DNA of 64,000 bases. Origin: Arthrobacter sp. SO5 (GTDB lineage: Bacteria > Actinomycetota > Actinomycetes > Actinomycetales > Micrococcaceae). Location: positions 1 through 64,000 of the forward strand of contig NZ_MQTQ01000003.1 of the NCBI RefSeq assembly GCF_020532805.1, written 5' to 3'. The stretch's first letter is position 1. Each line of letters opens with the position of its first letter. A program made the position numbers and the translations under genes. Of this stretch, positions 1-64,000 are shown one piece after another. The notes below the pieces were generated by a model. The model made no database searches. It was not told the origin of the DNA and worked only from the letters and a program-made list of their open reading frames with translations.

Positions 1-979
1 GTAGCTGAGGCGGTGCCGGGCCGTGGCTTCGGCCCTCCGCGGGGGTCCAGCCGCGCTCGCTCAGGGCTCCCCGGACGCGGGTCACGGCGCTGGGTTCCAT
101 CCCTGGCGCAAAAGGGGTCAGATCCCACTGGGTCAGGACCACGACTCGCCAGCCGGCATCCCTGGCATTCTCGTCGCGGAAAATGTCGCTGCGACGTTGG
201 GCCGGGCTGGCGTGATGCCCGCCGTCGTACTGGATTGCCACTTTTTCCTTGTCATAGGACAAATCCGGGTCCTGGACCCAGCCGCCGGTACCGTCGAAAA
301 TCGGGGTGTTGATACCAGGCTCCGGCAGGCCATGGCGGATCAGAAGCAGACGGAGCTCCGTTTCCTTGGGAGAGTCGGTATCCGCCCGGATTTGGGCTAA
401 CGCCTGCGCAGCCCGGCGGTAACCAGGGCGGCCCTGCTTGCCGGCAACGTAGGGAACCAACTGCCGGACTGTGATCAGCGGGTTCTTCCGCCGCAGCAGG
501 AAGTCCCCGGCGATCACGAGCTCTTCGAGGCTCAGGATGCCGGCAAGATCGAACCATGTCCGCAGCGGCGAGGTGCAGGTCACCGATCGGCCAACGGTGA
601 TTTCCTTGGGCTCGAGGACCTGCTGGTGGCCGACGACGCCCTGGCGCCGGACCGCGCGCTGCCCCGGCTGACCCGTCAGATGGATGACTGTCGGGTGGGC
701 CAGGGACGAGGGCAGCGGAAATCCCCACAGCGCGGCCGCAGAGGTGTGGCTGACGACGGCGCCGGTGACGGCGGTCAGGGCCCGGGCCCGCTGCAGCAGG
801 CCGTCGCCGGCGCCGGCACTGGCCCGGGCGCCGGCACCGGCCGCGGCCCGCACTCCGTGACATGGGCTGACCAGATCCCCGGCGCGGGTCCGACGTCGGC
901 TCAGGCCGGCGCCGCGCGCCTGGGCGACGGTGAAGGGCTGGTTCAGGAGTTGCTGCGGAAGCTCGCTTGGGCGGCGCAT
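1..979 (-). CDS. DUF559 / AbiEi-like protein, truncated by the window edge
   Basis: The frame is open from ATG at 979 to the left edge without a stop, giving at least 326 residues, so the C-terminus is outside the window. The first residues (MRRPSELPQQ, then FTVAQARGAGLSRRRTRAG) resemble the helical N-terminal domain of AbiEi-type antitoxins. The C-terminal half looks like a DUF559 domain, the Vsr/PD-(D/E)XK-like nuclease fold: KETELRLLL with a conserved Glu, then DPDLSYDKEKVAIQYDGGHH with Asp and Lys in catalytic-like spacing, then RRSDIFRDENARDAGWRVV. Such proteins are common in Arthrobacter relatives and usually occur alone. Their function is unproven, and no AbiEii toxin gene is visible. 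Shadow frames on both strands here are GC-driven. Confidence 0.8.
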   Translation of the reverse strand, partial: MRRPSELPQQLLNQPFTVAQARGAGLSRRRTRAGDLVSPCHGVRAAAGAGARASAGAGDGLLQRARALTAVTGAVVSHTSAAALWGFPLPSSLAHPTVIHLTGQPGQRAVRRQGVVGHQQVLEPKEITVGRSVTCTSPLRTWFDLAGILSLEELVIAGDFLLRRKNPLITVRQLVPYVAGKQGRPGYRRAAQALAQIRADTDSPKETELRLLLIRHGLPEPGINTPIFDGTGGWVQDPDLSYDKEKVAIQYDGGHHASPAQRRSDIFRDENARDAGWRVVVLTQWDLTPFAPGMEPSAVTRVRGALSERGWTPAEGRSHGPAPPQL

Positions 980-1064
980 AAAAGCATTGTGCTGCCGTAT
1001 GCCGCGGCCGCGGCGGTTATCCACAGACCGGGGCCACTGTGGGGGACTAGTGGGGTCCTCGGGT

Positions 1065-1183
1065 CTCGGTCCGCGCCGGCGTCGGTTTGCCGAAGACGGC
1101 CGCTACGTTGGCTCGGAATCCGGCCGTATGTGGCAAATGGGCGGTAGTCGGCCCGCCGCGGTGCCAGGGGACCGCGGGAGGAC
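1065..1183. repeat. Direct repeat copy 1 with imperfect palindrome
   Basis: This copy is nearly identical to 1222-1340, at an offset of 157 bp. Its core at 1086-1137 starts TTTGCCGAAGACGGCCGCTA and ends CCGGCCGTATGTGGCAAA. The outer arms TTTGCC/GGCAAA and inner arms CGGCCG/CGGCCG are inverted, so the core can fold. It matches the arms of the two hairpins at 32371-32411 and 32667-32712. Confidence 0.8.
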
Positions 1184-1221
1184 CTCGGGAGTACCGGGCT
1201 GCGACCAACGGCGACCGCTGC

Positions 1222-1340
1222 CTCGGTCCGCGCCGGCGTCGGTTTGCCGAAGACGGCCGCTACGTTGGCTCGGAATCCGGCCGGATGTGGCAAATGAGCG
1301 GTGGTGGGCCCCCGGGTGGGCCAGGGGACCGCGGGCGGAG
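1222..1340. repeat. Direct repeat copy 2 with imperfect palindrome
   Basis: This is the second copy of the repeat at 1065-1183, with only scattered substitutions. For example, GTATGTGGCAAATGGG in copy 1 is GGATGTGGCAAATGAG here. It carries the same TTTGCC/GGCAAA core palindrome. Confidence 0.8.
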
Positions 1341-1451
1341 CGCGGTGCGGGATGCGTTGTGCGGCCCGCGGGTGTGGGATGCGCGCGGCCAAGGCATCGG
1401 CCAAGGCATCGGCGGGTGCGTCGGGACGGTGCGTCCCGGCAAGCAAGGCGC

Positions 1452-1880
1452 TTATTTGACCTCGTCGGTGCCCTGTGCGCCGGCGTCGCCGGACCCGTGG
1501 GGGTCAGCCGTGCCGGAACCGGGGCCGGATGAGTCTGTGCCGCCGTCGATCTTGCGTTCCTTGGCGTCAAACTCATCCTTGAGCTTCTTGAGCCGGTCGT
1601 CCGCGGCCTGGTTGCGGCGGCGGATCTCGAGGTTGCGAAGGAAGTCCGGATCGTCATCCGGGGCGAGAGGGTGGCTGTACGTGACAGCAGCCGGGCCGGT
1701 ACTGCGGGGCCGGCCGATCAGGAACCACAGGACCGCGCCGATCACCGGAATGGCAATCTGCACGACGATCCATGCCGGCTTGGAGATGCCCCTGGTCTGG
1801 CTTGAATCAGTGCGGCTCACGTCGATCAGTCCGTAGACAAATACGACGAGAACGGCGACGGCGACCACTACACGGAGCAT
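1452..1880 (-). CDS. PLDc_N domain membrane protein
   Basis: This 142-residue protein has two membrane helices: MLRVVVAVAVLVVFVYGLIDV at the N-terminus and PAWIVVQIAIPVIGAVLWFLIG at about 34-55. They are followed by a charged cytoplasmic tail. The arrangement, with GRPR after the second helix, is that of the PLDc_N family (the N-terminal membrane region of phospholipase D/cardiolipin synthases). It stands alone here without a catalytic PLD domain, so no enzyme activity is expected. The tail has a basic, coiled-coil-like stretch (RNLEIRRRNQAADDRLKKLKDEFDAKERK) and a low-complexity Gly/Ser/Asp end. Actinobacteria commonly keep one such stand-alone gene near the menaquinone genes. Its role is unknown. 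Confidence 0.85.
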   Translation of the reverse strand: MLRVVVAVAVLVVFVYGLIDVSRTDSSQTRGISKPAWIVVQIAIPVIGAVLWFLIGRPRSTGPAAVTYSHPLAPDDDPDFLRNLEIRRRNQAADDRLKKLKDEFDAKERKIDGGTDSSGPGSGTADPHGSGDAGAQGTDEVK

Positions 1881-2012
1881 GTATTCAGTCTAGCCTCCGG
1901 CCGAGTCTCACGGGCAGTGTCCGGCGTCCTCCCGGGCGTCCGGCCCGGGACAGGGCAGCCGGCGGCGGACCCGGTGGGCCGCGCCCCCGGGCAGGACCGC
2001 TAAACTGGGGGT

Positions 2013-2372
2013 GTGGCTTTCCTGAAATACTCCCTCATCCGGCTGGCGCTTTTCGCGCCCTTGTTCGCGCTGTTCCTCTACGTGCAGCTGGGCTGGTTCC
2101 TGGCCGTCCTCTGCGCGGGCATGATGGCCTTCGCCATCAGTTACCTCTTCTTCCAGAAGCAGCGCGACGCGGCGGCGGCAGCGCTCCACTATCGCCTCTC
2201 GGGCAAGGCCAGGCCGCTGCGCAGCGCCGGTGAAGTGGCCGACGCCGACGCCGAGGACCGCCTCGTCGACGCCCACCCGGACATCACCGTTCACAAGGAC
2301 AGCCGGCCCAAGGCCTCCGGGCCGAAGGACTCCGGGAACCCGCGGGACTCCGAGGACCCGCGGGCCTCCTAG
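2013..2372 (+). CDS. DUF4229 domain membrane protein
   Basis: This 119-residue protein starts at GTG 2013 and reads MAFLKYSLIRLALFAPLFALFLYVQ. Two closely spaced membrane segments (residues about 6-25 and 29-48) are followed by FFQKQRDAAAAALHYRL and an acidic, charged tail, which is the DUF4229 pattern. The last residues form a low-complexity repeat (KASGPKDSGNPRDSEDPRAS). The 3' end overlaps the end of the convergent menA gene by 4 bp. The function is unknown. The family is regularly next to menA in actinobacteria, which suggests but does not show a link to quinone or membrane biology. Confidence 0.85.
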   Translation: MAFLKYSLIRLALFAPLFALFLYVQLGWFLAVLCAGMMAFAISYLFFQKQRDAAAAALHYRLSGKARPLRSAGEVADADAEDRLVDAHPDITVHKDSRPKASGPKDSGNPRDSEDPRAS

Positions 2373-3250
2373 AAGCCGCGGCTCAGGACCAGACCCAGCG
2401 AGAACAACACGGCATAGCCCAGGTTGATGAGCCCGGTCTGCTTGAGCACCGGGATCAGGCTCTTACGGCGCCGGCCTGCGATCATGAGCCAGGCCGGCAT
2501 GAGGCAGGCCGGGATCAGCAGCAGCACAATGAGCATCCAGGGCCGCGCCGGGGCCAACACAATGGGCAGCAGGATTGCGACGGCGAGCATCAGCACGTAG
2601 CTTTCCCGGGCGTGCCTGTCTCCGAGCCGCACTGCCAGGGTCTTCTTCCCGGCCTTCCGGTCGGTGGGGATGTCGCGGACGTTGTTGGCCATCAGCAGGG
2701 CGCAGGCGATGAGGCCGGTGCCGATCGCACCGATGATGGCAGCGAGACTCAGCTGCCCGGCCTGGGTGTACGTGGTGCCTAGCGTGGCCACAAGCCCGAA
2801 GAACACAAAGACAAAGATGTCCCCCAGGCCAAGATAACCGTACGGATTCTTGCCTCCGGTGTACCCCCACGCCGCGAGCACGCAGCCGATGCCCACCAGG
2901 ATCAGCCACCACGTCTGCGTGATGACCACCAGCGTCAGGCCGAACACCATGGCGAGCCCGAACGCAGCGAACGCGGCGTACTTGACCTGGTCAGCCTTCG
3001 CCGCGCCGGACCCGACCAGCCGCAGCGGGCCCACCCGGTCCTCGTCGGTGCCGCGGATGCCGTCCGAGTAGTCGTTGGCGTAGTTGACGCCGATCTGCAG
3101 GAGCAGGGCCACGAGCGCGGCGAGCACGGCGTTCAGGAGGATGAACGAATACATCTCATACGCCGCCGCGGTGCCGATCAGCACCGGCGCGATCGCGGCG
3201 GGCAGGGTGCGCAGACGGGCGCCTTGGATCCATTGTGCGGCTGTGGCCAC
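2369..3250 (-). CDS. menA: 1,4-dihydroxy-2-naphthoate polyprenyltransferase
   Basis: MenA attaches the polyprenyl chain to 1,4-dihydroxy-2-naphthoate to give demethylmenaquinone, at the cytoplasmic membrane. The 293-residue protein has the UbiA-superfamily pattern of eight or nine membrane helices. The first Asp-rich motif is NYANDYSDGIRGTDEDR (about 56-72) and the second is NNVRDIPTDRKAGKKTLAVRLG (about 189-210); both bind prenyl diphosphate through Mg2+. The GLRLVGSGAAK-type loop after the first motif is typical of MenA. It lies downstream of menE and menB on the same strand, so these probably form one menaquinone operon, with a 48-bp gap to menE. Confidence 0.95.
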   Translation of the reverse strand: MATAAQWIQGARLRTLPAAIAPVLIGTAAAYEMYSFILLNAVLAALVALLLQIGVNYANDYSDGIRGTDEDRVGPLRLVGSGAAKADQVKYAAFAAFGLAMVFGLTLVVITQTWWLILVGIGCVLAAWGYTGGKNPYGYLGLGDIFVFVFFGLVATLGTTYTQAGQLSLAAIIGAIGTGLIACALLMANNVRDIPTDRKAGKKTLAVRLGDRHARESYVLMLAVAILLPIVLAPARPWMLIVLLLIPACLMPAWLMIAGRRRKSLIPVLKQTGLINLGYAVLFSLGLVLSRGF

Positions 3251-3298
3251 GGTCAGTACCTCGTGTTGGTTCGGCGAAACCGGGAGTGCCCGGACTAT

Positions 3299-4453
3299 CT
3301 ATTTTCCCTGATGCAAGTCGATGAGACGGACAGTCATGCCCAGCCGGTCCGGTTTCCCGTTGGGCAGCCGCAGGAGTTCCCCGGCTGCCAGCACCGTCTT
3401 GGGCGCGAGCTGACCCAGTACCGGACCCCAGGCTGCGCGCCGGCGGAAGCCCGCGAGGCCCGCCGGTGAGCTGTCCGCGACCGAGACGTAGGCTGCCAGG
3501 GCCTGTCCCCACTCGGCGGAGGGGACGCCGGCCACGAAGGCCGCCAGCACGCCGTCGAGCTTCTCCAGCTCAGCCTGGACGTGCGCGGCCGAGACTTTGA
3601 CGCCGCCGGTGATGACGACGTCGTCGGCCCGGCCCAGCACGGTGAGCCGGCCGTCGTTGTCCAGTTCGCCGAGGTCGCTGGTCCGGTACCAGCGGACACC
3701 GTCGTCCTCGACGAACGTTTCCGCTGTGAGCTCCGGGGCGTCCAGGTACCCGGCCGCGATGGTGGCCCCGCCGAGCAGGATGCGGTTGCCGTCCGCCACG
3801 CGGACCAGGACGTCTTCGAGCGGGAAGCCGTCATACACGCAGCCGCCGCAGGTCTCGGCCGACCCGTAGGTGGTCACCACCCGCACCCCCGCGTCCCGGG
3901 CGGCCGCAAGAAGCTCCGCGGACGCGGGGCCGCCGCCGAGCAGGATGGCGTTGAAGCGGCGCAGCACGGCCAGCGTTTCGGCCGACGGCGAGTCCAGCAG
4001 CCGCTGCAGCTGGGTGGGCACCAGGGAGGTGAACCGGATCTTGTCCGTAAGCTCCAGTGCCGCGGCCGTGAAGGCTTCCGGGGTAAAGCCGCCGGACAGA
4101 TCCATGGCCCACGGGCGGGTGCCGGCGAAGAGCGAGCGGACCAGCACCTGGACGCCGGCCACGTACTGCACGGGGAGGGCCAGCAGCCACTGGCCCTCGC
4201 CCTTGAGCGCAAAGGCCGTGGCCACGGACGAGGCCGCCAGGGCATCAACGGTGAGGACGGTTGCCTTCGGCGCGCCGGTGGACCCGGAAGTCCGCACCAC
4301 GACGGCTGCGTCCTCGATGCCGGGCGTTTCGGGGAACGCCAGCACCGGTGAGCCGTCCGGCCCGGCAGAGAGTTCGACGGCGGGCCCCTCGCCGTGGAGG
4401 GCGGCAGCCAGCGCCTTGAGCGCGGGCTCGATGTTCATGGCTGCGGAAGTCAC
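3299..4453 (-). CDS. menE: o-succinylbenzoate-CoA ligase
   Basis: MenE activates o-succinylbenzoate with ATP and CoA, the step before MenB. The 384-residue protein is an ANL-superfamily adenylate-forming enzyme. The P-loop-like motif VVRTSGSTGAPKAT lies at about 47-60, the A5-type motif TTYGSAETCGGCVYDG at about 195-210, then WYRTSDLGELDNDGRLTVLGRADDVVITGGVKVS with the hinge. The C-terminal catalytic Lys is in RLPNGKPDR. It is shorter than typical acyl-CoA synthetases, as usual for actinobacterial MenE. The GTG at 4453 gives the longest frame; an ATG at 4438 is also possible. It is 8 bp from the end of menB. Confidence 0.93.
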   Translation of the reverse strand: MTSAAMNIEPALKALAAALHGEGPAVELSAGPDGSPVLAFPETPGIEDAAVVVRTSGSTGAPKATVLTVDALAASSVATAFALKGEGQWLLALPVQYVAGVQVLVRSLFAGTRPWAMDLSGGFTPEAFTAAALELTDKIRFTSLVPTQLQRLLDSPSAETLAVLRRFNAILLGGGPASAELLAAARDAGVRVVTTYGSAETCGGCVYDGFPLEDVLVRVADGNRILLGGATIAAGYLDAPELTAETFVEDDGVRWYRTSDLGELDNDGRLTVLGRADDVVITGGVKVSAAHVQAELEKLDGVLAAFVAGVPSAEWGQALAAYVSVADSSPAGLAGFRRRAAWGPVLGQLAPKTVLAAGELLRLPNGKPDRLGMTVRLIDLHQGK

Positions 4454-4461
4454 GGCGCGCC

Positions 4462-5415
4462 TTAGAAGTAGTAAGGGAAGTTGGACCAGTCGGGGTCGCG
4501 CTTTTCGAGGAAGGCTTCCTTGCCCTCGACGGCCTCGTCGGTCATGTACGCCAAGCGGGTCGCTTCGCCGGCGAAGACCTGCTGGCCGGCCAGGCCGTCG
4601 TCGGCGAGGTTGAACGCGAACTTGAGCATGCGGAGGGCCTGCGGGGACTGCCGGGCGATGTCCGCGGCGTATTCCAGGGCGACGTCCTCGAGGCGCGCAT
4701 GGTCCACGGCCTCGTTGACGGCGCCCATCCGGACCATGTCCTCGGCGGAATATTCGCGGGCCAGGAAGAAGATCTCGCGGGCGGCCTTCTGGCCGATCTG
4801 GCGGGCCAGCAGCGCGGAGCCGTAGCCGGCGTCGAAACTGCCCACGGTGGCGTCCGTCTGCTTGAACTTTCCGTGCTGGCGGGAGGCGATGGTGAGGTCC
4901 GAGACCACATGCAGGGAGTGCCCGCCGCCGGCTGCCCAGCCGTTCACGACGGCGATGACCACCTTCGGCATGGTGCGCATGAGCCGCTGGACCTCGAGGA
5001 TGTGGAGCCGGCCGGCGCGGGCCGGATCGATGGTTTCGGTCGTTTCGCCGTCTGCATACCGGTACCCGTCCCGGCCGCGGATCCGCTGGTCCCCGCCGGA
5101 GCAGAACGAGTGGCCGCCGTCCTTGGCGGAGGGGCCGTTGCCGGTGAGCAGGACCGTGGCAACGTCCGGGGTCATCCGGGCGTGGTCCATGGCGCGGTAG
5201 AGCTCGTCCACGGTGCCGGGGCGGAAGGCGTTACGGACCTCGGGGCGGTTGAAGGCGATGCGCACGGTGGGCAGGTCCCGGACCACGGCTCCGTCGGCGG
5301 AGCGCTCCACCTGCCGGTGGTAGGTCATGTCCTGGAAGTCGTCGAAGCCGGACACGCTGCGCCACCGGGCGGGGTCAAAGACGTCGGATACCTTGGCGGG
5401 GATTTCGTTGCTCAC
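4462..5415 (-). CDS. menB: 1,4-dihydroxy-2-naphthoyl-CoA synthase
   Basis: MenB closes the second ring of the naphthoquinone from o-succinylbenzoyl-CoA. The 317-residue protein is a crotonase-fold enzyme with the oxyanion-hole segments GGHSFCSGGDQRIRG (about 99-113) and NGWAAGGGHSLHVVSD (about 158-173). The catalytic region reads FKQTDATVGSFDAGYG. The Asp in TDA marks the bicarbonate-independent type II MenB, as in mycobacteria; the E. coli type has Gly there. The C-terminus DWSNFPYYF is typical. It is the first gene of the menB-menE-menA run. Confidence 0.96.
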   Translation of the reverse strand: MSNEIPAKVSDVFDPARWRSVSGFDDFQDMTYHRQVERSADGAVVRDLPTVRIAFNRPEVRNAFRPGTVDELYRAMDHARMTPDVATVLLTGNGPSAKDGGHSFCSGGDQRIRGRDGYRYADGETTETIDPARAGRLHILEVQRLMRTMPKVVIAVVNGWAAGGGHSLHVVSDLTIASRQHGKFKQTDATVGSFDAGYGSALLARQIGQKAAREIFFLAREYSAEDMVRMGAVNEAVDHARLEDVALEYAADIARQSPQALRMLKFAFNLADDGLAGQQVFAGEATRLAYMTDEAVEGKEAFLEKRDPDWSNFPYYF

Positions 5416-5436
5416 AGTCCGAGTCTAGTAATCGGC

Positions 5437-5877
5437 TCAGCTGATGCAGAACTCGTTGCCTTCCGGGTCCGCCATGGTGTGCCAGGAATGCGGTCCCTGG
5501 CTGGCGGTCCAGAGGAAACTTGCGCCGCGCGCCTCGAGGGCCTTGCGGACCGCGTCCTTGTCTGCGCCCGCGAGCCGCACGTCCCAGTGGACCCGGTTCT
5601 TGACCGTTTTTTCTTCCGGGACAGTCTGGAACAGAATGCGTCGTTCCGGGGACGCGGCGTCGAGTTCATGGGGTGGCCGGATGGCGGCGCCGGCCCGCCA
5701 GACCAGTTTCCCGTGGTGCAGGGTGGTCTCCTCCTCCGTCGCGAAGCCCTGCCCGATCATGGAGCGGATGAAGTCCTCGTCCTGCGGCTCCACGGCCCAG
5801 TCCAGGGTTTCGGCCCACCAGTCGGCAAGCTCGTGCGGATTCGCGCAGTCCACGGCGATCTGGATGTTCAGTGTCAT
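5437..5877 (-). CDS. VOC (glyoxalase-like) family protein
   Basis: The 146-residue protein has two beta-alpha-beta-beta-beta modules of the vicinal oxygen chelate fold. The first begins MTLNIQIAVDCANPHELADWWAETLDW, and the second begins NRVHWDVRLAGADKDAVRKALEARGASF and ends MADPEGNEFCIS, the typical closing strand. Such small actinobacterial VOC proteins (Glyoxalase_6 type) are annotated only by fold, and no substrate can be named. It lies just downstream of the 22-bp inverted repeat and 21 bp upstream of menB on the same strand. Confidence 0.85.
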   Translation of the reverse strand: MTLNIQIAVDCANPHELADWWAETLDWAVEPQDEDFIRSMIGQGFATEEETTLHHGKLVWRAGAAIRPPHELDAASPERRILFQTVPEEKTVKNRVHWDVRLAGADKDAVRKALEARGASFLWTASQGPHSWHTMADPEGNEFCIS

Positions 5878-5943
5878 GGAAAGAACCTACGACGTCGGGG
5901 CCCGCGCCGGAAGGTACCCGCGGAAGTTACCGCCGCCTCCACA

Positions 5944-6006
5944 CAACGCGGGGTCACGTAGCGCCGGTCCAAGGGCCCGGGACGGGCGCTAAGTGACCCC
6001 GCGTTG
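5944..6006. repeat. 22-bp near-perfect inverted repeat
   Basis: Left arm 5944-5965 (CAACGCGGGGTCAC-G-TAGCGCC) and right arm 5985-6006 pair at 21 of 22 positions around a 19-nt spacer. It follows the stop of the CPBP protease gene (6013) on the minus strand. It may act as its terminator or be a copy of a dispersed palindromic repeat. No T-tract follows either arm. Confidence 0.85.
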
Positions 6007-6012
6007 CTTCGG

Positions 6013-6774
6013 CTAGCCCTGGACATTCTGGAGCTGTTCGAGGACATCCGGCGGGATCGCATAGATGAAGATGACCGCCAGCAGGTTCTTCGAGGCATGG
6101 ACGAAGTAGGAAAACATCACGTTCTTGCCGGTCCACACATAGACAAAAACCAGGACGGCGCCCATCGCAAGATACGGCGTCAGCGCCGGCAGTGTCAGGT
6201 CCTCCTGGCCGACGATGTGCAGGGCGGCGAACAGCACCGTGGACAGTAGGCAGCAGATCCAGATGTTCACCCGCCGGCTGAGCTTGCCGATCAGCAGGTG
6301 GCGGAAAATGTACTCCTCCACGAAGGGGCCCACGATCACCAGCAGCGGCACCATCAGCCAGGCCGGCACCTGCTGCATGAGGGCCTGCAGGCCGGCCTGG
6401 TTCACGGACGTCTGCACCGGCCCGCTGCTTGCCACCAGGACCGCCGTAAGGATCATCATGGCCAGGAGGGCCAGGGGAACCATGAGCAGCGTGAACCATG
6501 GTCTGGTGGCGAGGACCCGCAGATCCCGCGCGACGACCTGCCGGGCGGCGGCCAAGGCGAGGGCGCCGATGGTCCCGTAGAAGATCAGGTTCACCGCGTA
6601 GGAGGCCACGGCAGGGTTGGGTGATAACTGCAGCATCAGCGGGGCGATCAGATTGCCGGCCACGGCAAAAAGCGTTGCCACGGCCACATAGAGACCGGCG
6701 GTGGTGAGATCAAGCCGCGAGAACCGGTACAAGTCCGGCCGCGGCGCTGGAGGTATGCGGAGAGCGGTTCCCAT
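6013..6774 (-). CDS. CPBP family intramembrane glutamic endopeptidase
   Basis: The 253-residue protein has about seven or eight membrane helices and the three motifs of the CPBP (CAAX protease and bacteriocin-processing, Abi/Rce1) family. These are EEYIFRHLL at about 152-160 (paired catalytic Glu and Arg), FAALHIV at about 183-189, and FVHASKN at about 226-232 (His and Asn). In bacteria such proteases process peptides or membrane anchors. The substrate is not indicated by context. It is transcribed away from the ABC-F gene and towards menB, apparently as a single gene. Confidence 0.9.
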   Translation of the reverse strand: MGTALRIPPAPRPDLYRFSRLDLTTAGLYVAVATLFAVAGNLIAPLMLQLSPNPAVASYAVNLIFYGTIGALALAAARQVVARDLRVLATRPWFTLLMVPLALLAMMILTAVLVASSGPVQTSVNQAGLQALMQQVPAWLMVPLLVIVGPFVEEYIFRHLLIGKLSRRVNIWICCLLSTVLFAALHIVGQEDLTLPALTPYLAMGAVLVFVYVWTGKNVMFSYFVHASKNLLAVIFIYAIPPDVLEQLQNVQG

Positions 6775-6937
6775 GCCTCCAGCCTAGCGCCGGGAAAGGA
6801 CGCGCGGGCCGCCATCGATTTGTTGATCTGTTCAGGCCCCACCCGACGGCGGCCCGGCGCCGTTACGGGTCTCCGGTGTCATACTTGAGCACGCACGCCG
6901 CCGCCGGGCAGGCTTGGCACCTACTTGCGAGGAATCC

Positions 6938-8629
6938 TTGAGCGAACATCTCCGACTTTCGGGCGTCTCCCATGGTTACGGGGACCGCCAGCTGTTTGCC
7001 GGCGTCGACGTATCCATCACCGCCGGTGAACACGTGGCAATTGTCGGCGAAAACGGTGCTGGCAAGTCCACGCTGCTCAGGATTCTGGGCGGGCTTGAGG
7101 CGCCGGACGAGGGCGCCGCCGTCAGCCAGGGCCGGGTGGGCTACCTTGCCCAGACCCTTGGCCTGCCTGATTCGTTGACCGTGCGTAACGCGATCGACGC
7201 CGCCCTGGAGTCGCTGCGCGCCATGGAGGCCGAGCTGGACAATCTGGAGCACGGGCTGGCCGGGGCGGAAGCGGACGAACTGGAGCGCTACGGAAACCTG
7301 CAGACGCAGTACCAACTCAGGGAGGGGTACGCCGCGGAATCCCGGGTGGACGCTGCGCTGGGCAGGCTTGGCCTGGGCGGACTGGACCGGGGGCGGACCT
7401 TGGGTTCGCTCTCCGGCGGGGAACAGGAGCGTGTGGCCCTGGCCTGTGTACTTGCAGATCCCGCGGACATCCTGCTCCTGGACGAACCCACGAACCACCT
7501 GGACGCCAGCGGCACGGCCTGGCTGGAGGCCCGGCTGGCCGCGCACCGCGGAACCGTGGTGGTGGTGTCCCACGACCGCGTCCTGTTGCGCAAAGTGGCC
7601 TCAACCGTGGTTGAAGTGGATGCCGAACGCCGGACGGTCAACCGGTATGGGAACGGCTATGAGGGCTACCTGCGGGAGAAGGCTGCCGAACGCCAGCGCT
7701 GGGTGCAGCAGTACCACGGGTGGCTGGCGGCGATGGCTGCCGAACAGCTCCAGGCGGACACGGTCGCGGGGAGAATGGGTTACGCCCGCCAGCGCGACGG
7801 GGACAAAATGGGGTTCGACTTCAAGGCCGGCACGTGGCAAAAGGCAGCCACCAGTAAGGCCCGCAACGCCCAGGAGCGTCTCCGCCGGCTGGAGGCACAC
7901 CCCGTTGACCGCCCGCCGGTGCCCCTGAAGCTGGCAACGGATCTGGTGACGGAGGTTGCTGCGGGACCCGCACTTGAAGCCAGGGGAGTGACCGTGCCCG
8001 GCCGCCTGGAGCGAACGGATTTCCGGGTGGAAGCCGGGCAGAAGATCCTGATCACGGGCCCCAATGGCGCAGGCAAGTCCACGCTGCTGTCCGTCCTCGC
8101 GGGCACGCTGGAAGCAACCGAGGGCAGTGTGGTCAGGCACGGCCGGATCGGCTCCCTGCAACAGGAGTTGGAACTCCCGCGGCGCCCGGCGCTGCGTCTT
8201 TTGCCTGCTTTTGCCGAGGGCCTGGGCGGAAACATCGATGAGCACGCCGAGGCGCTGCTGCGGCTGGGGCTCTTCCGGACCAGCGAATTCCACGTTCCGG
8301 TGGGCAGCCTGTCCGCGGGCCAGCAAAGGAGGCTGGCGCTGGCCAGGCTCCTGCTGGGTGGCTTCGGGACGATGCTGGTGGATGAGCCGACCAACCACCT
8401 GGCGCCGGTCCTGGTGGAACAGTTGGAAGCCGCCCTTTCGGATTTTGCCGGGACGCTGGTTATGGTCAGCCACGACCGGGCCCTGGGGGACTGGTTCGAC
8501 GCCTGCGCCCGGCGCAGCGGAACCCGGCGCAGCGGAACCGGGGGACGCGGAACCGGCCAGGGAGCCGAGACCGGAACAGAGGCCGGGAAGTGGCTGCGGT
8601 TTGCCATGCGCGACGGCTCCCTGGCATAA
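6938..8629 (+). CDS. ABC-F family ATPase (ribosome-associated type)
   Basis: It has two ABC domains in one chain of about 563 residues without membrane helices, which defines ABC-F. Domain 1 has Walker A GENGAGKST, signature LSGGEQER and Walker B LLLDEPTNHLDAS. Domain 2 has GPNGAGKST, LSAGQQRR and MLVDEPTNHLAP. Between them lies a charged linker (YLREKAAERQRWVQQYHGWLAAMAAEQ), the part that contacts the ribosomal P/E region in this family. I chose TTG at 6938 because CGAGGAA precedes it; an upstream TTG at 6914 lacks a site. The tail has an Arg/Ser/Gly/Thr repeat (RRSGTRRSGTGGRGTG). It may be a housekeeping translation factor or an antibiotic-resistance ABC-F; the sequence alone does not decide. 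Confidence 0.9.
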   Translation: MSEHLRLSGVSHGYGDRQLFAGVDVSITAGEHVAIVGENGAGKSTLLRILGGLEAPDEGAAVSQGRVGYLAQTLGLPDSLTVRNAIDAALESLRAMEAELDNLEHGLAGAEADELERYGNLQTQYQLREGYAAESRVDAALGRLGLGGLDRGRTLGSLSGGEQERVALACVLADPADILLLDEPTNHLDASGTAWLEARLAAHRGTVVVVSHDRVLLRKVASTVVEVDAERRTVNRYGNGYEGYLREKAAERQRWVQQYHGWLAAMAAEQLQADTVAGRMGYARQRDGDKMGFDFKAGTWQKAATSKARNAQERLRRLEAHPVDRPPVPLKLATDLVTEVAAGPALEARGVTVPGRLERTDFRVEAGQKILITGPNGAGKSTLLSVLAGTLEATEGSVVRHGRIGSLQQELELPRRPALRLLPAFAEGLGGNIDEHAEALLRLGLFRTSEFHVPVGSLSAGQQRRLALARLLLGGFGTMLVDEPTNHLAPVLVEQLEAALSDFAGTLVMVSHDRALGDWFDACARRSGTRRSGTGGRGTGQGAETGTEAGKWLRFAMRDGSLA

Positions 8630-8672
8630 GGGACGCAAAAAGCCGGGATTCGGTCAGTCAGACAGAACATTG

Positions 8673-8690
8673 TTCGGTCTCGGGACCGAA
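8673..8690. promoter_or_regulatory. Perfect 7-bp inverted repeat between ABC-F and permease
   Basis: TTCGGTC-TCGG-GACCGAA is a perfect palindrome with a 4-nt loop, 43 bp after the ABC-F stop and 205 bp before the permease start. There is no T-tract. It could be an operator or part of a weak terminator. The rest of the 266-bp gap (8630-8895) shows nothing else I can name. Confidence 0.4.
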
Positions 8691-8895
8691 TTAGCACCAT
8701 TAATGAGGGATATCACCCGTCTGATGTTGTCCGCGTCACGGTCCTGCCGGGGATTCCAGTACGATGGATGAGCCGCGCGAGCTTCGACCTTTGTGAGGTT
8801 CGGTACTGGGTGCTGGCCCGCAGGGGCTCGACCCGACTTGTTTTTACCCGAACCCACGGTCCTTTCCGGCCATCCCCGACCCACAAGGAACAGCT

Positions 8896-10356
8896 GTGCC
8901 ATCACTTACCCCCACTGAACTTAAGAGCGCGCCGGAGCAATCCACGGTCGTCGACTCGTCCCTCAGCGCCGAGGGCTACAAAAAGACCCTCAGCGGCCGC
9001 CACGTGACCATGATTTCGATGGGCGGCGCCATCGGTGTCGGCCTCTTCATGGGAGCCGGCGGACGCCTGGCCTCGACCGGCCCGGCGCTGATCTTCTCCT
9101 ACGCCATTGCCGGCGTCATCGCCTACCTGCTGATGCGGGCCCTCGGCGAGCTCATCATGTACCGCCAGACCTCGGGTTCCTTCGTCAGCTACGCGGGCGA
9201 GATGTTCGGGAAGAAGGGCGCCTTCCTGTCCGGCTGGATGTACTTCATCAACTGGGGCATGACCGGCATCGCGGAATTGATCGCCATCGGCCTGTACTTC
9301 CAATTCTTCTTCCCCAACGTGCCGGTCGAAGCGTCCGCTATTGCAGCGCTCGCACTCCTCGTCGCCGTCAACCTGCTCAGCGTCAAGGCGTTCGGCGAGT
9401 TTGAGTTCTGGGCCTCCTGCCTCAAGGTCGGCGCCATCCTGATCTTCCTCACCGTCGGCACCTTCATGGTGGTCACAAACGCCCAGGTGGGCAACGGCCA
9501 CGCCTCCGTGGCAAACCTGTTCCACGAAGACGGCGGCATGTTCCCCAAGGGCGCCCTCGTCATGGTGCTCGTCCTGAACGCCGTCATTTTCGCCTACAAC
9601 GGCATCGAACTCGTCGGCATTACCGCCGGTGAGATGCAGAATGCCAAGCGTGAAGTGCCCAAGGCGATCCGCGCCGTCGTGCTCCGCATCGTGGTCTTCT
9701 ACGTCGGTTCCGTCCTGCTCCTGGCCATGCTGCTGCCCTCGGACCAGTACAAGGCCGGCGTATCGCCGTTCGTCACCGTGTTCGGCCAGATGGGTCTCGG
9801 CTGGGTGGGCGACGTCATGAACATGATCGTCATTACCGCCGCGCTCTCCTCCTGCAACTCCGGTCTCTACTCGATCGGCCGCGTCTTCCGCACCATGGCC
9901 AACAACGGCCACGCCCCGCAGTGGCTGACCAAGATGTCCTCGCGGCACGTGCCGTACGCCGCGATCCTGGCCATCGCAGCGTTCTACCTCGTGGGCATCC
10001 TGCTGAACATCTGGCTGGGCGGTTCGCACGCCTTCGACCTCGCGCTCAACACCGCCTCCATCGGCGTGATCTTCACGTGGGGCGCCATCTTTGCCAGCCA
10101 GATCGCGCTCCGGCACCAGAAGGGCCGTGTCTCCAGCCTTCCGATGCCGGGATCGCCTTGGACCAGCTGGGCGGGCCTGATCGCGCTGCTGGCCATCACC
10201 GTGCTGATCGGCTTCGACACGATGACCAGCAAGGCCGGCGAGGTCTTCCACCTGGGACTGTGGACCCTCGCGACGGTCCCCTTCTTTGCCCTGCTGCTGT
10301 GGTTTGGCTGGCAGAAGGTCAAGAACAACGAGCCCAAGAGCGAGCTGTTCAGCTAG
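8896..10356 (+). CDS. Amino-acid permease, APC superfamily
   Basis: The 486-residue protein has 12 membrane helices and the amino acid transporter (AAT) signature MISMGGAIGVGLFMGAG at about 36-52, with ALGELIMYRQTSGSFVSYAGEMFG following. The block NGIELVGITAGEMQNAKREVPKAIRAVVLRI (about 236-266) is typical of the AnsP/GabP/CycA group of proton-coupled permeases. It resembles asparagine (AnsP) permeases most, but substrate cannot be fixed from sequence. GTG 8896 is the start, with AAGGA 8 bp upstream. It is an apparent single gene with a long leader of about 265 bp. Confidence 0.9.
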   Translation: MPSLTPTELKSAPEQSTVVDSSLSAEGYKKTLSGRHVTMISMGGAIGVGLFMGAGGRLASTGPALIFSYAIAGVIAYLLMRALGELIMYRQTSGSFVSYAGEMFGKKGAFLSGWMYFINWGMTGIAELIAIGLYFQFFFPNVPVEASAIAALALLVAVNLLSVKAFGEFEFWASCLKVGAILIFLTVGTFMVVTNAQVGNGHASVANLFHEDGGMFPKGALVMVLVLNAVIFAYNGIELVGITAGEMQNAKREVPKAIRAVVLRIVVFYVGSVLLLAMLLPSDQYKAGVSPFVTVFGQMGLGWVGDVMNMIVITAALSSCNSGLYSIGRVFRTMANNGHAPQWLTKMSSRHVPYAAILAIAAFYLVGILLNIWLGGSHAFDLALNTASIGVIFTWGAIFASQIALRHQKGRVSSLPMPGSPWTSWAGLIALLAITVLIGFDTMTSKAGEVFHLGLWTLATVPFFALLLWFGWQKVKNNEPKSELFS

Positions 10357-10417
10357 CTTCTGGACTGACGACGGCGGCGGTCACCTTCACCGGGTGGCCG
10401 CCGCGGCTCGTTAACGC

Positions 10418-11188
10418 TTAGCCCTTCAGATGCTTGGCGAAGTGGTCCTCGATCCGCTGCCAGGCCTCCGGCGCGGACCGGGGGTCCGGCCCCACGCCCA
10501 TGACCCGGAACAGCGGGCGCAGCAACCGGGGGCCGCTCTCCGCATCGTTCAGGAAGCCGTGCCCTGCGGTCGCGAACTCCTTGATGTCGTGTTCCACGCC
10601 CAGCCGGTCCAGCACCGCTCCCAGGTTCGCGGCTGCGCCGGGCAGGGAGCGGTCCTTCGCACCGAAGTTGGCCACGATCGGGCACGCTCCGGCGAGCTCG
10701 GTGTCCGGGTCCTTCGGGGTCCGTCCGTAGTTGACCGCCGCCGCGTCGAAGTGGTCGTTGGCCAGCAGCAGGGCGAACCCGCCGCCCATGCAGAAGCCGA
10801 TCACCCCCACCTTGCCCGTCGAGCGGCCGGAGTCCAGCAGCCAGTCCCGGGCGGCGGAGAGGTCCGTGAACGCCCTGCCCTCCCCGGCGGCGAGGGACCG
10901 CATCGTGGCGACGAGGCAGCGGCGGGCCCCGCCGTCGCTGAACAGATCCACGGCCAGCGTCAGGTAGCCGGCGGCGGCCAGCCTGTCCGCGTGGCGCACC
11001 GTGGAGTGGTCCAGGCCGAAGGCCTCATGGATCATCAGGACCGCCGGGAAAGGCCCGGCCCCGTCCGGTTCGGCCAGATATCCCCGGAGCGTCCGGGAAG
11101 CCCCGGCGCTCCGGCTGGCTGCGGTGAGGTCAACATTGCTCAAATCGGGTACGGTCACGGCTGGTCCCATCATGGTCGGTGAGGACAT
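10418..11188 (-). CDS. Dienelactone hydrolase family protein
   Basis: This alpha/beta hydrolase has about 256 residues. MIHEAFGLDHSTVRHADRLAAAGYLTLAVDLFS is the characteristic N-terminal block, and IGFCMGGGFALLLAN carries the Cys nucleophile typical of dienelactone hydrolases. FGAKDRSLPG supplies Asp and ATAGHGFLND the His. Longer starts exist up to 11251, but that ATG lies inside the terminator hairpin of the upstream csbD-like gene, so a start at 11188 or 11173 is more likely. The family hydrolyses lactones or small esters, and many members act outside chlorocatechol degradation. Context gives no substrate. Confidence 0.85.
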   Translation of the reverse strand: MSSPTMMGPAVTVPDLSNVDLTAASRSAGASRTLRGYLAEPDGAGPFPAVLMIHEAFGLDHSTVRHADRLAAAGYLTLAVDLFSDGGARRCLVATMRSLAAGEGRAFTDLSAARDWLLDSGRSTGKVGVIGFCMGGGFALLLANDHFDAAAVNYGRTPKDPDTELAGACPIVANFGAKDRSLPGAAANLGAVLDRLGVEHDIKEFATAGHGFLNDAESGPRLLRPLFRVMGVGPDPRSAPEAWQRIEDHFAKHLKG

Positions 11189-11236
11189 ACTGGCAGACCA
11201 GCGCCCGGGCAGAGGCATGAAACGCGGGCACACGAA

Positions 11237-11277
11237 AGCGGCGGCGGACATCCCCCAAAGGAATGTCCGCCGCCGCT
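11237..11277 (-). terminator. 15-bp perfect hairpin terminator after csbD-like gene
   Basis: Arms 11237-11251 and 11263-11277 (AGCGGCGGCGGACAT and its exact complement) enclose an 11-nt loop. It lies 15 bp beyond the stop of the minus-strand CsbD gene. A short T run follows on both strands (TTTC on minus, TTTTCTT on plus). Confidence 0.8.
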
Positions 11278-11291
11278 GCTTTTCTTAAGGA

Positions 11292-11468
11292 CTAATCCTT
11301 CTTGAAAGCATCCTTGACGTTTTCGCCGACCTTCTTGGCGTCTGCGACGACCTGGTCCTTCTGGCCCTCGGCGCGCAACTGGTCATTGTTAGTGGCGTTT
11401 CCGGTAGTTTCCTTGGCCTTGCCGCCGAGGTGCTCCGCTTCGTTCTGAATCTTGTCTCCGATACCCAT
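11292..11468 (-). CDS. CsbD family stress protein
   Basis: This small hydrophilic protein (58 residues) starts MGIGDKIQNEAEHLGGKAKETTGNATNNDQL, the CsbD pattern, followed by RAEGQKDQVVADAKKVGENVKDAFKKD. CsbD-like proteins are induced by general stress in many bacteria; their molecular role is unknown. I chose ATG 11468 because AAAGGTGG sits 8 bp upstream; the in-frame GTG at 11480 is part of that ribosome-binding site. It is followed by a strong hairpin. Confidence 0.88.
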   Translation of the reverse strand: MGIGDKIQNEAEHLGGKAKETTGNATNNDQLRAEGQKDQVVADAKKVGENVKDAFKKD

Positions 11469-11629
11469 GGTGTAGGCCACCTTTCGTTTCCGGTTGAAAT
11501 TCTACGTAAATCCACCATAACACAAAGCATGCTTACTAATTCAGGGGGGCCGCGGATTGTTTCTGCTGGGGCTCGGTGCCGGTACTTGTGGCGTGAAAAA
11601 TCCCCGCCCGCCGGACTAGGCTCGAAGCC

Positions 11630-11719
11630 ATGGTTCACACAGCAAACCTGATCGGGCGCATCGGCGCCGCGGCGCACAAGGACCCCGCGGAAATCGCGGC
11701 CAAAGCCGGGTCGCACTGA
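11630..11719 (+). CDS. 29-codon ORF overlapping the pentapeptide-repeat gene start
   Basis: ATG 11630 opens a 29-residue frame (MVHTANLIGRIGAAAHKDPAEIAAKAGSH). Its TGA overlaps the next ATG as TGATG at 11717-11721. The overlap is the usual form for translational coupling. The peptide has no family I recognise, and the upstream ribosome site is weak (CTCGAAGCC). It could be a coupled leader ORF or the decayed end of a longer gene. Confidence 0.4.
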   Translation: MVHTANLIGRIGAAAHKDPAEIAAKAGSH

Positions 11720-12387
11720 TGGCGGCGGCTGCCAGGAATCCCAAGATTACGGTTCCGCGGCTCACCCCGGTCCGCCTCGAGGAACTCCGGTTCGATCCCG
11801 CCCCGGATTTCCAGCGCGGGCAACGGTACGACGGCGTGCGGTACAGCCGGGTTTCCGCCGACGATCTGGAGCTCAGCGGCGCCGACTTCGCCGAGTGCCA
11901 TTTCGAGGGCGTGTCCTTCAACGAGACCCAGCTGCGCGGCGCCACCTTCCGCGACTGCGTCCTGGCGGACATGTACGCCCCCGTGTTCACGGCGGCGCGG
12001 AGCACCCTCAGGGACGTCGAGATCGTCAACCCGCGCTGGGGCTCAGCGGAGCTCTTTGAGAGCGGCTGGCAGTCGGTGCGGATCGACAGCGGAAAGCTCG
12101 ACTACGTGAATCTGCGCGGCGCCAAACTCACCGACGTTCAGATCAGTGACTGCATCATCAACGAACTGGACCTCGGTTCCTGCGCCGCAACCAGGGTCGC
12201 GCTCAAGAACTGCACCATCGGAACCCTGGACTTGGGCGGCGCCAAACTGAAGGACTTCGATCTCCGCGGCACGGACTTCCGCGTGATCAGCGGCCTGGGC
12301 AATCTTTCCGGTCTGGTGATCGACGACTACCAGCTGACACTGCTGGCCCCGCTGCTTGCCAGCCACCTCGGCGTCGTCGTCGCGTAA
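11719..12387 (+). CDS. Pentapeptide-repeat protein
   Basis: The 222-residue protein is built of A(D/N)LXX-like five-residue repeats. Examples are DLELSGADFAECHFEGVSFNETQLRGATFRDC (about 53-84), LDYVNLRGAKLTDVQISDC and LDLGGAKLKDFDLRGTDFRV. These fold as a right-handed quadrilateral beta-helix. Some family members mimic DNA and protect gyrase (Qnr, MfpA), but most have no known function, and nothing here argues for gyrase binding. The start overlaps the preceding 29-codon ORF. It ends 137 bp before the thiolase gene and its PaaR-like operator. Confidence 0.88.
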   Translation: MAAAARNPKITVPRLTPVRLEELRFDPAPDFQRGQRYDGVRYSRVSADDLELSGADFAECHFEGVSFNETQLRGATFRDCVLADMYAPVFTAARSTLRDVEIVNPRWGSAELFESGWQSVRIDSGKLDYVNLRGAKLTDVQISDCIINELDLGSCAATRVALKNCTIGTLDLGGAKLKDFDLRGTDFRVISGLGNLSGLVIDDYQLTLLAPLLASHLGVVVA

Positions 12388-12402
12388 TGCGGCGGAGTCT
12401 GG

Positions 12403-12430
12403 TTGACCCCCTTGCGCCGCCATGTAATCT
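12403..12430 (+). promoter_or_regulatory. Promoter of the paaJ-paaF-paaH operon
   Basis: TTGACC at 12403-12408 and TAATCT at 12425-12430, spaced 16 bp, fit a sigma-70-type promoter. The 22-bp PaaR-like palindrome starts immediately after the -10 element, where a repressor would block initiation. Confidence 0.6.
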
Positions 12431-12452
12431 TTATAGAACGAACGGTCGGTAA
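12431..12452. promoter_or_regulatory. PaaR-type operator, site 1
   Basis: TTATAGAACG-AA-CGGTCGGTAA is a 22-bp imperfect palindrome. Its right half is identical to that at 44312-44321 and similar to that at 21734-21743. It lies directly after the -10 element and 72 bp before the thiolase start. Confidence 0.75.
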
Positions 12453-12524
12453 ATTAGCGCTGCTTAGTCGACGATAGTTGCCGCCGCGGATGACAGTGAC
12501 GTTTATCGCGTGAAGGGTGTACCC

Positions 12525-13754
12525 ATGGCATCAGCAGTTGCAGGACCACAGGCATTTCTCGTAGGGGGCGCCCGGACTGCGGTCGGCCGGTACGGCGGCG
12601 CCCTTTCCGCGGTGCGCCCCGATGACCTGGCCGCCCTCGTGGTCCGGGAGGCCGTGGTCCGCGCCGGCTTGGACCCGGAGTCCATTGACGAGGTAATCCT
12701 GGGCAATGCCAACGGCGCCGGCGAGGAAAACCGCAACGTCGCCCGGATGGCCACCCTCCTTGCCGGCCTGCCGTTGCACATCCCCGGCATCACGGTGAAC
12801 CGTCTGTGCGCGTCCGGCCTGAGTGCCATCATCATGGCCAGCCACATGATCAAGTCCGGCGCCGCGGACATCGTGATAGCCGGCGGCGTCGAATCCATGA
12901 GCCGGGCCCCCTGGGTGCAGGAAAAGCCGCGGACCGCCTTCGCGAAGCCCGGCGACATCTTTGACACCTCCATCGGCTGGCGCTTCGCCAACCCGCTGTT
13001 CAAGAAGGGCGAGCTGTCCCGGGACGGCAAGATGACGTTCTCCATGCCGGAAACGGCCGAGGAAGTTGCCCGGCTGGACGGCATCAGCCGCGAGGACGCC
13101 GATGAATTCGCCGTCCGCTCCCACGAACGCGCCCTCGCCGCCATCGCCGCCGGCCGCTTCGCGGAGGAAATTGTCCCCGTGACCGTCAAGACCCGCAAGG
13201 GCGAGACGGTCGTCGACACCGACGAGGGCCCCCGGGCCGGCACCACCATGGACGTCCTGGCCGCGCTCCGGCCCGTCGTCGCCGGCGGTTCGGTGGTGAC
13301 GGCCGGAAACTCCTCCACCCTCAACGACGGCGCCTCCGCCATCATCGTGGCCTCCGAGGCCGCCATCGAGCGCCTCGGCCTCACCCCCCGCGCCCGGATC
13401 ATCGACGGCGCCTCCGCAGGCTGCGAACCCGAAATCATGGGCATCGGACCGGTCCCGGCCACCCGGAAGGTGCTGGCCCGGACCGGACTCAGCGTCGGCG
13501 ACCTCGGCGCCGTCGAACTCAATGAGGCCTTTGCGACCCAGTCCCTGGCCACCATGCGCCGTCTGGGCCTGGATCCGGAAATCGTGAACCGCGACGGCGG
13601 TGCGATCTCCCTGGGGCACCCGCTGGGTTCGTCCGGCTCCCGGATCGCGATCACCCTGCTGGGCCGGATGGAACGCGAGGATGCCTCCATCGGCCTCGCC
13701 ACCATGTGCATCGGCGTGGGCCAGGGCACCGCGATGCTCCTGGAGCGCGTCTAG
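12525..13754 (+). CDS. paaJ: Acetyl-CoA acyltransferase (thiolase), paaJ-like
   Basis: This degradative thiolase of 409 residues is expected to cleave 3-oxoadipyl-CoA, and the dehydrosuberyl-CoA intermediate, at the end of phenylacetate catabolism. Key motifs are NRLCASGLSAIIMASHMI with the acyl-accepting Cys, GGVESMSRAPW, VTAGNSSTLNDGASA, NEAFATQSLATMRRLG, GGAISLGHPLGSSGSRI with His, and LATMCIGVGQGTAMLLE with the second catalytic Cys. I chose ATG 12525 because AAGGG lies 9 bp upstream. It is the first gene of a tight three-gene operon behind the PaaR-like operator. A general FadA-type role is the alternative. Confidence 0.85.
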   Translation: MASAVAGPQAFLVGGARTAVGRYGGALSAVRPDDLAALVVREAVVRAGLDPESIDEVILGNANGAGEENRNVARMATLLAGLPLHIPGITVNRLCASGLSAIIMASHMIKSGAADIVIAGGVESMSRAPWVQEKPRTAFAKPGDIFDTSIGWRFANPLFKKGELSRDGKMTFSMPETAEEVARLDGISREDADEFAVRSHERALAAIAAGRFAEEIVPVTVKTRKGETVVDTDEGPRAGTTMDVLAALRPVVAGGSVVTAGNSSTLNDGASAIIVASEAAIERLGLTPRARIIDGASAGCEPEIMGIGPVPATRKVLARTGLSVGDLGAVELNEAFATQSLATMRRLGLDPEIVNRDGGAISLGHPLGSSGSRIAITLLGRMEREDASIGLATMCIGVGQGTAMLLERV

Positions 13755-14599
13755 TGGCGGCCGCGGGGACGGCGCTCAACCCAGCGGACTTCCGCACGCT
13801 CAAGATCGAGGAGCGCCGGGACCGGGTGGTGGTGCTGCTCAACCGCCCCGAGGTCCGCAACGCGATCGACCAGCAGATGGTGGACGAACTCCATCAAGTC
13901 TGCGCCGCCCTCGAGCGGGACCCCAGGGTGCTCATCATCGCAGGGACCGGGGGTGTCTTTGCTTCCGGTGCCGACATCGCCCAGCTGCACGGACGCCGCC
14001 GCGACGACGCCCTGCAGGGCATCAACTCCGCCATCTTCGCCCGGATCGCCAAACTGCCGATGCCGGTCATCGCTGCCCTGGACGGCTTCTGCCTGGGCGG
14101 CGGCGCCGAACTGGCGTACGCAGCGGACTTCCGGATCGGCACGCCGAGCGTGCGGATCGGCAACCCGGAGGCGGGCCTGGGCATCCTCGCCGCGGCCGGC
14201 GCCAGCTGGCGCCTCAAGGAGCTCGTGGGGGAGCCCAAAGCTAAGGAAATACTGCTCGCCGGGCACGTGCTCCGCGCCGATGAGGCCCTGGCAATCCACC
14301 TCATCACCGAAATCCACGAGGCGCCCGAGCTCATGGAGGCGGCCCATGCACTGGCGGACCGCGTCGGCAAACAGGACCCCCTGGCGGTGCGGATCACCAA
14401 GTCGGTGTTCCACGCCCCGGCCGAGTCACACCCCCTCATCGACCAGCTGGCACAGGGCATCCTCTTCGAATCCCAGGCCAAGTTCGACCGGATGCAGGCT
14501 TTCCTCGACAAGAAATCCGACACGAAATCCGACACGACATCGGCCACGACGTCCGCTAATAACGCCGACCAGGCCCCAGACCGGAAGCAGCCATCATGA
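13754..14599 (+). CDS. paaF: Enoyl-CoA hydratase, paaF-like
   Basis: This crotonase-fold protein has about 281 residues. VLLNRPEVRNAIDQQMVDEL, ASGADIAQLHGR (oxyanion hole) and DGFCLGGGAELAYAADFRIG are present, followed by FGNPEAGLGI-like RIGNPEAGLGILAAAGASWRL with the catalytic Glu. In the pathway it would hydrate 2,3-dehydroadipyl-CoA. GTG 13754 overlaps the thiolase TAG by one base, so translation is probably coupled. The C-terminus carries a low-complexity Asp/Thr/Ser-rich tail (KKSDTKSDTTSATTSAN), encoded by repeated GAAATCCGACAC-like units and absent from usual hydratases. Confidence 0.85.
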   Translation: MAAAGTALNPADFRTLKIEERRDRVVVLLNRPEVRNAIDQQMVDELHQVCAALERDPRVLIIAGTGGVFASGADIAQLHGRRRDDALQGINSAIFARIAKLPMPVIAALDGFCLGGGAELAYAADFRIGTPSVRIGNPEAGLGILAAAGASWRLKELVGEPKAKEILLAGHVLRADEALAIHLITEIHEAPELMEAAHALADRVGKQDPLAVRITKSVFHAPAESHPLIDQLAQGILFESQAKFDRMQAFLDKKSDTKSDTTSATTSANNADQAPDRKQPS

Positions 14600-15480
14600 G
14601 CAACTCCCTCCCCGCGAACCTGCCTGCCACTGCCCTTCCCGAGTTCGTCGGTGTACTCGGCGGCGGACGGATGGGTGCCGGTATCGCCCATGCCTTCCTG
14701 GTCAACGGCGCCAACGTCCTCGTCGTCGAGCGTGACGAGGAATCCGCCGAGGCCGCCCGCGAACGGGTTGAGTCGGCAGCCGCGAAGAGCATCGAACTCG
14801 GCGCCACCGACGCCAACCTTGACGAGATGGTCTCCAGGCTTTCGGTATCGGTGGACTATGACGATTTCAAGGACCGCCAGCTGGTCATCGAAGCGGTTCC
14901 AGAGGACTGGGACCTGAAAGTCGCCTCCCTGCAGGGGATCGAAGACCGGCTCTCTGCCGACGCCTACCTTGCCTCCAACACGTCCTCGCTCTCCGTCAAC
15001 GGACTTGCCCGCGAGCTGAAACGGCCGCTGAACTTCCTGGGACTGCATTTCTTCAACCCGGTTCCGGCATCCGCCCTGATCGAGGTGGTGCTCGGCGAGC
15101 ACACCTCCGCGCAGCTGGCACGGGCAGCCCGCGGCTGGGTCGAGGCACTCGGCAAGACCGCCGTCGTCGTCAATGACGCCCCCGGTTTCGCGTCCTCACG
15201 GCTCGGCGTAGCGATTGCCCTCGAAGCGATGCGCATGGTGGAAGAGGGTGTGGCCTCCGCCGCGGACATCGACAATGCCATGGTCCTGGGCTACAAGCAC
15301 CCCACCGGTCCGCTCCGAACTACTGACATCGTGGGCCTGGACGTCCGGCTGGGCATCGCCGAGTACCTTGCCTCGACACTGGGCGAGCGCTTCGCCCCGC
15401 CGCAGATCCTGCGGGACAAAGTCGCCCGTGGAGAACTCGGCCGCAAGAGCGGCAAGGGCTTCTTCGACTGGCCCGAGTGA
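14596..15480 (+). CDS. paaH: 3-hydroxyacyl-CoA dehydrogenase, paaH-like
   Basis: This NAD-dependent dehydrogenase of 294 residues is predicted to oxidise 3-hydroxyadipyl-CoA. The Rossmann motif VGVLGGGRMGAGIAHAFLVNGANVLVVERDE lies at about 17-47. The block NTSSLSVNGLARELKRPLNFLGLHFFNPVPAS follows, with the catalytic His in LHFFNP, and then NDAPGFASSRLG. The C-terminal domain ends RKSGKGFFDWPE. ATG overlaps the paaF stop (ATGA), so the three genes form one translational unit. It converges on the DUF6480 gene with a 9-bp gap. Confidence 0.88.
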   Translation: MSNSLPANLPATALPEFVGVLGGGRMGAGIAHAFLVNGANVLVVERDEESAEAARERVESAAAKSIELGATDANLDEMVSRLSVSVDYDDFKDRQLVIEAVPEDWDLKVASLQGIEDRLSADAYLASNTSSLSVNGLARELKRPLNFLGLHFFNPVPASALIEVVLGEHTSAQLARAARGWVEALGKTAVVVNDAPGFASSRLGVAIALEAMRMVEEGVASAADIDNAMVLGYKHPTGPLRTTDIVGLDVRLGIAEYLASTLGERFAPPQILRDKVARGELGRKSGKGFFDWPE

Positions 15481-15489
15481 GCGGAGAGG

Positions 15490-15723
15490 CTAGCTGAGGA
15501 TCCCGACGATGTAGCCGACAAAGAAGAGCAGCACGAAGATCACCACGACTGCGATCATGAGGATCCAGAGGTATTGGCCGAAGCCACGGTCCTCGCGGAT
15601 GCGCGGCCCCTGCGGTCCCACGGAGGTCCCCTCCCCGGGCGGTGTCTCACCGGGCGGCACGCCGCCGCCCGGCTCCAGGCCGGTGAGGTTGTTCTCCAGG
15701 GGGTCCGGATTCTGGGAAGTCAC
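15490..15723 (-). CDS. DUF6480-like small membrane protein
   Basis: The 77-residue protein has a Pro/Gly-rich N-terminus ([28 protein letters not shown]) and one C-terminal membrane helix ([26 protein letters not shown]). The motif [15 protein letters not shown] is the hallmark of DUF6480 proteins of actinobacteria, whose function is unknown. It is the last gene on the minus strand before the paaH terminus, 27 bp from the SRPBCC gene. Confidence 0.8.
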
Positions 15724-15750
15724 AATGTGCTCCTGTTACAGCTCGGGCCG

Positions 15751-16191
15751 CTACTGCGACGCCTGTGAGTCGAGGGCTTTCTTCATTCCGGCCATGGCCG
15801 GGTCGGCGAGTGACTGGAAGGCCGGTTTCGCGAACGGTTCGGCGATTTTGCGCCATCCCTTGAGCGTGAACTCTGCCGTGTACTTGACTTCACAACCGGT
15901 GCCCGACGGCGTCACCTCGATCGTGTCCACCGACACGACGGACGTGTTTTCGCCGCGCAGCTTAACGTGCCGGGCAGTCAGTTCCAGCACCTTGTAGATC
16001 AGCGTTTGGCGCTTGCCGCGGAACTCGGCTTCGGCATGATATTCGTGGCCTACTGCAACCGGGCCGTCCGAAAGTTTCCGCACCACGGGGGTTCCCGGAT
16101 CCCATTCCGGGGTGTGTTCGAATGCCGAGAGGTAGGCGAGGGCCTTCGTGGCCTCAAGGGAGGAACGGAGCGAGCGTTCGATGGTGATCAT
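15751..16191 (-). CDS. SRPBCC family protein
   Basis: The 146-residue protein begins MITIERSLRSSLEATKALAYLSAFEHTPEWDPGTPVVRKL, the first strand, helix pair and 'W-D/P' turn of the START/Bet v 1-like SRPBCC (polyketide cyclase) fold. It ends with a long amphipathic helix (MAGMKKALDSQASQ). Such proteins bind hydrophobic ligands; no ligand can be assigned. It may be co-transcribed with the DUF6480 gene. Confidence 0.82.
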   Translation of the reverse strand: MITIERSLRSSLEATKALAYLSAFEHTPEWDPGTPVVRKLSDGPVAVGHEYHAEAEFRGKRQTLIYKVLELTARHVKLRGENTSVVSVDTIEVTPSGTGCEVKYTAEFTLKGWRKIAEPFAKPAFQSLADPAMAGMKKALDSQASQ

Positions 16192-16272
16192 GGCAACAGC
16201 CTAGTCAGTACGCTGCGGGTTATCACAGGGGCGTCGGACCCGACTCCCCGCGGGGCACCCTAGGATTATGCC

Positions 16273-16881
16273 GTGACGTTCTTCGAACCAATCACCCTCC
16301 GGGGTGCACGCGTCGTCCTGGAGCCGCTGAGCCCGGACCACCATGCCGGCCTGGTCGAGGCGGTGCTCGACGGCGAACTCTGGAGGCTCTGGTATACGTC
16401 CGTCCCGGCGCCCGACGCGATGGCAGCCGAGATTGACCGGCGGTTGGCGCTCCAGGCGCAAGGCTCGATGCTGCCGTTCACGGCCCGTCTGGTCGATTCC
16501 GCCACGGGCGGCCCGGGCCGGGTGATCGGCATGACCACGTACATGAACATTGATACGGAAACTCCCCGCGTGGAGATCGGCTCCACCTGGAACGCCGCGT
16601 CCTCGCACGGCAGCGGCAGCAACCCGGAGTCCAAGCTGCTGTTGCTGGCACACGCCTTCGATACTCTCGGCTGCTCCGCGGTCGAGTTCCGCACACATTG
16701 GCTCAACCACCAGTCCCGCGAGGCTATTGCCCGGCTGGGCGCCAAACAGGACGGGATCCTGCGCAGCCACACCCGGAGCGTCGACGGTGCGCTCCGGGAC
16801 ACCGCGGTGTTCTCGATTCTCCAGCACGAGTGGCCGATGGTCCGCAATGGGCTTGAATTCCGGCTCGCGAAGCAGCGGTAG
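16273..16881 (+). CDS. GNAT family N-acetyltransferase
   Basis: The 202-residue protein belongs to the RimJ/RimL-like acetyltransferases. LRGARVVLEPLSPDHHAGLVEAV is the typical opening, MTTYMNIDTETPRVEIGSTW the central strand, and SKLLLLAHAFDTLGCSAVEFRTHWLNHQSREAIARLGAKQDGILR the last helix-strand pair. The acetyl-CoA loop is degenerate: the usual RGKGYG is replaced by ASSHGSGSNPESK, a known variant of this subgroup. GTG 16273 is the start. The substrate is unknown. Confidence 0.85.
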   Translation: MTFFEPITLRGARVVLEPLSPDHHAGLVEAVLDGELWRLWYTSVPAPDAMAAEIDRRLALQAQGSMLPFTARLVDSATGGPGRVIGMTTYMNIDTETPRVEIGSTWNAASSHGSGSNPESKLLLLAHAFDTLGCSAVEFRTHWLNHQSREAIARLGAKQDGILRSHTRSVDGALRDTAVFSILQHEWPMVRNGLEFRLAKQR

Positions 16882-16955
16882 CCGCCGGGCGCGACGCCGG
16901 CGTACCCGACAGCACGAGGCTGTCGCCTGCCCGGTCCCCGTGGTTAGCTGGCAGG

Positions 16956-17657
16956 GTGGAAGAGTCCTTGCAGCCGATGGAATGGGACGGAGCGGTCAAC
17001 GCCTGGCACATCGCCGGCAGTGTCTTCCGCATGGGCCGGCGCGAGTGGCTCACCGAGGCGGGCTGGCAGCAGGCGTACGACGGCGGCGTCCGCACGGTGG
17101 TGGACCTCCGCAACCCGGAGGAGCGGCGGCGCCGGGACAGCGATCCTTCCGTGAGCGCCGAGACGATGGCCGCGTTCGACGTCGTGCTTTCACCCACCGA
17201 GGACCCCCATGACAGCGAGTTCCGCAAGTTGTGCGTCCCGTACCTCAACGATCCGGCGCACTATGCGGACAATGCCCGGATTTTCCCGGACAGGCTGGCC
17301 GGAGTCTTCAAGGCCGTGGCCGCGGGGCGCGGCGGCGTCGTGATCCATTGTTCCGCCGGCCGGGACCGCAGCGGAATGATTGCGGCCATGCTCCAGGACC
17401 TCGCCGGAGCGGGTGAGGAGGCCATTGTGCGGGGGTACGAACGCGCTGTGCGGGGCATCAACGAACACCACCGGGTGTCGACGGTCCCGCACCCGCACGA
17501 GCGTTATCTGCCGGAGGACGTTCTCGCACCGCTGCTGGAAATGCGGCTGGAAAGCCTCCGGCGGTTCGTTCGCCACGTAAAGACGAGGGATTTTCTGCGC
17601 CACAATGGCATAACGGACCGGGAGCTGACTGCCATTCTGGCCAAATTGGGGCGCTAG
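16956..17657 (+). CDS. Protein-tyrosine phosphatase (Y_phosphatase3 type)
   Basis: The 233-residue protein carries the HCX5R signature VIHCSAGRDRSGMIAAML, with Cys132 and Arg138. The N-terminal NAWHIAGSVFRMGRREWLTEAGWQ and TVVDLRNPEER, with the conserved Asp-Leu-Arg, are typical of the bacterial PTP/phosphoinositide-phosphatase group related to MptpB and IphP. This would be a soluble phosphatase acting on phosphotyrosine or related substrates. It is followed after 9 bp by the LPXTG protease gene and may share its transcript. No partner kinase is visible. Confidence 0.88.
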   Translation: MEESLQPMEWDGAVNAWHIAGSVFRMGRREWLTEAGWQQAYDGGVRTVVDLRNPEERRRRDSDPSVSAETMAAFDVVLSPTEDPHDSEFRKLCVPYLNDPAHYADNARIFPDRLAGVFKAVAAGRGGVVIHCSAGRDRSGMIAAMLQDLAGAGEEAIVRGYERAVRGINEHHRVSTVPHPHERYLPEDVLAPLLEMRLESLRRFVRHVKTRDFLRHNGITDRELTAILAKLGR

Positions 17658-17666
17658 AGTAACCGG

Positions 17667-20318
17667 GTGAAGACTCCGACGTATCAGCTGACAGTGCGAG
17701 CGGTCGCGGCTGCCGCCATCGCGCTCGCGGGATCGTTCTACTCCGTTCCTGCCCTGGCCGAGGCCGGGGGGACCGAACCCGGGCCGTCGGCCTCGCCGTC
17801 GGCGACCTCCAGCCCGGCTGCGGCGGCACCGGAGCAGGCTCCGACGACGGCCGGCACGGCAGTCGCTCCGGGAGGGACGGCTCAGACAGTGCCGGGAATC
17901 AGCGACGCCGGACTCGCCGAGGCCGTCCAGCGCGACCTGGGCATGACACTCGAGGAATTCAACGCCGCCGGCCAGCTGGGCAGGACCGCCGCGGACGCTG
18001 TGCCCTCCCTGCGGGAGCTGCCCGGCTACCTGGGCATGAGCCTGCGGGACGGCAAAATACTCGTCGAAGGCAATGGCCCTGAACTGCAGGCCCGGGTGGA
18101 TGAGCTGAACGGGGCCGGAACAGCCGTGTTCACGCTCCTGCCTCCGGCAGCCGCACCCGCGACTACTCCGTTAGAGGCTCCGACCGCTGCTCCGACCCCC
18201 ACTCCGACCGCTGCTCCCTCGGCTGCCGATCTGGTGGCGTCCAGCACCGAGCAGCTCTTCCAGGCCTACCTCCGCGAGGTGGGGCCGGCCGGGCTGCAGG
18301 CGGTGGCCTACTCCGGGGGTAGCTTCATCATCCGCACCGGTGGCACAAATACAGCAGAATCAGTCCGGTCCCCGGCCCCGGACCAGCGAACCGCGCTGGC
18401 GACGGACACCGCGGCGCCCGGCAAGATGTCCGCGGCCGACTTCGTGGCCCGCTACGCCAACGTCCAGCTGGAAAAGGGCGCCGCGATCATCACGGAAGCC
18501 CCGGTCACATCGGACATCTTCGGCGGGCAAGGTTACGTCACGGACGTCAACACAATCTGTTCCGCAGGCTTTGGCGCATTCGAGCGCACGACGGGCGAGC
18601 CGACTATCCTGACGGCCGGCCACTGCGCCGAAGACGGCGTCAGCCGAGCCACGGAAGTTGAGCCCGCAAGTTCGTCGACGGCTGGAGGCTCGACGACGGC
18701 CCTGACGCGCCCGCTCGCCGCGCTTGGAACCTTCGGGTTCAGCCAGTTCGGTGGCCCCGGCAACTCAGTCATCACCGGCACGCAGGACAGCCCCGGCAAC
18801 GTCGGGACCGACATAGCAGTCATCGAGGGACTTGCGCCGGGCGTCAACGTGCGGCCTGCCGCCTCGAAGTGGGACAACGTCGCCAACCCGGATTTTTCCG
18901 CCGTTAAGATCATTGGAAAGACCGCGCCATTCCAGGGCCAGTCCGTATGCCGGTCGGGGCGCACTACTGGCTGGAAGTGCGGCACCGTCGACTCGGTCGG
19001 CATCTGGGTAATCCCGGGGCCGAAGAGCCTACCTCCCCGCTACGACAACGACCTCCGGGCGGTCCATGCCTTCGATTCGACCTCAGTTAAGTCAAGCGGG
19101 GGCGACTCCGGCGGCCCCTGGATCAGCGGGAACTTCGCCGTCGGTACGCACACCGGAGCCGAAAAAGCGGACACCTCGCAGCTTCGTGCCATCGCCTCAA
19201 CCCTGGAGGATGCGCTGGCGCAGGTCCCGGGCTTCGAGCTCCAGCTGTTCCTGAACAAGCCCGAGCTCGTGGCGCCGGAGAACCGGACTTTCAGGGCGGG
19301 GCAGGACATCCCCGGCCGAGTCCCGGCTGCCCCGGCGTCGGCCGTCGCAGCCAACTCGAAGGTGCTCATCACAGTAGAGGGGCAGGCGCCGGTGGAGGTA
19401 CCGGTTGACGGTGCCGGAAACTGGGCGCTCCCTGCACAGGGAACCGCCGGCCGGGTGAACTTCAGCGCGGAGACCGTGAACGGCTTCAGCCGGTCGGGCG
19501 CAGCTTCCTTCGCCGTCCAGGTCTCTGACCTCGACGCGCCGGTAATCACCATGCCGGCGGATTCGGCAGCCCTGAAAGCCGTCACCCGCGTCGACGGCAC
19601 GGGAACCCCCGGGCTGACGGTAAAACTGACGGGCGACATCACGGGATCTGCCGTCGTTACGCCGGACGGCCGCTGGAGCATCCCAGTCACCGCGCCCGTC
19701 TATGGCCAGATCGCAGTGCACGCAGTGCAGACCGCTCCGTCGCACCTGGACAGCCCCTCCATGACCCGGAACTTCACTGTCACCCCGGCTGCTCCTGCCG
19801 TCGCCTCGATCGTCGACGGCGTCCACCTCAGCCAGGACGCCCTGCCCGAGACGATCTCCGGAACCGGAGTCGACGGCGCCGACGTGAGCGTTTCGGTCGA
19901 CGGGGCGCCGGTGGGTGCTGCCCAGGCCGGGGCCGGTGGTGCCGGCGCCGGGGCACGCGCGGTGGTCCGCTCCATGCTTCCGCAGGTCCTGGTGGCGGGC
20001 GGACGCTGGAGTGTTCCGTTCCCCTCAGGCCTCGCAGTGGGCACCCACACCCTTGCCGTAGCCCAGTCCGTCGACGGAATCGCCTCGGCCCCGCTGCTGC
20101 TGAGCTTCTCCATCGATGCGCGGGTGGTCCTGCCGGCGGCCTCCTCCAGCCAGCCTGAGCAGGCCAGGGTCCTTCCTGTGGGCTCCGGGCAGCTGCCCAA
20201 CACCGGTGCGGGCTCGGTCCTGCCGGCAGCGGGCCTGGCGGGCGCATCGCTCCTGCTCGGCGGTGCCCTGCTGGTGCTGGGGCGGCGCCGGGCCCCCAAA
20301 GCCGTGCCGCTGGGTTAG
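17667..20318 (+). CDS. LPXTG-anchored S1 family serine protease
   Basis: This surface protein has 883 residues. Residues 1 to about 32 form a signal peptide with cleavage near ALA-EAG. A Pro/Ala/Thr-rich linker and an alpha-lytic-protease-like pro-region follow. The trypsin-fold domain has His319 (TAGHC), Asp382 (GTDIAVI) and Ser481 (GDSGGPW), with paired Cys as in streptogrisins. Then come two or three bacterial Ig-like modules (about 525-810), and a sorting signal LPNTG at 843-847, a hydrophobic helix and RRRR. A sortase would therefore attach it to the cell wall. GTG 17667 starts 9 bp after the phosphatase stop. Size and architecture are larger than secreted streptogrisins. Confidence 0.9.
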   Translation: MKTPTYQLTVRAVAAAAIALAGSFYSVPALAEAGGTEPGPSASPSATSSPAAAAPEQAPTTAGTAVAPGGTAQTVPGISDAGLAEAVQRDLGMTLEEFNAAGQLGRTAADAVPSLRELPGYLGMSLRDGKILVEGNGPELQARVDELNGAGTAVFTLLPPAAAPATTPLEAPTAAPTPTPTAAPSAADLVASSTEQLFQAYLREVGPAGLQAVAYSGGSFIIRTGGTNTAESVRSPAPDQRTALATDTAAPGKMSAADFVARYANVQLEKGAAIITEAPVTSDIFGGQGYVTDVNTICSAGFGAFERTTGEPTILTAGHCAEDGVSRATEVEPASSSTAGGSTTALTRPLAALGTFGFSQFGGPGNSVITGTQDSPGNVGTDIAVIEGLAPGVNVRPAASKWDNVANPDFSAVKIIGKTAPFQGQSVCRSGRTTGWKCGTVDSVGIWVIPGPKSLPPRYDNDLRAVHAFDSTSVKSSGGDSGGPWISGNFAVGTHTGAEKADTSQLRAIASTLEDALAQVPGFELQLFLNKPELVAPENRTFRAGQDIPGRVPAAPASAVAANSKVLITVEGQAPVEVPVDGAGNWALPAQGTAGRVNFSAETVNGFSRSGAASFAVQVSDLDAPVITMPADSAALKAVTRVDGTGTPGLTVKLTGDITGSAVVTPDGRWSIPVTAPVYGQIAVHAVQTAPSHLDSPSMTRNFTVTPAAPAVASIVDGVHLSQDALPETISGTGVDGADVSVSVDGAPVGAAQAGAGGAGAGARAVVRSMLPQVLVAGGRWSVPFPSGLAVGTHTLAVAQSVDGIASAPLLLSFSIDARVVLPAASSSQPEQARVLPVGSGQLPNTGAGSVLPAAGLAGASLLLGGALLVLGRRRAPKAVPLG

Positions 20319-20338
20319 ACCTCCTTCGGCGGGACAAC

Positions 20339-20376
20339 GAAGGGCTCCAGCCGGGAAATCCCGCCAGGAGCCCTTC
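20339..20376. terminator. Hairpin between convergent protease and DUF4397 genes
   Basis: GAAGGGCTCC at 20339-20348 pairs exactly with GGAGCCCTTC at 20367-20376, and an inner CGGG-AAAT-CCCG stem sits in the loop. It lies between two convergent stops (20318 and 20404), so it probably terminates from both sides. There is no clear T run. Confidence 0.7.
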
Positions 20377-20403
20377 ATCCCTCAGAGCAACTATCCGGTT
20401 GCC

Positions 20404-21117
20404 TCAGTCGTCGTCGCTGTCTCCCCGCCACTTGGCGGAATCGACCACCTGTACTGCGACACCCAGGTTGTTGTCCGCCAGGCTGCCCCAGGCGTAGACG
20501 ATCGTGTTCTTGCCCTTGGTGACCGGTACATCAGCCGGGCCGATCAGTGGCTCGGTGGTTCCGGCGGCCGCGACGGAAGCGGAAACCGTTCCGGCGTTAA
20601 GCGTTAGCACCTTCTGCCCGGGATTTTCGAGCCCCTTGATCACCGGGGTTCCGCCGGCCAGGATATCGACGGCGGGCGCGGCGGCTACGTGCCGGACGGT
20701 GAGCTTGCCTTGACCCTTGGGGCTGGCGGAGGTGTTGTTTTTGAAGAGGGTTGCGGTAGGCGCCCCGGAGGCGTCCAGGTGGGCTACAGCGGTGTAGTTG
20801 CGCCCTTCCTTGAGCTTGACCTCGACCGGTCCGATCACCGGGTTTTCGGCGCTCGTGGCGTCTGCGGCCGTGATGGCGATCTTGTAGCTGCCGTCATCGA
20901 GCTTCAGCGGTCCGGCGAGGGTGCCCGGGGCGAAGTCGTCCAGGGTGAGCTTGCCATTCACCCACACGTCCACCGTGAGGCCGGGAACGCCGTGGAGGAC
21001 GGACAGCAGTGCGTCGTCGTCGCCGTCGTCGTGCCTGTCACTGGCCTGGGCCGGGGCGGCGAAAACTAGCGCGGCCAGCATGGTCAGGGCCGCGCCTGCA
21101 TAAACGGTTTTGCGCAT
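20404..21117 (-). CDS. Secreted DUF4397 domain protein
   Basis: The 237-residue protein has a signal peptide (MRKTVYAGAALTMLAALVFAAPAQA, cleavage about residue 25). Two DUF4397 beta-sandwich repeats follow: LLSVLHGVPGLTVDVWVNGKLTLDDFAPG at about 37-65 and LTVRHVAAAPAVDILAGGTPVIKGLENPG at about 138-166. The mature ends are very Asp-rich (DRHDDGDDD and RGDSDDD). DUF4397 is an extracellular domain of unknown function. There is no LPXTG motif, so it is expected to be released or loosely attached. Confidence 0.88.
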   Translation of the reverse strand: MRKTVYAGAALTMLAALVFAAPAQASDRHDDGDDDALLSVLHGVPGLTVDVWVNGKLTLDDFAPGTLAGPLKLDDGSYKIAITAADATSAENPVIGPVEVKLKEGRNYTAVAHLDASGAPTATLFKNNTSASPKGQGKLTVRHVAAAPAVDILAGGTPVIKGLENPGQKVLTLNAGTVSASVAAAGTTEPLIGPADVPVTKGKNTIVYAWGSLADNNLGVAVQVVDSAKWRGDSDDD

Positions 21118-21209
21118 TTCAGACTCCTCGTTAAGTTGCCCGTGGTGGTGGGCGGTGATGTGCTTACACCGTTACTACCGGACGTGAGGGCCCTTTGGAT
21201 GCAGCCGGA

Positions 21210-21626
21210 TTAGTTCTTTCGGTCCAACAACAGGTTGGTGATCCGCAGCGTGCACAGCCGCTCGCCGGCCTCGTTGGTGATCAGCACCTCGTGGGTGGTC
21301 ACGGTGCCGCCGAGGTGGATGGGCGTGGCCGTGATGGTGATGAGCCCCTGGCGGGCGGACTTGTGGTGCGTGGCGGAAACGTCCACGCCCACCGCCGTCT
21401 TGCCCAGGGTGCTGGCGTGGATGACCGCGGCCCAGGAGCCCACCGCCTCGCCGACCGCCAGCGAGGCGCCCCCGTGCAGCAGCCCGAAAGACTGGCGGTT
21501 GCCCTCCACCGGCATGGTCGCCACCACGCGTTCCACCGATTCCTCGACGATCTTCACGCCCATCTTCTGGTCCAGCTCGCCGAGGGTGATCTTCCACAGC
21601 TCGGTATTGCGCGGCTCGGGCGTCAT
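21210..21626 (-). CDS. Hotdog-fold thioesterase, YdiI/MenI-like
   Basis: The 138-residue protein starts MTPEPRNTELWKITLGELDQKMGVKIVEE; GAGGAGACGCT precedes this ATG, so the longer frame to 21707 is not used. SFGLLHGGASLAVGEAVGSWAAV carries the PaaI/YdiI catalytic Glu helix, and HHKSARQGLITITATPIHLGG follows. The order and the motifs FGLLHGGAS, SAR-G and HLG match E. coli YdiI (MenI), which hydrolyses dihydroxynaphthoyl-CoA for menaquinone. Since menA, menE and menB are in the same window, MenI is a plausible role. The position, divergent from paaZ, argues for a phenylacetyl-type CoA ester instead. Only the family is sure. Confidence 0.85.
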   Translation of the reverse strand: MTPEPRNTELWKITLGELDQKMGVKIVEESVERVVATMPVEGNRQSFGLLHGGASLAVGEAVGSWAAVIHASTLGKTAVGVDVSATHHKSARQGLITITATPIHLGGTVTTHEVLITNEAGERLCTLRITNLLLDRKN

Positions 21627-21721
21627 AGCGTCTCCTCTGTGGCCGGAAAGCCGTGGGCCCGGGCCTGTCTGTGCTGCCGCAGCTAGTGTGCGGCAGGCCT
21701 CATTCATGTACTGTAGTCATA

Positions 21722-21743
21722 TTACCGAACGGACGGTCAGTAA
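21722..21743. promoter_or_regulatory. PaaR-type operator, site 2 (paaZ)
   Basis: TTACCGAACG-GA-CGGTCAGTAA is the most symmetric of the CG-type sites: left TTACCGAACG, right complement TTACTGACCG. It lies 45 bp before the paaZ start, between paaZ and the divergent thioesterase gene, and could serve both. Confidence 0.8.
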
Positions 21744-21788
21744 TGCTGGCCGTGTTGATCTTGCCCCTGTTGGAAGGACCCGTCAACG

Positions 21789-23900
21789 ATGACCACCACT
21801 GCAACTGCTCCGGAACCCACAGTAGACACTGCCGGGATCGTTCCCAGCTTCATCAGGGATTTCTGGTGGACCCCCGACGCCGGCTCCGCAGCCGGCGCCG
21901 CGTCCGTCCTGGACGCGAGCACGGGTGAACTCCTCGCCAGGGTGAGCACCGAGGGACTGGACCTTGCCGCCGTCGTGGACTACGGACGCACCACCGGCCA
22001 GGCGGAACTCGGAAAGCTGACCTTCCACCAGCGCGCGCTCAAGCTCAAGGAGCTTGCGCAGTACCTCAACGGCCGGCGCGAGGAGTTCTACGCACTGTCG
22101 GCGCAGACCGGCGCCACTAAAATCGACTCGATGGTCGACATCGACGGCGGCATCGGCGTGCTCTTCACGTTCGGCTCCAAGGGCCGGCGTGAACTCCCCA
22201 ACTCCCAGGTGATCGTGGACGGCCCCATGGAGGTGCTGTCCAAGGACGGTTCCTTCGCCGGCGAGCACATCTACACCCGCATTCCGGGTGTCGCCGTGCA
22301 GATCAACGCCTTCAACTTCCCGGTCTGGGGCATGCTCGAGAAGCTGGCCCCCGCCTTCATCGCCGGCGTGCCCACGATCGTCAAGCCCGCCACCCCCACC
22401 GGCTACGTCACCGCCGCTGTGGTTAAGGCGATCATCGAATCCGGGATCCTGCCCAAGGGTTCGCTGCAGCTGATTTCCGGCTCGGTCCGCACCATGCTGG
22501 ACCACCTCGACTACCGCGACATCGTGGCCTTCACCGGCTCAGCCTCCACCGCCAACACGCTCAAGTCCCACGCCAACGTGGTCAAGGGCGGGGTCCGCTT
22601 CACCTCGGAAACCGACTCCCTGAACGCCTCGATCCTGGGCCCGGACGCCGTCAGGGGCACCCCGGAATTCGACGCCTACATCAAGTCCCTCGTCACCGAG
22701 ATGACCGCCAAGGCCGGCCAGAAGTGCACCTCGATCCGCCGGGCCATCGTCCCGCAGGAGCTGGTGCAGGATGTTATTGCCGCCGTGGGCGAGCGGATCC
22801 GGGAGCGTGTTGTCATCGGAGACCCGCGCGCCGACGGCGTCACCATGGGCGCCCTGGCTTCCCTGGAGCAGCTCGCCGACGTGCGCGCAGCAGTCCAGGC
22901 CATGCTCGACGCCGGCGGCGAACTCGCCTACGGCACGCTCGATTCGCCCAAGGTCACCAGCGCAGACGGTACCGTCGGCGTCGTCGACGACGGCGCGTTT
23001 ATGTCCCCGGTTCTCCTCAGCTGGGCCGATCCGGACGCCGAGGAGGTCCACTCGCTCGAGGCCTTCGGCCCGGTATCGTCGGTGATCGGCTACACGGACC
23101 TGGCCGACGCCGTCCGCCTCGCCGCCCGCGGCGGCGGCTCACTCGTCGCCTCGGTCTGCACCAACGATCCGGCCGTTGCCCGCGAACTCGTCACCGGCAT
23201 CGCTGCCCACCACGGCCGCGTGCACATGCTCAACCGCGAGGACGCCCGCAGCTCCACCGGCCACGGCTCCCCGGTCCCGCACCTGGTCCACGGCGGCCCG
23301 GGCCGGGCCGGCGGCGGGGAAGAGCTCGGTGGCATCCGCTCCGTCCTCCACCACATGCAGCGCACCGCCATCCAGGGCTCGCCCAACATGCTGACCGCCG
23401 TCACGGGCGTCTGGCACACCGGCGCGGACCGCAATTTCACGCTCGAGACCGAAGGCCAGCACCCGTTCCGGAAATCCCTGGCCACGCTCCACATCGGCGA
23501 CGCCATCCGCTCCGGGCTGCGCGAAGTGACCCTGGACGAGATCACCAAGTTCGCCAACTCCACCGGCGACACCTTCTACGCCCACACCAACCAGGCGGCC
23601 GCCGCGGCCAACCCGTTCTTCCCGGGCATCGTGGCGCACGGCTACCTCCTGCTCGCGTGGGGCGCCGGGCTGTTCGTGGAGCCCGCGCCGGGTCCCGTCC
23701 TGGCGAACTACGGCCTGGAAAGCCTGCGCTTCATCACCCCGGTGGCCGCGGGCGACTCCATCCGGGTCACGCTGACCGCCAAGAAGATCACCCCGCGCGA
23801 GACCGACGAGTACGGCGAGGTGGCCTGGGACGCCGTCCTGAGCAACCAGAACGATGACCTCGTGGCCACCTACGACGTCCTCACGCTCGTAGCCAAGTAA
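21789..23900 (+). CDS. paaZ: Oxepin-CoA hydrolase / semialdehyde dehydrogenase PaaZ
   Basis: PaaZ is a bifunctional fusion that opens the oxepin-CoA ring and oxidises the resulting aldehyde with NADP. The 703 residues contain an N-terminal aldehyde dehydrogenase (NAFNFPVWGMLEKLAPAFIAG and KPATPTGYVTAAVVKA, FTGSASTANTL, and GQKCTSIRRAIVP with Cys313). The C-terminal MaoC-type hydratase (about 555-703) has ITKFANSTGDTFYAH with Asp and His, then FFPGIVAHGYLLLAWGAGLF. Length matches full PaaZ, so both activities should be present. GGAAGGA precedes ATG 21789. The PaaR-like operator lies just upstream. Confidence 0.95.
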   Translation: MTTTATAPEPTVDTAGIVPSFIRDFWWTPDAGSAAGAASVLDASTGELLARVSTEGLDLAAVVDYGRTTGQAELGKLTFHQRALKLKELAQYLNGRREEFYALSAQTGATKIDSMVDIDGGIGVLFTFGSKGRRELPNSQVIVDGPMEVLSKDGSFAGEHIYTRIPGVAVQINAFNFPVWGMLEKLAPAFIAGVPTIVKPATPTGYVTAAVVKAIIESGILPKGSLQLISGSVRTMLDHLDYRDIVAFTGSASTANTLKSHANVVKGGVRFTSETDSLNASILGPDAVRGTPEFDAYIKSLVTEMTAKAGQKCTSIRRAIVPQELVQDVIAAVGERIRERVVIGDPRADGVTMGALASLEQLADVRAAVQAMLDAGGELAYGTLDSPKVTSADGTVGVVDDGAFMSPVLLSWADPDAEEVHSLEAFGPVSSVIGYTDLADAVRLAARGGGSLVASVCTNDPAVARELVTGIAAHHGRVHMLNREDARSSTGHGSPVPHLVHGGPGRAGGGEELGGIRSVLHHMQRTAIQGSPNMLTAVTGVWHTGADRNFTLETEGQHPFRKSLATLHIGDAIRSGLREVTLDEITKFANSTGDTFYAHTNQAAAAANPFFPGIVAHGYLLLAWGAGLFVEPAPGPVLANYGLESLRFITPVAAGDSIRVTLTAKKITPRETDEYGEVAWDAVLSNQNDDLVATYDVLTLVAK

Positions 23901-23987
23901 CGGACGCTCGCCGCCTCCCGGAGCGCAGATTGGCAGGCTCTTTCCGTCCCGCTCCGGCGTAGAATTCTCAACGTAGGAGGTGGCGAA

Positions 23988-24395
23988 ATGACCCTAGTAT
24001 TGAACAAAGCCACAACCGTCTTGCCCGTGGATGACCAAGAGCGTGCCCGGCATTTCTACGCGGACACGTTGGGGCTCCCGCACCGGGGCGTGGCAGATGA
24101 CGGAAGCGAATTGTTTGGCTCAGCCGGCGGCCCGATGCTGCAGCTGATGCACGTCGAGGATGGAAAGCATTCAGAGCACACCACCCTGAGTTTCGAAGTC
24201 AGCGAGATCGAAAAGACGGTCCGGGAGATGGAGTCGAAAGGGGTCCAGTTCCAGGACTACGACCTCCCGGATCTCAAGACCGAGAACCACATTTGTACGA
24301 CTAATTCCGAGAAGTGCGCCTGGTTCATGGATTCCGAGCACAATATTCTCTGCGTGCACGAGAACATCACCGCGGTGGCTGACTACCAGCTCTGA
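23988..24395 (+). CDS. VOC family protein
   Basis: The 135-residue single-domain glyoxalase/bleomycin-resistance fold protein reads MTLVLNKATTVLPVDDQERARHFYADTLGLPHRGVADDGSELFG, then LQLMHVEDGKHSEHTTLSFEVSEIEKTVREMESKGVQFQDYDLP and a closing WFMDSEHNILCVHE. A strong GTAGGAGG site precedes ATG. It is 87 bp after paaZ and may be on the same transcript, ending at the hairpin at 24422. Substrate unknown. Confidence 0.85.
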   Translation: MTLVLNKATTVLPVDDQERARHFYADTLGLPHRGVADDGSELFGSAGGPMLQLMHVEDGKHSEHTTLSFEVSEIEKTVREMESKGVQFQDYDLPDLKTENHICTTNSEKCAWFMDSEHNILCVHENITAVADYQL

Positions 24396-24421
24396 GCGGA
24401 AGTTCCTGACACCTGCGTCGT

Positions 24422-24453
24422 CAACAGCGCCCCGGCCTACCGGGGCGCTGTTG
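24422..24453. terminator. 14-bp perfect hairpin between convergent genes
   Basis: Arms CAACAGCGCCCCGG (24422-24435) and CCGGGGCGCTGTTG (24440-24453) pair fully around a 4-nt CCTA loop. The hairpin sits between the stops of the VOC gene (24395) and the convergent DUF427 gene (24485), so it is a likely bidirectional terminator. Confidence 0.85.
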
Positions 24454-24484
24454 TTGCGGTTGGTCCCGGGTCCCGGGTCAGTGG

Positions 24485-25330
24485 TCACCGGTCCGGGCGG
24501 GACCAGGGCGAGACGGGCCGGGGCTGCAGGACACCTGCCACGGTCAGGTCCACCCGCTCGTTGAAGAAACTGATCAAGCCGTGGATCTGGGCGGCATCCT
24601 GGAAGCGCGTGTCGTAGCTCCAGGCGATGTTCCGGCCGCTTTCCACGCCCGGATAGCTCCAGTAGCGGGCTTGCCCTTTGTACGGGCAGACGGTCAGCTT
24701 CGGGGTCGCCTCCATGAGGTCCAAACGCACGTCCCCCGGCGGAATGTAGTAGCGGACCGGGAGCATCGTCTCGTAGAGAAGTTGCGCGCCGTTGGTGCGG
24801 GCCAGCGTGACGCCGTCGAGCGCTACCTGCACTTCCACGGACGATGCGCGGATATCAATCCGGTGGAACGGGTCCCTCGGGTGGCCGATGATTTCCTCGT
24901 CGTCCTCGAGCCAGTCGAAAGCCGCGAAATCCAGCACCACATACCCGGCCAGGTCCGGGTCTTCGGGGCGGAAGGCGGCCCGTGAGGCTGTAGCGGTGGC
25001 CGTGACGACGTCGAGTTCCTCGCCGGGTGAGGTGTGCATTCCGAAGCCTGTGCTGGGGTCGAAGTTCGACGGGGGAGCGCCCTGCCCGAGTGTGAATGGA
25101 TGCTCCTCAAGGGGTGCCTTGGGTAGTTGCGGAGCGGCCAACCCGGCCTGCAGTTCCGCCTCCGGCACGGCGAAGATCGGGGTGATCCGGTTCGGCTCCC
25201 AGATGAGGTAGGCGTGCAGGGTGTCTACGACGGTGTTCCCGCCCAGGCTCGCGCGGACCCGTTTGGCGGTGGGTTGGTAGCGCAGCTGGGCGAAGGTCGA
25301 GAAAAATACGGTGGATAGTCTCGTGGCCAT
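24485..25330 (-). CDS. DUF427 domain protein
   Basis: The 281-residue protein has two DUF427 modules. The first starts RVRASLGGNTVVDTLHAYLIWEPNRITPIFAVPEAEL. The second has VQVALDGVTLARTNGAQLLYETMLPVRYYIPPGDVRLDLME, then TVCPYKGQARYWSYPGVESGRNIAWSYDTRFQDAAQIHGLISFFNERVDLTVAG, with the conserved C-P-Y-K-G and F-N-E blocks. DUF427 proteins have no established activity. It has no partner in the paa clusters on either side. Confidence 0.85.
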   Translation of the reverse strand: MATRLSTVFFSTFAQLRYQPTAKRVRASLGGNTVVDTLHAYLIWEPNRITPIFAVPEAELQAGLAAPQLPKAPLEEHPFTLGQGAPPSNFDPSTGFGMHTSPGEELDVVTATATASRAAFRPEDPDLAGYVVLDFAAFDWLEDDEEIIGHPRDPFHRIDIRASSVEVQVALDGVTLARTNGAQLLYETMLPVRYYIPPGDVRLDLMEATPKLTVCPYKGQARYWSYPGVESGRNIAWSYDTRFQDAAQIHGLISFFNERVDLTVAGVLQPRPVSPWSRPDR

Positions 25331-25397
25331 GTTCCCAGCGTGGACGCCGGGGTCAACCGCGTCAACGGTTCAGGGCCGGGAACCCGGCAGCGCTGCC

Positions 25398-26003
25398 TCA
25401 GCGGGGGATGTGGAGACCGTTGAACGCCATGGTGATGACGTCGTCGGCCAGCTTCTCGGGGGACAGGGAGCCGCCGGGCTTGTACCACTCGACAATGGAG
25501 TTGATCGTGCCGAAGAGCAGCCGGGTCACGGTGCGGGGGTCGATGTCCTGGCGGAGCGAGCCCTCATCGCGGGCCGCCGAAACCAGGGCCGCCACCTTGT
25601 GGTCGAACGTGCGGCGGCGTTCCAACGCGTCACGTTCGATCTCGGTGTTCCCGCGGAGGCGCAGCAGCAGGGTGACGAAGGGAAGCCGCTCCACGAGGAC
25701 GGCGATGGTCTCGCGGAGGACGAACTCCAGCCGGGCTTCGGCGGTGCCGGTCTGGGCCTGCGGCTGGTCCAGGATGGCTTCGAGGCCGCCGAGGGCGTGG
25801 TCCAGCGCGAGCTTCAGGAGGTCGCCTTTGGACGGGACATGGTGGTAAATGGCCGACTTTGAGATGCCCAGGTTTTCAGCAAGGATGCCCATGGAGGTGG
25901 CGTCGTAGCCGTGGCGGTTGAAGACGTCGACGGCAATCACCAGCACCGACTGCTGGTCATAGCCGGGGCGGCCGCGTTTGGTGCTGGTTGTTGTGGTGGG
26001 CAT
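25398..26003 (-). CDS. paaR: TetR family regulator, probable PaaR
   Basis: The 201-residue TetR regulator has the N-terminal helix-turn-helix VIAVDVFNRHGYDATSMGILAENLGISKSAIYHHVPSKGDLLKLAL (about 22-67). A ligand domain of the FadR/PaaR-like type follows (LEFVLRETIAVLVERLPFVTLLLRLRGN, and RTVTRLLFGTINSIVEWYKPGG). It is the last gene of paaI-paaK-tetR. Four TetR-style 22-bp palindromes lie upstream of paa units, including the one before this operon, so it probably represses all of them and itself. PaaR regulators of actinobacteria respond to phenylacetyl-CoA; that ligand is inferred here. Confidence 0.85.
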   Translation of the reverse strand: MPTTTTSTKRGRPGYDQQSVLVIAVDVFNRHGYDATSMGILAENLGISKSAIYHHVPSKGDLLKLALDHALGGLEAILDQPQAQTGTAEARLEFVLRETIAVLVERLPFVTLLLRLRGNTEIERDALERRRTFDHKVAALVSAARDEGSLRQDIDPRTVTRLLFGTINSIVEWYKPGGSLSPEKLADDVITMAFNGLHIPR

Positions 26004-26074
26004 ACTCGCTAGTTTCTCACGATCCGGTGGCCGTCCATCCCGGCCCGCCGCGGCCGGCCGGGCTGGACGGTTTG

Positions 26075-27403
26075 CTAGGCCTTGGGGCGCAGGTCGTAGA
26101 TCCGGCGGAGCTTGCCGTTGGACCGCTCCAGGGAACCGGGCTCGACGACGTCGACGGCACAGGAGGAGCCGACGTGGATCTTGATCTGCTGCTGCAGGAC
26201 CTTGGCAGCCGAGGCGACACCCTCGACCGTGACGGACTCGCGGCGTTCGATCTTGACGGTCAGCTGGTCCATCCGCTGGCCCGCGGGACGGGTGAGCTCG
26301 AGCTGGAAGTGCGGGCTCAGCTCCGGAATGCGCAGCGCGATCTCCTCGATCTGCGACGGGAACAGGTTCACCCCGCGCAGGATGATCATGTCGTCGCTGC
26401 GCCCGGTGATCCGGCCCATCCGGCGGTGTGCCGGGCGGGCCGTGCCGGGCAGCAGCCGCGTGAGGTCCTTGGTGCGGTACCGGATGATCGGCAGCGCTTC
26501 CTTGGTGAGCGAGGTGAAGACCAGCTCGCCGTGTTCGCCGTCGCCCAGGACCACAGAGGGGTCGAAGGCGTCGATGATCTCGGGGCGGAAGTGGTCCTCC
26601 CAGATGTGGCTGCCGTCCTGGGTTTCCACGGCCTCGCCGGCGACGCCGGGGCCCATGACCTCGGAGAGGCCGTAGATGTCACAGGCCTTCAGGTTCATGG
26701 TCACTTCGAGCTCGTGGCGCATTTCCTCGGTCCACGGCTCGGCGCCGAGCACGGCGTACTTGAGCGAGGTGGAGGCCGGGTCGATTCCCTGCTTCATCAT
26801 CGCGTCCGCAATGGTCAGCAGGTAGGTCGGGGTGGCCAGGATCGCGTCGGGCTTGAAGTCCTGGATGAGGGTGATCTGGCGTTCGGTCTGGCCGCCGGAG
26901 ATCGGGATGACCGTGCAGCCCAGGGCCTCGGCCCCGGCGTGGGCGCCCATGCCGCCGGTGAACAGGCCGTAGCCGTAGGCGTTGTGGACCTTCATGCCGG
27001 GCCGGACGCCGGAGGCGCGCAGCGAGCGGGCCACGAGCTTTGCCCAGTCCGCGAGGTCCTTCTTGGTGTAGCCCACCACGGTGGCGCGGCCGGTGGTGCC
27101 GGAGCTGGCGTGGATGCGGGCCACCTCGTGCTGCGGCACGGCGAACATGCCGAAGGGGTACTCCAGCCTGAGGTCCTCCTTTGTGGTGAAGGGGAACTTG
27201 GCCAGGTCGGAGAGCTCGCGGAGGTCCGTCGGGTGGACGCCGTGCTCGTCGAATTTGCGCTTGTACAAGGGAACGCGGTCGTAGGCGTAGGCCACCGTGT
27301 GCTGAAGGCGGCTGAGCTGCAGCACCTCGAGCTCGTCCCGGGAGATGGTTTCTTCGCGGTCCAGGACGGCATCACTGGTGGCGGCGACGGTTTCTTGGGT
27401 CAT
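26075..27403 (-). CDS. paaK: Phenylacetate-CoA ligase
   Basis: PaaK makes phenylacetyl-CoA from phenylacetate, ATP and CoA, the entry step. It has 442 residues from MTQETVAATSDAVLD, the ATG preceded by CAGGGA; upstream in-frame starts to 27484 lack support. The block YKRKFDEHGVHPTDLRELSDLAKFPFTTKEDLR is typical. The adenylate motif is ARIHASSGTTGRATVVGYT, later blocks are DIYGLSEVMGPGVAGE and YRTKDLTRLLPGTARPAHRRMGRITGRSDDMIILRGVNLFPSQIEE, and KLRRIYDLRPKA closes. It is between paaI and paaR on one strand. Confidence 0.95.
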   Translation of the reverse strand: MTQETVAATSDAVLDREETISRDELEVLQLSRLQHTVAYAYDRVPLYKRKFDEHGVHPTDLRELSDLAKFPFTTKEDLRLEYPFGMFAVPQHEVARIHASSGTTGRATVVGYTKKDLADWAKLVARSLRASGVRPGMKVHNAYGYGLFTGGMGAHAGAEALGCTVIPISGGQTERQITLIQDFKPDAILATPTYLLTIADAMMKQGIDPASTSLKYAVLGAEPWTEEMRHELEVTMNLKACDIYGLSEVMGPGVAGEAVETQDGSHIWEDHFRPEIIDAFDPSVVLGDGEHGELVFTSLTKEALPIIRYRTKDLTRLLPGTARPAHRRMGRITGRSDDMIILRGVNLFPSQIEEIALRIPELSPHFQLELTRPAGQRMDQLTVKIERRESVTVEGVASAAKVLQQQIKIHVGSSCAVDVVEPGSLERSNGKLRRIYDLRPKA

Positions 27404-27419
27404 CTGGGGTTCCCTGCTT

Positions 27420-27959
27420 CTATTTCTTGGAGATGGTGCGGCTGCGGCCTCGGAACTCGGCGACGAGTTCCCCCGCAGGGGCATCGGTGGGGAGTTCGCC
27501 CGGGACTGCGGCGGCCGGAGCCGGGCCGGCGGCTGCCGGCTGCGCCGCCGTCGGCGTGCCCGTGCCGGGATCGGCGGCGTAGATCTGGATGTCGTAGAGG
27601 CCGCTGCGCCCGGTGCTGGCGCGGCGGTTGGCGACGGCGGTCAGGACCTGGCCGCGGAAGGCCGGCCTGAGGAAGTTGATGTCGACGCCGGAGGCCACGG
27701 TGATGGTGCCGGTGTCGATTCCGGCTTCACCTGGTTTCGGGCTGGCCGGGTTGCAGGCCAGCGCGAAGGCTGTGTCGCCGAAGGCGAAGATCATTCCGCC
27801 GTGGGCCATGCCGAATCCATTGAGCATTTCCTGCCGGAGCGTCATGCGGATCGTGGCATGTCCGTCGTCCAGTGCCAAAACTTCGATACCCATCCACTCC
27901 GAGGCGTAGTCGTCTTTAAGGATGGGGTGGGTGTCACCGGAAATCATCAGTCCAGCCAT
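27420..27959 (-). CDS. paaI: Hydroxyphenylacetyl-CoA thioesterase PaaI
   Basis: This hotdog thioesterase is thought to free CoA from dead-end aryl-CoA esters of the pathway. The motif MLNGFGMAHGGMIFAFGDTAFALACN with the catalytic Asp/Glu helix, and the block GVDINFLRPAFRGQVLTAVANRRASTGRSGLYDIQIYAA, are PaaI hallmarks. The 179 residues exceed the usual length of about 140. The extra part is an Ala/Pro/Gly-rich insert (about residues 129-164) just before the last strand, AGELVAEFRGRSRTI. GGAGG precedes ATG 27959. It is the first gene of the operon behind operator site 3. Confidence 0.92.
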   Translation of the reverse strand: MAGLMISGDTHPILKDDYASEWMGIEVLALDDGHATIRMTLRQEMLNGFGMAHGGMIFAFGDTAFALACNPASPKPGEAGIDTGTITVASGVDINFLRPAFRGQVLTAVANRRASTGRSGLYDIQIYAADPGTGTPTAAQPAAAGPAPAAAVPGELPTDAPAGELVAEFRGRSRTISKK

Positions 27960-27981
27960 GCGCCATTGCCTCCAGCTTTAT

Positions 27982-28003
27982 TTACCGAATGTTCATTAGG
28001 TAA
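27982..28003. promoter_or_regulatory. PaaR-type operator, site 3 (paaI-paaK-paaR)
   Basis: TTACCGAATG-TT-CATTAGGTAA is a near-perfect palindrome (19 of 20 arm bases symmetric once one G/A pair is allowed). It starts 23 bp before the paaI start on the minus strand. It differs from the other sites in its centre (AATG/CATT rather than AACG/CGGT). Confidence 0.75.
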
Positions 28004-28021
28004 TCCCATTGTGGGGCCCGC

Positions 28022-28027
28022 TGTCAA
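28022..28027 (-). promoter_or_regulatory. -35 element of the paaI-paaK-paaR promoter
   Basis: The minus strand reads TTGACA here, a consensus -35. The matching -10 would fall about 17 bp downstream, at the edge of the 22-bp operator (27982-28003), where the bases are GATTACC or TTACCT. The -10 is weak. Confidence 0.45.
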
Positions 28028-28091
28028 GGGCTGAACGTATGCTGGGACAAGCTTCACCACACGCGGAGGCACTGCACAGCAAAGGGCGGCC

Positions 28092-30191
28092 ATGGCCAAA
28101 GGAATATACGTCAGCGCGACGACGCCGGGTTCCGGCAAGTCGCTCATCGCCTTGGGCTTGGCAGACACCCTGCACCGGCACGCGGACCGGATCGGCTTCT
28201 TCAAGCCGGTGGTCAACGGCCCCGACGCCGCCTTGGATCCGATGGTGGCGCTGATGAAGGCCCGGTTCGGCCTTGACGACCGGCGCTGCCGCGGCGGCCT
28301 GACGTTTGCCGAGGTCCGCGGGCTCCTGGCCGAGGGAAACAGGGCGGAGATCGACGCCCGCTGCGTGGAGATCTTCGCCGAGATGTCGCGCCACTGCGAC
28401 GTGGTGATTGTGGAGGGAACGGACCTCACTGGCCAGGACGCCGCCGTCGAATTCGACCTCAACGCGCGCCTCGCGAACAACCTGGCCGCCTCCGTCGTGG
28501 CCGTGGTGGGTGCTAAGGGGCGGAACGTCGCCGAGGCGGCCGACGCCGTCGAGGTGGCCCGGAAGGAACTCCTCGCCGAACGCTGCTCGCTCCTGGCGAT
28601 CATGGTGAACCGGGCCGACCCGGAGGACCTGGACGCCATTGCCGCGGCCGTCCGTCCCGGCGCCTCGGGCCGGCCTGTGTACGTCCTGCCTGAGCTGGAG
28701 GCGATCGCCCGGCCGACCACCGGCGAGGTCGCCTCAGCCCTCGGTATTGGCCAGGTGGCCGGGCTGCCGGACCTGGAACGGGACGTGCATTCGGTCAAGG
28801 TGGCGGCCATGAACGTCGCCAACTTCCTGCATGTGCTCGACGACGGCGCCCTGGTGATCGTTCCCGGTGACCGGGCCGACGTGCTGGTCGCGTGCCTGGC
28901 GTCCTCGTTCTCGCCCGAGTTCCCGGTCCCGTCCGCACTCATCCTGACCGGCGGACTGGCGCCCGATCCCACGATCTACTCGCTGCTGGCGCAGGCCCCG
29001 TTCCCGATCTTCGCCGCCCCGGACGACACCTACGTGACCGCCAAGCGGGTCTCCGAGGTGCGCAGCGAGATCTGGTCCGGGCACCGCCGCAAGGTGGCCT
29101 CCGCCCTGGGCCTGTGGGCCAAGCGGGTGGACGAAACGGAGCTGCTGGAACGGCTGCACCTGCCGCGGCCGGAACGGATGACACCGCTGCGGTTCCTGCA
29201 CGACCTCATCGAGCGGGCCCGGTCCGAGCGCCGGCACATCGTGCTCCCCGAGGGGAATGATGTGCGCATCCTGCGCGCCGCCGAAATCCTGCAGCGCCGG
29301 GACGTCTGCGAGCTCACCGTGCTTGGCCGCGAGACGGACATCCGGGAACTGGCCTCCACGCAGGGGATCGACCTTGCCGGCATCACCATCGTGGATCCGG
29401 CCACCTCCGAGCTGCGCGGGGAGTTCGCGCGGAAATACGCCGAGCTGCGGGCGCACAAGGGCATGGACCTGGCCAAGGCGCAGGAAGTCATGCTGGACGG
29501 CAGCTATTTCGGCACCATGATGGTCCAGCTGGGCGTAGTGGACGGCATGGTTTCCGGAGCGGCCCACACGACGGCGCACACCATCCGGCCGGCACTGGAG
29601 TTCGTGAAGACCCGCGACGGCGTCAAGATCGTCTCCTCGGTGTTCCTGATGCTGATGCCGGACCGTGTTCTTGTGTACGGCGACTGCGCAGTGAATCCGG
29701 ACCCGAACGCCGAGCAGCTCGCGGACATCGCCCTGGCGTCCGCCGGAACCGCGGCCCAGTTCGGCGTGGAACCGCGGGTCGCCATGCTGTCCTACTCCAC
29801 CGGTGGGTCCGGAACCGGGGAGGCCGTGGACAAAGTCCGGCAGGCCACCGAGCTCGTGCGCGAGCGCCGTCCGGACCTCCCCGTGGCAGGTCCCATCCAG
29901 TACGACGCCGCCGTCGACGCCGCGATCGCCGAATCCAAGATGCCGGGCTCCTCCGTGGCCGGCCAGGCGACCGTGTTCATCTTCCCGGACCTCAACACGG
30001 GCAACAACACCTACAAGGCGGTCCAGCAGTCTTCCGGGGCAGTCGCCGTCGGACCCGTCCTGCAGGGGCTGCGCAAGCCCGTGAACGATCTCTCCCGGGG
30101 CTGCACCGTGGAGGACATCGTGAACACCGTTGCGATTACCGCCATCCAGGCGCAGTCCGCCGGGCCGGCTCCCGCGGCTATCCAGGCCTGA
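28092..30191 (+). CDS. pta: Phosphate acetyltransferase
   Basis: Pta converts acetyl-CoA and phosphate to acetyl phosphate, working with acetate kinase. The 699 residues match the long, class II form. A BioD-like N-terminal domain has the P-loop-like motif VSATTPGSGKSLIALGLAD; a DRTGG domain follows (about 215-325, RPTTGEVASALGIGQ onward). The C-terminal PTA_PTB catalytic domain (about 370-690) includes LPEGNDVRILRAAEILQRR, MVSGAAHTTAHTIRPALEFVK, MLSYSTGGSGTGEAVDKVR and DLNTGNNTYKAVQQSSGAVAVGPVLQGL. It lies divergent from the paa operon. ackA follows after one small gene on the opposite strand. Confidence 0.95.
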   Translation: MAKGIYVSATTPGSGKSLIALGLADTLHRHADRIGFFKPVVNGPDAALDPMVALMKARFGLDDRRCRGGLTFAEVRGLLAEGNRAEIDARCVEIFAEMSRHCDVVIVEGTDLTGQDAAVEFDLNARLANNLAASVVAVVGAKGRNVAEAADAVEVARKELLAERCSLLAIMVNRADPEDLDAIAAAVRPGASGRPVYVLPELEAIARPTTGEVASALGIGQVAGLPDLERDVHSVKVAAMNVANFLHVLDDGALVIVPGDRADVLVACLASSFSPEFPVPSALILTGGLAPDPTIYSLLAQAPFPIFAAPDDTYVTAKRVSEVRSEIWSGHRRKVASALGLWAKRVDETELLERLHLPRPERMTPLRFLHDLIERARSERRHIVLPEGNDVRILRAAEILQRRDVCELTVLGRETDIRELASTQGIDLAGITIVDPATSELRGEFARKYAELRAHKGMDLAKAQEVMLDGSYFGTMMVQLGVVDGMVSGAAHTTAHTIRPALEFVKTRDGVKIVSSVFLMLMPDRVLVYGDCAVNPDPNAEQLADIALASAGTAAQFGVEPRVAMLSYSTGGSGTGEAVDKVRQATELVRERRPDLPVAGPIQYDAAVDAAIAESKMPGSSVAGQATVFIFPDLNTGNNTYKAVQQSSGAVAVGPVLQGLRKPVNDLSRGCTVEDIVNTVAITAIQAQSAGPAPAAIQA

Positions 30192-30206
30192 TCGGCCGCC
30201 CAGTAG

Positions 30207-30440
30207 TCAGCTGTTTTCCGGCTCCACCACGCTGTCGGGATCTTCCTGCCCGGCGGGCTCATCGGCCAGGCCCGCAGGCGTGAGATCCAGGTCCGCCAGA
30301 TTCTCGGGGGCGTCCGGGGCTTCCCCGACCTCGGTGGCCTTTGAGGTCCCTGTGTCATCCAGCGCCGGGTTCGCGCCTTCGACGCCGGTCGGGTCCGGCT
30401 CGCCGGAACCGCTGGCCGGCCGGGTTGCATCTTCAGTCAT
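30207..30440 (-). CDS. Small acidic hypothetical protein
   Basis: The 77-residue protein is rich in Asp, Glu, Pro and Ala, has no membrane segment and no known domain (MTEDATRPASGSGEPDPTGVEGANPALDD to SVVEPENS). It is probably disordered. On the minus strand GAAGGGATTTCC precedes the ATG, giving a good ribosome site, and the frame fills the pta-ackA gap antisense to both. A real small gene is likely. Function unknown. Confidence 0.55.
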   Translation of the reverse strand: MTEDATRPASGSGEPDPTGVEGANPALDDTGTSKATEVGEAPDAPENLADLDLTPAGLADEPAGQEDPDSVVEPENS

Positions 30441-30635
30441 GGAAATCCCTTCAGGAGTTGTCCAGTTGGTCCGCCGACTCTAGGCGCCTTCAGCGGCTTT
30501 CGCAACGGATGAGGGCCCTGGCCGGTCCGGCAATTTATAGTGGATCCCATGGAGCGCTCCGCCAGGCTCCGGCGTGATTCCAGTCCCGACGCACCCTCCG
30601 GGGTAAGCGCAGAAGCCAAGGCTCAGGAGGCCCCC

Positions 30636-31802
30636 GTGCTCGTGCTCGTGATTAATTCCGGTTCGTCCTCGCTGAAGTACCAGGTCCGCGATGTGGAGGC
30701 CGGAAGTGTCCTCGCCGCAGGGCTCGTCGAGAAGATCGGGATGGGTACCGGCGGTGAGGGCGACGGCCAGATCGAGGGCCCGCGGGACCACGCGGAGGCG
30801 CTGGAACTGGTGGACGCGCAGATTCACGCGGCGTTGGGGGACCGCGCCCTGGCCGCCGTCGGGCACAGGGTGGTGCACGGCGGGGAGCGGTTTGCCGAGC
30901 CGGTGCTCGTCACCAGCGAGATCATCCGCGCCATCGAACGGCTGAATCCGCTGGCCCCGCTCCACAACCCGGCCGCCGTGCTCGGCCTCCGCGCCATCGC
31001 GAAGAAGTGGCCGCAGCTGCCGCAGGTGGCCGTGTTTGACACTGCGTTCCACCGCACCCTTCCGGAGCACGCGTGGCGCTATGCCGTCCCGGAGGAGCTC
31101 TACACCAACCACGGGATCCGCCGCTACGGCTTCCACGGCACCTCGCACGAGTACGTCGCGCACCGTGCTGCGGCGCTCCTGGACGTCCCGGTGGAGGAGT
31201 TCGACGCCGTCATCGCCCACCTCGGGAACGGCGCCTCCGTTACGGCGATCCGCGGCGGTGAGTCCGTGGACACTTCCATGGGCTTCACGCCGCTGGAGGG
31301 CCTCGTGATGGGCACCCGGTCCGGCGATCTGGACCCGTCCATCCTGGTGTTCCTCGGCCGGGCCGGCTGGTCCCCGGAGGACCTTGATTCCATGCTCAAC
31401 CGCCAGTCCGGGCTCAAGGGACTGGCCGGCAACAACGACATGCGCTCGGTGGTGGAGGCCGCGGAGGCCGGGGATGCCAAGGCGGCCATGGCCCTGGCCG
31501 TCGCCTCCTACCGGCTCGCGAAGTACATCGGCGGGTACCACGTGGCCGTCGGCGGGGCGAAGGCGCTCGTGTTCACGGCCGGGATCGGCGAGAACTCGCA
31601 TCAGTTCAGGTCCCTCGTGGCCGAGCGGCTCGGCGCCCTCGGCGTGTTGCTCGACGCCGGGCTGAACCGGGCGATGTCCAAGGAACCCCGGGTGGTGTCC
31701 ACGCCGTCGTCGGCCATCCCCGTGCTGGTGGTGCCCACGGACGAGGAACGCGCGATCGCGGAGGCGACGGCCGCCGTCGTGGGGAGCCGCGCCAGTGCCT
31801 GA
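30636..31802 (+). CDS. ackA: Acetate kinase
   Basis: AckA makes ATP from acetyl phosphate and ADP, or acetyl phosphate in reverse. It has 388 residues from GTG 30636; AGGAGG lies 6 bp upstream, and the protein then begins MLVLVINSGSSSLKYQV, the family signature. In-frame starts up to 30540 would add about 32 unlikely residues. Other motifs are HNPAAVLGLRAI, VAVFDTAFHRTLPEHAWRYAVP, YGFHGTSHEYV, AHLGNGASVTAIRGGESVDTSMGFTPLEG, TRSGDLDP and VFTAGIGENS. The end overlaps the next gene by 8 bp. Confidence 0.95.
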   Translation: MLVLVINSGSSSLKYQVRDVEAGSVLAAGLVEKIGMGTGGEGDGQIEGPRDHAEALELVDAQIHAALGDRALAAVGHRVVHGGERFAEPVLVTSEIIRAIERLNPLAPLHNPAAVLGLRAIAKKWPQLPQVAVFDTAFHRTLPEHAWRYAVPEELYTNHGIRRYGFHGTSHEYVAHRAAALLDVPVEEFDAVIAHLGNGASVTAIRGGESVDTSMGFTPLEGLVMGTRSGDLDPSILVFLGRAGWSPEDLDSMLNRQSGLKGLAGNNDMRSVVEAAEAGDAKAAMALAVASYRLAKYIGGYHVAVGGAKALVFTAGIGENSHQFRSLVAERLGALGVLLDAGLNRAMSKEPRVVSTPSSAIPVLVVPTDEERAIAEATAAVVGSRASA

Positions 31803-32370
31803 CATCAAGCTCCCTCTCCGCACGGAACGGCTGGTGCTGCGGCGCTTCGAAGCCGCGGACCTGAACGCCTTCCACGCCTACCAGTCGCTCCCCGAAACGG
31901 CCCGGTTCCTGCCGGGGGAGGCGAAGAGCTACACCAAATCCATGGAGTCCGTGGGCAAGTACGCGAACTTCGTGTTCGAACGCGAGGGCGACTGGATCTG
32001 CCTGGCCATCGAGGCTGCGGACGTCCCCGGGCTGCTCGGCGAGGTAGTGCTGAAGTGGCTGCCGGGCCGCGGGCAGGCCGAGATCGGCTGGAGCCTGGCG
32101 CCGGAGGCTCGCGGGAAAGGGTACGCGGCGGAGGCCGCCGCGGCGCTGCTGAAGCTTGGCTTCGAGGAACTGGGCTTCCACCGGATCGACGCCAAGCTTG
32201 ACGCCCTGAACACCGCGTCCGCGGCCCTGTGCGAACGCCTCGGCATGCGGCACGAATCCACGCAGGTGGACAAATGGCACTACAAGGGCCAGTGGGCCAC
32301 GGAGGTGGTCTACGCCATCCTCGCCGGCGAATGGCGGGCCCGGGTGCAGGCAAAGGATTCCACGGACTGA
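31795..32370 (+). CDS. GNAT family N-acetyltransferase (RimJ/RimL type)
   Basis: The 191-residue protein opens LRTERLVLRRFEAADLNAFHAYQSLPETARFLPGEAKS, and the acetyl-CoA loop is SLAPEARGKGYAAEAAAALLKLGFEELGFHRIDAKLDALNTASAALCERLGMRHE. GTG 31795 starts within the last codons of ackA, so the two are probably translationally coupled. Some such proteins acetylate ribosomal or metabolic proteins, and the link to the acetyl phosphate node is suggestive only. The stop at 32370 abuts a perfect 18-bp hairpin. Confidence 0.88.
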   Translation: MPDIKLPLRTERLVLRRFEAADLNAFHAYQSLPETARFLPGEAKSYTKSMESVGKYANFVFEREGDWICLAIEAADVPGLLGEVVLKWLPGRGQAEIGWSLAPEARGKGYAAEAAAALLKLGFEELGFHRIDAKLDALNTASAALCERLGMRHESTQVDKWHYKGQWATEVVYAILAGEWRARVQAKDSTD

Positions 32371-32411
32371 CGAAAATGGCCGCTATGGGTGTTCCATAGC
32401 GGCCATTTTCG
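32371..32411. repeat. Perfect 18-bp palindromic repeat, also likely terminator
   Basis: CGAAAATGGCCGCTATGG (32371-32388) pairs perfectly with 32394-32411 around a GTGTT loop, immediately after the acetyltransferase stop. It is followed by GCAAACGG, as in the copy at 32667-32712. On the opposite strand it begins TTTGCCGAAAATGGCCGCTA, matching the repeats at 1065 and 1222. Confidence 0.88.
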
Positions 32412-32666
32412 GCAAACGGACAGCTGTGCCGAGGCGGTCGTGACCAGGGGCGGAGACGTCGGCCAGGTCCCGGAGCGCGTCCCCCGTTCGGACTCGGCCG
32501 GACGCTCCCGCCCAGTTCCTCCCGCCAGCACCACCCTGGACCCGCGGCAACCCCCGGAAACCCGCGGATCCCCGCGGATCCCCGCGGATCCCCGTGCCCG
32601 GTCCGGGTTCCGGCGCCGGGGGTAACCGGGCTGGAGCGCCTCGGCTGAGCCACGAACCCAACGATT
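32412..32666. other. Spacer between two palindromic repeats
   Basis: I see no gene here. It holds three exact tandem copies of the 10-mer CCCGCGGATC at 32561-32590, with imperfect versions before them (CCCGCGGCAA, CCCCCGGAAA). Frames running through are low-complexity Pro/Arg/Ser shadows. Together with the two hairpins this forms a 409-bp gap between convergent genes. Confidence 0.6.
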
Positions 32667-32712
32667 CGCCACAGATGGCCGCAATGGGGTGTTCCATAGC
32701 GGCCATCTGTGG
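32667..32712. repeat. 20-bp palindromic repeat, second copy
   Basis: GCCACAGATGGCCGCAATGG (32667-32686) pairs at 19 of 20 positions with 32693-32712 around a 6-nt loop. It shares the loop side and TTCCATAGCGGCCAT core with the hairpin at 32371. Compensatory differences in the arms (AAAAT/ATTTT versus CAGAT/ATCTG) keep the stem intact. Confidence 0.88.
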
Positions 32713-32779
32713 CAAACGGGCGAGTTTAGCCAGTGCGCCCGGCGCCCGGACCTTGGTAGCCCAGCCCGGCCGACGTAGC

Positions 32780-35275
32780 CTAACGTGCCGGCGGGGCCGT
32801 GGCTGTTGGAACCGGCGACGCCGGGCCCTGAGCCGGTGCGGTGGCCGGCCCGGCGGATTCCGTGGGCTGCGGTTCCGAGCTCGCGGTGGATGTGGCAGCC
32901 GGAGCGGTTGCCGCGGGAGCGGTTGCCGGGGGAGCGGTCGCCGCGGGAGCCGTCCCGCCGGGCTGCGGCGCAGGGAAAGTCGCTCCGGGACTCGCTCCGG
33001 GAGTGGTGCCGGGGGCCGCAGTCTGGCTGGCTCCCGGCGAGCTCGGGGTCGTGGCAGGAGCCGTGCCGCCGGGAGTTCCCGGCGTCGCGCTGGGGTCGGC
33101 CTTGATGACCTCCACGATTTGCTCCTTGAAGGCGCTCAGCTTTCCCTGGATCTCCGAGAGCGGCACATTCTGCAGATTCCGTCCGTAGTCCGCGATCTGC
33201 TGCCAGAGGGCGTTCAGCCGGGCCATGCCATCGGTGCTCAGCGGGCCGTCCAGGGTGAGGACCAGCTGGCTCGCCAGTGCGTAGGTCAGGCACCGCAGGC
33301 AGTTGTAGTTGGCGGCCGCCGAGAGGTTTTCGGGGACGATCACGTCGGTCTGGCCCACGATCAGCACCACCTGGAAGCCGACCGCGACGGCGGCGCAGTC
33401 CGCGCAGCTGGCGAATGCGTAGGCCTCGTTGCGGGTGGTGACGTCCGTGCCGTCGTCGGCCCAGACCAGCGCGAAGGCGACGTCGTAGGTCACCGATCCG
33501 TCCGTGGTGTTGACGGCGAGTGACTGGTTGCCGTCCCCGTCGGGGCCGGCCGGCTGGTCGAAAGGGAACACCCAGGACGGTGCCGCCGTCGTCGTCTTGC
33601 CGTCCGGGCCGGACGCGCCGGACGCGCCGGACTGGCCGGATCCGCCGGACTGCCGCGGCACGAGAACCATGCTGAGCTGCGGTTCCTCCCGGGTGGGCTT
33701 CTTCGCGCCGGCTGGCCAGAGCGCGACGGTCCGGCCGGCCCGGCCTTCCCGCATGCCGGTGGTGGAACCTGCCGGGAAAATCGCTGTGGTCGCGTCGGCC
33801 AATGTGCCGCGCTCGTAGGGCTGGACGGGCCGGTAGCTCTCGGCGCCGGGCCACCAGGCCCAGGCCACGCCGGCCACGACGGCCGCGATTACGGCGAGGG
33901 CGGTTCCGCGGCGCAGGGCATTGCCGTGCGTTTTCTGCCACAGCCCGGTGGCGAGCTGCCGGCCCAGACGCAGCAGGATGTAGAAGATCCCCAGCACCGG
34001 CAGTGCCACGCAGGCGATCGCCAGGAGGCGAACGGAGGCGTCAAGGATATCCCCGCTTCCGAGGCTGCTGGAGAGCATGGCGTACTGTTTCTGGCTGCTA
34101 GCCCACGCCGTGCCCAGCAGGCGCGGCAGGGACAGGACCATCATGACCAGACTGAAGATGAGCAGTGGCACGGTGATCAGCACCCAGGCAGTCACGACGG
34201 CGCGGGCCCACGGTTTCAGGAGCTGCGCCGCGGGGTCCTTGGGACGCCACGGCAGGAGGCTGAGCAGGGTGGGCTTGATCCGCTGGAACAGGTCCGGGAC
34301 GCCGGTGGCGTCGGCAAGGATGTGGTAGCCGTCGAAGCGGACCAGCGGCATGAGCTGCCGCACCATCTGCAGGAGCTGCGTCACGACGACCAGCAGCAGT
34401 GCGTCGTATCCGGTGGCCCACCAGATGCCCATGATCCCGACGGCGACGATCGCGTTGAAGTACAGCCCGCCAAGGTCCGTCCGGATGCGGCCGGCGCGGC
34501 CCAGCCGGTAGGAATCGGTGACATCGGTGTAAAACGCGGGCCAGATGAGATACAGGCCGGTTCCCATGGCGCCCGGGGTGGCGCCGCCCCGGCGTGCCGC
34601 AGCGGCGTGGCCGAACTCGTGGAAGCCGGCGGAGAGCACGGTGACCGCGAGGATCAGCAGCACGAGTCCCGGGTTGGCGAAGGCCTCGTGGGTGGCCGAG
34701 GCAAGGCCCTTGACCATCAGGACCCACCAGCAGGTCGCGAGGAAGACGGCGGTCACGGCCACCACGATGAGCGGGTTGAAGAGCGCGGCGAACGGGGCCG
34801 TGATCCGGCGGGTGCGTTCCGGGTCCGTCACGGTGAAGCGGAACTTCATCCCGAGCAGGGGATCGGCCCTGCGCACCTCCGGCTGCGAGCCGTCGGCCAG
34901 TTGCAGCAGCCCCAGGGGAAGCAGCTGGGAGTCGATTAAAGTCTGTACGTTGCCGGCACTGACCAGCCTGCCGAATCCGGCGCTGGCGTGTTCAGCGATT
35001 TCCTCGAGGCCGCGGGCGCCGTCGATCGCGTCGAGGACGACGTAAAGCAGCCGCGTGAGTTGCAGGGTCTGGCCGTCGGCGCGCCGGACGAGGGACGGCG
35101 CCTCCCGGTAACCGGAGCCCTTGGTCTCGCCGATGAGCTGGATACCGTCTGCCCGGACCGGCACCCGGAGAGTGCCGGTCAGGGTGCCGGCCTGGGGCCC
35201 GACAGGCCGGGAATCCGGCGCGGAAGAGGCCGGCGGGCCGTCCGAGGGGGACGGCCCGCCGTTCGGAGTGCTCAT
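32780..35275 (-). CDS. M50-type membrane metalloprotease with PqqD-like domain
   Basis: It has 831 residues from ATG 35275 (MSTPNGGPSPSDG). Residues about 35-125 resemble a PqqD/RiPP-recognition fold (GQTLQLTRLLYVVLDAIDGARGLEEIAEHAS, then NVQTLIDSQLLPLGLL). A membrane domain carries HEFGHA at 219-224, the Zn-binding HExxH, and LVRFDGYHILAD, the third-ligand block of M50 'peptide zinc metalloprotease' (YydH-like) proteins, with about eight helices in all. The outer C-terminal domain has two CxxC pairs (Cys624/627 and Cys659/662), then a Pro/Ala/Thr-rich tail of about 110 residues. The gene starts 7 bp after the stop of the repeat-protein gene, its likely substrate. Frames extending upstream to 35419 have no support. 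Confidence 0.85.
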   Translation of the reverse strand: MSTPNGGPSPSDGPPASSAPDSRPVGPQAGTLTGTLRVPVRADGIQLIGETKGSGYREAPSLVRRADGQTLQLTRLLYVVLDAIDGARGLEEIAEHASAGFGRLVSAGNVQTLIDSQLLPLGLLQLADGSQPEVRRADPLLGMKFRFTVTDPERTRRITAPFAALFNPLIVVAVTAVFLATCWWVLMVKGLASATHEAFANPGLVLLILAVTVLSAGFHEFGHAAAARRGGATPGAMGTGLYLIWPAFYTDVTDSYRLGRAGRIRTDLGGLYFNAIVAVGIMGIWWATGYDALLLVVVTQLLQMVRQLMPLVRFDGYHILADATGVPDLFQRIKPTLLSLLPWRPKDPAAQLLKPWARAVVTAWVLITVPLLIFSLVMMVLSLPRLLGTAWASSQKQYAMLSSSLGSGDILDASVRLLAIACVALPVLGIFYILLRLGRQLATGLWQKTHGNALRRGTALAVIAAVVAGVAWAWWPGAESYRPVQPYERGTLADATTAIFPAGSTTGMREGRAGRTVALWPAGAKKPTREEPQLSMVLVPRQSGGSGQSGASGASGPDGKTTTAAPSWVFPFDQPAGPDGDGNQSLAVNTTDGSVTYDVAFALVWADDGTDVTTRNEAYAFASCADCAAVAVGFQVVLIVGQTDVIVPENLSAAANYNCLRCLTYALASQLVLTLDGPLSTDGMARLNALWQQIADYGRNLQNVPLSEIQGKLSAFKEQIVEVIKADPSATPGTPGGTAPATTPSSPGASQTAAPGTTPGASPGATFPAPQPGGTAPAATAPPATAPAATAPAATSTASSEPQPTESAGPATAPAQGPASPVPTATAPPAR

Positions 35276-35282
35276 CCGGGAG

Positions 35283-36029
35283 CTACTGCCGGAGATCGGA
35301 CTGCTGGGCGGCGTTGGCCGTTGCTTCGCCAGTGATGTTCTGGGTGATGATCGCGTCCTGCTGGGCCACCGCGAAGGCGTTGCTGTCGATCGAGCCGATG
35401 TTGGCGGCCACGGCAGCATCGATCGGGGCGGCGACGTTGGCGTTGGCGGCGACGGCCCCGTTGATGGGAGCCGCGATGCCGGCGTTGGCGTCCAGGTCCA
35501 CGTTCACGTTCAGCAAGTTGCCGTTGACGGCCCCCGCGGCTGCGGCGGCGTCGGTGGGCAGGGCGTCGGTGGGAAGGGCATCGCCGGGCAGGGCGCCGAC
35601 GTCGGGAACGGTGCCGCCGGGCAGCACGCCGCCGGCGTCGACGGATGTGCCGGCGTCGGCAGCGCCGGTGCCAGCCGCGCCGGCAGCCGTCGTCTCAGGG
35701 GCGGCGGCCTGGTCGATGGTGCTGTCCTGGGCGGATTCGGCGGTGGCGTCGGCCGTGATGCCCTGGTTGATGATGACGCCCTGGTCCGCGAGGGCCTGGG
35801 ATTCCGAGCCGAAGGACAGGATGTTTGCCGAGGCTGCGGCGTCGATCGGGGCTGCGACGTTGGCGTTGGCGGCGACGGCGAGGTCGATCGGTGCCGAGGC
35901 GCTGATGCCAAGATCCAGGTCCGCATTCAGGTCCAGCACGGAGGCTACTTCCTTGTCCGGAAGGGCGGTGCCTGCCTGCGCCATCAGTTCGTCCTCGCTC
36001 AGCGGGGTCAGTTCCTGTTCAGTGCTCAC
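35283..36029 (-). CDS. Leader-bearing duplicated repeat protein, probable protease substrate
   Basis: The 248-residue protein has no signal peptide. An acidic leader-like start (ELTPLSEDELMAQAGTALPDKEVASV, 6-31) is followed by an about 75-residue module (31-107), an Ala/Pro/Thr-rich linker (108-170), and a second copy of the module (172-248). Shared blocks are AVAANANVAAPIDAA, SANI or AANI, and a VIINQGITADATAESAQ / AIITQNITGEATANAAQ segment. It is nearly free of Cys, Trp and Arg, and very rich in Ala, Asp and Asn. The M50 protease gene follows in 7 bp. Similar proteins in databases may carry a misleading 'peptidoglycan-binding' label. I infer a secreted or surface peptide precursor. Confidence 0.8.
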   Translation of the reverse strand: MSTEQELTPLSEDELMAQAGTALPDKEVASVLDLNADLDLGISASAPIDLAVAANANVAAPIDAAASANILSFGSESQALADQGVIINQGITADATAESAQDSTIDQAAAPETTAAGAAGTGAADAGTSVDAGGVLPGGTVPDVGALPGDALPTDALPTDAAAAAGAVNGNLLNVNVDLDANAGIAAPINGAVAANANVAAPIDAAVAANIGSIDSNAFAVAQQDAIITQNITGEATANAAQQSDLRQ

Positions 36030-36424
36030 GCTTCACTCCAGTTCCGGCACGGTTCCTGCTGCCCCCAGTGAGCAGTTTCCAGACCGATGTGCCTCATGCG
36101 AGTCAATAGTAAGCATGGTTAGCATCTATCCGGTAGGCGGCTCCCGATATTTTGCGCCGGGCCCGCCCTCAGCCCCGTGACCGCTCTCAGGAGGGTCCAC
36201 AAGCGAGACAGTAACAGAGGGAAAACTTCGGTCTTTTGGGATCTCGGCAAGGTGCTTCTTTAGGCCGGCGAAACTGTGTGTCGCCACCATTGTTCTCCCA
36301 GCTCAGAAGCGCCTTTCGTTTGTCTAAGACGCGCTCGGGCGGCCACCTTCGCGTGAACCCTGCGCGAGGGTTCGTGCAGTCCTTTGATAGAGCGCGGGGG
36401 GCATTTCTGCTAGCGTCCGTTTGT
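36030..36424. other. 395-bp divergent intergenic region
   Basis: It lies between the minus-strand repeat-protein gene and the plus-strand catalase-like gene, so both promoters should be here. I see no palindrome or consensus promoter I can stand behind. The base composition is visibly lower in G+C than the flanks around 36090-36310. In-frame codons upstream of 36425 (to 36236) look non-coding. Confidence 0.5.
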
Positions 36425-37510
36425 ATGAAGGCCGTGCGATTTTCGCCCTCGATCGAGATCGAGGCTGAACGGGAAGCCGACTTGACCCGGGAGATCCTCG
36501 CGCGGATGGCGGCCTCACAAGCGGCGAACTCCGACAAGCACCGCCACGCGATTCGCGATGCGCACGCGAAGAGCCACGCGATTCTGAAGGCAAACCTGAC
36601 GGTGCACGAGGAGTTGGCACCGGAACTCGCCCAGGGGATCTTCGCGAATCCCGGTTCGTTCCCGGCGGTGGTCCGCTTGTCGTCGTCGCCGGGCGACATC
36701 CACGCGGATCGGGTACCCGCACCGCGCGGGTTCGCGACGAAGGTGATCGGCGTGCCGGGCGAACGGCTGCTGCCGGCCCTGGGCGGCCACAACCAGGACT
36801 TCCTCATGGTCAATTTTCCGGTGCTGGCCTTCGGGACGATCGGCAAGTACCTGCAGATGCTGAGGCTGCTGGAGAAAAACGCCGCGGCCCCGGACTTCTT
36901 CCAGCGGATCGTGGCCGGAACCGCCCGCCTCGCCGAGGGAGCCGTGCAGGCGGTCGGGGCCACCCCGCACGCGACACTGCAGGGCATGGCCAGGGACAAC
37001 AACAACATGCTGGGAGAGACTTTTCACACCCAAGCGGCAGTGCGCTATGGCGAGTACATCGCGAAGCTGTCGTTTGCGCCGAAGTCCGCGAACGTCCGCG
37101 CGCTCACCGGCCGGCCGGTGAAGGTCCATGAGTTCTCGTCATTCCGTAACGCTGTGGTCGAGCACTTCCGCCAGGAGGGCGCCGACTATGAAGTGCGGGT
37201 TCAGTTGTGCACGGACCTGGAGGCCATGCCGGTGGAAGACGCGTCGGTGCCATGGGACGAGAACGCATCGCCGCAGCAAGTGGTTGCCACGCTGCGCATC
37301 GAACCGCAGGACGGCCACACTCCCGCGCGTCGCAACTACGGCGACGACATCCTGTCCTTCAATCCGTGGAACGGCGTGCAGGCACACCAACCGCTCGGGT
37401 CGATCATGCGGATCCGCAAACCGGCCTACGAACGCTCGAGCGCGTTCCGGCACCACCAGAACGCGCTCGGCCGGCTCGAGCCCGATTCCCTGGCACAAAT
37501 CCCTGATTGA
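36425..37510 (+). CDS. Catalase-family heme protein (SrpA/catalase-like)
   Basis: The 361-residue protein starts MKAVRFSPSIEIEAEREADLTREILARM. It is related to the catalase fold but shorter than true catalases (about 480 or more). VHEELAPELAQGIFANPGSFPAVVRLSSSPGDIHADRVPAPRGFATKVIGV corresponds to the catalase barrel start, with HADRVPAPRGFA in place of the usual R-D-x-RG-A-KF motif. NQDFLMVNFPVLAF corresponds to the NxPxFF-type block. The canonical distal His is not evident, so peroxidase or lipid-peroxide chemistry is possible rather than catalase activity. It is the first gene of a three-gene cassette ending with a DyP-type peroxidase. No clear ribosome site precedes ATG 36425. Confidence 0.75.
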   Translation: MKAVRFSPSIEIEAEREADLTREILARMAASQAANSDKHRHAIRDAHAKSHAILKANLTVHEELAPELAQGIFANPGSFPAVVRLSSSPGDIHADRVPAPRGFATKVIGVPGERLLPALGGHNQDFLMVNFPVLAFGTIGKYLQMLRLLEKNAAAPDFFQRIVAGTARLAEGAVQAVGATPHATLQGMARDNNNMLGETFHTQAAVRYGEYIAKLSFAPKSANVRALTGRPVKVHEFSSFRNAVVEHFRQEGADYEVRVQLCTDLEAMPVEDASVPWDENASPQQVVATLRIEPQDGHTPARRNYGDDILSFNPWNGVQAHQPLGSIMRIRKPAYERSSAFRHHQNALGRLEPDSLAQIPD

Positions 37511-37539
37511 ACCCGCCACTAAGACAAGGGAGCCCCATC

Positions 37540-38235
37540 ATGGCCGACCACGAAGATCCACGTCTGCAGGACGAGGGGAAGTTCGATGAGATCCGGCGCC
37601 GCGTCGCGGAAGTCGCGAAAGACGCGCCGCCGCTGGCCAGGATCGCGCTCGAAGCCATGGTCCGCAAGCACAATCCGGACCTGAAGGGCACCGCCGACTC
37701 TGCGGGCCGGGTGGGCATGCGATCGGGCAAGGTCTCGGAACTGACGGTCATCGTCGACCTGAAGCCCGGTGGCGCCCAGCGGCTTCAAAGGATCTTCGAT
37801 TTGACCAAGGGCAACATGGACGGCGCGCAGCGGGTCTCGACGCTGCACGACATGCGTTTCGTCTTCATCGACCACAACACCCGCATCCTGTTCGCGACCG
37901 CCTACGACGGGGACTGGGACAGCTACATCAGTGATTTCGCTACCAAGATCCCGGAACTTATGGACCTGCTGTTCCAGAACGTCGAGGGCTGGCCGGGCAT
38001 CTCCAGCCCGACCGTCAAGGATTTCATCGCCGAACACCAGATCAACGCCGCCGGCTGGTTCGTCGCCAACCCCCAGGTAACGGTGGTCGATGTCCGCCGG
38101 ATGCAGCGCACCGAACACGCCCTTGACACGTTCTTCGACGCTATGACCGGACGTGACGATCTCGACCCCAAGACCGCGGCAGCGATGAAGACGCTGACCG
38201 ACGCGATTTCGACACCGGAGGCGGTGGATTACTGA
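37540..38235 (+). CDS. Unknown protein between two heme enzymes
   Basis: The 231-residue protein starts at ATG 37540 behind AAGGGAG (MADHEDPRLQDEGKFDEIRRRV). I do not recognise a family with certainty. The block TLHDMRFVFIDHNTRILFATAYDGDWDSYISDF (about 101-133) resembles strands of a ferredoxin-like (chlorite dismutase/DyP-type) domain, and VVDVRRMQRTEHALDTFFDAMTG follows. No signal peptide or membrane helix is seen. It is 1 bp from the peroxidase gene and 29 bp from the catalase-like gene, so the three almost certainly act together. Confidence 0.75.
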   Translation: MADHEDPRLQDEGKFDEIRRRVAEVAKDAPPLARIALEAMVRKHNPDLKGTADSAGRVGMRSGKVSELTVIVDLKPGGAQRLQRIFDLTKGNMDGAQRVSTLHDMRFVFIDHNTRILFATAYDGDWDSYISDFATKIPELMDLLFQNVEGWPGISSPTVKDFIAEHQINAAGWFVANPQVTVVDVRRMQRTEHALDTFFDAMTGRDDLDPKTAAAMKTLTDAISTPEAVDY

Positions 38236-38236
38236 G

Positions 38237-39616
38237 ATGTCCGGACTGGCTAGATTTAAGGCACGATTCCGGCGCGAGCGCGTGCGCCTGGACCTGGGCG
38301 ACATCCAGGCGATGATCCTGCGGTCGCGGCCGGAGCCGTATGTCGGCGCCCACGCGATGGTGCACATCGATGACGCCGCGGGCGGCCGCGACCTGATCGC
38401 CAGGCTGGCAGAGCACATCCCGTCGGCCAGGGACTGGGCTGAGGACCGCAGCGCCTGGACCGGTGTGGCGATCAGCTACGACGGTCTGCAGGCGTTGGGT
38501 GTGCCCGGCGGATCCCTCGCCAGCTTCCCCTTGCCGTTTCAGCAGGGCATGGCCGCCCGCGCAGAGCAACTCCACGACTACGGCATCGACGCGCCCGAGA
38601 ACTGGGACAAGGCATTCAGCCCCGGCACCTGCCACATCGCACTGAGCATCTACGCGCAGGACCAGAATGCCCTGGACACGGCGCTGGACCTCGCAATGAG
38701 CGAACTGAAGCGCTCAGCCGGCGTGACGCTGATTGGGGTCCATCCGTTCGGGGCGGACGAGGACGCAAAGAACCCCTTCGGTTTCCGCGACTCGATCTCG
38801 CAGCCGACCGTTGCCGGCAGCGGAGTGGACGCGCAGCCGGGGCAGGAGCGGGCGATCGCCGCGGGCGAGTTCATCCTTGGCGAGAACAGCGAAACGGGTG
38901 TTCCGCTAGGCACTCCCCAACCGTCAGAGTTGGGCGACAACGGTTCCTATGTGGTGCTGCGTAAGTTCGTCAGCCGGGTCGGTGCTTTCAACGACTACCT
39001 CAGGTCTCAGGCCGATGACGCCGAAGGCCAGCATCAGCTCGGGGCCAAGATGTTCGGCCGCTGGCGCAGCGGCGCGCCGCTGGTGCTCTCGCCCGATCAC
39101 GACGACGAGGAGCTGGGCGCAGATCCGCAGCGGAACAACAACTTCGACTTCAAACAGGACCCGAAGGGGCTGATGTGTCCCCATGCGAGTCACATGCGCC
39201 GCCTCAACCCGCGGGACAGTCCGCTGACCATCTTGACCGATGTCAACATTCACCGGATCATCCGCAGATCCTCGACCTACGGCCCAAAGTGGACGCCGGA
39301 GGTGACCGCCGCCGATGATGCGCAAGAGGACCGCGGGCTGTATTTCATCTTCATCAGCGCACGCGCCTTCGACACGATCGAATTCATGCAGCAGGAGTGG
39401 ATCAACGGCGGCAATTTCGTCGACCTCGGGATCGAGTCGGACCCGATCGTCGGACTGCACGACGACACCAACAACTCCTTCACGATCCCCGCCGAACCCG
39501 CCCGCAGGAAGCTCAGAGGGGTGACCACCTTCAACCGGATGGCGGGCGGGGAGTACATGTTCATGCCGTCGCTGACCGCCCTTCGCTGGATCGGTGCGCA
39601 GGGCTGGGCCAAGTGA
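38237..39616 (+). CDS. DyP-type peroxidase family protein
   Basis: The 459-residue protein has the DyP active-site block NPFGFRDSISQPTVAG, equivalent to GXXDG with the last Gly replaced by Ser; the distal Asp is kept. CPHASHMRRLNPRDS gives the proximal heme His region, and IHRIIRRSSTYGP the distal Arg. No Tat signal is present at the N-terminus (MSGLARFKARFRRERVRLDLGDIQAMIL), so it is probably cytoplasmic or packaged in a partner. Members oxidise dyes or phenolics with H2O2, and the native substrate is usually unknown. It forms an operon with the two preceding genes. Confidence 0.88.
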   Translation: MSGLARFKARFRRERVRLDLGDIQAMILRSRPEPYVGAHAMVHIDDAAGGRDLIARLAEHIPSARDWAEDRSAWTGVAISYDGLQALGVPGGSLASFPLPFQQGMAARAEQLHDYGIDAPENWDKAFSPGTCHIALSIYAQDQNALDTALDLAMSELKRSAGVTLIGVHPFGADEDAKNPFGFRDSISQPTVAGSGVDAQPGQERAIAAGEFILGENSETGVPLGTPQPSELGDNGSYVVLRKFVSRVGAFNDYLRSQADDAEGQHQLGAKMFGRWRSGAPLVLSPDHDDEELGADPQRNNNFDFKQDPKGLMCPHASHMRRLNPRDSPLTILTDVNIHRIIRRSSTYGPKWTPEVTAADDAQEDRGLYFIFISARAFDTIEFMQQEWINGGNFVDLGIESDPIVGLHDDTNNSFTIPAEPARRKLRGVTTFNRMAGGEYMFMPSLTALRWIGAQGWAK

Positions 39617-39650
39617 GCGGCCCGGGGCGGACGATCCCGGCGCCCCCGCG

Positions 39651-41867
39651 CTACTTCAGCCCGGCCCCCGGCAGGAGTTCCGTGGCGCCGAGGGAATCCG
39701 CGACGAACGCGTAGTCCCAGGCCCGCTCTTTCCACTGCACGTAGCGCCCGGACGCGCCGCCGTGGCCGCCCTCCATCTCGATCTTCATCACAATCGGTTC
39801 GCTGCCGGTGTTCACTTCGCGCAGCCGCTGCACCCATTTGGCGGGCTCCACGTAGAGGACCCGCGTGTCATTGAACGAGGTGACCGCCGCGATCTTCGGA
39901 TAGTCCACCGCACGGACGTTCTCGTAGGGCGTGTACGACTTCATGTAAGCGTAAACGGCCGGGTCGGTGATGGGGTTACCCCATTCCTCCCACTCCAGCG
40001 CCGAGAGCGGCAGTTCGGGGTCCAGGATGGTGGTCAGGGCGTCCACGAACGGCACGGCGGCGACGATCGCCGCGTACTTTTCCGGGGCCAGGTTGGCGAC
40101 GGCGCCCATCAGCAGGCCGCCGGCGGAACCGCCCATGGCCGCGATCCGGGCCGGGTCCACCCAGCCGGACTGCGCCAGCCAGTCGGTGGCCGCGATGAAG
40201 TCCGTGAAGGTGTTCTTTTTGTGCAGCTTCTTGCCGGTGTCATACCAGTGCCGGCCGAGCTCGCCGCCGCCGCGGATGTGGGCGATCACGAAGACGATGC
40301 CGCGGTCCAGCAGGGACAACCGCGGGATGCCGAAGCCCGGATCCATGCTCAGCTCGTAGGAGCCGTAACCGTAGACCAGCCCTGCCGCCGTGGAGTCGCT
40401 CGCCACGGAGGCGTGGCGCAGCACGGACAGCGGGATCCTGGTCCCGTCGGAGGCCACGGCCCACTCCCGGCTGGCGACGTAGTCGGCCGGCGAGTAGCCG
40501 CCCAGGACCGGGCTTTCCTTGCGCAGCAGCAGGTCGCCCGCCGGAAGCTCCGCCGTCGGGAGCACGAAGTCGTAGACCCGGGATGGCGTGAAGTAGGACG
40601 TGTAGCCCATCCGGATCACGGGGGCCTCGTAATCGGACCCTGCGACGCCGGCGGTGTACAGCTCCTCCTCGAAGGCCGGTTCCACGGGGGCGCCCTGCTG
40701 CGCAGTGCCGAGCCCGGCCAGCGGCAGGACCTGCACGCGCTCGATCGTGTCCTTGCGGACCGAGACCACAAGGTGGGTCGAGGTGACGCCGGCGCCGTTG
40801 ATCCGGACCTCGTCTGAGTGTTCGACGACGGTGGTCCAGTGCTGCTCGGCGAGCGGCTTGTCGAGTTCGGCCAGGTCCACCAGCGAGACCATGGAGTTGA
40901 TCGCGTCCATGTTGTGGGTCAGCAGGATGGTTTCGGTGGGGGTCCCGGAGGCGTCGGCCAGCAGGAACGGCTCGGCCTCGTACAGGATGTGTTCATCGCG
41001 GGGGATGACGGTGCGGAGTCCGGCGTCGGGGTCATCGAAGCGCAGCAGCCGGGTTTCGCTGAATTCGGAGCAGCCGATGCCAAGGACAAGGTGGCGCCGG
41101 TCGGCGGAGAGCTCGAAGCCGAGCCACATGGCGACGTCGTCCTCCTGGTAGATGACCTCGTCCTGGGTGACGGGCGTGCCGAGCACGTGGGACTTCACCT
41201 GGTACGGGCGCCAGGAATCATCCACCACGGTGTAGAAGATCCGGCTGCCGTCGGGGGAGAAGGAGATGCCGTAGAAAATGTTCTCGATCACGTCCGGGAG
41301 GAGTTCCCCGGTCCGCAGGTCCTTGATGCGCAGCGTGAACCGCTCGTCGCCGGCGTTGTCCACGGCGTAGGCGTACAGGGTCCCGTCGATGGTCACGGCG
41401 GCGCCGCCGATGGAGAAAAACGGCTTGCCTTCGGCTTCGATGTTGCCGTCGAGCAGGATCTCCTCGCCCGGAATGTCGACGCCGACCTCCACGGCCGGGG
41501 GTGTCCAGTCCGACACGCGGTCCCCGGTGTCCTGGGCCAGGACCCGGCACTGGATGCCGTATTCCTTGCCCTCCACTGAGCGGGTGTAGTACCACCAGCC
41601 GTCCTTGCGGTTGGGGACGGAGAGATCCGTCTCCTGCGTCCTGCCTTTGATTTCCTGGAAGATGGCCTCACGCAGCGGCTCCTGGTGGGCGGTCACGGCC
41701 TCCTGGTAGGCGTTTTCGGCCGTCAGCAGGTCAACTACCTCCGCCGATTCCTTGTCGCGAAGCCACTCGTAGTTATCCTCGAAGGAGTCGCCGTGGCGGG
41801 TGCGGACGGTGGGAACCTTCCTGGCGACGGGAGGCTGCAGGGACGGCTGCGCAGGAGTCTGGGTCAT
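39651..41867 (-). CDS. ptrB: S9 family peptidase, oligopeptidase B type
   Basis: The 738-residue protein is a prolyl-oligopeptidase-fold serine peptidase. An N-terminal beta-propeller (about 70-440) is followed by the alpha/beta-hydrolase domain with MGGSAGGLLMGA (Ser581), SFNDTRVLYVEPAKW (Asp) and EGGHGG (His). The blocks YEWLRDKESAEV near the start and AHIRGGGELGRHWYDTGKKLHKKNTFTDF are oligopeptidase B signatures, so it probably cleaves short peptides after basic residues in the cytoplasm. It is a single gene whose promoter lies in 41868-41920, just after the LCP gene's end. Confidence 0.93.
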   Translation of the reverse strand: MTQTPAQPSLQPPVARKVPTVRTRHGDSFEDNYEWLRDKESAEVVDLLTAENAYQEAVTAHQEPLREAIFQEIKGRTQETDLSVPNRKDGWWYYTRSVEGKEYGIQCRVLAQDTGDRVSDWTPPAVEVGVDIPGEEILLDGNIEAEGKPFFSIGGAAVTIDGTLYAYAVDNAGDERFTLRIKDLRTGELLPDVIENIFYGISFSPDGSRIFYTVVDDSWRPYQVKSHVLGTPVTQDEVIYQEDDVAMWLGFELSADRRHLVLGIGCSEFSETRLLRFDDPDAGLRTVIPRDEHILYEAEPFLLADASGTPTETILLTHNMDAINSMVSLVDLAELDKPLAEQHWTTVVEHSDEVRINGAGVTSTHLVVSVRKDTIERVQVLPLAGLGTAQQGAPVEPAFEEELYTAGVAGSDYEAPVIRMGYTSYFTPSRVYDFVLPTAELPAGDLLLRKESPVLGGYSPADYVASREWAVASDGTRIPLSVLRHASVASDSTAAGLVYGYGSYELSMDPGFGIPRLSLLDRGIVFVIAHIRGGGELGRHWYDTGKKLHKKNTFTDFIAATDWLAQSGWVDPARIAAMGGSAGGLLMGAVANLAPEKYAAIVAAVPFVDALTTILDPELPLSALEWEEWGNPITDPAVYAYMKSYTPYENVRAVDYPKIAAVTSFNDTRVLYVEPAKWVQRLREVNTGSEPIVMKIEMEGGHGGASGRYVQWKERAWDYAFVADSLGATELLPGAGLK

Positions 41868-41920
41868 GGACCCAATCTACCGTCAGGTGCGCTGGCAAAG
41901 CCCGAGGCTGTGGCCGGTAC

Positions 41921-43003
41921 TCAGTTTCCGTTCTGCAGATTGTTCGCCGCCACATAGTCCCCCAGCGTCCCCGAGCCGAGCGCGGCGGACACCGCCGCGG
42001 TGGCCGCATAGTCCTGCAGGACGATCGACTGGCCGTCGCTGCTGGTCCCGGTGCCGGCCGTCGGCAGGGTGAAGAACACGCCGCCGCCGGGACCGGTTCC
42101 GCGCAGGCTGAAGGCGAGCCGCTCCAGGGAATCGAGGGTGAGTCCCGGCGTCACCGTGACGTGCGGCAGCACGGTGGTGACCAGCAGCCGGGCCGTGGCG
42201 CGGTCCGCGAGGACGCCCTCGCCGGCCACCTTCGCCAGCACGGCCTTCAGGAACGTCTGCTGGTCACGGACCCGCTGGTAGTCGCCGTCGGCGAAGGCTT
42301 TGCGCTCGCGGACGAAGTCGAGGGCAAGGGCGCCGTTGAGCCGGTTCACGCCCGGCGGGTAGTAGTGCTGGGATTCGATCGTCCCGGTGAACGGCGCCGT
42401 CACGTTGACGTCGATGCCGCCGACTGCGTCCGTCAGGGCGGCAAAGCCCTCGAAGTCGACCATGACCGTGTGGTCGATGTGCGTACCGAGCAGGGCCTCC
42501 ACGGTGCGGGTCTGCAGCGGGATCCCGCCGAGTTCGAGTCCGGCGTTGACCTTCGCCGCCCCGTACCCGGGGACGTCCACCCACAGGTCGCGCATGATGG
42601 AGATGCCGTAGACGCCTTGCCGGTCCGCCTGGAGGTGGATGAAGACGAGGGCGTCGCCACGCTGGTCGGACGCGGCGCCGGCGGCTGCCTCCGCCCGGGC
42701 GTTGACGCGGCTGTCGCTGCCCACCAGCAGGATGTTCAGGGCGACGGCGGGCGGCTCCGGCGTCGGGGTCGGTGTGGGCGTCGGAGTTGGCGTGGCTGCC
42801 GGCGCGGTTGCCGGGGCCGACGTCTCGACGGGAGCTGCGGTCTCGGCCTGCGGGCGGTTCAGCACATAGGCGACGGCGACGGCGATCAGCAGCAGGGCGG
42901 CGGCGAGTGCGGCAATGACAGTCCGACGGCGGCGCCTGGCCGGTCCGTTGGCACCGGCGGCGGGGCCCGGGGTTGACGTCGCACTTGGTCCTGCTGGCTC
43001 CAT
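41921..43003 (-). CDS. LytR-CpsA-Psr (LCP) family protein
   Basis: The 360-residue protein starts MEPAGPSATSTPG; ATG 43003 has AGGAAG upstream, and longer frames are shadows. It has a cytoplasmic Arg-rich start (ARRRRR), one membrane helix (about 29-48), then a Thr-Pro repeat (TPTPTPTPTPTPEP) and the LCP domain. The domain has NILLVGSDSR (about 90-99), QRGDALVFIHLQADRQGVYGISIMRDLWVDVPG, KVNAGLELGG, and DFVRERKAFADGDYQRVRDQQ. LCP enzymes transfer polyisoprenyl-linked glycopolymers to peptidoglycan outside the cell. It follows a paralogue by 10 bp, and the two are likely co-transcribed. Confidence 0.9.
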   Translation of the reverse strand: MEPAGPSATSTPGPAAGANGPARRRRRTVIAALAAALLLIAVAVAYVLNRPQAETAAPVETSAPATAPAATPTPTPTPTPTPEPPAVALNILLVGSDSRVNARAEAAAGAASDQRGDALVFIHLQADRQGVYGISIMRDLWVDVPGYGAAKVNAGLELGGIPLQTRTVEALLGTHIDHTVMVDFEGFAALTDAVGGIDVNVTAPFTGTIESQHYYPPGVNRLNGALALDFVRERKAFADGDYQRVRDQQTFLKAVLAKVAGEGVLADRATARLLVTTVLPHVTVTPGLTLDSLERLAFSLRGTGPGGGVFFTLPTAGTGTSSDGQSIVLQDYAATAAVSAALGSGTLGDYVAANNLQNGN

Positions 43004-43013
43004 CTGTGGCTTC

Positions 43014-44135
43014 CTAGTTGCCCTTGCCGAGGTTTTTGGCGGCCACGAAGTCAGCGAGTTTGTCGGCGGTGAATGCGGCTTTGAGCTCCTCGATGGCGCC
43101 CGTGTCCGGCAGGACGATGGACTGGCCGTCCGCCGACCTCCCGACGCCGGCCGTGGGCAGGGTGAAGAAGACCGTGTCGCGGCTGCGGATATCGCGCAGG
43201 CTGAAGGCGAGGCGGCCCACCTCAGTGGAGTCGAGTTTCGGTGCGACGCTGAGGTAGGGGGAGACGGCGCTGAGGACCTTGGCGAGGGTGATCGGGTTCC
43301 CGAGCGTGCCGCCGTCGAACGTCTTGGCCAGGACCGCCCGGAGGTAGGTCTGCTGGTTGCGGACCCGCTGGTAGTCCCCGTCCGGGAAGGCGTAGCGCTC
43401 ACGGACAAACGCCAGGCCCTGGGCCCCGTTGAGCGTATTCAGTCCTGGACGGAAATCGTAGGTCTTACCGCCGCGGACTGTGGTGAACGGGACCTTAATG
43501 TCCACTTCCACCCCGCCCAGGGCATCGGTCAGTCCCTTGAAACCGGCGAAATCGAGGCTGACCACGTGGTCGATCCGTTGCTGGAGCAGGGACTCCACCG
43601 TCTGGACCATGAGGGGAACGCCGCCGAAGGCGAGGGCCGCGTTGATCTTGGCCTGCCCGCGGTCCGGAATGTCCACCCACAGGTCCCGCATCAGCGAGAC
43701 GCTGTAGATGTGCTCGCGGTCCGAGGGGATGTGCAGCAGCATCAGGGTGTCTGCGCGCTGGTTCGACGCGGACCCGGCCGCGGCCTTGGCGGACGCGGAA
43801 CCCTCGGCCTTATCGCGGCTGTCGCTGCCCAGCACGAGGATGTTCATCGGCGCGGGTTTCCCCGCGGGGGTTGGCGGGGCCTGGACCCGCCTTGCCTCGG
43901 CCGGAAACGCGTCCTCGATCTTGGTGGTCTGGGAATCGTAGATGTTTGCCAGCGAGAAGAAGTACGCCCCGACGGACCCCGGAACCAGCAGGATCATGAC
44001 CAGCAGGCACACCATCAGCGCCCGCCGGGTCCGCGCCTTGCGTCGCGGGGTGACTCCAGTATCCAGCTGAGCAGGCGCCTTGGCGGTCCCGTGCTCCGCT
44101 GCAGGTTCGCGGTCTACTTCGAATCGATTCGACAT
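43014..44135 (-). CDS. LytR-CpsA-Psr (LCP) family protein, paralogue
   Basis: The 373-residue protein starts MSNRFEVDREPAAEH; AAGGAACTGC precedes ATG 44135. After a cytoplasmic part with RRKARTRRA comes one membrane helix (about 41-62). The LCP domain has MNILVLGSDSRDKAEGS, LMRDLWVDIPDRGQAKINAALAFGG, DFAGFKGLTDALGGVEVDI and AFVRERYAFPDGDYQRVRNQQTYLRAVL. These Arg and Asp residues bind the lipid pyrophosphate. It is close in sequence to the next gene, including the C-terminal (L/A)xDFVAAKNLGKGN, so the pair arose by tandem duplication. It is divergent from paaA. Confidence 0.92.
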   Translation of the reverse strand: MSNRFEVDREPAAEHGTAKAPAQLDTGVTPRRKARTRRALMVCLLVMILLVPGSVGAYFFSLANIYDSQTTKIEDAFPAEARRVQAPPTPAGKPAPMNILVLGSDSRDKAEGSASAKAAAGSASNQRADTLMLLHIPSDREHIYSVSLMRDLWVDIPDRGQAKINAALAFGGVPLMVQTVESLLQQRIDHVVSLDFAGFKGLTDALGGVEVDIKVPFTTVRGGKTYDFRPGLNTLNGAQGLAFVRERYAFPDGDYQRVRNQQTYLRAVLAKTFDGGTLGNPITLAKVLSAVSPYLSVAPKLDSTEVGRLAFSLRDIRSRDTVFFTLPTAGVGRSADGQSIVLPDTGAIEELKAAFTADKLADFVAAKNLGKGN

Positions 44136-44274
44136 GCAGTTCCTTGAAGGTCGGTGCAGCATCCGGCGCCGACGCCGGAATGGAGCTCGCTGCAGTCGGC
44201 GGCATGAAGCAGACCATACCACCATGGGGCCGACAACTCTTAGGCTTTTCCCCGGAGCTTTCGTGCCCCGGTGC

Positions 44275-44304
44275 TTGACGCATCTCGAACCTTCCGCATA
44301 TCCT
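44275..44304 (+). promoter_or_regulatory. Promoter of the paaABCDE-G operon
   Basis: TTGACG at 44275-44280 and TATCCT at 44299-44304 are spaced 18 bp. The -10 element overlaps the left half of the PaaR-type operator (44300-44321). Confidence 0.5.
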
Positions 44305-44321
44305 GAACGAACGGTCGGTAA
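44300..44321. promoter_or_regulatory. PaaR-type operator, site 4 (paaA)
   Basis: ATCCTGAACG-AA-CGGTCGGTAA. The right half is identical to site 1, and the left half keeps GAACG. It lies 29 bp before the paaA start, in the region shared with the divergent LCP gene. Confidence 0.75.
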
Positions 44322-44350
44322 TTATTTATCGGAAATGCATAGGAGCAACC

Positions 44351-45382
44351 ATGGCATCGCAGACCCTGCAGTCAGTGCCCGGAGAGCCAACGGCGGCGCA
44401 GCACGAACTGAGCCTCGAAGAGTTGGCCCGGCGTGAGGCTGACGGCCAGGCCTACTTCGACAAAGTCATGGCGGATGATTCGCGGATCGAGCCGCGGGAC
44501 TGGATGCCCCCGGCGTACCGCAAGACGCTGCTGCGGCAGATCTCGCAGCACGCACATTCGGAGATCATCGGCATGCAGCCGGAAGCCAACTGGATCTCCC
44601 GCGCCCCCAGCCTCAAGCGCAAGGCCATCCTCATGGCCAAGGTCCAGGACGAGGCCGGCCACGGCCTGTACCTGTACTCCGCCGCCGAAACCCTCGGCCA
44701 GCCGCGGGATGCGATGATGCAGGACCTGATGGATGGCAAGGCCAAGTACTCCTCCATCTTCAATTACCCCGCCCGCACCTGGGCGGACATGGGCGCCATT
44801 GGCTGGATGGTCGACGGCGCCGCTATCGCCAACCAGGTGCCGCTCTGCCGCGCCTCCTTTGGCCCCTACGGCCGCGCCATGGTCCGCGTGTGCAAGGAAG
44901 AGTCCTTCCACCAGCGCCAGGGCTTCGAGATCCTGCTGGAACTCTCCCACGGCACCCCGGAGCAGAAGCAGATGGCCCAGGAAGCGGTCAACCGCTGGTA
45001 CGCCCCGGCCCTGATGATGTTCGGCCCGCCGGATGACGATTCACCCAACTCCAAGCAGTCCATGGCCTGGAACATCAAGCGCTTCAGCAACGACGAGCTC
45101 CGCAACCGCTTCGTCGGCATGATGATGGAGCAGGTCAGGGTCCTGGAGCTTACCCTCCCGGACAAGGACATCCGTTTCAACGAAGAAACCAAGAAGTGGG
45201 AGCACGGTCCGCTGGACTGGGCCGAATTCCACGAGGTCCTGGCCGGCCGCGGCCCCTGCAACGCCCAGCGCCTGGAACGGCGCCGCGAAGCACATGACGA
45301 CGGCACCTGGGTGCGCGAAGCCGCCGCACAGTACGCGGCGAAGCAGGCCAAGAAGCAAGCAGAGAAGGAAGTCGCAGCATGA
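44351..45382 (+). CDS. paaA: Phenylacetyl-CoA 1,2-epoxidase, catalytic subunit PaaA
   Basis: PaaA holds the di-iron centre that inserts one oxygen into the aromatic ring of phenylacetyl-CoA. The 343-residue protein has [30 protein letters not shown], then [18 protein letters not shown] (ExxH), and [18 protein letters not shown] with the second Exx[28 protein letters not shown] is the conserved C-terminal block. GGAGCAACC precedes the ATG. It leads the paaABCDE operon, with paaB overlapping by 4 bp. Confidence 0.97.
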
Positions 45383-45684
45383 CAACCCCCGAACCGCACG
45401 CAGGCAACGTCTGGCCCATCTGGGAAGTGTTCGTCCGCTCCAGCCGCGGCCTTTCCCATGTCCACGCCGGCTCCCTGCACGCGCCGGACGCCGCCATGGC
45501 CCTGCGCAACGCCCGCGACCTCTACACCCGCCGCAACGAGGGCGTGTCCATCTGGGTTGTTCCGGCGGACGCCATCGCCTCGAGCGATCCTGACGCGAAG
45601 GGCGCGTTCTTCGAGTCGCCGCAGGGCAAGGACTACCGGCACGCGACGTATTACACCAAGAGCGAGGGCGTGAAGCACCTGTGA
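45379..45684 (+). CDS. paaB: Phenylacetyl-CoA epoxidase subunit PaaB
   Basis: PaaB is a small subunit (101 residues) of the epoxidase that bridges PaaA-PaaC assemblies. It has the family block [55 protein letters not shown], and ends [16 protein letters not shown]. Its ATG overlaps the paaA stop (ATGA), and the end overlaps paaC by 4 bp. Confidence 0.96.
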
Positions 45685-46610
45685 GCACCTCTCCTGAAAC
45701 CGCCGTGCCCGCCGAAGAAACAGCCGGCCACGGGGACATCTCCGTCGGCGTCAAGGGCTCCGCGAACAGCGGCGAGGCCACGGCAAGCGCCACCCGCATC
45801 ACGCCCGGCAACGCCCTCCGTCCGGAGGACATCGCCCTGGCCGTGAGCCGCGGCACCGCCAAGCCGGGCGAGGACGTGGCCGAGTTCGCCCTGCGCTTGG
45901 GCGATGACGCCCTGGTCCTGGCGCAGCGCCTGGGTCACTGGATTTCCCGCGCGCCGGAGCTCGAGGAAGACATCGCCCTCGGCAACATCGCCCTGGACCA
46001 GCTGGGCCACGCCCGGTCCTTCCTCAGCTACGCCGGCGGATTCGACGGCCGGAGCGAGGATGACCTCGCCTACTTCCGGCGCGAGCCGGAGTTCCGTTCC
46101 GTCGAGATCTTCGAACTCCCCAATGGCGACTTTGCCGTCACCATCGCCCGCCAGTTCGTCGTCAGCTACTACCAGTTCGAGCTCTACCGCCGGCTGGCGC
46201 AGTCCACCGACGCCACCCTGGCCGGCATCGCCGCCAAGGCCGTCAAGGAAGTGGATTACCACCGCGACCACAGCGCGCAGTGGGTGCTGCGCCTGGCCCA
46301 GGGCACGGACGAGTCCCGCGAGAAGATGATCCACGGTTTCAAGGTCATCTGGCCCTACGTCGATGAGCTGTTCCGCGACGACGAGCTCACCGGACGCCTC
46401 AGCGGGTCCGGTGCCGCCGTCGAGCCCTCCAGCCTGCGCGCCGACTTCGACCGGCTCACCGGCGAGGTCCTCGCCGAAGCGGAACTTGAGGTCCCGAGGG
46501 TCCAGCCGGCCCCCGGCGGCGGACGCAAGGGTCTGCATTCCGAGCACTTGGGCTACCTCCTCGCCGAAATGCAGGTGCTCGCCCGCGAGTACCCCGGAGC
46601 GAGCTGGTAG
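45681..46610 (+). CDS. paaC: Phenylacetyl-CoA epoxidase structural subunit PaaC
   Basis: PaaC is the non-catalytic partner of PaaA. The 309-residue ferritin-like protein reads ALRLGDDALVLAQRLGHWISRAPELEEDIALGNIALDQLGHARSFLSYAG, then FVVSYYQFELYRRLAQS and AAKAVKEVDYHRDHSAQWVLRLAQGTDESREKM. An about 50-residue N-terminal extension (rich in Ala, Thr and Glu) precedes the usual start of the domain. Its GTG start overlaps paaB. The C-terminus is SEHLGYLLAEMQVLAREYPGASW. Confidence 0.95.
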   Translation: MSTSPETAVPAEETAGHGDISVGVKGSANSGEATASATRITPGNALRPEDIALAVSRGTAKPGEDVAEFALRLGDDALVLAQRLGHWISRAPELEEDIALGNIALDQLGHARSFLSYAGGFDGRSEDDLAYFRREPEFRSVEIFELPNGDFAVTIARQFVVSYYQFELYRRLAQSTDATLAGIAAKAVKEVDYHRDHSAQWVLRLAQGTDESREKMIHGFKVIWPYVDELFRDDELTGRLSGSGAAVEPSSLRADFDRLTGEVLAEAELEVPRVQPAPGGGRKGLHSEHLGYLLAEMQVLAREYPGASW

Positions 46611-46615
46611 CCACC

Positions 46616-47203
46616 ATGGACATGTATGTCAGCCACCCGACGGCCGCCGAGGGCCGCCCTGCGGCGGTGAAGGCTCCCGAGCAGAAGGCCTGGGACCTCG
46701 CCGCCACGGTCTGCGATCCGGAAATCCCGGTGCTCACGATCGAGGATCTGGGGATCCTGCGCAACGTCCAGGTGACGAAGGAACCGAACGCAGCCGACGG
46801 CGGTATGGTGCCGACAGTTCATATCACCATCACCCCGACGTACTCGGGCTGTCCCGCGATGGACGCCATCCGCGACGACCTCAAGGCGGCCTTTAAACGC
46901 GAGGGCTACCCGAGCGTAAGCGTTGACATGGTCCTCTCCCCGGCGTGGACCACGGACTGGATGAGCGAGGCCGGCAAAGCCAAGCTGCAGGAATACGGCA
47001 TCGCCCCGCCCAGCGGCCACACTGCCGTCGATGGAAAAGCCGTCCGGCATGCCGGGCCGGTGCGCTTGTCCCTCGCCGTCAAGTGCCCGCAGTGTTCATC
47101 GTTGAACACCAAGGAACTCACCCGCTTCGGCTCTACTTCCTGCAAAGCGCTGTACGTCTGCCAGGACTGCAAGGAACCGTTCGACTACTTCAAAGTTTTG
47201 TAA
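46616..47203 (+). CDS. paaD: Phenylacetate pathway assembly protein PaaD
   Basis: The 195-residue protein has an N-terminal MIP18/DUF59 domain (AATVCDPEIPVLTIEDLGILRNVQV, TPTYSGCPAMDAIRDDL) and a C-terminal zinc-ribbon-like part (LAVKCPQCSSLNTKELTRFGSTSCKALYVCQDCKEPFDYFKVL, four Cys pairs). PaaD is thought to help mature the Fe-S or di-iron centre of the epoxidase. It starts 5 bp after paaC and ends 14 bp before paaE. Confidence 0.95.
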   Translation: MDMYVSHPTAAEGRPAAVKAPEQKAWDLAATVCDPEIPVLTIEDLGILRNVQVTKEPNAADGGMVPTVHITITPTYSGCPAMDAIRDDLKAAFKREGYPSVSVDMVLSPAWTTDWMSEAGKAKLQEYGIAPPSGHTAVDGKAVRHAGPVRLSLAVKCPQCSSLNTKELTRFGSTSCKALYVCQDCKEPFDYFKVL

Positions 47204-47217
47204 GGAACAGGTGCACC

Positions 47218-48438
47218 ATGACTGTTGTCCGCCAGACCGCCGCTGAAACGGCGGCAGCCACCGGCCGGCGTCGCGCGTCCTTCCACACCCTGACGGTGGA
47301 TGAGGTCCGCCGGCTCACCGATGACGCGATCGAGGTGACGTTCGGCGTGCCGGCTGAGCTCGCCGGGCAGTTCGATTACCTTCCCGGCCAGTACGTCGCG
47401 CTGCGCACCACGCTCCCGGATGAGTCCGGCGAGCCGAAGGAAATCCGGCGCAGCTACTCGATCTGCGCCGAGCCGCGCAGCTTCGCGGACGGCAGCAGCG
47501 AGGTCCGCGTTGCCATCAAGAAGGACCTTGGCGGGCTGTTCTCGACCTGGGCCAACGCCGAGCTCAAGGCCGGGGACGTCCTGGACGTCATGAGCCCGAT
47601 GGGAGCGTTCGTCTCCAAGCACGGCCGCGACGGCAAAGAGCAAAACCTCATGACTTCCATGAACGATCCGCAGGCCCTTGCGGGGGAGCCGGGCTCCTTC
47701 GTGGCGATCGCCGCCGGATCCGGCATCACCCCGGTGATCGCCATTGCCCGCACCCTGCTCGCCGCGCATCCGGAGACCCGCTTCGACCTGGTCTACGCCA
47801 ACAAGGCAGCGATGGATGTCATGTTCCTCGAGGAACTCGCGGACCTCAAAGACAAGTACCCGGCCCGGCTAGCGCTGCACCACGTGCTCTCGCGCGAACA
47901 GCGGATCGCGCCGCTGCTCAGCGGCCGGATCGACGGCGAGAAGCTGCAGGCGCTGCTCGGCACCGCCATCCACGCCGACGACGTCGACGAATGGTTCCTT
48001 TGCGGGCCGTTCGAGCTCGTGCAGTTGTGCCGCGATACCCTGGCCGCGCGCGGCGTCAAGCCCGAGCACGTTCGCTTCGAGCTGTTCACCTCGGGCAAGC
48101 CGGACCGTCCCGAGGGCAACATCGGCCGGCCTGTGATCGCGGACGAGTCGAAGGACACGTACAAGATCACCTTCAAGCTCGACGGCCTCCAGGGCGAGGT
48201 TGCCAGCCCCACCCACGCCCGCGAATCGATCCTCAACGCGGCCCTGCGGGTTCGTCCCGATGTGCCCTTCGCCTGTGCCGGCGGCGTCTGCGGCACGTGC
48301 CGTGCCAAAGTTGTCACCGGCGCCGTCACCATGGACGAGAACTACGCGCTGGAGCAGGATGAACTGGACAAGGGCTACGTGCTGACCTGCCAGTCCCACC
48401 CCACGACGCCGGAAGTCACCGTCGACTTCGACGTGTAG
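47218..48438 (+). CDS. paaE: Phenylacetyl-CoA epoxidase reductase PaaE
   Basis: PaaE passes electrons from NADPH through FAD and a 2Fe-2S cluster to PaaA. The 406 residues (ATG 47218, behind TAAGGAACAG) contain FDYLPGQYVALR and EIRRSYSICAEP for FAD, AIAAGSGITPVIAIARTLL and EWFLCGPFELVQLCRDTL for NAD(P), and FACAGGVCGTCRAKVVTG...TCQSHP with four Cys of a plant-type ferredoxin domain at the C-terminus. An insert (HGRDGKEQNLMTSMNDPQALAG) sits before the NAD motif and seems lineage-specific. Confidence 0.95.
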   Translation: MTVVRQTAAETAAATGRRRASFHTLTVDEVRRLTDDAIEVTFGVPAELAGQFDYLPGQYVALRTTLPDESGEPKEIRRSYSICAEPRSFADGSSEVRVAIKKDLGGLFSTWANAELKAGDVLDVMSPMGAFVSKHGRDGKEQNLMTSMNDPQALAGEPGSFVAIAAGSGITPVIAIARTLLAAHPETRFDLVYANKAAMDVMFLEELADLKDKYPARLALHHVLSREQRIAPLLSGRIDGEKLQALLGTAIHADDVDEWFLCGPFELVQLCRDTLAARGVKPEHVRFELFTSGKPDRPEGNIGRPVIADESKDTYKITFKLDGLQGEVASPTHARESILNAALRVRPDVPFACAGGVCGTCRAKVVTGAVTMDENYALEQDELDKGYVLTCQSHPTTPEVTVDFDV

Positions 48439-48482
48439 CCCGTGCCCCGATCCCGCGATTCCGCCCCGACCCCAGGAGCCCC

Positions 48483-49262
48483 ATGATTTCCCTCAGCATC
48501 GCCGGCGACATCGCCGAGATCGCCCTTGACGCCCCGTACAAGCTCAACGCGCTGGACGAGCAGGCCCTGAAGGATTTGGCACAGGCGTACGACGACGCCG
48601 CCGACGCCGCCGCGCGCGGCGAGGTACGGGCGCTGCTGCTCCGCGGGGAGGGGCGCGCCTTCTGCGCCGGCCGGGACATCGCCGGGGTCACACCGGAAAG
48701 CGACGACGCGCTCGCGTACCTGGGCGGGCTGGTCCAGCCGCTGCTCAAGAAAATGAGCGCCTTCCCGGCGCCGACTTTCGCGGCGGCCCAGGGCGCCTGC
48801 CTCGGGGTGGGGCTCGGCCTGCTGCTGGCCACCGACGTCGTCTACGTGGCGGAGAACGCCAAATTCGGCTCCCCGTTCGCCAAGCTCGGCGCCACCCTGG
48901 ATTCAGGCGGGCACTGGTACTTCACCGAACGGCTCGGGATGCACCGGACCCTGGACCTGATCTACACCGCGGAGCTCATGAGCGGCGCCGAGGCCGTGGC
49001 CCGGGGGCTCTTCAGCCGGGCCATGCCGGCGGCCGGGCTGCTGGAGGCCACCAGGGCGATCGTTGCCAACGTGGCCACCGGCGCCACCGGGGCGTTCAAC
49101 GCCAGCAAGGAACTCGTCGCCCATATCCGGGACCACCGCCTGGGCCTGTGGGAAGCAATGGAAGAGGAAAACGCCGAGCAGGCACGCCTGTGCAAAAGCG
49201 AGGATTACACCGAAGGATTCCGCGCGTTCCAGGAGAAGCGCACGCCGGTTTTCAAGGGCTGA
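48483..49262 (+). CDS. paaG: Ring-1,2-epoxyphenylacetyl-CoA isomerase PaaG
   Basis: PaaG is a crotonase-fold enzyme (259 residues) expected to turn the epoxide into the oxepin. Motifs: ALDAPYKLNALDEQALKDLAQAY, GEGRAFCAGRDIAGVTPESDDALAY, AAQGACLGVGLGLLLATDVVYVAENAKFGSPFAKLGATLDSGGHWYFTERLG with the acidic catalytic position, and EEENAEQARLCKSEDYTEGFRAFQEKRTPVF at the end. The QARLCKSEDYTEGFRAFxEKR tail is typical. A GAGCCCC site precedes ATG. It closes the paaABCDE operon (44-bp gap). Confidence 0.9.
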   Translation: MISLSIAGDIAEIALDAPYKLNALDEQALKDLAQAYDDAADAAARGEVRALLLRGEGRAFCAGRDIAGVTPESDDALAYLGGLVQPLLKKMSAFPAPTFAAAQGACLGVGLGLLLATDVVYVAENAKFGSPFAKLGATLDSGGHWYFTERLGMHRTLDLIYTAELMSGAEAVARGLFSRAMPAAGLLEATRAIVANVATGATGAFNASKELVAHIRDHRLGLWEAMEEENAEQARLCKSEDYTEGFRAFQEKRTPVFKG

Positions 49263-49321
49263 GGGCGCCGCCGAGCGGGCACCTGAGACCGAGTTGTCCG
49301 GGTACTCGACTTTTGGGAAAG

Positions 49322-49340
49322 CCATTCTCATTTCGAATGG
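49322..49340. promoter_or_regulatory. A+T-rich palindrome upstream of galU
   Basis: CCATTC (49322-49327) and GAATGG (49335-49340) form an inverted repeat with 7 bp between, in an unusually A+T-rich stretch 20 bp before the galU start. It is operator-like, and I cannot name the regulator. Confidence 0.35.
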
Positions 49341-49359
49341 GCACTTGTAGGGTTCGGAT

Positions 49360-50250
49360 ATGACTTTGGGGAAACCAGTAACTAAGGCTGTCATTCCTGC
49401 GGCCGGGCTGGGAACACGGTTCCTGCCAGCCACCAAGGCGATGCCCAAGGAAATGCTCCCGGTAGTGGACCGGCCAGCCATCCAGTACGTCGTGGAAGAA
49501 GCCGTCAGGGCCGGCCTGACCGATCTACTGATGATCACCGGACGCCAGAAGCGGGCGTTGGAGGACCACTTCGACCGTGAACCGCATCTGGAGCGCACCC
49601 TGGAGCTCAAGGGCGATCTGGATCGCCTGGACGCAGTCCGTCACGCTTCCAGACTTGGTCCGCTCCACTACGTCCGGCAGGGCGATCCTAAGGGCCTTGG
49701 GCATGCGGTGCTATGCGCCCGCCAGCACGTTGGCGACGAACCCTTCGCCGTCCTGCTGGGGGATGACCTCATTGACGAACGCGACGAGCTCCTGAGCACC
49801 ATGATCGAAGTACAGGCCAGGACCGGCGGCTCGGTGATCGCCCTGATCGAGGTGGATCCCACTGAAATCAGCGCCTACGGCTGTGCCGACGTTTCCCCCG
49901 TCGAGGGTCAGGACCACGTGCGGGTCAACTGCCTCGTGGAAAAACCTTCTATCGCCGACGCACCCTCCAACCTGGCCGTCATCGGACGGTACGTCCTGCA
50001 CCCGGCGGTCTTCGACGTGCTGGAAGAAACCCGGCCCGGCCGGGGCGGGGAGATCCAGCTCACCGATGCGCTGCAGACCCTCGCCTCCTCCGATTGTGAG
50101 GGCGGCGGTGTCTACGGAGTGGTGTTCAAGGGCCGCCGGTACGACACCGGCGACAAGCTGAGCTACCTCAAGGCGGTCATCTCGATAGCCTCCGAACGGG
50201 TGGAGTTCGGCGAAGAGCTCAAGGCCTGGATGAAGGCCTTCGTCAGCTAA
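49360..50250 (+). CDS. galU: UTP-glucose-1-phosphate uridylyltransferase
   Basis: GalU makes UDP-glucose from glucose-1-phosphate and UTP for cell-envelope polymers and glycosylation. The 296-residue protein has VTKAVIPAAGLGTRFLPATKAMPKEMLPVVDRPAIQYVVEEAVRAG at the start. DPKGLGHAVLCARQHVGDEPFAVLLGDDLIDE lies mid-chain with the metal-binding Asp, then CLVEKP, GRYVLHPAVFDVLEE and GVVFKGRRYDTGDKLSYLKAVIS. It is an apparent single gene after the paa operon. Confidence 0.95.
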   Translation: MTLGKPVTKAVIPAAGLGTRFLPATKAMPKEMLPVVDRPAIQYVVEEAVRAGLTDLLMITGRQKRALEDHFDREPHLERTLELKGDLDRLDAVRHASRLGPLHYVRQGDPKGLGHAVLCARQHVGDEPFAVLLGDDLIDERDELLSTMIEVQARTGGSVIALIEVDPTEISAYGCADVSPVEGQDHVRVNCLVEKPSIADAPSNLAVIGRYVLHPAVFDVLEETRPGRGGEIQLTDALQTLASSDCEGGGVYGVVFKGRRYDTGDKLSYLKAVISIASERVEFGEELKAWMKAFVS

Positions 50251-50271
50251 ACAGTCTTCCCTGACCCGGCG

Positions 50272-51378
50272 TCAGCGGACCGCTTCCGGGATTTCCTTCG
50301 GGGCCTTACGGATCCGCGTTCCCACCAATGCCCCAGGTGCCTCCAGCAGCCAGTGGAACGGACCCGAGCGGATCCGCGCGCCCAGCCACACGGTGGCCAC
50401 CACAATGGGCAACGTCACCAGGGGAGGGAGCAGCGCGTTGGAGAGATCCAGGTTGGCGTGCAGGATGGGCATTAATCCACTGATCTTGACCACCGCGCTG
50501 AGCAAGGAAATCAGGAAAATGTGGAAGATGTAGACGGGCAGTGTCTGGCTGCCCAGCCGCTGCAGCATGCGGGGAACGGTCCCCTCCATCCGGACCAAGC
50601 CCACAAGCTGCGCCATCGCGTAGAGCGCCAGGCAGGACAACAGCACCTTCAGCTCAATTTCCAGATCGAACATCATCATCGGCAGGCACACCATGACGTA
50701 CGCGGCTCCCGCCAGCGCCAGCTTCGAGTACGACGCCGAGGCCATGGTCCGGTCCCACAGGCCGCGGCCATGCACGCCCAGGTAGAACCAGACAAAGTTG
50801 GCCGCCAGCGAGGCGAACTTGGCGTTGTCCATTGGTGCCGTCAGCAGGGTGGCCGCACTCTCGCGCAGCACCGGGGAGAGCGCGCTGAGGATCCCCAGCG
50901 GGATCAGGGCATAGACACTGTAGCGGCCCAGGACCCTGATCATCACCCAGGTCGCCAGGAAGAAGACCGGCAGGGCATAGAGATACCAGAACGACGTCGG
51001 CAGCACCAGGCTCAGGACCACCTCTCCGGCCGTCGGGGCCGGCGCTCCGTTGCGCGAGAGCGGCAACCATAACCTGATCAGGAAGAGAAACGTCCAGATG
51101 GCGTAGACGTAGTAAAGCCCGATCGTCCGTCGCTTGGAGGCGCCCAGGCCCTTGCCCAGGGCGCTGACACTCAGGAGACCGGAGATGAAGAAAAACAGCG
51201 GCATACGGAGCGGACTCAAGGCCTCGCTGAACGGCCACCAGAAGCCTTCGTAGTCATCGTTGACCTGGGTTTCCATGAAGAGCGCCGAGTGGAAGAGCAC
51301 CACCAGTACCATGCAGAGGCCCTTGGAGAAATCGACCCACTGAAGTTTCACCTTGCGCGGCGCATCGTCTACTGACAT
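50272..51378 (-). CDS. Acyltransferase family membrane protein
   Basis: The 368-residue protein starts at ATG 51378 (MSVDDAPRKVKLQWVDFSKGLCMVLVVLFHSALFM), with GAGGGGG upstream. It is an Acyl_transf_3 family member with about ten membrane helices. The FSKGLCMVLVVLFHS segment carries the conserved His, and RMPLFFFISGLLSVSAL the Arg. PTSFWYLYALPVFFLATWVMIRV and GSQTLPVYIFHIFLISLL are typical. Such proteins O-acetylate or O-acylate surface polysaccharides or lipids. It is convergent with galU and may modify a related glycan. Confidence 0.88.
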   Translation of the reverse strand: MSVDDAPRKVKLQWVDFSKGLCMVLVVLFHSALFMETQVNDDYEGFWWPFSEALSPLRMPLFFFISGLLSVSALGKGLGASKRRTIGLYYVYAIWTFLFLIRLWLPLSRNGAPAPTAGEVVLSLVLPTSFWYLYALPVFFLATWVMIRVLGRYSVYALIPLGILSALSPVLRESAATLLTAPMDNAKFASLAANFVWFYLGVHGRGLWDRTMASASYSKLALAGAAYVMVCLPMMMFDLEIELKVLLSCLALYAMAQLVGLVRMEGTVPRMLQRLGSQTLPVYIFHIFLISLLSAVVKISGLMPILHANLDLSNALLPPLVTLPIVVATVWLGARIRSGPFHWLLEAPGALVGTRIRKAPKEIPEAVR

Positions 51379-51593
51379 GCCGATCCCCCTCAACCATGCT
51401 GCCGCTCGCGCCGCCGCCGCCGTTTGACCAGACCGGGAATCACGGTCCGCGGGCATCGGCGAGGCTGGCGGCCGGAGTGGCCCCCCTGCTTGAGCCGTTG
51501 CCGCCTTAGCGCCAGCCTAGGGGACAGGACCACCCGCGTCCACAGTAGTTGCGGGGCGGGAATCCAAGTGGTTAGGCCGCTCCATTCCAAGTG

Positions 51594-52058
51594 CTAGCGG
51601 GTATCCACGTCCTCAAAAACGAGGAACGTCTGGGTGTCCAGCACGCCGGGCATGGACTGCAGCTGGTCGAAGATCACCCGCCGCAGATCCACGTTGTCCA
51701 CGGCGCGGACCAGCAGGATGACGTCGAAGTCCCCGCCGACCAGGGCGACGTGATGCACCTCCGGAATGGCGCGCAGCAGTTCCCGCAGCTCCCGCCAGGA
51801 ATGCTGACGCACCTTGAGGGTCACATAGGCCGAGGACTTGAGGCCGGCCTTGATGGGGTCCACAAGCGCCGTGAACTTGGTCAGGACGCCCTCGCCGGTC
51901 AGGCGGGCAATGCGGGTATAGGCGTGTGCGCGGGAGATGTGGACGTTTTCCGCAACCTGGGTGACGGACATCCGGCCGTCCCGCGTCAGCTCGGCAATGA
52001 TGTTCCGGTCCACATCATCCAGGGGAACCGCCGTCTGGTCCGCTTCGGTTTCTGCCAT
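51594..52058 (-). CDS. Lrp/AsnC family transcriptional regulator
   Basis: The 154-residue protein starts MAETEADQTAVPLDDVDRNIIAELTRDGRMSVTQVAENVHISRAHAYTRIARLTGEGVLTKFTALVDP: the AsnC-type winged helix (about 12-60) followed by the RAM ligand domain (about 77-150, VTLKVRQHSWRELRELLRAIPEVHHVALVGGDFDVILLV). Upstream in-frame starts to 52181 run into the regulatory region, so ATG 52058 is preferred. It is divergent from a 2-oxoacid dehydrogenase operon, the classic layout of a BkdR-type regulator controlling branched-chain keto-acid oxidation. Palindromes lie in the 159-bp gap. Confidence 0.88.
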   Translation of the reverse strand: MAETEADQTAVPLDDVDRNIIAELTRDGRMSVTQVAENVHISRAHAYTRIARLTGEGVLTKFTALVDPIKAGLKSSAYVTLKVRQHSWRELRELLRAIPEVHHVALVGGDFDVILLVRAVDNVDLRRVIFDQLQSMPGVLDTQTFLVFEDVDTR

Positions 52059-52105
52059 TTGTCCACGCCCCCCGCCGGTAATCCAGCTCACACTTACGTT
52101 TTGTC

Positions 52106-52129
52106 TTCTAGAATAGGCCAGAATTCTGG
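52106..52129. promoter_or_regulatory. Paired palindromes, probable Lrp-type operators
   Basis: TTCTAGAA (52106-52113) and CCAGAATTCTGG (52118-52129) are perfect palindromes four bases apart. They lie in the A+T-rich gap between the Lrp-type gene (start 52058) and the dehydrogenase operon (start 52218). Lrp proteins bind such half-site arrays. Confidence 0.6.
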
Positions 52130-52217
52130 ACTTCTCCAAGATTTTCGCAAGGGGTGGATACGAAACATCGTCCGGGACCATACTTGGGGTGAATAGTGGC
52201 TACAGAAGGACGGACCA

Positions 52218-53453
52218 ATGACGATCTCCGCAGACCACACTGCGCAGGACCCGGCAACGAATGACCCGGCGTCGGGCGCGCCAACGCAGAGCCATTCGAC
52301 AGAAGACGCCGCCAGCGAGGCCGTGCGTAAATTCGGCATCACGGTAGAGGACTACATGTTGCCGGCCCGCCACCAGATCCAGATAGTGGGCCCGGACGGC
52401 ACCCTGAACCCCCACACCGAACAGGGCGCCCAGCCCGGCCACGAATACACGCTCCCCGGCGACGAGGACCTGGTGGCCGCCTACGAGCAGCTCGTCATCG
52501 GACGCCGCGTCAACGACCAGAACTCCGCCCTGGTCCGGCAGGGCCGGATGGCCGTCTACCCCTCCAGCCACGGCCAGGAGGCCTGCCAGGTTGCCGCCGC
52601 GCTCTGCCTGTCCCAGGGCGACTGGATGTTCCCCACCTACCGCGACTCCGTAGCCGTAATGGCCCGCGGTGTGGATCCTGTCCAGACCATGACGCTGTTC
52701 CGCGGCGACTGGCACGGCGGCTACAACCCGGCCGAGCATAAAGTCGGCATCCAGTGCACCCCGCTGACCACCCAGCTCCTGCACGGCGTCGGCGTCGCCC
52801 ATGCCGCCAAGCTGCGCGGCGAGGACACCGTCGTCCTGGCCATGTGCGGCGACGGCGCCACGAGCGAAGGCGACTTCCACGAGGCCCTGAACTTCGCCGC
52901 CGTCTTTCACCTGCCCGTGGTCTTCTTCGTCCAGAACAACCAGTACGCGATCTCGGTCCCCCTGGCGCACCAGTCCGTGGCGCCATCGCTCGCCCACAAG
53001 GCTGTCGGCTACGGGATGGCCGGCGAGCGCGTGGACGGCAACGACGTCGTCGCCCTGCTCGCCGTGCTGGGACGTGCCGTTAAGCTGGCCCGCGAAGGCT
53101 CCGGGCCTCTGCTCGTGGAGGCGCACACGTACCGGATGCAGGCCCACACCAACGCCGACGACGCCACCCGCTACCGCCAGGACAGCGAGGTCGCCGAATG
53201 GGTGGCCAAGGACCCGCTGAGCCGGATGAACACCTACCTGGCGGGCCGCGGACTGCTCGACGACGGCCGCGCCGCCGCGATTGCCGAAAAAGCCGAGGCC
53301 GTGGCCGCACAGCTGCGCGACGGTCTGAGCGAGGACGTCCCCGTCGATCCGCAGGACCTCTTCAAATACGTCTTCTCCACCCCTACTGCGCAGCTGAAGG
53401 AACAGTCCGCCATGCTCGCCGACGAACTCGCCCGGGAAGAGGCCGCGAAATGA
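52218..53453 (+). CDS. bkdA: 2-oxoacid dehydrogenase E1 alpha subunit
   Basis: The 411-residue protein is a thiamine diphosphate-dependent decarboxylase subunit. Motifs are IGRRVNDQNSALVRQGRMAVYPSSHGQEACQVAAALCL, DWMFPTYRDSVAVMARGV and the TPP motif MCGDGATSEGDFHEALNFAAVFHLPVVFFVQNNQYAISVP (GDG to NN spacing). VEAHTYRMQAHTNADDATRYR follows. With the E1 beta and E2 genes next it forms a branched-chain keto-acid or pyruvate dehydrogenase complex. The divergent Lrp-type regulator favours branched-chain keto acids. GGACC precedes ATG. Confidence 0.88.
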   Translation: MTISADHTAQDPATNDPASGAPTQSHSTEDAASEAVRKFGITVEDYMLPARHQIQIVGPDGTLNPHTEQGAQPGHEYTLPGDEDLVAAYEQLVIGRRVNDQNSALVRQGRMAVYPSSHGQEACQVAAALCLSQGDWMFPTYRDSVAVMARGVDPVQTMTLFRGDWHGGYNPAEHKVGIQCTPLTTQLLHGVGVAHAAKLRGEDTVVLAMCGDGATSEGDFHEALNFAAVFHLPVVFFVQNNQYAISVPLAHQSVAPSLAHKAVGYGMAGERVDGNDVVALLAVLGRAVKLAREGSGPLLVEAHTYRMQAHTNADDATRYRQDSEVAEWVAKDPLSRMNTYLAGRGLLDDGRAAAIAEKAEAVAAQLRDGLSEDVPVDPQDLFKYVFSTPTAQLKEQSAMLADELAREEAAK

Positions 53454-54574
53454 GCCCCACCATCACCACCTCGTCCGAGGCCAACGGCAACGTCAGCGCG
53501 GCCACCGCCCGTGCGGCCGCCACGGCTGCTGCCGCCGCCGAGCAGAAGGCGGCGCAGACGGGGGCGCAAACCATTACCCTGGCCAAGGCCCTGAACACCG
53601 CCATGGCCGACGCCATGCACGCGGACCCCTCAGTCCTGGTCTTCGGCGAGGATGTCGGCATGCTCGGCGGCGTCTTCCGGATTACGGACGGGCTCACCAG
53701 GACCTTTGGGAAGAGCCGCTGCTTCGACACCCCGCTCGCCGAGTCCGGCATCGTCGGCATGGCCGTCGGCATGGCGATGAACGGCATGCGCCCGGTCATC
53801 GAGATGCAGTTCGACGCCTTCGCCTACCCAGCCTTCGAGCAGATCGTCAGCCACGTGGCCAAGATGCACAACCGCACCAAGGGCGCCGTGAAACTGCCGA
53901 TGGTCATCCGCGTCCCGTACGCCGGCGGCATCGGGGGAGTGGAGCACCACTGCGACTCCTCCGAGGCCTACTACGCGCACACCGCCGGGCTCAAGGTCTT
54001 CACCCCGGCCACCGTCGCCGACGGCTACCGGATGCTCCGCGAGGCTATCGATTCCGATGATCCGGTCATGTTCATGGAGCCCAAGAAGCTCTACTGGTCC
54101 AAGGACCAGGTGGACCTGGGCGCACTGCGCGCCGATCACGCCGCGAACACCGAGCGCGGCACGTCCTCCGAAGGCCGGGCCGCCGTCGCCCGCCCGGGCA
54201 CTGACGCGACCCTGATCGCCTACGGGCCGTCCGTCCCGACCGCGCTCGCCGCCGCCGCGGCGGCCGCCGAGGAAGGCCGCTCGCTGGAAGTGATCGACGT
54301 CCGCTCGATCGTGCCGTTCGACGACGAAACGGTCTGCGCCTCGGTCCGCAAGACCGGCCGGGCCGTCGTCATCGCCGAGGCGCACGGCTTTGCGTCCGTC
54401 TCCTCCGAGATCGTCGCCCGGGTCCAGGAGCGCTGCTTCCACTACCTCGCCGCGCCGATCCGCCGCGTCACGGGCTTCGACGTGCCGTACCCGGCGCCCA
54501 AGCTCGAGCACTACTACCTGCCCGGCGTGGACCGCATCCTCGACGCCGTTGACGACCTCCAGTGGGAGAACTGA
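53450..54574 (+). CDS. bkdB: 2-oxoacid dehydrogenase E1 beta subunit
   Basis: The 374-residue protein starts ATG 53450, overlapping the E1 alpha stop (ATGA). The first about 45 residues are Ala-rich and unlike the family. Then TLAKALNTAMADAMHADPSVLVFGEDVGMLGGVFRITDGL, PLAESGIVGMAVGMAMNGMRPVIEMQF, FAYPAFEQIVSHVAKM and MFMEPKKLYW follow, typical of E1 beta transketolase-like domains. The C-terminal transketolase domain has TDATLIAYGPSVPTALAAA and SLEVIDVRSIVPFDDETVCASVRKTGRAVVIAE. It pairs with E1 alpha as an alpha2-beta2 tetramer. Confidence 0.9.
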   Translation: MSPTITTSSEANGNVSAATARAAATAAAAAEQKAAQTGAQTITLAKALNTAMADAMHADPSVLVFGEDVGMLGGVFRITDGLTRTFGKSRCFDTPLAESGIVGMAVGMAMNGMRPVIEMQFDAFAYPAFEQIVSHVAKMHNRTKGAVKLPMVIRVPYAGGIGGVEHHCDSSEAYYAHTAGLKVFTPATVADGYRMLREAIDSDDPVMFMEPKKLYWSKDQVDLGALRADHAANTERGTSSEGRAAVARPGTDATLIAYGPSVPTALAAAAAAAEEGRSLEVIDVRSIVPFDDETVCASVRKTGRAVVIAEAHGFASVSSEIVARVQERCFHYLAAPIRRVTGFDVPYPAPKLEHYYLPGVDRILDAVDDLQWEN

Positions 54575-54576
54575 CC

Positions 54577-56130
54577 ATGAGCGAACCGAAAGTATTCCTC
54601 CTCCCGGACCTCGGCGAGGGCCTCACCGAAGCCGAGCTCGTCAGCTGGCTTGTTGCCGTTGGCGACGAGATCCGCGTCGACCAGCCGATCGCCGAGGTGG
54701 AGACCGCAAAGTCCATGGTGGAGGTGCCCTCTCCTTACGCCGGGACCGTGGCTGTGCTGCATGGCGAGCCCGGGCAGACGCTCGACGTCGGGAAGCCGTT
54801 GATTTCGGTTACTCCGGTTGGTGTCTCGGTTGCGGGTGGCGCCGTTGGCGCCGCCACAGGCAATGCCGCCCCCGCCCCTTCGCCGGACAGCATTCGTCCT
54901 GCGGACGATGCTGCCGGCTCCGACAGGCCCGATGCCACTCCCGGGGCGGCATTGCCTGCGCCCGCGGGGTCTGCTTCTGACTCGCCTGCCGCTGCCGCTG
55001 TTGCTGCTGAGACCTACCGCGAGGAGGAGAAGGCTGGGTCCGGGAATGTCCTGATTGGGTATGGGACTCCTGGTGGACATGGGGTTGCCCGGCGGACCCG
55101 GGCGCCTAAGCGGGGGTCGGTCCAGGTCGCTGCCGCTGAGAAGGCTGCCGATGATCTGGTGCTCCTGCGGACCCGGGTTCCCGGGAAGCTGGGGGCTGTT
55201 ATTTCTCCGCTGGTCCGGCGGCTGGCGCGGGACCACGGGGTCGATTTGGGGGAGCTGCAGGGGTCCGGGGCCAGCGGACTCATTATGCGCCGCGATGTCG
55301 AGGCAGTGATTAAGCCGGCTCCGGTGGTTGAGCGTCCGGCTGCTGAAGCGGTTCAAACTTCTCCGCCAGCTCCAGTTGCGGCCACCGATGATACCGATGC
55401 CCGAACAGGGCTTGGCATTGCCGGGCGTACCCCGGTCCGGGGCGTGCGCAAGGCCGTTGCCGCGAACATGACGCGCAGCCGCTCGGAAATCCCGGAGGCG
55501 ACCGTGTGGGTGGACGTGGACGCCACAGCCCTGGTGGAATTGCGTGCCGCGCTGAAGAAGACCGACCCGGACCAGACGCCGGGGCTGCTCGCTTTCATCG
55601 CCCGTTTCGTGACTGCCGGGCTGAAGAAGTTCCCGGAGCTGAACACCCGGATCGTCACCACCGAGGACACCACCGGCGGGGCGACGCAGGAGATCGTGGC
55701 CTTCGACGGCGTCAACCTCGGCTTCGCGGCGCAGACGGACCGCGGCCTCATGGTCCCCTCCGTGCGCAACGCTGACAAACTCAGCGCCCGCGAGCTGGAC
55801 GCCGAGATCCGCCGGCTCACCGCCGTCGTCCGCGATGGCAAGGCGAGCCCCGCCGAACTGGGCAGCGGCACCTTCACGCTGAACAACTACGGCGTCTTCG
55901 GGGTGGATGGCTCTGCCGCGATCATCAACCACCCGGAGGCGGGGATCCTCGGCGTCGGGCGGATCATCGACAAGCCCTGGGTGGTGAACGGCGAACTGGC
56001 CGTCCGCAAGGTCACCGAGCTGACTCTCACCTTCGACCACCGCGTCTGCGACGGCGGCACCGCAGGCGGTTTCCTGCGCTTCGTGGCCGATGCGATCGAG
56101 AACCCGGGCTCCGTGCTGGCCGACCTCTGA
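54577..56130 (+). CDS. bkdC: 2-oxoacid dehydrogenase E2 (dihydrolipoamide acyltransferase)
   Basis: The 517-residue protein has an N-terminal lipoyl domain with Lys45 in EVETAKSMVEVPSPYAG. A long Ala/Pro-rich linker follows (about 85-165), then an E3-binding domain (VISPLVRRLARDHGVDLGELQGSGASGLIMRRDVEAV), and a C-terminal acyltransferase domain with DHRVCDGG (His488, Asp). Codon use in the linker and E3-binding stretch (about 54780-55380) is unusual, with far more G- and T-ending codons than either side. The ATG is 2 bp after the E1 beta stop. An E3 gene is not in the window. Confidence 0.9.
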   Translation: MSEPKVFLLPDLGEGLTEAELVSWLVAVGDEIRVDQPIAEVETAKSMVEVPSPYAGTVAVLHGEPGQTLDVGKPLISVTPVGVSVAGGAVGAATGNAAPAPSPDSIRPADDAAGSDRPDATPGAALPAPAGSASDSPAAAAVAAETYREEEKAGSGNVLIGYGTPGGHGVARRTRAPKRGSVQVAAAEKAADDLVLLRTRVPGKLGAVISPLVRRLARDHGVDLGELQGSGASGLIMRRDVEAVIKPAPVVERPAAEAVQTSPPAPVAATDDTDARTGLGIAGRTPVRGVRKAVAANMTRSRSEIPEATVWVDVDATALVELRAALKKTDPDQTPGLLAFIARFVTAGLKKFPELNTRIVTTEDTTGGATQEIVAFDGVNLGFAAQTDRGLMVPSVRNADKLSARELDAEIRRLTAVVRDGKASPAELGSGTFTLNNYGVFGVDGSAAIINHPEAGILGVGRIIDKPWVVNGELAVRKVTELTLTFDHRVCDGGTAGGFLRFVADAIENPGSVLADL

Positions 56131-56266
56131 GCCCGAGCCGAGCCTTATCTTTGGGCCTTTGAGCGCGAAGAGTCGCGGTCCAGCTCCCGGCCAGCCCAGG
56201 TGGGTAGAATCGTGGGCAGAACATCGCACCAACGACGGCGTGAAAGTGCCGGAACACGGAGATTTA

Positions 56267-57082
56267 ATGTCACGATGGCTCGAGGTCGGCCCGGACAACT
56301 ATGTCCTGACCACTCAAGGATTCCTGCTCAATACCGGCTTGGTGGTCGGTACCGAACGGGCCATGGTGATCGACACCGGCGGCGGTCCCCGGCAGGGACG
56401 CGAGATCCTGGACGCCGTGCGTGCGAAGACCCAGTTGCCGCTCGTCGTCGTCAATACCCACGCCCACTACGACCACTTCTTCGGCAACTCCGTGTTCGCC
56501 GACGACGGCGTCACCGAGTTTTGGGCCCACGAGAACTGCGCCGCGGAAATCGAGGGCCACGGAGACGAGCAGCGCCGTTTCGTGGCGTCGGCGGAGCCGG
56601 AGATGGCTGCCGGCGAAGGCGGCAACGCCGAACTCGTGGTCCCGAACGCGATCGTGAAGGACCAGCCCGTGCTGGTGGACCTCGGCGGACAGCGCGCCAC
56701 GTTGTTCTATCTGGGCCGCGGCCACACCGACGGCGACCTGCTGGTCGGGACGGCCACCACCCTCTATGCGGGGGACCTGGTGGAACAGGGATCACACCCG
56801 TCCTTCGAGGACTCCTACCCCGAGGACTGGGCCAACGCCCTCCGGCACCTCTCCGCGCTGCGGCACCGCTACGAATTCCTGGTTCCCGGCCACGGGGAAC
56901 CGTGCAGCGACCAGTTCGTCAAGACCATGGCCAACACCATGACCACGGCCGTGCGGCAGGCCACCCAGGCCACCCGCGAGACTCCCAGCGACGCCACCAA
57001 GGCCATCCCGATCCTGCCCTACGGCCCGGAGCAATCCCGGTGGTTCATCACACGCCTGCAGGAGACGCGGGCGCATCACTGA
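56267..57082 (+). CDS. Metallo-beta-lactamase fold hydrolase
   Basis: The 271-residue protein starts ATG 56267 behind ACGGAGA (MSRWLEVGPDNYVLTTQGFLLNTGLVVGTERAMVIDTGGG). The MBL signature VVNTHAHYDHFFGN (HxHxDH) is at about 62-75. GRGHTDGDLLVGTATTLYAGDLVEQGSHPS gives the later metal His and Asp, and VPGHGEPC the last His. It belongs to the broad hydrolase subgroup near glyoxalase II; the substrate is unknown. It is 136 bp after bkdC and may share its transcript. Confidence 0.9.
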   Translation: MSRWLEVGPDNYVLTTQGFLLNTGLVVGTERAMVIDTGGGPRQGREILDAVRAKTQLPLVVVNTHAHYDHFFGNSVFADDGVTEFWAHENCAAEIEGHGDEQRRFVASAEPEMAAGEGGNAELVVPNAIVKDQPVLVDLGGQRATLFYLGRGHTDGDLLVGTATTLYAGDLVEQGSHPSFEDSYPEDWANALRHLSALRHRYEFLVPGHGEPCSDQFVKTMANTMTTAVRQATQATRETPSDATKAIPILPYGPEQSRWFITRLQETRAHH

Positions 57083-57201
57083 CGCCGGGGTTTGGGCCGT
57101 CGATGAGAAGGGTACTCACGGCAGCGCCTAGACTTACTCTTTGAACGACGTCAAACAAGCGCCGCAGCGTGCCCCGCTGTGAGTCCTGGGAGAAATCAAA
57201 G

Positions 57202-58686
57202 ATGCCCGAATCGGTGGAAGACAATTCAGCTGCCACTGCTGACAACCCAGGGCAGCCTGACATTCGCCGCCGCCGCGACCTGCGTCGAGCCGACGGAGAA
57301 AGTACTGCTGCCCGGACAGGAACCATGCCGGTCGTCAACCCTCGCACCAGCCCCTTCGACGCCGCCGACCGGCAGGTATCTGACCGTCCCGCACCGCTGC
57401 GCCGCAGCTCGTGGGCCGAGGCCGCGGAAGCAGCAGACGAGCGCTTTGCGGCCACCGGATCCACACCGGTGATCCGGCGGGTGCCGGCCGCGCCTTTGCC
57501 GCCAACCGCTCCGCCCGCGTCGGCTGCCCCGGACGCCGACCCGGCGTCGGACCCTGACGGGCAGACGTTAGGCGGGCAGGTGCTTGACGGGTCCGACGAC
57601 GGCGACGACGCGGCGCCCGCGTTTGGGCGCGGACGCTCCGCGGCCCCCGCGCCGCCCTCCCGTCGTTCGGCCGTGCCCGCCGCGCCGGGGACCGCGCCCT
57701 CCGTACCGGCCCTGCCCTCCCGCTCGGCCAGCCGTGCGGCGGCTTTGGCTGCCCCGGCCCCCGACTTCATCAGCTCGCCGGGCCTCTTTGTCCGGGAGCA
57801 GAAGCCGCGGCCGCTGGGCGGCTTCCGCGGCGCCCTGTACACGATGACCGGAGGCGGGCTGAACCTGGGCCCGAGTACCCGCCAGCGCGAGGAGGACGAA
57901 CTCGCCCGGCGCATCTCCCGCCAGCTCCAGGGCAGCTACAACACTGCCGTCCTCAGCCTCAAGGGCGGCATCGGCAAGACGTCGACCACGGTCGGAGTCG
58001 GGCTGACACTGGCGGAATTCCGCGGTGATCCGCCGTGCGCGATCGACGCCAACCCGGACTCCGGCGACCTCGTGGAGCGCGCCCTCGGCGAGGGCATCTA
58101 CCAGCAGCAAAGTCCGCGCACCATCACGGATCTGCTCAAGAACGTCGACTCCGTCGATTCCCTCACCGCCCTGGCCCGCTACATGCACCACGCCGGCAGG
58201 CTCCACCTGATTGCCGGCGAGCAGGACCCCGAGGTCTCGGATTCGCTGACGGCCGAGGAGTACCTGCGGATCCGCAAGCTCATCTCCGGCTACTACTCGG
58301 TGGCCCTCACGGACTGCGGTACCGGCGTCACGCACAACGCCATGAGCGGCATTCTGCAGTCCGCGGACAACCTGATCATCGCGGCCGGCTACGCCGTCAG
58401 CGGCGCCAAGCGCGCCCGCAGCACCCTGCAGTGGCTGGCCGGACACGGCTACGAGGACCTGGCACGCAACGCCGTCGTCGTCATCACCGACAAGGACGAG
58501 GTGTCCTCCCGGGTGGACAAGGACGCGATCGAGGACCACCTTTCCGGCATCTGCCGGCAGCTGATCGCTGTCCCGCACGACCGCGGGGTGGCCGACGGCG
58601 ATCTGGTCACCCTCGAGGTGCTCCGCCCGGAAACGCGGCGGGCCTACCGGGAGATTGCCGCCGCGATTGTGGACGGCTACGTTTAG
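57202..58686 (+). CDS. ParA/MinD-like ATPase with long disordered N-terminus
   Basis: The 494-residue protein starts at ATG 57202 (MPESVEDNSAATADN, GGGAG upstream). The first about 230 residues are a disordered Ala/Pro/Asp-rich region with an Arg-rich patch (IRRRRDLRRADGE). The ATPase domain carries the deviant Walker A LSLKGGIGKTSTTVGVG with Lys254 and CAIDANPDSGDLVERAL. This architecture occurs in actinobacterial MinD/ParA-like proteins, some next to ESX secretion genes. There are no ESX genes here. It is 2 bp upstream of a GAF-ANTAR gene and could position or regulate a membrane machine; that is inference. Confidence 0.82.
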   Translation: MPESVEDNSAATADNPGQPDIRRRRDLRRADGESTAARTGTMPVVNPRTSPFDAADRQVSDRPAPLRRSSWAEAAEAADERFAATGSTPVIRRVPAAPLPPTAPPASAAPDADPASDPDGQTLGGQVLDGSDDGDDAAPAFGRGRSAAPAPPSRRSAVPAAPGTAPSVPALPSRSASRAAALAAPAPDFISSPGLFVREQKPRPLGGFRGALYTMTGGGLNLGPSTRQREEDELARRISRQLQGSYNTAVLSLKGGIGKTSTTVGVGLTLAEFRGDPPCAIDANPDSGDLVERALGEGIYQQQSPRTITDLLKNVDSVDSLTALARYMHHAGRLHLIAGEQDPEVSDSLTAEEYLRIRKLISGYYSVALTDCGTGVTHNAMSGILQSADNLIIAAGYAVSGAKRARSTLQWLAGHGYEDLARNAVVVITDKDEVSSRVDKDAIEDHLSGICRQLIAVPHDRGVADGDLVTLEVLRPETRRAYREIAAAIVDGYV

Positions 58687-58688
58687 GC

Positions 58689-59423
58689 ATGACCAACAAC
58701 GCCGGGGATGAAGCGGCCCTTCAGCTTCAGGACCTGCTCCTGGGCACGGAGAACGTCGAAGATTTCCTCGGCCGGCTCGCTTCCTTCTCAGCGGCAACGC
58801 TCACCCAGGCGGCCGGCGCCGAGATCGAGTGCGGCGTGACACTGCAGCGCCGGAAGAAAACCGCGACCGTGGCGGGGAGTAGCGCCCGGGCCGTCATCCT
58901 GGACCGCATCGAGCAAAGCCTCGGCGAAGGCCCATGCATCGATGCCCTGCGCACCAAATCCGTGGTCCTGCTGGCCGACGTCGCCACCGATCCGCGCTGG
59001 CCGGACTACCAGCTGCAGCTCGCGGCGCAGGGCTGCCGCAGCACCCTGGGCGTTCCGTTGGAGATCGGCGAGGACGCTGCCGCGGCACTGAATTTCTTCG
59101 GTTCGGACACCGGGCTCTTCACCGATGCGATCATCGCCGAGGCGGAGGGCTTCGCCGACCTCGCCGGCCGGGCCCTGCGCCTCGCCGTCCGGATCGGGAC
59201 CGCCCAGTCCCGGGCCGAAGACCTGCAGGCCGCCATGGAGCACCGCACGTCCATCGATCTGGCGTGCGGCATCGTCATGGCCCAGAACCGCTGCTCCCAG
59301 AAGGACGCCATGGCCATCCTCACCCGGGTCTCCAGCAACCGGAACCAGAAACTCCGCGACGTGGCCGCGGAAATCCTGCGGAAACTCACCGGCGGAGAAG
59401 TCAGCACCCACTTCGACGCCTAA
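58689..59423 (+). CDS. GAF and ANTAR domain protein
   Basis: The 244-residue protein starts ATG 58689, 2 bp after the ATPase stop. A GAF-like sensor domain (about 25-160, LTQAAGAEIECGVTLQRR to SDTGLFTDAIIAEAEGFADLAGRALRLAVR) is followed by an ANTAR RNA-binding domain (about 178-235, EDLQAAMEHRTSIDLACGIVMAQNRCSQKDAMAILTRVSSNRNQKLRDVAAEIL). ANTAR proteins bind paired hairpins in mRNA leaders to stop termination. The target is unknown. It is followed by an MFS gene 35 bp on. Confidence 0.9.
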   Translation: MTNNAGDEAALQLQDLLLGTENVEDFLGRLASFSAATLTQAAGAEIECGVTLQRRKKTATVAGSSARAVILDRIEQSLGEGPCIDALRTKSVVLLADVATDPRWPDYQLQLAAQGCRSTLGVPLEIGEDAAAALNFFGSDTGLFTDAIIAEAEGFADLAGRALRLAVRIGTAQSRAEDLQAAMEHRTSIDLACGIVMAQNRCSQKDAMAILTRVSSNRNQKLRDVAAEILRKLTGGEVSTHFDA

Positions 59424-59458
59424 AGCCCGGATCCGGCGGTGCCCCTAGGATGAAGGGG

Positions 59459-60673
59459 ATGACCACCACAGCCCCCGCGCCGTTCAGCCTCCGCAGCATC
59501 GCCGTCCCGGCGTTCGGGCCGGCCCTGCTGTTCAGCATTGGCGAGGGCGCGATCCTCCCGGTGGTGGCCCTGTCCGCCAGGGACCTGGGGGCCTCCGTGG
59601 CCGTTGCCGCCCTGATCGTCACGTTGATCGGGCTCGGATCGTGGTTCTTCAACCTGCCCGCCTCACTGATCACCCTGAAGTTCGGCGAACGCTGGGCGAT
59701 CGTGGGCGCAGCGGCGGCCAGCGCCCTGGCCTTGGTTGCCGCTGCGGTCTCACCGCTGGTCCCGGCGGGACTGTGGCTGCTCGCGGCGGCGATGCTGGTG
59801 GTCGGGATGGCCGCCAGCGTCTTCAGCCTCGCACGGCAAAAGTACCTGACCGAGGCCGTGCCGGTGGTCCTCCGGGCCCGGGCACTGTCCACCCTGGGCG
59901 GCGTCAACCGGATCGGCATCTTCATCGGCCCGTTCATTGCGGTCGCGGTGATGCAGTTCTCCGGCATCACCGGCGCCTACTGGGTGGGCGTCGTCGCCAT
60001 GGCAGCCGCTGCAGTTCTGTCCCTCACCATCCCGGACCTCGTCGCCAAGCCAGCCCCCGGGGACGTCGTCCCGCCGCAGCAGCCCACCATGCGCAGCGTG
60101 GCCGCATCCCACGCCGGGGTGTTCCTGAGCGTCGGCGTGGGTGTGCTGCTGCTCAGTGCGCTCCGCGCCTCCCGCCAGGTGGTGATCCCGCTCTGGGCTG
60201 AGCACCTGGGCATGGACGCAACCCAGGCCTCGCTGATCTACGGCCTCTCCGGTGCCATCGACATGCTGGTCTTCTACCCGGCCGGCAAGCTGATGGACCG
60301 CAAGGGCCGGCAATGGGTAGCGGTCCCCTCCACCCTCATCATGGGGACGGCGATGCTGCTGATCCCGGTCAGCACCGGCTTTGTGGGACTGCTGCTCGCG
60401 GCCCTGCTGATCGGATTCGGCAACGGCATCAGTTCCGGCCTGAACATGACCCTCGGCGCCGATTTCTCGCCCGACAACGGCCGCGGCCAGTTCCTCGGCA
60501 TCTGGCGGTTCATGGCCGACGCCGGCGCCACCAGCGGCCCCGTGCTGCTCTCCGGCATCACGGCGGTGGCCTCGCTAGGGGCCGGCGTGGCGGCCACCGG
60601 CGTGCTCGGCTTCGCCGCTGCCGCCGTCTTCGCCGTCACCATTCCCCGGCTCAGGCACCGCCGGAACTACTGA
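59459..60673 (+). CDS. MFS transporter
   Basis: The 404-residue protein has 12 predicted helices, no long central loop, and the general MFS layout with LITLKFGERWAIVGAAAASAL (motif A-like, loop 2-3) and RQKYLTEAVPVVLRARALSTLGGVNRIGIFIGPFIAVAV (helix 5 motif). KLMDRKGRQWVAVPSTLIMG is the second-half loop, and LNMTLGADFSPDNGRGQFLGIWRFMADAGATSGPVLLSG follows. It resembles drug or metabolite exporters. ATG 59459 follows AGGATGAAGGGG; an in-frame ATG at 59450 is also possible. Confidence 0.9.
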   Translation: MTTTAPAPFSLRSIAVPAFGPALLFSIGEGAILPVVALSARDLGASVAVAALIVTLIGLGSWFFNLPASLITLKFGERWAIVGAAAASALALVAAAVSPLVPAGLWLLAAAMLVVGMAASVFSLARQKYLTEAVPVVLRARALSTLGGVNRIGIFIGPFIAVAVMQFSGITGAYWVGVVAMAAAAVLSLTIPDLVAKPAPGDVVPPQQPTMRSVAASHAGVFLSVGVGVLLLSALRASRQVVIPLWAEHLGMDATQASLIYGLSGAIDMLVFYPAGKLMDRKGRQWVAVPSTLIMGTAMLLIPVSTGFVGLLLAALLIGFGNGISSGLNMTLGADFSPDNGRGQFLGIWRFMADAGATSGPVLLSGITAVASLGAGVAATGVLGFAAAAVFAVTIPRLRHRRNY

Positions 60674-60694
60674 CGGGCCTGACCCGCCAACTGA

Positions 60695-60742
60695 CTGGCA
60701 GCAGGGGCCGTTTTCAGCGCTCATAACGGCCTTAACTGCCAG
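60695..60742. repeat. Nested palindrome between convergent genes
   Basis: Outer arms CTGGCAG (60695-60701) and CTGCCAG (60736-60742) enclose inner arms GGCCGTT and AACGGCC. It lies between the MFS stop and the aminotransferase stop on the other strand, where it can act as a bidirectional terminator. The layout resembles the TTTGCC/GGCCGCTA family but the sequence is different. Confidence 0.7.
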
Positions 60743-61462
60743 CTACTTCCGGTCCTGGATTGCCGCGGCGAAGACCGGCAGGGCCCGCAGGATCATGTCC
60801 TCGCTGGCGGTCAGCGAGATGCGGAAGTAGCCCGGGGTTTCGAACAGGGTGCCCGGCAGCACGAAGACGTCCAGTTCCGCGAGGGCAGCCGCGAAGAGTT
60901 CGTCGTCGTCCGCCGGGGTGTGCACGAACAGGTAGAACGCCCCCTCGGGCCGCCGTACCCGGTAGCCCATCCCGGTCAGCGCCTCCACCAGGAGCTCGCG
61001 TTTGCGCTGCAGTTCGCCGACGTCGACGGAGAACTGCTCCAGCTGCGGCAGGGCGTGCTGCAGCAGTGCGTTGGGGTAAATCCATCCCATCGCCATCTGC
61101 AGGGCTGTGAGCGCCTCACGCAGCGGGCCGCGGTCCGGCATGGTCGGCGGCAGGGCCAGGTAGCCGATCCGCTGCCCGGGCGCCAGATGCGTCTTGCCGT
61201 ACGAGTACGCGAGCAGCACGTACGGATAGTATTCGGCGGGACTGTGGAACCGGGCGCCGTCGTAGACGATCCTGTTATAGGCCTCATCGGAGAGCAGATA
61301 GACCCGCCGCCCATTGCTGCGCGAGGCTCCCTCCAGCATGTCGGCCAGGTCCTTCAGGAGTGACGGCGGGTAGATCCGGCCGGTCGGATTATTGGGCGTG
61401 TTGACGATCACGGCGCGTGTCCGGGGCGTAATGGCCGCCGCGATCCCCGACAGGTCCAGGCT
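60743..61462 (-). pseudogene. Aminotransferase class I/II, 5'-truncated
   Basis: The frame encodes only the C-terminal part of a fold-type I aminotransferase. Reading the minus strand, LDLSGIAAAITPRTRAVIVNTPNNPTGRIYPPSLLKDLADML starts directly after an in-frame TGA at 61463-61465. The PLP-Lys region is LLAYSYGKTHLAPGQRIGYLALPP, and LDVFVLPGTLFETPGYFRISLT the substrate Arg region. About the first 170 residues of the family are missing. The upstream 310 bp do not encode them in any frame and consist of tandem repeats. A GTG at 61411 could start a 222-residue product. An active enzyme is unlikely. Confidence 0.85.
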
Positions 61463-61775
61463 TCACTCGGGCCGGCAGACGGCGGGACGGCGGGCACCTG
61501 GGAAGGGGCGCGTCCGCGGGCCGCTCCGGCCCGAGCAAGCGAACGAATGAGCCCTCTGAGGACCGGACATGTCCCACCCTGGGGCGGGCGGTTGGACATA
61601 GTGCCTTGTGCTCCATCCCGGTCGCGGCAGCGGGGCATGTCCCCCCGGCAGCCAACGTCCCCGCGGACATGCCCTATTCCGGGGCGGGCGGTTGGACATA
61701 TTCTGGATTTGCCCAGTCCCGGGTTCGACCACTGGGCATGTCCCCCCGGGCAACCGTAAGTTAGCGCAAATCCCG
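61463..61775. other. 313-bp repeat-rich gap where the aminotransferase start should be
   Basis: I found no gene. It contains the two-copy 100-bp tandem repeat (61565-61755) and about 100 bp of non-repeated G+C-rich sequence next to the truncated aminotransferase. Several overlapping frames cross it on both strands, but all are translations of the repeat. Confidence 0.7.
61565..61755. repeat. Tandem repeat, two copies with a 100-bp period
   Basis: Copies start at 61565 and 61665. Both begin GGACATGYCC, share GGGGCGGGCGGTTGGACATA, and end GGGCATGTCCCCCCGG. Middle parts differ between copies. The ends are mutually inverted (GGACATG and CATGTCC), so each unit can fold. This is not a CRISPR: only two units, with the similarity on the flanks. 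Confidence 0.85.
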
Positions 61776-62735
61776 CTAGCGCCGCGCCGGGGTCCGCCGT
61801 CGGGCCGCATGGCCGAAAAGCCAGATGCCGGCCACCGTGGCGAGGTAGCCTGCAATCACGATCAGCGAGGTGCCGGCCCAAAAGTAGTTGGTGGTACTGC
61901 CCTCCTGGCCGGGCCCCGGCGCGATCTTCAGAAGCGAGTAACTGGCCAGCACGGCCGAGGCGAGCCCGGCCAGCACGGGGAGGGCAAGCCACAGCCGCGA
62001 GGCCGCCCAGTGCTCCCCGTAACCGTCCCAGAGGTTCCAGCGCGGCCCCGTGCGGATGATCAGCCAGCCGGCCGGGAGCATAAACGCCGCCACCACGAGG
62101 AAGGCCGCGACGACGTCGGCGGGGCGGTGCCACTGGTTGACTAGGGTGGACAGCCCGGTCGCGACGGCGAAGCTGCCGCCCAGGAAGCCGGCCAGCGGAC
62201 GCCAGCGGGGCGAGACCATAAGGAACACCGCGGCGGCGGCGGAAGCCGCCATGGTGGTGTGGCCGGAGGGCAGGGAGTTCAGCTCCAGGGTTTCGATCCC
62301 GCGGTACGGCCGGACGGGGACGACGTCCTTGATGACCTGGGTGGCCACATTCGCGCCGACGCACGCCGCCACGGCGATTCCGGCCGCTGCCCAGCGCCGC
62401 CGCATCACCGTGACGAAGAGGACCACCACCGTGGCGATCAGCACGGACAGGGCGGGCAGCCAGTCGAGGAGCTTGTTGGCGGCCTTGCCGGCGGCGCCGT
62501 GGATTTCGACGGCCTCCACCAGCGCCGACTCGTCGATGAACTGTCCCGTGGTGGTGCGGACAAAGAAGTAATAGGTTCCGGCGAGCGCGGCCATGCAGGC
62601 GAGTGTGGCCAACAGGAACAGGAGCCCGGTTCCCCGGCCCGGGACGCCATCCGGGACCGCCGTGGCATGGCTTGAATCCGTCCGCGGGTACTCCGCGGAC
62701 GGGTGCGTGCTGGTGCGTTCCTGCCGAAAACTCAT
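61776..62735 (-). CDS. PAP2-family membrane phosphatase
   Basis: The 319-residue protein has about six membrane helices and the PAP2 motifs KDVVPVRPYRG, LNSLPSGHTTMAAS and STLVNQWHRPADVVAA (catalytic His and Asp in a relaxed form). It begins MSFRQERTSTHPSAEYP from ATG 62735; the longer start at 62756 lacks support. PAP2 enzymes remove phosphate from lipid phosphates such as undecaprenyl pyrophosphate or phosphatidic acid. The third motif has Ser-Thr instead of Ser-Arg, a known variant. It is downstream of nothing and upstream of the repeat gap. Confidence 0.9.
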   Translation of the reverse strand: MSFRQERTSTHPSAEYPRTDSSHATAVPDGVPGRGTGLLFLLATLACMAALAGTYYFFVRTTTGQFIDESALVEAVEIHGAAGKAANKLLDWLPALSVLIATVVVLFVTVMRRRWAAAGIAVAACVGANVATQVIKDVVPVRPYRGIETLELNSLPSGHTTMAASAAAAVFLMVSPRWRPLAGFLGGSFAVATGLSTLVNQWHRPADVVAAFLVVAAFMLPAGWLIIRTGPRWNLWDGYGEHWAASRLWLALPVLAGLASAVLASYSLLKIAPGPGQEGSTTNYFWAGTSLIVIAGYLATVAGIWLFGHAARRRTPARR

Positions 62736-62879
62736 CGGTATCAGGGTCCCACACAACTCTGCGAGCCGCCTGAGGGCCGGAGGGGCTGTTCACCGTCGAT
62801 GTGAGTCATTGCCGACCTGGCAGCGGACTGCCATTCTTGGTGAATCCGCACTTCCGGCAGCGAACGAAAGGAAGAGACG

Positions 62880-63206
62880 ATGCCGCTGTATCTGTCGAAG
62901 TTCAGCTACACACCGGAGACGTGGGCGAGGCTGATCAGCAACCCCGAGGACCGCGGAAAAGCCGCCCAGGCATACATCGAATCGGTGGGAGGGAAACTCC
63001 ATGGGTTCTGGTACGCCTTCGGCGCCCACGACGGCTACAACCTGTGGGAGGCCCCCGACAATGTGTCCATGGCTGCGGTGGCTCTGGCGATCAGCGGCGG
63101 CGGCGCACTGGGCTCGTTCGAAACGACAGTGCTCTTGACGGTCGACGAAACGATCGAAGCCCTGCGGAAAGCCGAGCAGATTAAGTACCGGCCTCCCGGC
63201 TCCTGA
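62880..63206 (+). CDS. GYD domain protein
   Basis: The 108-residue protein starts at ATG 62880 behind GAAAGGAAGAG. It reads MPLYLSKFSYTPETWARLISNPEDRGKAAQAYIESVGGKLHGFWYAFGAHDGYNLWEAPDNVSMAAVALAISGGGALGSFETTVLLTVDE. This matches the GYD family (GxYD core), a ferredoxin-like fold of unknown function that often sits near oxidation genes. It is apparently a single gene, with 101 bp before the GH32 gene. Confidence 0.88.
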   Translation: MPLYLSKFSYTPETWARLISNPEDRGKAAQAYIESVGGKLHGFWYAFGAHDGYNLWEAPDNVSMAAVALAISGGGALGSFETTVLLTVDETIEALRKAEQIKYRPPGS

Positions 63207-63307
63207 CGGTTCCGGCGCGGAGGCGGCCCGTCGAGTAGTCCTTTCACAGCAATGGGGCGCCCCGCACTGCCGTCACCTGCCAACTCGCGCCCCGGTAGGG
63301 TGTGGCT

Positions 63308-64000
63308 ATGGACACCGCGGCGAATCATCCGGACCCCGCCTTCCCCCGCCTGCATTCGCGGCCCGCAAGGGGCTGGATCAGCGATCCCAACGGCCTCAGC
63401 TACGCAGACGGCCGCTACCACGTGTTCTTCCAGTGCAACCCGGACTCGGCCCGGCACCACATGATCTGCTGGGGGCACCTGAGCTCTCCGGACCTGGTCC
63501 GCTGGGAGGAGGAACCCATCGCGCTCCGGCCCCAGCCCGGCGGCCCTGACCGGCGGGGCTGCTGGTCGGGAGTGTTAACGGACGACGACGGCGTCCCGGC
63601 TGCCGTGTACTCCGGCGTCGCCACAGCGGAGGGCCAGCCCCGCGTGGTCCTGGCGCGCGCAGTCGAGGGCTTGAGCAGTTGGAGTCCGGAGCGGCAGATT
63701 GCGGCCGAGGTGCCGCCGGACGCTGAGGTCACGGCCGTGCGGGATCCGTTTATCTTCCGCTTCCAGGGCCGCCGATTCGCCATCCAGGGAGCCGGGCTGG
63801 CGTCTGGTCACGCGGCGCTCCTGCTCTACAGCGTGGATGATCTGCGCAGCTGGCGGTACGAGGGGATCTGGTTCAGCTCGGAAGACCCGCTGGCTGCCGA
63901 GCACCTGCCGGCGGAGGTCTGGGAATGCCCTCAACTGGTCCAGGTCCCGGATTCCTCCGGGGCGGACACCTGGCTCCTGATGGCCTCCTTGTGGACGGCC
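63308..64000 (+). CDS. Glycoside hydrolase family 32 enzyme, truncated at the right edge
   Basis: The frame is open from ATG 63308 to the window end (231 residues, no stop). It has the GH32 five-bladed beta-propeller start: RLHSRPARGWISDPNGLSYADGRYHVFFQCNPDS with the nucleophile Asp in WISDPNG, WGHLSSPDLVRWEEEPIAL, AVRDPFIFRF with the transition-state Asp in RDP, and EVWECPQLVQV with the acid/base Glu in WECPQ. The family includes sucrose-6-phosphate hydrolases, invertases and fructanases. There is no signal peptide, so intracellular sucrose or sucrose-phosphate hydrolysis is most likely. Confidence 0.9.
   Translation, partial: MDTAANHPDPAFPRLHSRPARGWISDPNGLSYADGRYHVFFQCNPDSARHHMICWGHLSSPDLVRWEEEPIALRPQPGGPDRRGCWSGVLTDDDGVPAAVYSGVATAEGQPRVVLARAVEGLSSWSPERQIAAEVPPDAEVTAVRDPFIFRFQGRRFAIQGAGLASGHAALLLYSVDDLRSWRYEGIWFSSEDPLAAEHLPAEVWECPQLVQVPDSSGADTWLLMASLWTA

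What the first reader, a model, noticed from the sequence alone, without database searches (positions are those of the whole stretch)
36425..39616. Three-gene redox cassette: catalase-like, unknown, DyP-type
Two different heme-enzyme families flank a 231-residue protein of unknown family, with 1 and 29 bp gaps. The catalase-like protein lacks the clear distal motif, and the DyP has Ser for the last Gly of GXXDG. The unknown protein has a stretch like a ferredoxin-like (chlorite dismutase/DyP) strand set. The cassette could use peroxide on an unknown substrate.
Basis: partly seen in the sequence, partly recalled or inferred. Interest (0 to 1): 0.5.

Follow-up and report, generated by a model that had tools for sequence, protein, structure and literature searches.

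The report
Peroxidase trio, possibly fatty-acid linked
Three adjacent bacterial genes (a catalase-like enzyme, an unstudied helper protein and a dye-decolorizing peroxidase) form a unit that has spread between distant bacteria, and some relatives of the unit sit beside fatty-acid-oxidising enzymes, which hints at what a peroxidase of unknown purpose may act on.

Summary
The cassette is real: three complete same-strand genes with 29- and 1-base gaps. All 94 distinct loci collected through the middle protein carry a DyP gene within 4 kb (41 clusters; one only as a remnant of a broken copy). A catalase-fold partner is detected in 66; other, partly overlapping partners are DUF4331 (8), P450 (6) and fatty-acid alpha-dioxygenase (5). 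Middle protein and DyP share one open frame on two plasmids. The three genes diverge together (Mantel r 0.88-0.95); of 61 sampled same-genus genomes only this one has the close form. Ser in GXXDS is a clade signature. The closest solved DyP is D. radiodurans DrDyP, inactive at physiological pH, substrate unknown; its gene lies in such a cassette. Best explanation: a peroxide-driven oxidation module for fatty-acid-derived substrates. The module is well supported; the substrate is inferred, and this genome lacks oleate hydratase and alpha-dioxygenase.

The parts
36425..37510 (+). catalase-fold heme protein (CAT), 361 aa; relatives are annotated 'catalase family protein' (a y4iL-like type, label recalled)
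   Evidence: annotation of a relative; R44, H47, R84, N123, R331, Y335, R342 invariant in 21 sequences; profile hits human catalase, E 8e-4; model matches catalases, coral allene oxide synthase and the M. avium catalase-related protein, Z about 20
37511..37539 (+). 29-base gap; AAGGGAG, a ribosome-binding-like stretch before the middle gene (seen by eye)
   Evidence: Sequence
37540..38235 (+). middle protein (MID), 231 aa; predicted alpha+beta-barrel core at about residues 62-179, conserved H103-x-x-R106 and Y122-D-G-x-W...Y129..D-F
   Evidence: no Pfam or NCBIfam family; no PDB relative by sequence
38237..39616 (+). DyP-type peroxidase, 459 aa, GXXDS variant; D185, H319 and R343 match catalytic D189, axial H324 and R348 of DrDyP
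   Evidence: (PDB 8re3 and 8re2, E 3.5e-158 and 4.6e-158)

Best explanation
The three genes are one horizontally mobile functional module. Its core is the MID-DyP pair: a conserved alpha+beta-barrel partner protein and a class V/C DyP, which I think work as one complex. In this version the third member is a catalase-fold heme protein with a complete heme pocket. Most likely mechanism: a peroxide (H2O2, or a fatty-acid hydroperoxide made elsewhere) is turned over at the CAT and DyP hemes to oxidise long-chain fatty acids or their hydroxy/keto/hydroperoxy derivatives. The result would be detoxification or a small bacterial oxylipin pathway. MID would hold the substrate, or switch the DyP heme from its resting low-spin state to an active one. 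Shown here: the module, its conservation, co-divergence, fusions and intact heme residues. Inferred: complex formation, the direction of chemistry, the lipid substrate and MID's task.
For: MID implies DyP: 94 of 94 distinct MID loci, 41 of 41 clusters at 85% identity (93 of 94 by the stricter earlier criterion). MID and DyP lie in one open frame in Sulfitobacter (P450-MID-DyP, 1620 aa) and R. leguminosarum (998 codons). Distances of CAT, MID and DyP correlate over 25 representatives (r 0.875, 0.946, 0.926; 0 of 5000 permutations each). Catalase-type gene + MID + DyP occurs in Actinomycetota, alpha-, beta- and gammaproteobacteria, Bacteroidota, Deinococcota and Bacillota. Lipid link, in separate architectures: oleate hydratase + hydroxyacyl-CoA dehydrogenase (HAD) + thioesterase + TetR divergent from CAT-MID-DyP in alphaproteobacteria; HAD in Deinococcus and Acinetobacter, HAD + oleate hydratase in Epilithonimonas, in other gene orders; by cluster HAD 5, oleate hydratase 3, enoyl-CoA hydratase 4 of 41; alpha-dioxygenase (E 6e-113 to solved alpha-dioxygenase) beside MID-DyP in 5 loci. 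CATs beside alpha-dioxygenases that lack MID-DyP (5 of 12 such loci) are 37-40% identical to the window's CAT, closer than the CATs of several other MID-DyP modules (29-33%).
Against: The window's own genome has neither oleate hydratase nor alpha-dioxygenase by these searches. I tested 21 whole genomes (G000 and 20 of the 49 behind): oleate hydratase passes its cut-off in 6, alpha-dioxygenase is found in 1, so neither is needed for the module to be kept. That sample was not random: of the 29 genomes left out, 17 have oleate hydratase in the locus. No fatty-acid gene was detected beside the cassette in the window or in L006-L009, its nearest relatives. The 19 oleate-hydratase loci of the large alphaproteobacterial cluster are one recent lineage and count once. 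A HAD homologue of this genome is unlinked, and 9 of the other 60 sampled same-genus genomes have one without the cassette. Heme-site residues vary between branches: N123 is Thr in D. radiodurans, Rhodococcus and Microvirga CATs as well as in the alpha-DOX-only ones, which also have Lys for R331, and L104, L105 and L129 have Asn for the distal His. 12 of 94 loci show MID-DyP with none of CAT, DUF4331, alpha-DOX or P450. No heme, peroxide or lipid activity was measured.
Confidence: 0.5

Rival explanations
1. General peroxide defence: CAT removes H2O2, DyP uses it on any reductant, MID is a stability or assembly factor; lipid genes are incidental neighbours.
For: CAT has the catalase heme residue set including distal His and RxxxY. 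In D. radiodurans, DR_A0145 and DR_A0146 rise after UVC/vacuum, and DR_A0146 is listed as a third catalase, less efficient than KatE1 (passages of PMC5731708 and PMC7143949; that DR_A0146 is the CAT next to DrDyP is my inference from the adjacent number). The window genome has no lipid partner gene of the two kinds searched.
Against: DrDyP is nearly inactive above pH 4 (PMC10820274 abstract and sections 2.1, 2.5). A third conserved gene without family, MID-DyP fusions and recurrent fatty-acid enzymes are not needed for plain peroxide removal.
Confidence: 0.25
2. Catabolism or detoxification of a non-lipid compound (aromatic or other xenobiotic): the heme enzymes oxidise an aromatic substrate, as tested for other DyPs.
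For: DyPs oxidise lignin-type units and other broad substrates in vitro (PMC10820274 introduction passages). Copies sit on plasmids that also carry metal or efflux genes nearby. The window seems to have phenylacetate-type genes near 44-47 kb (by eye, not tested).
Against: The recurrent neighbours across lineages are fatty-acid enzymes. The aromatic-type genes were not seen as part of the conserved unit.
Confidence: 0.15
3. CAT is an allene-oxide-synthase-like enzyme and the module makes specific oxylipin signals rather than detoxifying.
For: The CAT model matches coral AOS (Z 20.7 and 20.5) as well as true catalases. Related CATs pair with alpha-dioxygenase.
Against: The fold scores are tied and do not separate AOS from catalase. 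Position 46 before the distal His is Ala, not the cAOS Thr66. No alpha-dioxygenase was found in the window genome with the query used; lipoxygenase was not searched for.
Confidence: 0.1

Closest known systems
DrDyP (DR_A0145, PDB 8RE2 and its M190G mutant 8RE3; PMC10820274)
   Same: Closest solved relative (E 3.5e-158; PDB codes confirmed); same catalytic Asp, Arg and axial His positions. The D. radiodurans plasmid copy I fetched encodes it, after a MID gene and before a catalase-family gene.
   Different: Met instead of Ser at GXXDG position 5; gene order HAD-MID-DyP-CAT, not CAT-MID-DyP. The main text of the paper does not contain the words catalase, operon or fatty.
Catalase-fold oxylipin enzymes: coral allene oxide synthase / hydroperoxide lyase (PMC5617202 passages; PDB 1u5u, 3dy5)
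   Same: cAOS heme residues R64, H67, R102, N137, Y353 and R360 have counterparts R44, H47, R84, N123, Y335 and R342 (matched by me from motif and spacing); model Z 20.5-20.7.
   Different: Thr66 is replaced by Ala46; no lipoxygenase was seen; about 14% identity in the structural alignment.
Dimeric alpha+beta-barrel proteins (ABM, NIPSNAP, IsdG/MhuD, WhiE-ORFI)
   Same: MID core matches this fold group, Z about 5-7.6.
   Different: No sequence match; its own H-x-x-R and YDGxW motifs; extra helices at both ends.
Fatty-acid alpha-dioxygenase / P450 oxylipin pathways of plants and fungi (recalled)
   Same: Alpha-DOX or P450 genes sit beside MID-DyP in related loci.
   Different: Not present at the window locus, nor, for alpha-DOX, in its genome.

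Membership tests
DyP-type peroxidase (class V / former C-D) | Sequence match to DyP family models | tested here: met
   TIGR01413 112 bits (cut-off 100.5); Pfam DyP_N 30 (27.5), Dyp_perox_C 20.7 (20); class V DyPs in the PDB
DyP-type peroxidase (class V / former C-D) | Catalytic Asp, Arg of the peroxide pocket, proximal His | tested here: met
   D185, R343, H319 align with DrDyP D189, R348, H324; R343 and H319 invariant in 53 of 53 rows, D185 in 52 of 53
DyP-type peroxidase (class V / former C-D) | Full GXXDG motif | tested here: not met
   GFRDS; the alignment has S 39, G 11, N 2, M 1 of 53. DrDyP itself has Met there and is classed as a DyP; its M190G swap did not restore activity at pH 7.5 (abstract), so I treat position 5 as not decisive
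DyP-type peroxidase (class V / former C-D) | Heme binding and H2O2-dependent activity | not testable with these tools
   needs protein
Catalase superfamily | Catalase fold | tested here: met
   AlphaFold2 pLDDT 75.6, pTM 0.81; Foldseek E down to 1.3e-11, VIA Z about 20 to catalases
Catalase superfamily | Distal His and Asn, proximal RxxxY | tested here: met
   H47, N123, R331, Y335 invariant in 21 of 21; distal stretch aligned to human catalase. In the wider set N123 is Thr in some cassettes, e.g. D. radiodurans
Catalase superfamily | Pfam PF00199 match (true catalases) | tested here: not met
   no PF00199 hit at E up to 0.1, so I call it catalase-fold, not a true catalase
Catalase-related allene oxide synthase | Thr before the distal His (cAOS T66) | tested here: not met
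   Ala46, invariant in 21 (T66 from PMC5617202 passages)
Dimeric alpha+beta-barrel / CDE superfamily (for MID) | alpha+beta-barrel (ferredoxin-like) fold | tested here: inconclusive
   Recognisable rows are of this fold, but model pLDDT 63.9, Z at most 7.6 and no Foldseek hit at E 0.001 or better
Dimeric alpha+beta-barrel / CDE superfamily (for MID) | Heme binding | not testable with these tools
   H103 is kept in 36 of 39 rows but its role is unknown
Oleate-hydratase-linked cluster | Oleate hydratase in or near the cassette | tested here: not met
   Absent from the window genome; present in 3 of 41 clusters of relatives

The most novel reading that the evidence does not exclude
MID-DyP is the core of an undescribed bacterial oxylipin-type system. 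MID is the missing activator or substrate-presenting subunit of class V DyPs such as DrDyP, and the natural oxidant or substrate is a fatty-acid hydroperoxide delivered or processed by a catalase-fold, P450 or alpha-dioxygenase partner. This would explain why DrDyP alone is inactive with H2O2 at physiological pH.
Probability: 0.22. Interest if true: 0.78.

Novelty: new variant of a known kind. Interest (0 to 1): 0.57.

Why it matters
The physiological substrates of DyPs are an open question, stated as such in the DrDyP paper, whose authors speculate that interactions with other proteins (they name encapsulin) may govern its activity in vivo (section 2.5). A conserved partner gene, sometimes in one open frame with the DyP, gives a concrete candidate, and the recurrent fatty-acid enzymes give a concrete substrate class. 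Both can be tested with proteins from a harmless, tractable organism (D. radiodurans). It also gives a context to an unannotated protein family and to catalase-fold proteins that annotation calls 'catalase family protein'.

Tried and rejected
PDB search by sequence for MID (single sequence and profile): only chance-level hits. PDB search with CAT alone: nothing at E 0.001; the profile found catalases. Fold scores for CAT could not separate catalase from allene oxide synthase (tied). Chlorite dismutase and DyP are not among the 50 VIA rows listed for MID; this does not exclude them. An operator upstream of CAT: one weak inverted repeat (11-nt arms, 91%), not pursued. Whether the L056 P450 is a known fatty-acid P450: best PDB hits are macrolide hydroxylases, so no assignment. 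Genome-wide coupling with oleate hydratase or alpha-dioxygenase in cassette-bearing genomes: not found (6 and 1 of the 21 whole genomes tested, a chosen sample). Literature: one paper holds both 'oleate hydratase' and 'dyp' (listing only, not read); none holds both 'alpha-dioxygenase' and 'dyp-type peroxidase'; these searches cover only the held open library. Dropped before counts: L024, L028, L034, L045, L046 and L047 (broken or cut copies) and loci without CAT and DyP of sufficient length, and near-duplicates (54 loci to 25), repeat fetches of the same place, loci fetched by alpha-DOX (L130-L141) and two fetched by DyP (L142, L143). Of 45 plasmid records matching MID I opened 16. Of 18 alpha-DOX places without that MID I fetched 12.
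Full report
OBSERVATION. The window holds three complete ORFs on the + strand: CAT 36425-37510 (361 aa), MID 37540-38235 (231 aa) and DyP 38237-39616 (459 aa), with gaps of 29 and 1 bases. Upstream lie two - strand ORFs (32780-35419, 35283-36029); downstream is an oligopeptidase-B-like gene on the - strand. DyP passes the NCBIfam cut-off (112 against 100.5 bits) and just passes the Pfam ones. CAT and MID match no Pfam or NCBIfam family above cut-off.

CAT. A profile of 21 relatives finds human and other catalases in the PDB (best E 8e-4), and the alignment puts R-D-A-H47-A-K-S on the catalase R-x-x-H-A-K-G stretch. In the 21-sequence alignment R44, H47, R84, N123, R331, Y335 and R342 are invariant, including L048 at 30% identity. 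By spacing and motif (my reading) they match the heme residues R64, H67, R102, N137, Y353 and R360 of coral cAOS named in passages of PMC5617202; cAOS T66 corresponds to Ala46. In a wider set N123 is not kept everywhere: it is Thr in D. radiodurans (L055) and in L060, L096, L097 and L146. The AlphaFold2 model (pLDDT 75.6, pTM 0.81) matches catalases, coral allene oxide synthase and the M. avium 33-kDa catalase-related protein, tied near Z 20. It gets no PF00199 hit, so I call it catalase-fold.

MID. In 32 relatives T101, H103, R106, Y122-D-G, W126, Y129 and D132-F133 are invariant. In 49 representatives under 80% identity, H103 and R106 are each kept in 36 of 39 rows with letters there; two exceptions (L083, L085) show an HFAR stretch shifted in the alignment, the third (L061) seems genuine, by eye. 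The AlphaFold2 model is modest (mean pLDDT 63.9, other models 52.5-55.8). Foldseek finds nothing at E 0.001; the VIA-align rows that I recognise are alpha+beta-barrel proteins, best 9lmn_A Z 7.6, rmsd 4.4, 135 aligned. Z of this size is common, so the fold is likely, not proven.

DyP. The closest solved proteins are 8re3 and 8re2 (E 3.5e-158, 4.6e-158), which PMC10820274 names as DrDyP M190G and DrDyP (passage; abstract and sections 2.1, 2.5, data statement read). D185, H319 and R343 align with its D189, H324 and R348. At position 5 of GXXDG, 53 aligned DyPs have S 39, G 11, N 2 and M 1: Ser is a clade signature. DrDyP is low-spin at pH 7.5 and nearly inactive above pH 4; its physiological substrate is unknown, and changing Met190 to Gly did not help.

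SYNTENY. MID, or its alignment or a double-domain relative, was the query. Genome contigs gave 49 loci; 394 genomes of the class gave 24 genomes with 26 places, all looked at (one is the window); 99 relatives gave 5 genomes, two of them not among the 26 places; a double-domain MID gave one more; plasmids gave 45 records, of which I opened 16. Without repeats this is 94 loci in 41 clusters at 85% identity. DyP on the same strand within 4 kb: 94 of 94. By the earlier criterion L054, a broken copy, showed none, so strictly 93 of 94; L061 has its DyP beside the second of two MID copies. Catalase-fold partner: 66 loci, 20 clusters. DUF4331: 8 loci, 7 clusters. P450: 6 loci, 5 clusters. Alpha-dioxygenase: 5 loci, 5 clusters, three of them also with CAT (L104, L105, L129). 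None of these four: 12 loci. Paenibacillus (L051) and Rhizobium (L053) partners are PF00199 mini-catalases. MID and DyP share one polypeptide with a P450 in a Sulfitobacter plasmid protein (1620 aa) and one 998-codon open frame in R. leguminosarum.

CO-TRANSFER. Over 25 representatives (from 54 usable loci) distance matrices correlate at r 0.875 (CAT-MID), 0.946 (MID-DyP) and 0.926 (CAT-DyP), 0 of 5000 permutations each. This does not remove shared descent of the hosts, but the hosts span several phyla, and alphaproteobacterial copies are nearly identical across genera. Of 61 sampled genomes of the window's genus the close cassette is in one (G000); G046 and G053 have only the distant DUF4331 version. 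Cassette GC is 64.9% against 67.5% for the window. I read this as acquisition by transfer.

FATTY-ACID CONTEXT. Novosphingobium pSA3: oleate hydratase, 3-hydroxyacyl-CoA dehydrogenase (HAD), thioesterase and TetR, divergent from CAT-MID-DyP; the same on a Shinella plasmid. D. radiodurans: TetR, HAD, MID, DyP, catalase family protein (the DyP is DrDyP). Acinetobacter: MID, DyP, CAT, HAD. Epilithonimonas: MID, DyP, CAT, HAD, oleate hydratase. Aureimonas: oleate hydratase 43% and HAD 79% to the plasmid form. By cluster: HAD 5, oleate hydratase 3, enoyl-CoA hydratase 4 of 41; 19 of the 21 oleate-hydratase loci belong to one cluster. In another branch, with double-domain MIDs, an animal-haem-peroxidase gene sits beside MID-DyP; it matches solved fatty-acid alpha-dioxygenase at E 6e-113 and recurs at L104, L105, L107, L108 and L129. 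In the actinobacterial family of G469, 16 of 151 genomes have alpha-DOX and only 2 have that double-domain MID; in both the two lie within 3 kb. Reverse look: of 12 alpha-DOX loci fetched without MID-DyP (L130-L141, 12 of 18 such places), 5 have a catalase-fold gene adjacent. Those CATs form a clade (support 1.000), 37-40% identical to the window's CAT, closer than CATs of Acinetobacter, Epilithonimonas, Rhodococcus or Microvirga MID-DyP modules (29-33%), less close than that of D. radiodurans (47%). They have Thr at N123, as D. radiodurans does, and Lys at R331; L104, L105 and L129 have Asn for the distal His.

AGAINST. The window genome has no oleate hydratase and no alpha-dioxygenase by these searches. 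Of 21 whole genomes tested (G000 and 20 of the 49 behind), oleate hydratase passes the cut-off in 6 (in L026 and L048 it is in the cluster) and alpha-DOX occurs in 1; 6 plasmid records searched with them had neither. The sample left out 29 genomes, 17 of which have oleate hydratase in the locus. The HAD homologue of this genome (65%) lies on another contig beside a probable TetR and a large flavin monooxygenase-hydrolase fusion, and 9 of the other 60 sampled same-genus genomes have one without the cassette. So the lipid link rests on relatives and is an inference for the window.

MECHANISM. Shown: module, conservation, fusions, co-divergence, intact heme residues. Inferred: MID and DyP form a complex; MID presents a substrate or changes the DyP heme state; CAT handles a peroxide; the substrate is a fatty-acid derivative. 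Rivals are plain peroxide defence, non-lipid xenobiotic oxidation, and a dedicated oxylipin synthase; they are weighed in their sections.

NOVELTY. The enzyme families are known. I found no description of the three-gene module or of the MID-DyP pair within the searches made, mostly seen as listings and only in the held open library. The main text of the DrDyP paper does not contain the words catalase, operon or fatty. I rate it a new variant of a known kind, with a testable answer to an open question on DyP substrates.

Noticed in passing
window 32780-35419 (-) and 35283-36029 (-): An 879-aa protein matches the NCBIfam daptide HExxH metalloprotease below its cut-off (104.8 against 300 bits), next to a 248-aa Ala-rich repeat protein without a Pfam family: possibly a peptide-modification or export locus.
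   Followed up: no
G000 contig C4, L120 62-4056: HAD homologue, a probable TetR (by eye) and an 802-aa protein with an N-terminal flavin monooxygenase match and a C-terminal alpha/beta hydrolase match: looks like a long-chain hydroxy/keto-acid Baeyer-Villiger locus.
   Followed up: partly
L131, L132, L134, L135, L138: Fatty-acid alpha-dioxygenase genes directly beside catalase-fold genes without MID-DyP; these catalase-fold proteins have Lys where the window's CAT has R331.
   Followed up: partly
L104, L105, L129: Catalase-fold partners with Asn in place of the distal His, in loci that also carry alpha-dioxygenase.
   Followed up: no
L055 11059-12144: The D. radiodurans catalase-family protein beside DrDyP has Thr at the place of the conserved catalase Asn, like the catalase-fold partners of alpha-dioxygenases.
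   Followed up: no
L098-L100, L109, L110: A conserved variant MID, DUF4331, DyP, enoyl-CoA hydratase, Mo-binding oxidoreductase; DUF4331 could stand in for the catalase-fold partner, as no locus had both.
   Followed up: partly
L104-L108, L112, L125: Two MID domains in one protein, by eye joined by a hydrophobic stretch in the copies read (L104, L106).
   Followed up: no
L034, L045, L046, L054: Broken copies of cassette genes, suggesting that the module is sometimes lost; assembly errors are not excluded.
   Followed up: no
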